Shown piece by piece: positions 1 to 17,064 of a stretch of 17,064 nucleotides of DNA. The position numbers and the translations under genes are program-made. Where the stretch lies: the NCBI GenBank assembly GCA_002340405.1, contig DDLZ01000158.1, forward strand, positions 2,402-19,465, in the 5' to 3' direction. The notes under the pieces are model-generated. The model saw only the letters and a list, made by a program, of their open reading frames with translations. It searched no databases and had not been told where the DNA came from. Origin of the DNA: Bacteroidales bacterium UBA2559 (GTDB lineage Bacteria; Bacteroidota; Bacteroidia; Bacteroidales; Bacteroidaceae). Numbering within the stretch: position 1 is the first letter of the stretch; every line of letters begins with the position of its first letter.

Positions 1-1916
1 GCATTGCGGGATTTTCCACGATAAGATTCTTTTTCGTCATTACGGAAGAACTGGCGCCAATCTCCGTCATCGAAACCGTTCCAAAAATCATCATCCTGTG
101 CAACATGTATTTTGGGAGCACGCTGCGGAGCGTGCCGACGGGTTTCGGATTTGGAGTCGCGGCTTTTCTTTTCAGTACGCTCCGGTTTGTCGGTTCTCCG
201 CTCTCCGCGTACGGTTTTTCGGCCGGAACTTTTACGCTCGCCGTCATAGCTCTTGCGTCTCTCATTGTAACCCCCGGCGTCAGGATTCTCATCTCTCTGT
301 TCTGCGATTTCGACATGGATCTGGCGGCCTTTATAGTTTATTCCGTTCATTCCGGTCACAATCTCTTCGGCAAATTCACTTGGACATTCAAAAAAGGAGA
401 AGCTCTGCATCAGGTCTATCCTGCCCACATCCACACGGCCCGGCACGTTGCGGTTTAACATCTCTATTATATGGACCGGCTGCACATGATCTTTTTTGCC
501 TATGTTTATAAAGAAGCGGGTATAACCTTTCTGCGCCCTGTGGCGTTCTTTTTTCTTGCGCCCTGCATCTTCACTCTCCTTGCGTGTCACCTCCTCGAGT
601 TCGGGTGCATCCTGATAGTAGCGCACAAACCGTCCAAACTCGCGGGTCACTATGCGTTTGATGATATCGTTCTTATCCATCCAGTCCAGACGGCGGAAGA
701 TATCGGGCAGGAAGCCCTCTATCTCTTCCTCGTTTACCTGAATGCGCTCCAAGTCATCTATGACTTTGTAAAGTTGTTTCTCGCAAATCTCGCGGCCGGT
801 AGGCATGTTGCCCTTTACGAAAGTCTTATTTATGGCCTTCTCAATAAACCGTATTTTGCCTTTTTCGCGCATATTGATAATCGATATTGAGGTGCCGCGC
901 TTGCCTGCACGACCTGTACGGCCGCTGCGATGGGTGTAGTTTTCAATATCATCGGGCAGACCATAATTGATAACGTGTGTCAGGTCATCAACATCTAATC
1001 CGCGGGCGGCCACATCGGTAGCCACAAGCAGTTGCAGCTTGCGTTTGCGGAATTTGTTCATGGTCAAATCACGCTGTGCCTGTGACAGGTCGCCGTGAAG
1101 GGAATCGGCGTCGTAACCCTCCTGCATCAGTTTGTCGGCAATCTCCTGAGTCTCCAGTCGGGTACGGCAGAATATTATTGCATAAATCGAAGGGAAGTAG
1201 TCAACGATACGCTTCAGCGCCAGATATTTATCTTTGGCATGTACCATGTAATAGATATGGTTGACGTTTTCAGCGCCTTCGTTGCGGGTACCTATTACAA
1301 TCTCGCGTGCATCGTGCAGGTATTTCTTTGAAATAGCCTGTATCTCTTTGTTCATGGTGGCCGAGAACATGAGCATTTTGCGCTCATCGGGCACTTTTGA
1401 GAGAATGGTTTCAAGGTCATCGGAAAAGCCCATGTTGAGCATCTCATCGGCCTCATCAAGAACTACGGTGCGTATGGTGTTAAGGCTTACCACGCCGCGC
1501 TCCATAAGGTCAATCAAGCGTCCGGGAGTGGCCACTATGATATGGGCGCCGCGCTTGAAATTCCGTATCTGGTTTTCGATTGATGACCCGCCGTACATGG
1601 GAATGATATGCAGCCCTTCAACGTAATGTGAAAAGTCTTTCAGGTCGTTGGCTATCTGTACGCATAATTCGCGTGTGGGACTGAGTATGAGAAACTGTGC
1701 TTCAGGATGCTCTACCTCGGTTTTCTGTATGGCGGGGATACCAAATGCAGCCGTCTTGCCCGTGCCGGTCTGTGCCAGGGCTACCACATCGCCGCTGCCC
1801 TCTTTGAGAAGATAGGGAATAACGGCCTCCTGGACCGGCATAGGCTGCTCGAATCCAAGTTCTTCTATTGCCTTGAGTATCGAATCCGATACTCCAAGTT
1901 CTTTAAATGAACTCAT
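1..1916 (-). CDS. DEAD-box ATP-dependent RNA helicase, C-terminus cut by window edge
   Basis: ATP-dependent RNA unwinding, likely in ribosome assembly or mRNA turnover in the cytoplasm. The frame stays open to the left edge, giving about 638 residues. Visible motifs: Q-motif region near residues 22-30, Walker A AQTGTGKT at 48-55, DEAD at 154-157, SAT at 185-187, and HRSGRTGR (motif VI) at 329-336. A DbpA-type RNA-binding domain follows at about 464-536 (GYTRFFINIG onward). The rest is a highly charged Arg/Lys/Glu/Asp tail that continues off the window. This order matches the DeaD/CsdA/DbpA group, but which member cannot be told. The start is the ATG at 1914-1916, directly before the helicase core. 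It lies 18 nt after the upstream coiled-coil gene and is probably co-transcribed with it and valS. Confidence 0.95.
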   Translation of the reverse strand, partial: MSSFKELGVSDSILKAIEELGFEQPMPVQEAVIPYLLKEGSGDVVALAQTGTGKTAAFGIPAIQKTEVEHPEAQFLILSPTRELCVQIANDLKDFSHYVEGLHIIPMYGGSSIENQIRNFKRGAHIIVATPGRLIDLMERGVVSLNTIRTVVLDEADEMLNMGFSDDLETILSKVPDERKMLMFSATMNKEIQAISKKYLHDAREIVIGTRNEGAENVNHIYYMVHAKDKYLALKRIVDYFPSIYAIIFCRTRLETQEIADKLMQEGYDADSLHGDLSQAQRDLTMNKFRKRKLQLLVATDVAARGLDVDDLTHVINYGLPDDIENYTHRSGRTGRAGKRGTSISIINMREKGKIRFIEKAINKTFVKGNMPTGREICEKQLYKVIDDLERIQVNEEEIEGFLPDIFRRLDWMDKNDIIKRIVTREFGRFVRYYQDAPELEEVTRKESEDAGRKKKERHRAQKGYTRFFINIGKKDHVQPVHIIEMLNRNVPGRVDVGRIDLMQSFSFFECPSEFAEEIVTGMNGINYKGRQIHVEIAEQRDENPDAGGYNERRKSYDGERKSSGRKTVRGERRTDKPERTEKKSRDSKSETRRHAPQRAPKIHVAQDDDFWNGFDDGDWRQFFRNDEKESYRGKSRN

Positions 1917-1934
1917 AAAATATGTACGTTCGGA

Positions 1935-2834
1935 TTAGTTAAGTGTAATGCTCTGTTCGCCTATCATCACTCCGTCCACAAACAGATAGGCTCTGTAAGT
2001 TCCTGCGCTAAGATATTCCTCAACATCCCAGTACATTGTGACCTCCTGCTGTTCGCCGGAATATTCGATATACTTCTTTGCGGAATATTCCAGATTTACG
2101 TTTTCGTATCTGAATGTGTTGTCGGCGGTCTTTACCAGCGGTTCACCGTTAGGTTTGGTAAGACGCAGATATACCGTCTTTTCGCCGGTCTGAACAGTGA
2201 TATTCTTGACAATGGTGAAGTTAACTGCAAATTGTGTCACGTTTTTTACTTTGCTTTCCTCTTTGCCGCGTCTGTTGAGTGCGGTTATCGTGATGGCGGC
2301 CGCATCAAGCTGCGAAGCCAGAGCTATCTTCTCTTCGGCCTTCTGTTTTTCAACAGTCAGCTTGTCCACCTCTTTGCTGGCCTCCTGATATTGTCTTCTT
2401 ACGATGGTGTTCTCCTGCGTCAACTGTTTATTGATTTGGTCAAGTGAATCTATCTGCGCAACGTATGAACGCAATACGGCACGTACGGTTGCAAGTTCCC
2501 TCTTAAGCCGTGTTATCTCGGCCGTGTTGGTGGCTTTGGTCTGACGCAGCTCTTCAAGCAGTTGCTGAGTGCGAAGTTTCTCCTTTTCCAGTTGGCGTAT
2601 AAGCGAATCGTTTGACAGATGTATCTGCAACTCGTCATATTGCATAGCGAATCCCATGTATTCATTCTCCATCTCTTCTTTTTCAATTTCGAAGAGTTGG
2701 ATCATATCGTCTATCTCCTTTTCCTTATTTCTAACATCCATGAACAGATAGACGACAGTGGCCGCAAGCAGCGTAATGGCTGTTACGACAATGATAGGAA
2801 CGGTTTTTCCCGATTTTCTCTCTTTATTCATCAT
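1935..2834 (-). CDS. membrane-anchored coiled-coil protein, function unknown
   Basis: The 299-residue product has a short basic N-terminus, one membrane segment at about residues 13-32, a long charged Glu/Lys/Gln-rich coiled coil at about 33-185, and a C-terminal part (about 195-299) rich in alternating hydrophobic and polar residues that looks like a beta-sandwich. The likely topology is N-in, with the coiled coil and C-terminal domain in the periplasm; this is inferred from the basic N-terminus. The first ATG overlaps the valS stop as ATGA; a second ATG follows immediately, so the start may be 2834 or 2831. Such overlap suggests translational coupling with valS. I do not recognise a named family. 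A scaffold or envelope role would fit the architecture but is not shown by the sequence. Confidence 0.85.
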
Positions 2835-5515
2835 TTGCTGAGAGCATCAATGCTCTCCTTTATTGTTGCTATTTTTTGCGTGGCGTCGGCCTGCTTTTTA
2901 CGTTCGTGTTCTACGACGGCGGCAGGGGCGTTGGCTACAAAGTTGTTATTTGACAGTTTGGCGTTTACACCTTTTAGGAATCCCTCCAGATGCTTTAACT
3001 CAGCCTGCATTTTCTTAAGTTCAGCCTCGACGTCAACAAGTTCGCCCAAACATACGGCAAATTCCTGTGTGCCAATCATGAATGGTGCGGTACCGTCATT
3101 TTTTGTCTCCACCTCCACTATTTTGTCCAGACCGGCCATTTTGAGAATTACCGTATTCAGCGCAGCTATCGGGTTTGTGCCCACAACTTCGACAGTAAGC
3201 GGTTCACGCGGTCCGATGTTCTTGGACTTGCGTACCGAACGGATCTCGGTCACCACCTGCTTGGCCTGTTCGAAATCGGCAAGCAGAAGCTCATCGTACT
3301 TGCCGCTGACCAGCTCTATGATGCTTTGGTTCATTATGGTTTCACCATCCTTGCGGTTGCGCAGATTCTGCCATAACTCTTCGGTGATGAACGGCATGAA
3401 CGGATGCAGCAGCATAAGCAGCTGTTCGAACATATCCAGAGTTTTGGAATATGTCTTTGAGTCTATGGGGCGGCCGTAAGCGGGTTTGATTATCTCCAGA
3501 TACCAGCTTGCAAACTCATCCCAAAACAGTTTGTAAACAGCCATAAGAGCTTCGTTTATACGGTATTTGGACATAAGGTCATCCATCTCGGCCGCAGTGC
3601 TGCAGAGTTTGCTGTGGAACCATTCCACTGCAATCCGTGAGCTTTCGGGCTGTTCCATATCGCTTACCTTCCAGCTGCGTGTCAGACGGAAGGCGTTCCA
3701 TATTTTGTTGTTAAAGTTACGCCCCTGTTCGCATATAGCCTCATCGAAAGGTATGTCGTTGCCTGCAGGAGCGGATAACATAAGGCCCATACGTACCCCG
3801 TCTGCACCATATTTATCAATCAATTCTATGGGATCGGGTGAGTTGCCGAGCGACTTGCTCATTTTACGACCCAGTTTGTCACGTACTATTCCGGTAAAAT
3901 AGACATTGCGGAAGGGCATATCCTGACGGTATTCGTACCCCGACATGATCATACGGGCTATCCAGAAAAAGATGATGTCAGGACCTGTCACAAGGTCGCT
4001 GGTAGGATAATAGTAGTTTATCTCCTCGTTGTCGGGGTTGTTTATGCCGTCAAACAGGCTGATGGGCCAAAGCCATGAGCTAAACCATGTGTCCAGTACA
4101 TCTTCGTCCTGACGCAGGTCATCGGCTGTCAGGGTGCTGTCGCCGCTCTTCTCCCGAGCCATGCGGAGAGCCTTGTCAATGTTGTCGGCTACCACAAAAC
4201 CGCCTTTGGGTAGGAAATAGGCAGGTATTCTGTGTCCCCACCAGAGCTGACGGCTTATGCACCAATCCTTGATGTTTTCCAGCCAGTTACGGTAGATGTT
4301 CTTGTATTTGGGCGGATAGAATTTGAGCTCGTCATTCATTACCGGAGGCAGCGCCATATCGGCAAAATGCTGCATTTTGAGGAACCACTGCATGGAGAGC
4401 TTGGGCTCTATTGCGGTATCCGGATTGCGCTCGCTGTAACCAACTTTGTTGGTATAGTCCTCCATCTTCTCCATCAGACCGGCGCTCTCCAGGTCAACTA
4501 CAATCTGTCTCTTGACATCGAAACGGTCCATGCCTATATAGATGGCAGCCTCCTTGCTCAGCGTGCCGTCGTCGTTGAATATGTCTATTGTTTCAAGATT
4601 ATATTTTTCGCCCAGCATATAGTCGTTTACGTCATGTGCGGGAGTGACCTTGAGGCATCCTGTTCCAAATTCTACATCCACATAATCGTCTTCGATTACG
4701 GAAACAGTGCGGTTCACGAGCGGTACTATTACTTTGCGTCCCTTGAGCCAGAGGTTTTTAGGGTCTGAAGGATTGATGCACATGGCGGTGTCGCCCATAA
4801 TGGTTTCGGGACGTGTGGTAGCCACCACCGCATAATAGCCCTTGGAATCTTTATAGATGATCTCGCCTTCGGCGCCGGTGGGCTTGACATTTTCCTGGTC
4901 AGCCACATAGTATTTAAGGTAATACAGTTTGCCGTGTTCCTCCTTATAGATAACCTCTTCATCGCTCAGCGCCGTCTGTGCTTTAGGATCCCAGTTTACC
5001 ATACGCACGCCACGGTAAATCAGCCCTTTTTCATAGAGGTCACAGAAGACCTTGATCACGCTCTCTGAGCGTATTTCATCCATGGTAAAGGCTGTACGGT
5101 CCCAGTCACAACTGCAACCCAGACTGCGCAACTGCTTAAGTATGATCCCTCCGTGTTCTTCTTTCCATGCCCATGCGTGTTTCAAAAACTCCTCGCGTGT
5201 CAGGTCCTGTTTCCTAATCCCTTTTTCTACAAGTTTGGCTACAACCTTGGCCTCGGTAGCTATCGAAGCATGGTCCGTTCCCGGCACCCACAGCGTGTTC
5301 TTGCCCATCATACGTGCACGGCGCACCAAAATATCCTGTATTGTGTTGTTCAGCATGTGTCCCATGTGCAACACACCGGTCACGTTTGGCGGCGGTATTA
5401 CAATGGTATATGGCTCACGGTCATCAGGTTCGGAGTGAAAAAAATTATTATCTTCCCAATACTTATACCATTTACCCTCTACATCGGCAGGGTTGTATTT
5501 GCTTGCTAATCCCAT
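2831..5515 (-). CDS. valS: valyl-tRNA synthetase
   Basis: Class I aminoacyl-tRNA synthetase that charges tRNA-Val with valine in the cytoplasm and edits misactivated threonine. The 894 residues match the usual bacterial length. The HIGH signature appears as HMGH at residues 50-53 after PPPNVTG, and the KMSKS loop is intact at 551-555. The editing (CP1) domain lies between them, including the [10 protein letters not shown] stretch typical of the Val/Ile/Leu editing site. The anticodon-binding domain follows, and the last 65 residues form the C-terminal coiled-coil arm characteristic of ValRS. The reading frame is open for 39 more codons upstream (to 5632), but that extension has no family resemblance and contains the predicted promoter box at 5543-5550, so the ATG at 5513-5515 is preferred. 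First gene of a probable three-gene operon. Confidence 0.97.
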
Positions 5516-5542
5516 AGAAAAACCTGTTTCTAAAATCAGGTG

Positions 5543-5550
5543 CAAAGATA
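5543..5550 (-). promoter_or_regulatory. Bacteroidetes-type -7 promoter box for valS
   Basis: On the minus strand this reads TATCTTTG, a perfect match to the TAnnTTTG box. The nearest TTTG that could serve as the -33 element is at 5574-5577, with a gap of 23 nt, slightly longer than the usual 19-21. Transcription would begin near 5536, leaving a leader of about 20 nt before the valS ATG at 5515. Confidence 0.6.
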
Positions 5551-5650
5551 GTGCAAACAAACGAGAGTAGAAACAAACTTTCAGTAAGCCTGCCTTTGTT
5601 TTGGGATTCTTGTAGTCGCGAAACGGAGACAATCTCTTTTTTACATATTA

Positions 5651-7537
5651 TCAGATGTTGAGATTGATACCGCCCATAAATGTTATACCCGGCATGGGAA
5701 AACCTGCATTGATTTGGTACTTGGTGTTAAGCAGATTGTAGCCGTTTACCCAAAGCTGCAGCATATCCGATATGGAGTAGGAGAGACGTATGTTCCAAAG
5801 CAGGAAATCCTCTTTCTTCTCGGGGTTTATTGATGAATAGAGTCCGTTTATATACTGTAAGCCGGTATTTGCCTGCCAACTCTCTCTGCTATATGAGCCT
5901 TCCAGATATGCTTTGTGCTTGGGAGCGCCTATTACCGGAGTCTCCATATCGAGGAAGCTGTAATTTCCATTTACGGCAAAACTCTTTGATATGAGGTATG
6001 AAGCCTGCAACTCAACGCCACTGTTTTTCAGCTTACCGCTGTTCTGGTTCAACATGCCTGCACCGTTGGGATTGGGCAGAATCAGAATTATGTTTTCGGC
6101 ATCAATGTAGAACAGATTTATTCCGTAGTTCAACTTGCCGGCAAGCAGCCTCTGTGAGAACGAGAGTTCGTAGTTCCAAAGTGATTCGGGTTTAAGATCC
6201 GGATTCTGAGGCGGATACATATACATCTCCCTTATAATGGGATAACGGAATCCCTTGCCTGCCGAGAATTTTATTCCGGCTCCTGCCGGTAAATTCAGGG
6301 CTATTCCTGCCTGGGGTACAAGTTCGGTTCCTATGGTAAAGTGACGGTCGGCACGCAGACCCGCATTAAGGGTTATCAGCGAGCCTATTAACTGGCGCAT
6401 CTCAACGTAACCGGCCAGATTGTCCTCACGTTTGTCCACTTGAGGTACGTAAGTACCCTCTTGCAGATCCTCCACGAAATGCTTATCGGCCTTGCCGCCG
6501 TAGCGGTAGAAGTCAATGCCTGCTGTCAGACGGTTGCCCTTGAACAGATTTGCGCTCTGCCAGACAGATGCACCCAGCATCTCATCGTATGAGACGAACC
6601 GGAACAACCAGGGTGTACCGCCTGTGGCGTATCCGTCATTTATCCAGTGGTCGCCCCAGCTATAGAAGAGGCTGAAGGCACCCGATGTGCGGGAGTATCG
6701 GTTCTCAAGGAAGAGGGCGGTGGTTCCGCGGGTAATCTTTTGGTCGGCATCAATAAGCGGAGCGTTTTCAGGACCCGGCTGTGAGGCGATGAAACGCGTT
6801 ACATCAAGATTGGCCGATATATCCCAGTTGTCCGATATGTTATATCCCAGTTTGGCATAACCGCCATATTGTTCAAAGTTCATGTTCTCCCGATGACCGT
6901 CGCTGCGACTGTATGAACCTGACACTGCACTGCTGAATTTGCCATATCGGGTGGTGTTGAAAAGTTCGCTCTCAAAGGTATTGAATGAGCCGTACCCCAT
7001 GTGCAGATTGGTGCGGGTGCCGTCCTCTGCCGGTTTTCTGGTCACTATGTTAATGACACCCCCCATAGCGCTTGAACCGTACAGAAGTGATGCCGGACCG
7101 CGTACAACTTCAACTCTATCGGTCATACGCGACTGGTAGGAGTCGGCAATGGGATGGCCGTATATTCCGGCATAATTGGGATGGCCGTCAATCAGTACCA
7201 GAAAACGCGACGAACTGCCGGAGAGTCCCCGCATAGAGATGTTGCCGGCCGAACCGCCCGATACTCCGTATCCGGCAAAACCGCGTTGTGTGATAAAGAG
7301 TCCCGGTACTTGCTCCGTGAGCAGCGGAAGTAAGGAGAGACGGTTGCTCTCTTCAATAGCCTTACGGTCTATTACGTTGACCGTCTGTGAGAGATGCCTT
7401 ATGTTGGTTGCTGCACGCGTACCGGTTATCACAACCTCTTCAATACTGCCGGATTGAAGTGTGTCATTGAGTTCGACAGCGTGAGCGATTCCGAAAGAGA
7501 TGGCTGTTGCCGTGAGAATTAAGATGAGACGTTTCAT
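5651..7537 (-). CDS. TonB-dependent outer-membrane receptor
   Basis: Outer-membrane beta-barrel transporter using TonB energy to import a scarce ligand. The 628 residues begin with a signal peptide (1-20, ending AHA), followed by a TonB-box-like stretch, SIEEVVITGTR, at 31-41. A plug domain comes next, with RVEVVRGPASLLYGSSAMGG and INIVTRK. The rest is repeated amphipathic strands ending GGINLNI. Length and layout resemble BtuB and small metal-complex receptors, but no residue identifies the ligand. The ATG at 7535-7537 is chosen because the signal peptide starts there. The open frame continues 27 codons upstream into the promoter and operator. The gene stands alone on the minus strand, divergent from the lipoprotein and NikR-like genes. 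A 28-bp palindrome covers its -33 box, so repression by the adjacent NikR-like protein is the likely control. Nickel, cobalt or a corrinoid are guesses from that context. Confidence 0.93.
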   Translation of the reverse strand: MKRLILILTATAISFGIAHAVELNDTLQSGSIEEVVITGTRAATNIRHLSQTVNVIDRKAIEESNRLSLLPLLTEQVPGLFITQRGFAGYGVSGGSAGNISMRGLSGSSSRFLVLIDGHPNYAGIYGHPIADSYQSRMTDRVEVVRGPASLLYGSSAMGGVINIVTRKPAEDGTRTNLHMGYGSFNTFESELFNTTRYGKFSSAVSGSYSRSDGHRENMNFEQYGGYAKLGYNISDNWDISANLDVTRFIASQPGPENAPLIDADQKITRGTTALFLENRYSRTSGAFSLFYSWGDHWINDGYATGGTPWLFRFVSYDEMLGASVWQSANLFKGNRLTAGIDFYRYGGKADKHFVEDLQEGTYVPQVDKREDNLAGYVEMRQLIGSLITLNAGLRADRHFTIGTELVPQAGIALNLPAGAGIKFSAGKGFRYPIIREMYMYPPQNPDLKPESLWNYELSFSQRLLAGKLNYGINLFYIDAENIILILPNPNGAGMLNQNSGKLKNSGVELQASYLISKSFAVNGNYSFLDMETPVIGAPKHKAYLEGSYSRESWQANTGLQYINGLYSSINPEKKEDFLLWNIRLSYSISDMLQLWVNGYNLLNTKYQINAGFPMPGITFMGGINLNI

Positions 7538-7576
7538 AACAATTATTTGGTTTTGAATTATTTGTGATTTCGATTG

Positions 7577-7607
7577 CAAATATAACAATAGTAACACGAA
7601 TCCCCAA
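7577..7607 (-). promoter_or_regulatory. promoter of the TonB-dependent receptor gene
   Basis: Read on the minus strand, a -33 TTG lies at 7607-7605. A 20-nt gap follows, then TATATTTG at 7584-7577, which fits the TAnnTTTG box with normal Bacteroidetes spacing. Transcription would start near 7570, giving a leader of about 33 nt. The -33 box and half of the spacer fall inside the 28-bp palindrome at 7591-7618. Confidence 0.7.
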
Positions 7608-7618
7608 CTTCGTGTCAC
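7591..7618. promoter_or_regulatory. 28-bp palindrome, probable operator of the NikR-like regulator
   Basis: The arms are GTAACACGAA (7591-7600) and TTCGTGTCAC (7609-7618), separated by 8 bp. Nine of ten positions pair; the one mismatch is in the outer part of the arm. Counting the outer 6 bp as half-sites gives GTAACA-N16-TGTCAC, 28 bp in all, the same geometry as the E. coli NikR operator (GTATGA-N16-TCATAC) with different half-site bases. It overlaps the -33 box of the receptor promoter, a position expected to block transcription. A NikR-family gene lies about 1.1 kb away in the same locus. Binding is inferred, not shown. Confidence 0.65.
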
Positions 7619-7650
7619 GAAATATTTTATCTAAGAAATATTTTATCTAA
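7619..7650. repeat. 16-bp perfect tandem duplication
   Basis: The unit GAAATATTTTATCTAA occurs at 7619-7634 and again, identical, at 7635-7650. The pair directly abuts the 28-bp palindrome on one side and ends just before the -33 box of the lipoprotein promoter on the other. It is AT-rich, so it could act as an upstream activating element or as a second protein site, or be a simple recent duplication. Confidence 0.85.
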
Positions 7651-7651
7651 A

Positions 7652-7683
7652 TTGATAATATATTGAAATTATGCCTATATTTG
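7652..7683 (+). promoter_or_regulatory. promoter of the lipoprotein-nikR-like operon
   Basis: TTG at 7652-7654, a gap of 21 nt, then TATATTTG at 7676-7683 matching TAnnTTTG. The start of transcription would be near 7690, about 23 nt before the ATG at 7713. The box overlaps an upstream in-frame ATG at 7671, which argues against that codon being the translation start. Confidence 0.65.
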
Positions 7684-7712
7684 ACTCATATTTCATCAAT
7701 AAAACAGAAACC

Positions 7713-8741
7713 ATGCGAACAATAAATTTTAATATCATCTTGATAGCCATGGCGTTATCGATGTTCTCCTGTGATGAGTGGGAAGCACGGATCAGTACCG
7801 AGGTCTTCAGTGACGGCTCATGTGTAAGAGAGGTCTCCTCTAAAGATGCCGATTGTCTGATCATTGATGAGGGATGGTCAAAGACCGAGATTATTGCAGA
7901 CGGCGATACGGTCAAGACCACCATTTTAAGCAGACGGTTTAACAGTGTTGAAGAGATGGGTTCCTCGCCCGTTATCCGAGTATATGATGATCCTGTCAGG
8001 TCGGAGACATCGTTTGACAAGCGTTTTAAGTGGTTCTACACCGACTATATCTTTACAGAGACATTTCTGGGGTGGAGCGACCGTTACGATGAGCTGCCTG
8101 TGAGCCGTTTTATGACTCAGGATGAGGCTTCATACATGTTGGTCGGCTATCCGGCTCCGGAAGGACATTTGACCGGTTCGGAAATGCACGATTTGACATC
8201 GGAATTGGAGGTGAAATTGGCAGAGTGGAAACATTCTCTCCTTATATATGTATATGTCAATACGATAGCCCATTTTTACGGGGATGTAAAAAATCCGCCG
8301 GTTGATCTGAACACATTTATTGCCGCTCGTGATTCACTTGCCGCTTTTTCCTGGAAGCGTCAGACGGAACTCTTACCGATAGATGACGAGGTTGAACAGT
8401 TATTCAGCGATTTCTTCAAATCGGATGCCTATTCAATCTTCTTCAGTAAAACTTATAAAGATGGCATTTATAAGCAGTACGGAAGGGCTCTCTATGACAA
8501 GAGTTTCGGCCTGTTTGGTCTGAGTGCGTCATATACGCTTAAGTTGCCGGGAAAGGTCTTTTATGCAGGACCCGGAACAGTAGAGGAGGATAGGATAAGC
8601 TACCGTTTTAAGGGCGATTTTTTGGTTTTGGGCGACTATACAATAACCGCATCGTCAAGGGTGGTAAATGCGTGGACCATTATAGTTACAATTCTGGCAG
8701 CATTGGCAGCAGGCATTCTCCTGATAAAGAAAAAAGATTAA
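7713..8741 (+). CDS. lipoprotein with C-terminal membrane segment, function unknown
   Basis: The 342-residue product starts with a lipoprotein-type signal peptide whose hydrophobic core ends LSMFSC, making Cys20 the likely lipidated residue. Asp21 and Glu22 follow. In E. coli, Asp at +2 favours inner-membrane retention; whether the rule holds here is uncertain. The C-terminus carries a second hydrophobic stretch (about residues 318-337, AWTIIVTILAALAAGILL) followed by KKKD, a typical stop-transfer end. The protein would therefore be held at both ends with the folded domain (about 24-315) in the periplasm. The layout loosely recalls LppM-like lipoproteins, but I cannot assign a family. The start is set by the promoter overlapping the earlier ATG at 7671. 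It is 14 nt upstream of the NikR-like gene, probably in one operon, and divergent from the TonB receptor. Confidence 0.85.
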   Translation: MRTINFNIILIAMALSMFSCDEWEARISTEVFSDGSCVREVSSKDADCLIIDEGWSKTEIIADGDTVKTTILSRRFNSVEEMGSSPVIRVYDDPVRSETSFDKRFKWFYTDYIFTETFLGWSDRYDELPVSRFMTQDEASYMLVGYPAPEGHLTGSEMHDLTSELEVKLAEWKHSLLIYVYVNTIAHFYGDVKNPPVDLNTFIAARDSLAAFSWKRQTELLPIDDEVEQLFSDFFKSDAYSIFFSKTYKDGIYKQYGRALYDKSFGLFGLSASYTLKLPGKVFYAGPGTVEEDRISYRFKGDFLVLGDYTITASSRVVNAWTIIVTILAALAAGILLIKKKD

Positions 8742-8755
8742 TGTAGATAAGTAAT

Positions 8756-9157
8756 ATGGCGTTAAAAAGATTCGGAGTTTCACTTGAAGAGGATTTGCTG
8801 AAATCGTTGGACTCTTTCGTCAAGGAGGACGGATTCGCCAACCGTTCGCAAGCTATCAGGTTCCTTATTGAAAAAAATCTGGCAGAGAAAAAATGGCAAT
8901 GCAACCATATTGTTGCCGGTACCATATTTATAATATATGACCAGCAGCGCTCGGATATTTCCGCCCGTATATCCGAAATTCAGATTGAGCATCAAAAACT
9001 GATACTCTCATCGGCACAGCACTATATTAGCGAAGGTAAATGCCTGCATGTATCCACAGTGTTAGGAGAGGCACGCCAACTCACCGCACTCTCTGACGAG
9101 ATGACCTCAATCAAGGGTATCTGCCACGGCAAACTGCTAATGAGCCGCGCAGAATAA
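8756..9157 (+). CDS. NikR-family ribbon-helix-helix transcriptional regulator, non-canonical metal site
   Basis: The 133-residue length matches NikR. An N-terminal ribbon-helix-helix domain (1-45; LKRFGVSLEEDLLKSLD, then NRSQAIRFLIE at 29-39) precedes an ACT-like domain (about 52-130, ending GICHGKLL). By hand it aligns without gaps to the E. coli NikR metal domain. The four nickel ligands there (His76, His87, His89, Cys95) become Ile77, Gln88, Tyr90 and Cys96, so only the cysteine is kept. The potassium-site pair Glu30 and Asp34 becomes Gln32 and Phe36. Other Cys/His are present (Cys49, His51, His79, His89, His98, Cys123, His124) and might form a different site. Probably co-transcribed with the lipoprotein gene and likely acting on the palindrome at 7591-7618. 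The family call is firm; a nickel response is not supported, so the nikR symbol is withheld. Confidence 0.88.
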   Translation: MALKRFGVSLEEDLLKSLDSFVKEDGFANRSQAIRFLIEKNLAEKKWQCNHIVAGTIFIIYDQQRSDISARISEIQIEHQKLILSSAQHYISEGKCLHVSTVLGEARQLTALSDEMTSIKGICHGKLLMSRAE

Positions 9158-9217
9158 GTCCATTGATCAACTGAAGGAGTTGTATGTTTTGCAAATATTT
9201 ATGCTTCACTTTCGAGT

Positions 9218-9232
9218 TATCAACAATTGATA
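9218..9232. repeat. 15-bp perfect palindrome upstream of the nrdD promoter
   Basis: TATCAA-CAA-TTGATA, six paired bases on each side of a 3-nt centre. It lies 20 nt upstream of the -7 box at 9253-9260, where a repressor or activator could act. It does not match the NrdR box as I know it, nor the 28-bp palindrome at 7591. It may be an operator or chance in AT-rich DNA. Confidence 0.4.
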
Positions 9233-9252
9233 CCTTGAATTGTTTTTTATCA

Positions 9253-9260
9253 TATCTTTG
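9253..9260 (+). promoter_or_regulatory. -7 promoter box for the riboswitch-nrdD-nrdG transcript
   Basis: TATCTTTG matches TAnnTTTG exactly. No well-spaced -33 TTG is present; candidates give gaps of 15 and 23 nt. Transcription would start at about 9266, which is exactly where the 5' strand of the riboswitch closing helix begins, an independent support for the call. Confidence 0.6.
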
Positions 9261-9265
9261 TTAGT

Positions 9266-9448
9266 GTTATTGGTTTCCGTAGGGGAGGCACCCCGAAAGA
9301 ATAATTTGGAATCCGGTGTAAGTCCGGGACAGTACCTGCTGCTGTAAGTTCCACTTAAAATGTCCTATGCACTCTATGCCACTGGTCCTCAAAAGGGGGC
9401 GGGGAAGGCGCATAAAGGACGGAACGAGTCAGAATACCTGCCAATAAC
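9266..9448 (+). promoter_or_regulatory. cobalamin (vitamin B12) riboswitch controlling nrdD
   Basis: The conserved blocks of the cobalamin riboswitch appear in order: GGAATCCGGTGTAAGTCCGG at 9308-9327, then GACAGTACCTGCTGCTGTAA shortly after, GCCACTGG near 9378, GGGGAAGGCG near 9401, and the 3' B12-box-like GACGGAACGAG ... ACCTGCC ending at 9442. The closing helix P1 is a perfect 8-bp pairing of GTTATTGG (9266-9273) with CCAATAAC (9441-9448). The nrdD ATG lies 54 nt after P1. Effectors are B12 coenzymes; in known cases ligand binding lowers expression. There is no strong intrinsic terminator after the aptamer, so control of translation is more likely than termination, but this is inferred. 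Confidence 0.95.
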
Positions 9449-9502
9449 GTTTTGAATTTCTGCACCTTGCAGGCTTACGGGGTTGGAATTACATTTATTT
9501 TT

Positions 9503-11584
9503 ATGGACACATATATAGTAAAACGTGATGGCAAGCACGAGGTGTTTACCGTCAGTAAGATTAAGGCTGCCATAGCCAAATCTTTTTTAGCATCGGGGGC
9601 ATTTGCCACAGAGGAGATAATGACCGGCATACTGAGTCATTTGCACATTTACAGCGGTATCGGGGTAGAAGAGATTCAGAATCAGGTCGAGGTAGCCCTT
9701 ATGAGAGAGGGATACTATAAGGTTGCTAAAACATACATGTTGTATCGTAACCGTCATGCTGAAGACCGTGAGATAAAGTCCAAACTGGAGTTTCTTATGG
9801 GTTACTGTCATGCATCGAATGCCGCGGAGGGAAGCAAGTTCGATGCCAATGCTAATGTTGAAAACAAGAATATAGCTACACTGATAGGTGAACTTCCAAA
9901 AAAAGGTTTTATTCGTCTGAACCGTAGAATGTTGGGAGACCGTATCCGCACCATGTTCGGCAAAGAGGTTGCCGACAAATATATTAGCTTGTTGAATCAA
10001 CATTTTATATATAAGAACGATGAAACCAATCTGGCAAACTATTGTGCTAGCATAACCATGTATCCGTGGTTGCTGGGAGGTACTAAATCAATAGGCGGCA
10101 ATGCTACTCAGCCCACCAATCTAAAATCATTCTGTGGCGGATTCATTAATATGGTTTTTATGGTGTCGTCCATGTTGTCAGGTGCTTGCGCAACTCCTGA
10201 GTTTCTTATGTATATGAATTATTTCATAGGGAAAGAGTATGGTGAGGATTACTACAAACGGGCCGATGAGGTGGTTGACTTGAGCTTGAAGAAACGTACT
10301 ATAGATAAGGTGATAACCGACTGTTTCCAACAGGTTGTTTACAGTATAAATCAACCTACCGGTGCACGTAATTTTCAATCGGTATTTTGGAATATCAGCT
10401 ACTACGACCGCTATTATTTTGAATCTTTGTTTGATAATTTCTTTTTTCCTGATGGCACAAAGCCTCATTGGGAATCGCTCAGTTGGCTTCAGAAACGTTT
10501 TATGAAGTGGTTCAATCAAGAGCGTCTGCGTTGTGTCCTTACCTTTCCCGTAGAGACTATGGCACTGCTCTCGGAGAACGGTGACATAAAGGACAAAGAG
10601 TACGGTGATTTTACGGCTGAGATGTATGGCGAGGGACATTCGTTTTTTACTTATGTCAGCGATAATGCCGATTCATTGTCAAGCTGTTGTCGTTTGAGAA
10701 ATGAGATTACAGACAATGGATTTTCTTATACTCTGGGTGCAGGAGGCGTGAGTACCGGTTCAAAGAGCGTGCTTACCATAAATCTTAATCGTTGTGTGCA
10801 GTACGCTACACGAATGGGAATACCTTATTACAATTACATTGAGGAGGTGGTTGACCTTATGCACAAGGTTCAGCTGGCATATAATGAGAACCTTAAAGAG
10901 TTGCTGTCCAAGGGTATGTTACCACTGTTTGATGCGGGCTACATCAACATCGGACGCCAATATCTGACCATTGGAGTAAATGGTCTCGTGGAATCTGCCG
11001 AGTTTTTGGGGATTGAGATAAACGACAACCCACGTTATACCGAATATGTTCAGAAAGTACTTGGTATAATTGAGAAGCTAAACAAACAGTATCGCTCCAA
11101 AGATGTTATGTTCAATTGTGAGATGATCCCTGCAGAGAATGTGGGCGTAAAGAATGCTAAATGGGATAAAGAGGATGGTTATGTGGTGATGCGTGACTGC
11201 TATAACAGCTATTTCTATAAAGTCGAGGATAATACATTGAATGTTATCGATCGTTTCCGTTTACACGGAGCCAAATATATTGAACATCTGACCGGAGGTT
11301 CGGCTCTGCACTGCAACTTGGAGGAGCATCTGTCCAAAGCTCAGTACCGACAGCTGCTTAAGGTGGCTGCTCAGGAGGGGTGTAACTATTTTACTTTTAA
11401 CATACCCAACACAATATGTAATGATTGCGGAAAGATAGATAAACGTTATCTGAAGAAGTGTACACACTGCCACTCTGAGGATGTAGATTATCTGACTCGC
11501 ATTATAGGTTATATGAAGAGAGTGAGCAACTTCTCGGCCGCCCGGCAGAAGGAAGCTTCTAAACGCTATTATGCAACATTTTGA
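9503..11584 (+). CDS. nrdD: anaerobic (class III) ribonucleoside-triphosphate reductase, large subunit
   Basis: Reduces ribonucleoside triphosphates to deoxyribonucleotides without oxygen, using a glycyl radical made by NrdG. The 693 residues hold an N-terminal ATP-cone (about 1-90, KRDGKHEVFTVSKIKAAI) for allosteric control. The catalytic barrel contains SSCCRLR (Cys395 and Cys396), where the thiyl-radical cysteine is expected. Near the C-terminus is a four-cysteine zinc site (Cys639, Cys642, Cys653, Cys656). The glycyl-radical loop RIIGYMKR follows, with Gly669 as probable radical site; its flanks differ from the RVCGYL of E. coli-type enzymes, so the reductant subtype is not assigned. The ATG at 9503 is preferred because frame extensions upstream run into the riboswitch. 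The gene follows a B12 riboswitch, so it is expected to be off when B12 is plentiful. Confidence 0.96.
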   Translation: MDTYIVKRDGKHEVFTVSKIKAAIAKSFLASGAFATEEIMTGILSHLHIYSGIGVEEIQNQVEVALMREGYYKVAKTYMLYRNRHAEDREIKSKLEFLMGYCHASNAAEGSKFDANANVENKNIATLIGELPKKGFIRLNRRMLGDRIRTMFGKEVADKYISLLNQHFIYKNDETNLANYCASITMYPWLLGGTKSIGGNATQPTNLKSFCGGFINMVFMVSSMLSGACATPEFLMYMNYFIGKEYGEDYYKRADEVVDLSLKKRTIDKVITDCFQQVVYSINQPTGARNFQSVFWNISYYDRYYFESLFDNFFFPDGTKPHWESLSWLQKRFMKWFNQERLRCVLTFPVETMALLSENGDIKDKEYGDFTAEMYGEGHSFFTYVSDNADSLSSCCRLRNEITDNGFSYTLGAGGVSTGSKSVLTINLNRCVQYATRMGIPYYNYIEEVVDLMHKVQLAYNENLKELLSKGMLPLFDAGYINIGRQYLTIGVNGLVESAEFLGIEINDNPRYTEYVQKVLGIIEKLNKQYRSKDVMFNCEMIPAENVGVKNAKWDKEDGYVVMRDCYNSYFYKVEDNTLNVIDRFRLHGAKYIEHLTGGSALHCNLEEHLSKAQYRQLLKVAAQEGCNYFTFNIPNTICNDCGKIDKRYLKKCTHCHSEDVDYLTRIIGYMKRVSNFSAARQKEASKRYYATF

Positions 11585-11631
11585 TAGATAGTTCATTGTT
11601 TTGGTTGCATTATCCCTATTCACTTTGTCTG

Positions 11632-11647
11632 GTAAGAGAATTCTTAC
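11632..11647 (+). other. small intercistronic hairpin between nrdD and nrdG
   Basis: GTAAGA (11632-11637), loop GAAT, TCTTAC (11642-11647): a perfect 6-bp stem in the 110-nt gap between the two genes. There is no T-run after it, so it is not a terminator. It could be a processing or stabilising element. The remainder of the gap shows no promoter that I can support. Confidence 0.35.
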
Positions 11648-11694
11648 AAATAACGGTGGGCGCTGAGCTAAAGAATTTAGTTTATTAAATAGTA

Positions 11695-12150
11695 ATGAAG
11701 ATAGCTTCTTACGATATTGTTTTTCAAGATGTGCCGGGAGAGGTTACACTTTCACTTAACCTTTCTCAATGCCCCAACCGTTGTCCCGGCTGCCACAGCC
11801 CTCAACTTCAGGATGACATTGGATATTTGCTCGATGATGAGATGCTGGACAATCTTTTGGAGAGTTACGGTCACGATGTGACCTGCGTATGCTTTATGGG
11901 AGGTGATTGTGAGCCGGAGGAGGTGATGCGACTGGCTGACCGTGTTCACGCATTCGGATTGAAGACAGCTTGGTATTCAGGTAAACAACAGTTATCAGAA
12001 TATTTTAGGTTTGAATCAATTGATTATGTCAAGCTTGGTCCCTACGTTGCAACTCTTGGGCCGCTTTCCAGTCCGGAGACCAACCAACGCATGTATCGGT
12101 CAGATTCCGGCAGATTAATTGATATAACAGATAATTTCAAAAGGAAATGA
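11695..12150 (+). CDS. nrdG: anaerobic ribonucleotide reductase activating protein
   Basis: Radical S-adenosylmethionine enzyme that abstracts hydrogen from the NrdD glycine to make the active radical. The 151 residues are typical for the family. The 4Fe-4S cluster motif CxxxCxxC is at Cys26, Cys30 and Cys33 (CPNRCPGCHS), and FMGGDCEPEE at about 65-74 matches the SAM-binding GGE-like motif. The gene follows nrdD on the same strand after 110 nt with no visible terminator, so both probably share the riboswitch-controlled transcript. It ends 14 nt before the stop of the convergent Spy-like gene, which leaves no room for a separate terminator between them. Confidence 0.95.
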   Translation: MKIASYDIVFQDVPGEVTLSLNLSQCPNRCPGCHSPQLQDDIGYLLDDEMLDNLLESYGHDVTCVCFMGGDCEPEEVMRLADRVHAFGLKTAWYSGKQQLSEYFRFESIDYVKLGPYVATLGPLSSPETNQRMYRSDSGRLIDITDNFKRK

Positions 12151-12164
12151 AGTGCAATTTAATT

Positions 12165-12794
12165 TTATCTGTTATTGTTCTGATTGGGATTTTGGTTTGG
12201 CCGGCCGGGAGGTTGCGGAGTGAACGGCGGTTGATTGAATCTTTGTAAATTCTGTCCGAACGAGTGTTGTCGCGACTGTTGGATGTCTTTCAGTATTTGG
12301 CTGTTAAACTGCTCTTCGGCATTTTGAACTTTGAGGATTTTCGATGCCGGAAGCACTTTTTTGAATCTTTCCAAATAGGTTTTTTCAAGTTCCGCTATCC
12401 GGATTTTGACATCGGCTATGGTGTCAATGGCATTCAGGCACTGCTGCTCGGATTGGCCATCCTGTCGTGACAGCCGTCTTATCTCTCTGTTAAGCTCACG
12501 TTTTTTCTGTTGCAGTTCGTTGTAAATGGGGAAAAAAACATCGGCCTCCTCTTGAGTAAGTCCTGCATTCTTTATGAAGAATTCTTTTTGTTGTCTTGAA
12601 TATTCCGCAGGTGAGAATACGCCGCTACGGTTGGGCAACGGCTGATTGCTTTGTCCCCTCCCGAAACGCTGCTGCCACCATATATTGCCCTGCATTGTGT
12701 TATTCGGCTGTCGGATAGGGGAAGTCTGCCTATTCTGACCGGACATCATTAGGGACGCGGTCAGAAAAATTATAAGTATTGCAACTTTTTTCAT
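12165..12794 (-). CDS. secreted Spy/CpxP-like periplasmic protein
   Basis: The 209 residues start with a signal peptide (about 1-19, hydrophobic core then MMSG before Gln20). The central region (about 65-165) is all charged helix and contains LTQEEADVFFPIYNELQQ, reminiscent of the LTxxQ motifs in Spy and CpxP, periplasmic proteins that bind unfolded or misfolded clients. The last 35 residues are a Pro/Asn/Gln/Gly-rich tail with no expected fold. It begins 2 nt after the stop of the small membrane protein gene and is last in the rnz-sigma run. A role in envelope stress is inferred from fold and neighbours; the family resemblance is moderate and function unproven. Confidence 0.8.
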   Translation of the reverse strand: MKKVAILIIFLTASLMMSGQNRQTSPIRQPNNTMQGNIWWQQRFGRGQSNQPLPNRSGVFSPAEYSRQQKEFFIKNAGLTQEEADVFFPIYNELQQKKRELNREIRRLSRQDGQSEQQCLNAIDTIADVKIRIAELEKTYLERFKKVLPASKILKVQNAEEQFNSQILKDIQQSRQHSFGQNLQRFNQPPFTPQPPGRPNQNPNQNNNR

Positions 12795-12796
12795 GA

Positions 12797-13168
12797 TCAG
12801 TTGTTAATGTCAACCAATGAGTAGTAGATAGTATAGTCATCGATCATGGTTGTCTCCAGGAATGAGTCGATGTATTCGTCTGTGTATATGGTCATCTCTT
12901 CCGTCTGAGCTATCTGCATGTTGTCGTCTTTTGAGGTCGTTCCTAAAGCCAGTCTCACACAGAAGAAAATACCTGCAAAAGCGGCTGCTATGTAAACATA
13001 TGGCTTTATTCGCATCCACATGGTTACTTTTACGGTGCTCTCCTGCCCGGATTCCTCCTGAGGCAAAACGGCCATAATGTTAGCCGTCAGGTTCTCAAAG
13101 TAACCTTCGGGAGTAGTGAAGGGCCGGCGGCCGCTGTACTTTTCAAGTATGTTGTCCTCTTTTTTCAT
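12797..13168 (-). CDS. small single-span membrane protein, candidate anti-sigma factor
   Basis: The 123-residue product has a soluble N-terminal part of about 55 residues with the stretch PFTTPEGYFENL, one membrane segment at about 57-76 (VYIAAAFAGIFFCVRLALG), and an acidic C-terminal part (91-123, rich in Asp, Glu and Tyr) expected outside the inner membrane. It lies 32 nt downstream of the ECF sigma gene and 2 nt upstream of the Spy-like gene, the place an anti-sigma factor usually occupies. No HxxxCxxC zinc anti-sigma motif is present, so the anti-sigma role rests on position and topology only. Confidence 0.8.
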   Translation of the reverse strand: MKKEDNILEKYSGRRPFTTPEGYFENLTANIMAVLPQEESGQESTVKVTMWMRIKPYVYIAAAFAGIFFCVRLALGTTSKDDNMQIAQTEEMTIYTDEYIDSFLETTMIDDYTIYYSLVDINN

Positions 13169-13200
13169 TCGTTATTTTGACATAATTCGGTTTAAATGGT

Positions 13201-13764
13201 TTAATCTGAGTTATCAAAAAAGCTCTTTATTTTTTTTACCGCAATATGATATGATGCTTTCAATGCTCCTACGCTGGTCCCTAAAGCTTCCGAAATTTCT
13301 TCGTATGTCATTTCGTTGAAGTATTTCATATTGAATACAAGTCTCTGTTTGTCCGGCAGTGCAGCAATAGCTTTCTGGAGCATAATCTCGGTCTCATCGC
13401 CGTCAAAATAGGGGTCGCTCTCGAGAGTGTTCTTGATGTCGGTTTCATCGCTTTCAATGTCAATGGATATTGTCCTTTGCTGTCTGTTCAGGAAAGTCAG
13501 CGTCTCATTGACAGCTATCCTGTAAAGCCATGTTGAGATTTTTGAATAGCCCATGAATGAGTCTATGTTGAGCCAGGCTTTTATGAAAGTGTTTTGAAGT
13601 ATATCGTTGGCATCGTCATGCGACAGGACCATGTGTCTTATCTGCCAGTAGAGCTGTTCGCTGAAATTATTCACAATGGCTTCAAAGGCTCTTCTTTTGG
13701 AGATGCTGTCCTCACGCAGCATTTCCAAAATCTTCTTTTCGTCATAAGCCATTTTTGCCGCCAT
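13201..13764 (-). CDS. RNA polymerase sigma factor, ECF family
   Basis: Alternative sigma factor redirecting RNA polymerase to a small set of promoters. The 187 residues have a sigma-2 region (about 25-95) with DDANDILQNTFIKAWLNIDSF and STWLYRIAVNETLTFLNR, and a sigma-4 region (about 128-180) with ALPDKQRLVFNMKYFNEMTYEEISEALG split over the helix-turn-helix. The linker between them is acidic, and region 3 is missing as in all ECF sigmas. The start could be 13764 or the second Met at 13752. The gene begins 3 nt after the rnz stop codon, so it is probably translated from an rnz transcript unless a promoter lies inside rnz. With the next two genes it forms a sigma / membrane protein / periplasmic protein unit. 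Confidence 0.95.
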   Translation of the reverse strand: MAAKMAYDEKKILEMLREDSISKRRAFEAIVNNFSEQLYWQIRHMVLSHDDANDILQNTFIKAWLNIDSFMGYSKISTWLYRIAVNETLTFLNRQQRTISIDIESDETDIKNTLESDPYFDGDETEIMLQKAIAALPDKQRLVFNMKYFNEMTYEEISEALGTSVGALKASYHIAVKKIKSFFDNSD

Positions 13765-13767
13765 ATA

Positions 13768-14682
13768 CTAAATGCTGATTGTAAGGTTTTCCTTTGCTAA
13801 GACAGTGTTTTTAAATATACGTGTTGCATCTTCAAGCAGTACTGTTTCATCACTGTATCTTGCCGAGAAATGTCCCAGAACAAGCTTACCGGCCTCTGCT
13901 TCCAACGCAGTGCGGGCCGCTTCGCCGGCCGTACTGTGGAAATGGCGGGCTGCGCGGTCTGCGTCTTCATCGGAATAGGTAGAGTCGTGGTAGATCAGGT
14001 CAACGCCTTTAATCAGAGGGATCATGTCGGGGTTGTAGGCGGTATCGCAGCAGTAGGCATAGCTGCGGCCCGGAGTAGCAGGTGTGGTCAGGCGTTCATG
14101 GGGAATTACCGTCCCGTCCGGTGCGGTAAAATCACCTCCCTCTTTTATGCGGTTGTACTCCCACTGCGGGACTCCGTAGTAATCGGCTGCAGCACGGTCC
14201 AGATGGTCGGCTCCGGTCTTTTCGCGGAACAGGAAACCGGCACAAGGCACTCTGTGCTTCAATGGGAAAGCGGTGACGGTCAATGAACGGTCTTCATACA
14301 GAGTGGTTATCTTATTGGGGTCAAATCCCCGGAATTCAACTTCGAACGTATTCTCCCGACAATAGAAAGCAAGCTCCTTGCTTAAGATAGACCAAAGCTC
14401 TTCGGGCGCGTGTATGTAAAGAGGTGCGGTGCGTCCCAGAAGTCTGAATGAGGAGACTATTCCCAGAAGTCCAAAACAGTGGTCTCCGTGAAGGTGCGAT
14501 ATGAAAATATGGTTTATACGTCTGAACGCTATATGTGAACGGCGAAGCTGTATCTGCGTCCCTTCGCCACAGTCAACCATAAACAGTTTTCCGCGAATAT
14601 CCACAACCTGCGAAGATGTATAGTGTTTGGGACTTGGAGTAGCCGAACCGCAGCCCAATATAGTGATTTCAAACTTTTCCAT
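13768..14682 (-). CDS. rnz: ribonuclease Z
   Basis: Zinc-dependent endonuclease of the metallo-beta-lactamase fold that trims the 3' end of tRNA precursors. The 304 residues match the family length (about 305). The catalytic HxHxDH motif is at His63, His65, Asp67, His68 (SHLHGDH). Further metal ligands appear in CDTAYNPD (Asp), RHFHSTAGEA (His) and LGHFSARY (His). The start is the ATG at 14680-14682, directly before the conserved FEITILGCGSATP. The frame is open for 17 more codons upstream, but that stretch runs through the rpsA terminator. The gene follows rpsA on the same strand after that terminator and leads into the ECF sigma gene with a 3-nt gap. Confidence 0.95.
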   Translation of the reverse strand: MEKFEITILGCGSATPSPKHYTSSQVVDIRGKLFMVDCGEGTQIQLRRSHIAFRRINHIFISHLHGDHCFGLLGIVSSFRLLGRTAPLYIHAPEELWSILSKELAFYCRENTFEVEFRGFDPNKITTLYEDRSLTVTAFPLKHRVPCAGFLFREKTGADHLDRAAADYYGVPQWEYNRIKEGGDFTAPDGTVIPHERLTTPATPGRSYAYCCDTAYNPDMIPLIKGVDLIYHDSTYSDEDADRAARHFHSTAGEAARTALEAEAGKLVLGHFSARYSDETVLLEDATRIFKNTVLAKENLTISI

Positions 14683-14701
14683 ATCAATGCCCCAAAAATA
14701 C

Positions 14702-14730
14702 AAAAAAAGGGTCGCATAACACGACCTTTT
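14702..14730 (-). terminator. intrinsic terminator of rpsA
   Basis: On the minus strand: AAAA, stem GGTCG (14726-14722), 7-nt loop, stem CGACC (14714-14710), one C, then seven T (14708-14702). It begins about 25 nt after the rpsA stop and ends 20 nt before the rnz ATG, so rnz should be transcribed either by readthrough or from a promoter I cannot define. Confidence 0.8.
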
Positions 14731-14754
14731 CATTAAATATTTTATAAAATGTAG

Positions 14755-16548
14755 TTACTTCTTATCACCGTCAAGCTGCTCCTTGAGAGCTGCCAGAGCA
14801 TCAATGTCACCGAGAGTGGTTGAAGCTGCCTGGTTTTGGATAACAGGCTCTTCCTTCTCTTTCTTGGCACTTGCTTTGCGGGCAGCCTTTTTCTCGGCCT
14901 TGGCCTCAGCCTTGGCAATATCTTCAAATATGCGGCTGTGTGAGAGAATGATTCTCTTTGAATCCTTGTTGAACTCAATGACCTTGAATTGCAGGGTCTC
15001 ATTTTGCTGTGCCTGTGAACCGTCCTCCTTAACAAGATGCTTGGGAGTAGCAAAACCTTCAACACCTTCGGCCAGTGATATGACGGCACCCTTGTCCATC
15101 AACTCGGTGATAACACCCTCGTGTATGGAATCGACATTGTAGATGGTCTCGTAGGTGTCCCAGGGGTTCTCCTCCAACTGCTTATGGCCGAGGCTGAGAC
15201 GGCGGTTTTCCTTGTCTATTTCAAGTACTACAACACCAATGGGAGCACCTATTGTGGTGAACTCAGACGGATGCTTGACTTTTTTGGTCCAGCTCAGGTC
15301 GCTGATGTGGATAAGACCGTCAACACCCTCTTCAATCTCGACAAAAATACCAAAGTTGGTAAAGTTGCGTACGGTAGCGGTGTGTTTTGAACCTACGGTA
15401 TATTTCTCATCGATGCTTTCCCAAGGATCCTGCTTGAGCTGTTTGATGCCGAGTGACATCTTGCGCTCGCTGCGGTCAAGTGTAAGGATAACTGCCTCTA
15501 CTTCATCGCCCACATTGATAAAGTCCTGAGCTGAACGCAGATGCTGGCTCCACGACATTTCCGATACGTGGATCAGACCCTCAACGCCCGGAGCAATCTC
15601 AATGAATGCGCCGTAATCGGCCATAACTACAACCTTACCCTTAACAATATCGCCAACCTTGAAGTCGGGATCGAGTGAATCCCATGGGTGCGGAGTAAGC
15701 TGCTTGAGACCCAAGGCAATACGCTTCTTCTCATCATCAAAGTCGAGAATAACTACGTTTATCTTCTGATCAAGATCGACAATCTCCTTAGGATTGCTTA
15801 CGCGACCCCAGCTGAGGTCTGTAATATGGATCAGACCGTCAACACCGCCCAGGTCAATGAATACGCCGTACGAAGTGATATTCTTAACGGTACCTTCAAG
15901 AACCTGACCCTTTTCAAGCTTACTGATGATCTCTTTCTTCTGCTGTTCAAGCTCCTCTTCGATAAGAGCCTTGTGTGAAACGACCACGTTGCGGTATTCC
16001 TGATTGATTTTGATAACCTTGAACTCCATGGTCTTGCCGACGAATACATCGTAGTCGCGGATGGGCTTGACATCTATCTGTGAACCGGGCAGGAAAGCTT
16101 CGATCCCGAATACATCGACAATCATACCACCTTTTGTGCGGCACTTGATGTAACCTTTTACAATTTCCTCTGATTCTAAAGCTTCATTTACGCGATCCCA
16201 TGAGCGTGAAACGCGTGCTTTCCTATGTGAAAGAAGCAGCTCTCCCTTTTTGTTTTCAGTATTTTCAATATAAACCTCTACTTCGTCACCGACTTTGAGG
16301 TCAGGGTCGTAGCGGAATTCATTGAGTGGAATGATACCGTCGGATTTGTAGCCGATATTGACAATTACCTCGCGTTTGTTGATGGCTATTACTTTACCCA
16401 TCACGACTTCATCATCGGCAACTTTGTTGAGGGTACTGTCATAAGCCTTTTCTAGTTGTTCTCTGCTCATGTCACCCTCGGGGTTTCCTTTTTCAAATGC
16501 ATCCCAGTCAAAATCCTGCAGGGGAGCTACGTTCTTAAAATCTTCCAT
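14755..16548 (-). CDS. rpsA: 30S ribosomal protein S1
   Basis: RNA-binding ribosomal protein that brings mRNA to the 30S subunit. The 597 residues contain six S1 (OB-fold) repeats at about 46-110, 128-193, 214-283, 299-370, 386-456 and 473-538. Repeats 3 to 5 carry the best-conserved GVDGLIHISDLSW-type segment. Repeats 1, 2 and 6 are more divergent, as is usual. After repeat 6 comes a Lys/Ala-rich segment (545-565) and a short conserved end, LGDIDALAALKEQL, typical of Bacteroidetes S1. The ATG at 16546-16548 starts MEDFKNVAPLQDFDW. A leader hairpin and promoter lie upstream and an intrinsic terminator downstream, so it is probably a single-gene transcript. Confidence 0.97.
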   Translation of the reverse strand: MEDFKNVAPLQDFDWDAFEKGNPEGDMSREQLEKAYDSTLNKVADDEVVMGKVIAINKREVIVNIGYKSDGIIPLNEFRYDPDLKVGDEVEVYIENTENKKGELLLSHRKARVSRSWDRVNEALESEEIVKGYIKCRTKGGMIVDVFGIEAFLPGSQIDVKPIRDYDVFVGKTMEFKVIKINQEYRNVVVSHKALIEEELEQQKKEIISKLEKGQVLEGTVKNITSYGVFIDLGGVDGLIHITDLSWGRVSNPKEIVDLDQKINVVILDFDDEKKRIALGLKQLTPHPWDSLDPDFKVGDIVKGKVVVMADYGAFIEIAPGVEGLIHVSEMSWSQHLRSAQDFINVGDEVEAVILTLDRSERKMSLGIKQLKQDPWESIDEKYTVGSKHTATVRNFTNFGIFVEIEEGVDGLIHISDLSWTKKVKHPSEFTTIGAPIGVVVLEIDKENRRLSLGHKQLEENPWDTYETIYNVDSIHEGVITELMDKGAVISLAEGVEGFATPKHLVKEDGSQAQQNETLQFKVIEFNKDSKRIILSHSRIFEDIAKAEAKAEKKAARKASAKKEKEEPVIQNQAASTTLGDIDALAALKEQLDGDKK

Positions 16549-16599
16549 TTCGTTTAATTTGTTGAATTAAGATTAAGTTAGACAATATGTTGTAATCTC

Positions 16600-16640
16600 T
16601 TGCATTGCACTTTCACGTGTCATGCGAAAGCACTATGCAA
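16600..16640 (-). other. long imperfect hairpin in the rpsA leader
   Basis: In the transcribed (minus) strand the two 15-nt arms at 16640-16626 and 16614-16600 pair at 12 of 15 positions around an 11-nt loop: an outer 6-bp stem (TTGCAT with ATGCAA), a small internal loop, and an inner 5-bp stem (CTTTC with GAAAG). With transcription starting near 16644, the hairpin forms the very 5' end of the mRNA, about 50 nt before the start codon. It could protect the message or serve in autoregulation by S1; neither is shown. Confidence 0.55.
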
Positions 16641-16650
16641 ATTGCGGGCA

Positions 16651-16680
16651 CAAAGGTAGTGATTTTGTTTGTTAATCAAA
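16651..16680 (-). promoter_or_regulatory. promoter of rpsA
   Basis: On the minus strand, TTTG at 16680-16677, an 18-nt gap, then TACCTTTG at 16658-16651, a perfect TAnnTTTG box. The gap is one or two bases short of the usual value. Transcription would start near 16644, giving a leader of about 95 nt. Confidence 0.6.
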
Positions 16681-16875
16681 TGGAAATGCCATTGAAAAAT
16701 TTAATAGGGCTATATTTAGACAGACAATTCTTATTTATCCCGGTTGTAATACCTGCTTTACGTAGTTTTTTATTTGCTATTAATAGTCCAAGTTACAGTT
16801 TCGGTTCGTCCCGATTGCAGCTCCTATTCGCTCCCGACAGCAACACCTATTTATTATAGTTTCTAATAGCAGAGC
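16681..16875. other. intergenic region, nothing assigned
   Basis: This completes the 327-nt gap between rpsA and the partial gene at the right edge; the first half holds the rpsA leader and promoter. I find no coding frame with family features, no tRNA shape and no GC-rich stem followed by a T-run that would terminate the upstream gene. Two similar short words, CGGGAGCGAA and CGGGACGAA, occur on the minus strand 16 nt apart; their meaning is unclear. Confidence 0.5.
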
Positions 16876-17064
16876 CTATCTGTCCTGGTTATAGATATAA
16901 GGGAGTCCCGATGAGGTCATTCCGGCCGCCGATATGTTGATATGTTCGGTTATCGAATTGTTATAGAATTCCACTTCGGCGTGCCCTATGCTGTCGGTAA
17001 TGACATTCGGATTCCAGTAGAGCGTCCTGCGGTAATCGACATCGCCCAAAACGGGGCCGTCAGG
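16876..17064 (-). CDS. C-terminal end of a large cell-envelope protein, cut by window edge
   Basis: The last 62 codons of a minus-strand gene, with stop TAG at 16878-16876. The visible end reads YRRTLYWNPNVITDS, then GHAEVEFYNNSITEHINIS, then GMTSSGLPYIY. This pattern (a basic RRTLYWNP strand, then VEFYNNS, then an ISAxG strand) is familiar from the C-terminal Ig-like domain of large Bacteroidetes surface proteins of the carboxypeptidase-regulatory-like / MG2 / TonB-plug kind. Which of these it is cannot be settled from 62 residues. It lies upstream of rpsA on the same strand but is separated by about 200 nt plus the rpsA promoter. Confidence 0.75.
   Translation of the reverse strand, partial: PDGPVLGDVDYRRTLYWNPNVITDSIGHAEVEFYNNSITEHINISAAGMTSSGLPYIYNQDR

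Follow-up and report, generated by a model that had tools for sequence, protein, structure and literature searches.

We consider it highly likely that the NikR-like gene at 8756–9157 encodes the regulator that uses the element at 7591–7618 as its operator, and that this protein probably does not sense nickel through the classical four-ligand site. Both lie in the window, the 17,064-nucleotide stretch of Bacteroidales DNA analysed here, whose source genome spans 1.78 Mb in 158 contigs and is 83% complete. The best reading is a NikR that kept its operator and lost or rebuilt its nickel site. The features of the locus are listed in Table 1.

Table 1. Features of the receptor–nikR locus in the window.
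Feature	Position	Strand	Remarks
Receptor: TonB-dependent receptor, 628 aa, plug and barrel	5651..7537	-	presumed regulated gene
Receptor -7 box, TATATTTG	7577..7584	-	TAnnTTTG type; starts 5–7 nt past operator
Operator (predicted), GTAACACGAATCCCCAACTTCGTGTCAC	7591..7618	.	two GTNNNAC units, GTAACAC ... GTGTCAC; N14; 21 bp centre to centre
Operator unit GTAACAC, receptor-proximal	7591..7597	+	sequence and alignment of receptor upstream regions
Operator unit GTGTCAC, receptor-distal	7612..7618	+	sequence and alignment of receptor upstream regions
TATATTTG, possible -7 box of lipoprotein–nikR unit	7676..7683	+	by eye
Putative lipoprotein, 342 aa	7713..8741	+	by eye; divergent from receptor, just before nikR
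NikR-like regulator, 133 aa	8756..9157	+	RHH_1 and NikR_C; ligand positions I-Q-Y-C, not H-H-H-C

The predicted operator and the receptor promoter

The preliminary description of this DNA had drawn attention to a 28-bp palindrome, GTAACACGAATCCCCAACTTCGTGTCAC, which is present at 7591–7618; 9 of the 10 positions in its arms pair. On its own, the palindrome is weak evidence and only weakly beyond chance in 17 kb, because the window holds three 10-N8-10 palindromes with at least nine pairs and 30 mononucleotide shuffles hold 0–5 (mean ~0.5); these shuffles, like those used below for the spacing and the nikR starts, preserve base composition only. The chance expectation of zero for 7591–7618 concerns one exact sequence and says little. 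The case for the element being real rests on conservation across genomes. A scan of the source genome with the two-fold pattern at up to three mismatches found no second place, and the backward control also has one place. The NikR geometry proposed for the site was borne out, with two half-sites about two helical turns apart and an overall length of 27–28 bp. The GTNNNAC unit is palindromic in itself, so inverted and tandem forms interchange; NikR places one ribbon-helix-helix dimer on each operator unit, which fits a palindromic GTNNNAC. Past the operator, and before the possible lipoprotein promoter, a direct repeat, AAATATTTTATCTA, occupies 7620–7649 in two copies 16 bp apart.

The promoter words on the minus strand are as first described (TTG at 7607–7605, a 20-nt spacer and TATATTTG at 7584–7577), and the position of the element over the receptor promoter is supported. 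The -33 role given to the TTG was not upheld by conservation: the triplet is present in the window, but among 24 genus sites just one has a TTG 20 nt before the -7 box, six have it at 19 nt and two at 21 nt. TAnnTTTG starts 5 nt past the element in 18 of the 24. Outside the genus, the box was found at 12 sites, 10 of which show a 3-nt overlap between it and the last unit, and at none of 26 more.

A search of NCBIfam for the substrate of the receptor returned matches that, as far as shown, all fall below cut-off; one of these, TonB-B12 (TIGR01779), aligns over nearly the whole receptor length. The lipoprotein at 7713–8741 had no match in Pfam, even at E 1, and none in NCBIfam. Its relatives are transcribed away from the receptor in some members of the genus, and Cryptobacteroides has relatives of it too. 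Beyond the NikR-like gene, a cobalamin riboswitch (RF00174, 82.2 bits; 9254–9459, plus strand) precedes the anaerobic ribonucleotide reductase gene, so nrdD may be under B12 control.

Conservation within the genus

Twenty-six of the 37 genus genomes carry nikR, and in all 26 the two-unit element GTNNNAC-N14-GTNNNAC stands upstream of the receptor (23 by pattern, 3 by eye). The pattern scanned was GTNNYACGA-N10-TCGTGYYAC with at most one mismatch. Its matches in the 23 genomes all lie on the nikR contig (33 rows over both strands, of which 28 are exact), and it has no match in the 11 genus genomes without nikR (Fisher p 4e-7, phylogeny not corrected). Since the same pattern read backwards matches somewhere in 19 of 37 genomes, stray matches at one mismatch are not rare. 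The three genomes that raise the count to 26 were added after inspection by eye and have tandem forms with two units and N14; G014 and G026 share the spacing of the other sites, as does G031, where the element lies upstream of the receptor on another contig. Conservation of the palindrome alongside the regulator and the receptor, the lack of which had been named in advance as grounds against the operator, thus held (26/26 against 0/11).

The NikR_C search of the 11 nikR-less genomes found nothing (0/11); because genus genomes are 62–100% complete, absences among them are soft. A clear receptor orthologue is present in one of the 11, G025; five others have homologues at 41–51% identity, three have weak partial matches and two have none. 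The receptor of G025 is 65–68% identical and keeps the -7 box and a similar leader, and the best candidate for the element upstream of it has 5 mismatches of 14. G025 is a natural deletion case, in which nikR and the site are both gone and the receptor is kept. Gene order also differs within the genus: nikR is followed by the receptor, the lipoprotein and receptor genes are divergent or, in G032, nikR and the receptor are divergent. Despite these differences, the element stays with the receptor.

The NikR-like protein and its nickel site

The NikR-like protein passes the Pfam cut-offs for NikR_C (67.1 bits, cut-off 22) and RHH_1 (21.8, cut-off 20.5). Among NCBIfam models, it scores above cut-off with PRK04460 (111.6, cut-off 105) and PRK02967 (85, cut-off 83) and below it with PRK01002 (85.7, cut-off 111), TIGR02793 (71.7, cut-off 175.45) and PRK00630 (70.5, cut-off 119). 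The closest solved structure is 2bj1 (E 1.1e-24).

In E. coli NikR, nickel is bound by H87, H89 and C95 from one subunit together with H76 from its neighbour (PMC7055735). The ligand region aligns gap-free with the window protein, which has the replacements H76I, H87Q and H89Y and keeps C95 alone, so that the high-affinity set is incomplete. The set reads IQYC in 25 main-group proteins of the genus and QQYC in G032. At the potassium ligand positions E30 and D34, the window protein has Q and F; E/D occurs in just 1 of the 45 Bacteroidales proteins with the HHHC set, too. All 25 genus sequences have H at position 97, as do 54 of 57 other clade sequences; 44 of 45 HHHC proteins have E there. At position 62, the clade has Q in place of H. 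HHHC proteins contain a mean of 9.5 His, and those of the clade 3.7 and 5.0. A classical nickel response is improbable because I/Q, Q and Y replace H76, H87 and H89, with a conserved His at 97. C95 and H97 are two residues apart, so that if they share a strand, both could face a single pocket.

A tree of 89 proteins, built with the four ligand columns removed, places the window protein in a 31-row group with no HHHC member (SH-aLRT 99), the smallest starred group beyond the genus. Changes between HHHC and other sets number at least four overall, of which starred branches force only two; the tree has 129 columns, 44 of its 85 inner branches are open and it includes 27 of the 82 xQ[YF]C proteins. 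Other Bacteroidales lineages have probably lost the nickel set as well, with the operator retained.

Nickel enzymes were rejected as a guide to the ligand change. LarC, NiFe hydrogenase and urease were each found in 0 of 37 genus genomes, and 10 of 29 other clade genomes have a NiFe hydrogenase scoring above cut-off, so the enzymes do not track the change across the clade; nickel still matters in the part of the clade with the hydrogenase. Two NikR-like proteins with degenerate ligand sets, L061 (SHFY) and L066 (RRTS), are encoded beside LarE/LarB look-alikes (by eye), LarC and a UreH-like permease; nickel-cofactor genes there adjoin a regulator without the nickel ligand set.

Conservation beyond the genus

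The wider sample comprises the best 80 of 446 relatives and leans to window-like proteins. Its loci include Parabacteroides distasonis, goldsteinii and faecis, Coprobacter and Tannerella, and the element is found again in Parabacteroides and related bacteria. Named records that share the locus are MAGs from rumen and gut with the titles Bacteroidaceae, Bacteroidales or Prevotellaceae, including Candidatus Colenecus caballi (Bacteroidaceae). A receptor match is present at 60 of these best 80 of 446 loci; the spacing and alignment counts leave out the other 20 and L063, where the receptor lies behind another gene, and the match set leaves out fragments in G190, G246 and G308 and a truncated match in G391.

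Two units lie exactly 14 nt apart in 62 of 64 distinct receptor upstream regions, counting units with at most two mismatches to GTRACAC or GTGTYAC in any of four arrangements. The inverted arrangement alone gives 49 of 64 at N14, 0–3 at each of the 15 other spacings in the range 8–23, and 0 in three shuffled sets. In both units, conservation of the outer GT and AC is 95–100% in the genus and ~89% or more elsewhere, and the middle bases vary. Many relatives have the tandem form, which pairs poorly and leaves the N14 spacing unchanged. Upstream of the receptor in L097, L103 and L119, visual inspection showed additional half-sites beyond the main pair, as though two or more tetramers could bind there.

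Of 29 genomes scanned with the strict pattern GTRACAC-N14-GTGTYAC (L107 left out), 14 have a single copy and the remaining 15 none; the backward control occurs in 2. Thirteen of the 14 places lie just past nikR (in L104 and L112, the receptor is outside the DNA covered). At the level of this strict pattern, a wider regulon was considered and rejected, as the lone exception, on another contig of G150, looks like chance.

Relation to the canonical NikR of Bacteroidales

After removal of exact duplicates from 152, 141 distinct nikR loci were compared: 45 with HHHC, 82 with Q and Y/F at 87/89 and C95, and 14 with other sets. The residues at 87, 89 and 95 (plus 76 for HHHC) decide the class of a protein. 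Counts at those positions thus hold by definition, and counts at 62, at 97, and at 76 within the Q-Y/F-C class are independent of it. The element was accepted at N13 or N14 with at most two mismatches. In 26 of the 45 HHHC loci, it ends within 6 nt of the nikR ATG (N13 in 16 of the 26), and in 17 of 45 it lies just after the gene; at 15 of 45, no element with up to two mismatches was found on either side of nikR. Loci with other sets have it upstream in 7 of 13 and downstream in 9 of 14, and the Q-Y/F-C class upstream in 1 of 81, away from the start, and downstream in 49 of 82. Upstream and downstream, the shuffled controls gave 0 and 3 of 900 (HHHC), 11 and 19 of 1640 (Q-Y/F-C) and 3 and 2 of 280 (other sets), and the coding-start control gave no element in any class.

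From these counts around nikR, the operator most likely predates the ligand switch, and the window clade is without a copy at its own nikR start codon. The clade is a Bacteroidales group nested among canonical nickel-binding NikRs, and it has retained their DNA-binding sequence. Some neighbours of the canonical genes, identified by eye, look like NikMNQO accompanied by a receptor (L060), others like UreH-like permeases (L058, L063) or hyp genes (L068).

Discussion

The proposal that the NikR-like gene encodes the regulator gained support on three sides: the co-occurrence of site and nikR, the state of G025, which has neither, and the same element at the start codons of canonical nikR genes. 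The assignment of the site to the NikR-like protein is well supported because of this co-occurrence and this second location. In the proposed arrangement, a NikR tetramer would place one of its two ribbon-helix-helix dimers on each GTNNNAC unit, with the units spaced by two helical turns. Once bound, it would extend over the receptor promoter as far as the -7 box, and the position of the site over the promoter suggests that the receptor is thereby repressed.

The same observations bear on two explanations in which NikR does not act at the element. Binding of an unrelated transcription factor, with the nikR neighbourhood incidental, is very improbable, given that the site co-occurs with nikR and recurs at the start codon of canonical nikR genes. 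The inverted repeat might instead be no operator and act in RNA, as a hairpin or as the intrinsic terminator of nikR, as a repeat with a T run close behind nikR in several relatives (e.g. L034) would allow. We find this scarcely credible: the window repeat is 1.1 kb from nikR and upstream of both divergent genes, the tandem form of many relatives pairs poorly yet keeps N14, and in canonical relatives the element also precedes nikR.

What the protein senses is a separate matter. The same operator and regulator could still serve ordinary nickel control of a nickel receptor, with nickel (or cobalt) sensed through C95, H97 or other residues. The retained C95, the His at 97, the hydrogenase-bearing clade genomes and some canonical relatives next to apparent NikMNQO, UreH-like permease or hyp genes, in part together with a receptor (by eye), fit this account, which nevertheless seems unlikely to us: H76, H87 and H89 are all replaced, the clade proteins are poorer in His than the HHHC class, and none of the three nickel enzymes was found in the 37 genus genomes. 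We lean instead towards an effector switch in a NikR clade of gut Bacteroidales, human Parabacteroides included. Q87, Y89, C95 and H97 would form the rebuilt site, a QxY...CxH pocket for sensing a different metal, a metal complex or another small molecule, and the ancestral operator would have been kept for one TonB receptor.

Clade proteins of Parabacteroides and Tannerellaceae carry the database name nickel-responsive NikR. If the clade is nickel-blind, this name is wrong for common gut bacteria, and one operator and receptor pair would offer a direct assay of what the receptor imports. An effector switch, if true, would be a clean natural case of a metalloregulator whose signal changed while its DNA site stayed constant.

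Comparison with known systems

The E. coli NikR operator at nikABCDE is GTATGA-N16-TCATAC, 28 bp long. E. coli NikR shares with the window system a protein of RHH and NikR_C domains and a 28-bp two-unit operator; it differs in its half-site sequence and in H76, H87, H89 and the E30/D34 potassium ligands, which are not conserved here. An E. coli-type GTATGA operator was also considered in the intergenic region and rejected, the best match having 4 mismatches of 12 and the element itself 5. The preliminary description had called the recognition sequence unlike the classical one and its half-site new. The former stands on those 5 mismatches of 12; the latter does not, as a GTAACAC/GTGTTAC signal was predicted in 2004 (PMC545781). 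That paper gives the delta-proteobacterial NikR signal as GTGTTAC-N13/14-GTAACAC, and predicts the reversed form, GTAACAC-N13/14-GTGTTAC, in Desulfotalea psychrophila and before nikK of Desulfovibrio vulgaris. The window element has one difference in 14 from the reversed form, at N14. Half-sites and orientation are the same and the spacing is near-equal (the reversed sites in Table 4 of PMC545781 have N13), and the reversed signal was predicted for NikR-controlled uptake genes. The signal in PMC545781 belongs to delta-proteobacterial nickel transport genes, whereas here it accompanies a TonB receptor of Bacteroidales and a regulator without three of the nickel ligands. A NikR tree is named in a supplement of PMC2667541. 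Titles and abstracts in open-licence PMC yielded no paper on this operator in Bacteroidales or on a NikR clade without nickel ligands.

In Helicobacter pylori, FecA3 and FrpB4 are outer-membrane receptors. Their genes, fecA3 and frpB4, are among those controlled by H. pylori NikR (PMC7055735), a NikR protein controlling uptake genes as we propose here. H. pylori NikR has the HHHC nickel site, which the window protein lacks. The canonical HHHC NikR of other Bacteroidales (e.g. L060) has the operator type and the RFGVSL start in common with the window clade; it differs from that clade in keeping the nickel ligands and, in 26 of 45 loci, an operator at the nikR start codon.
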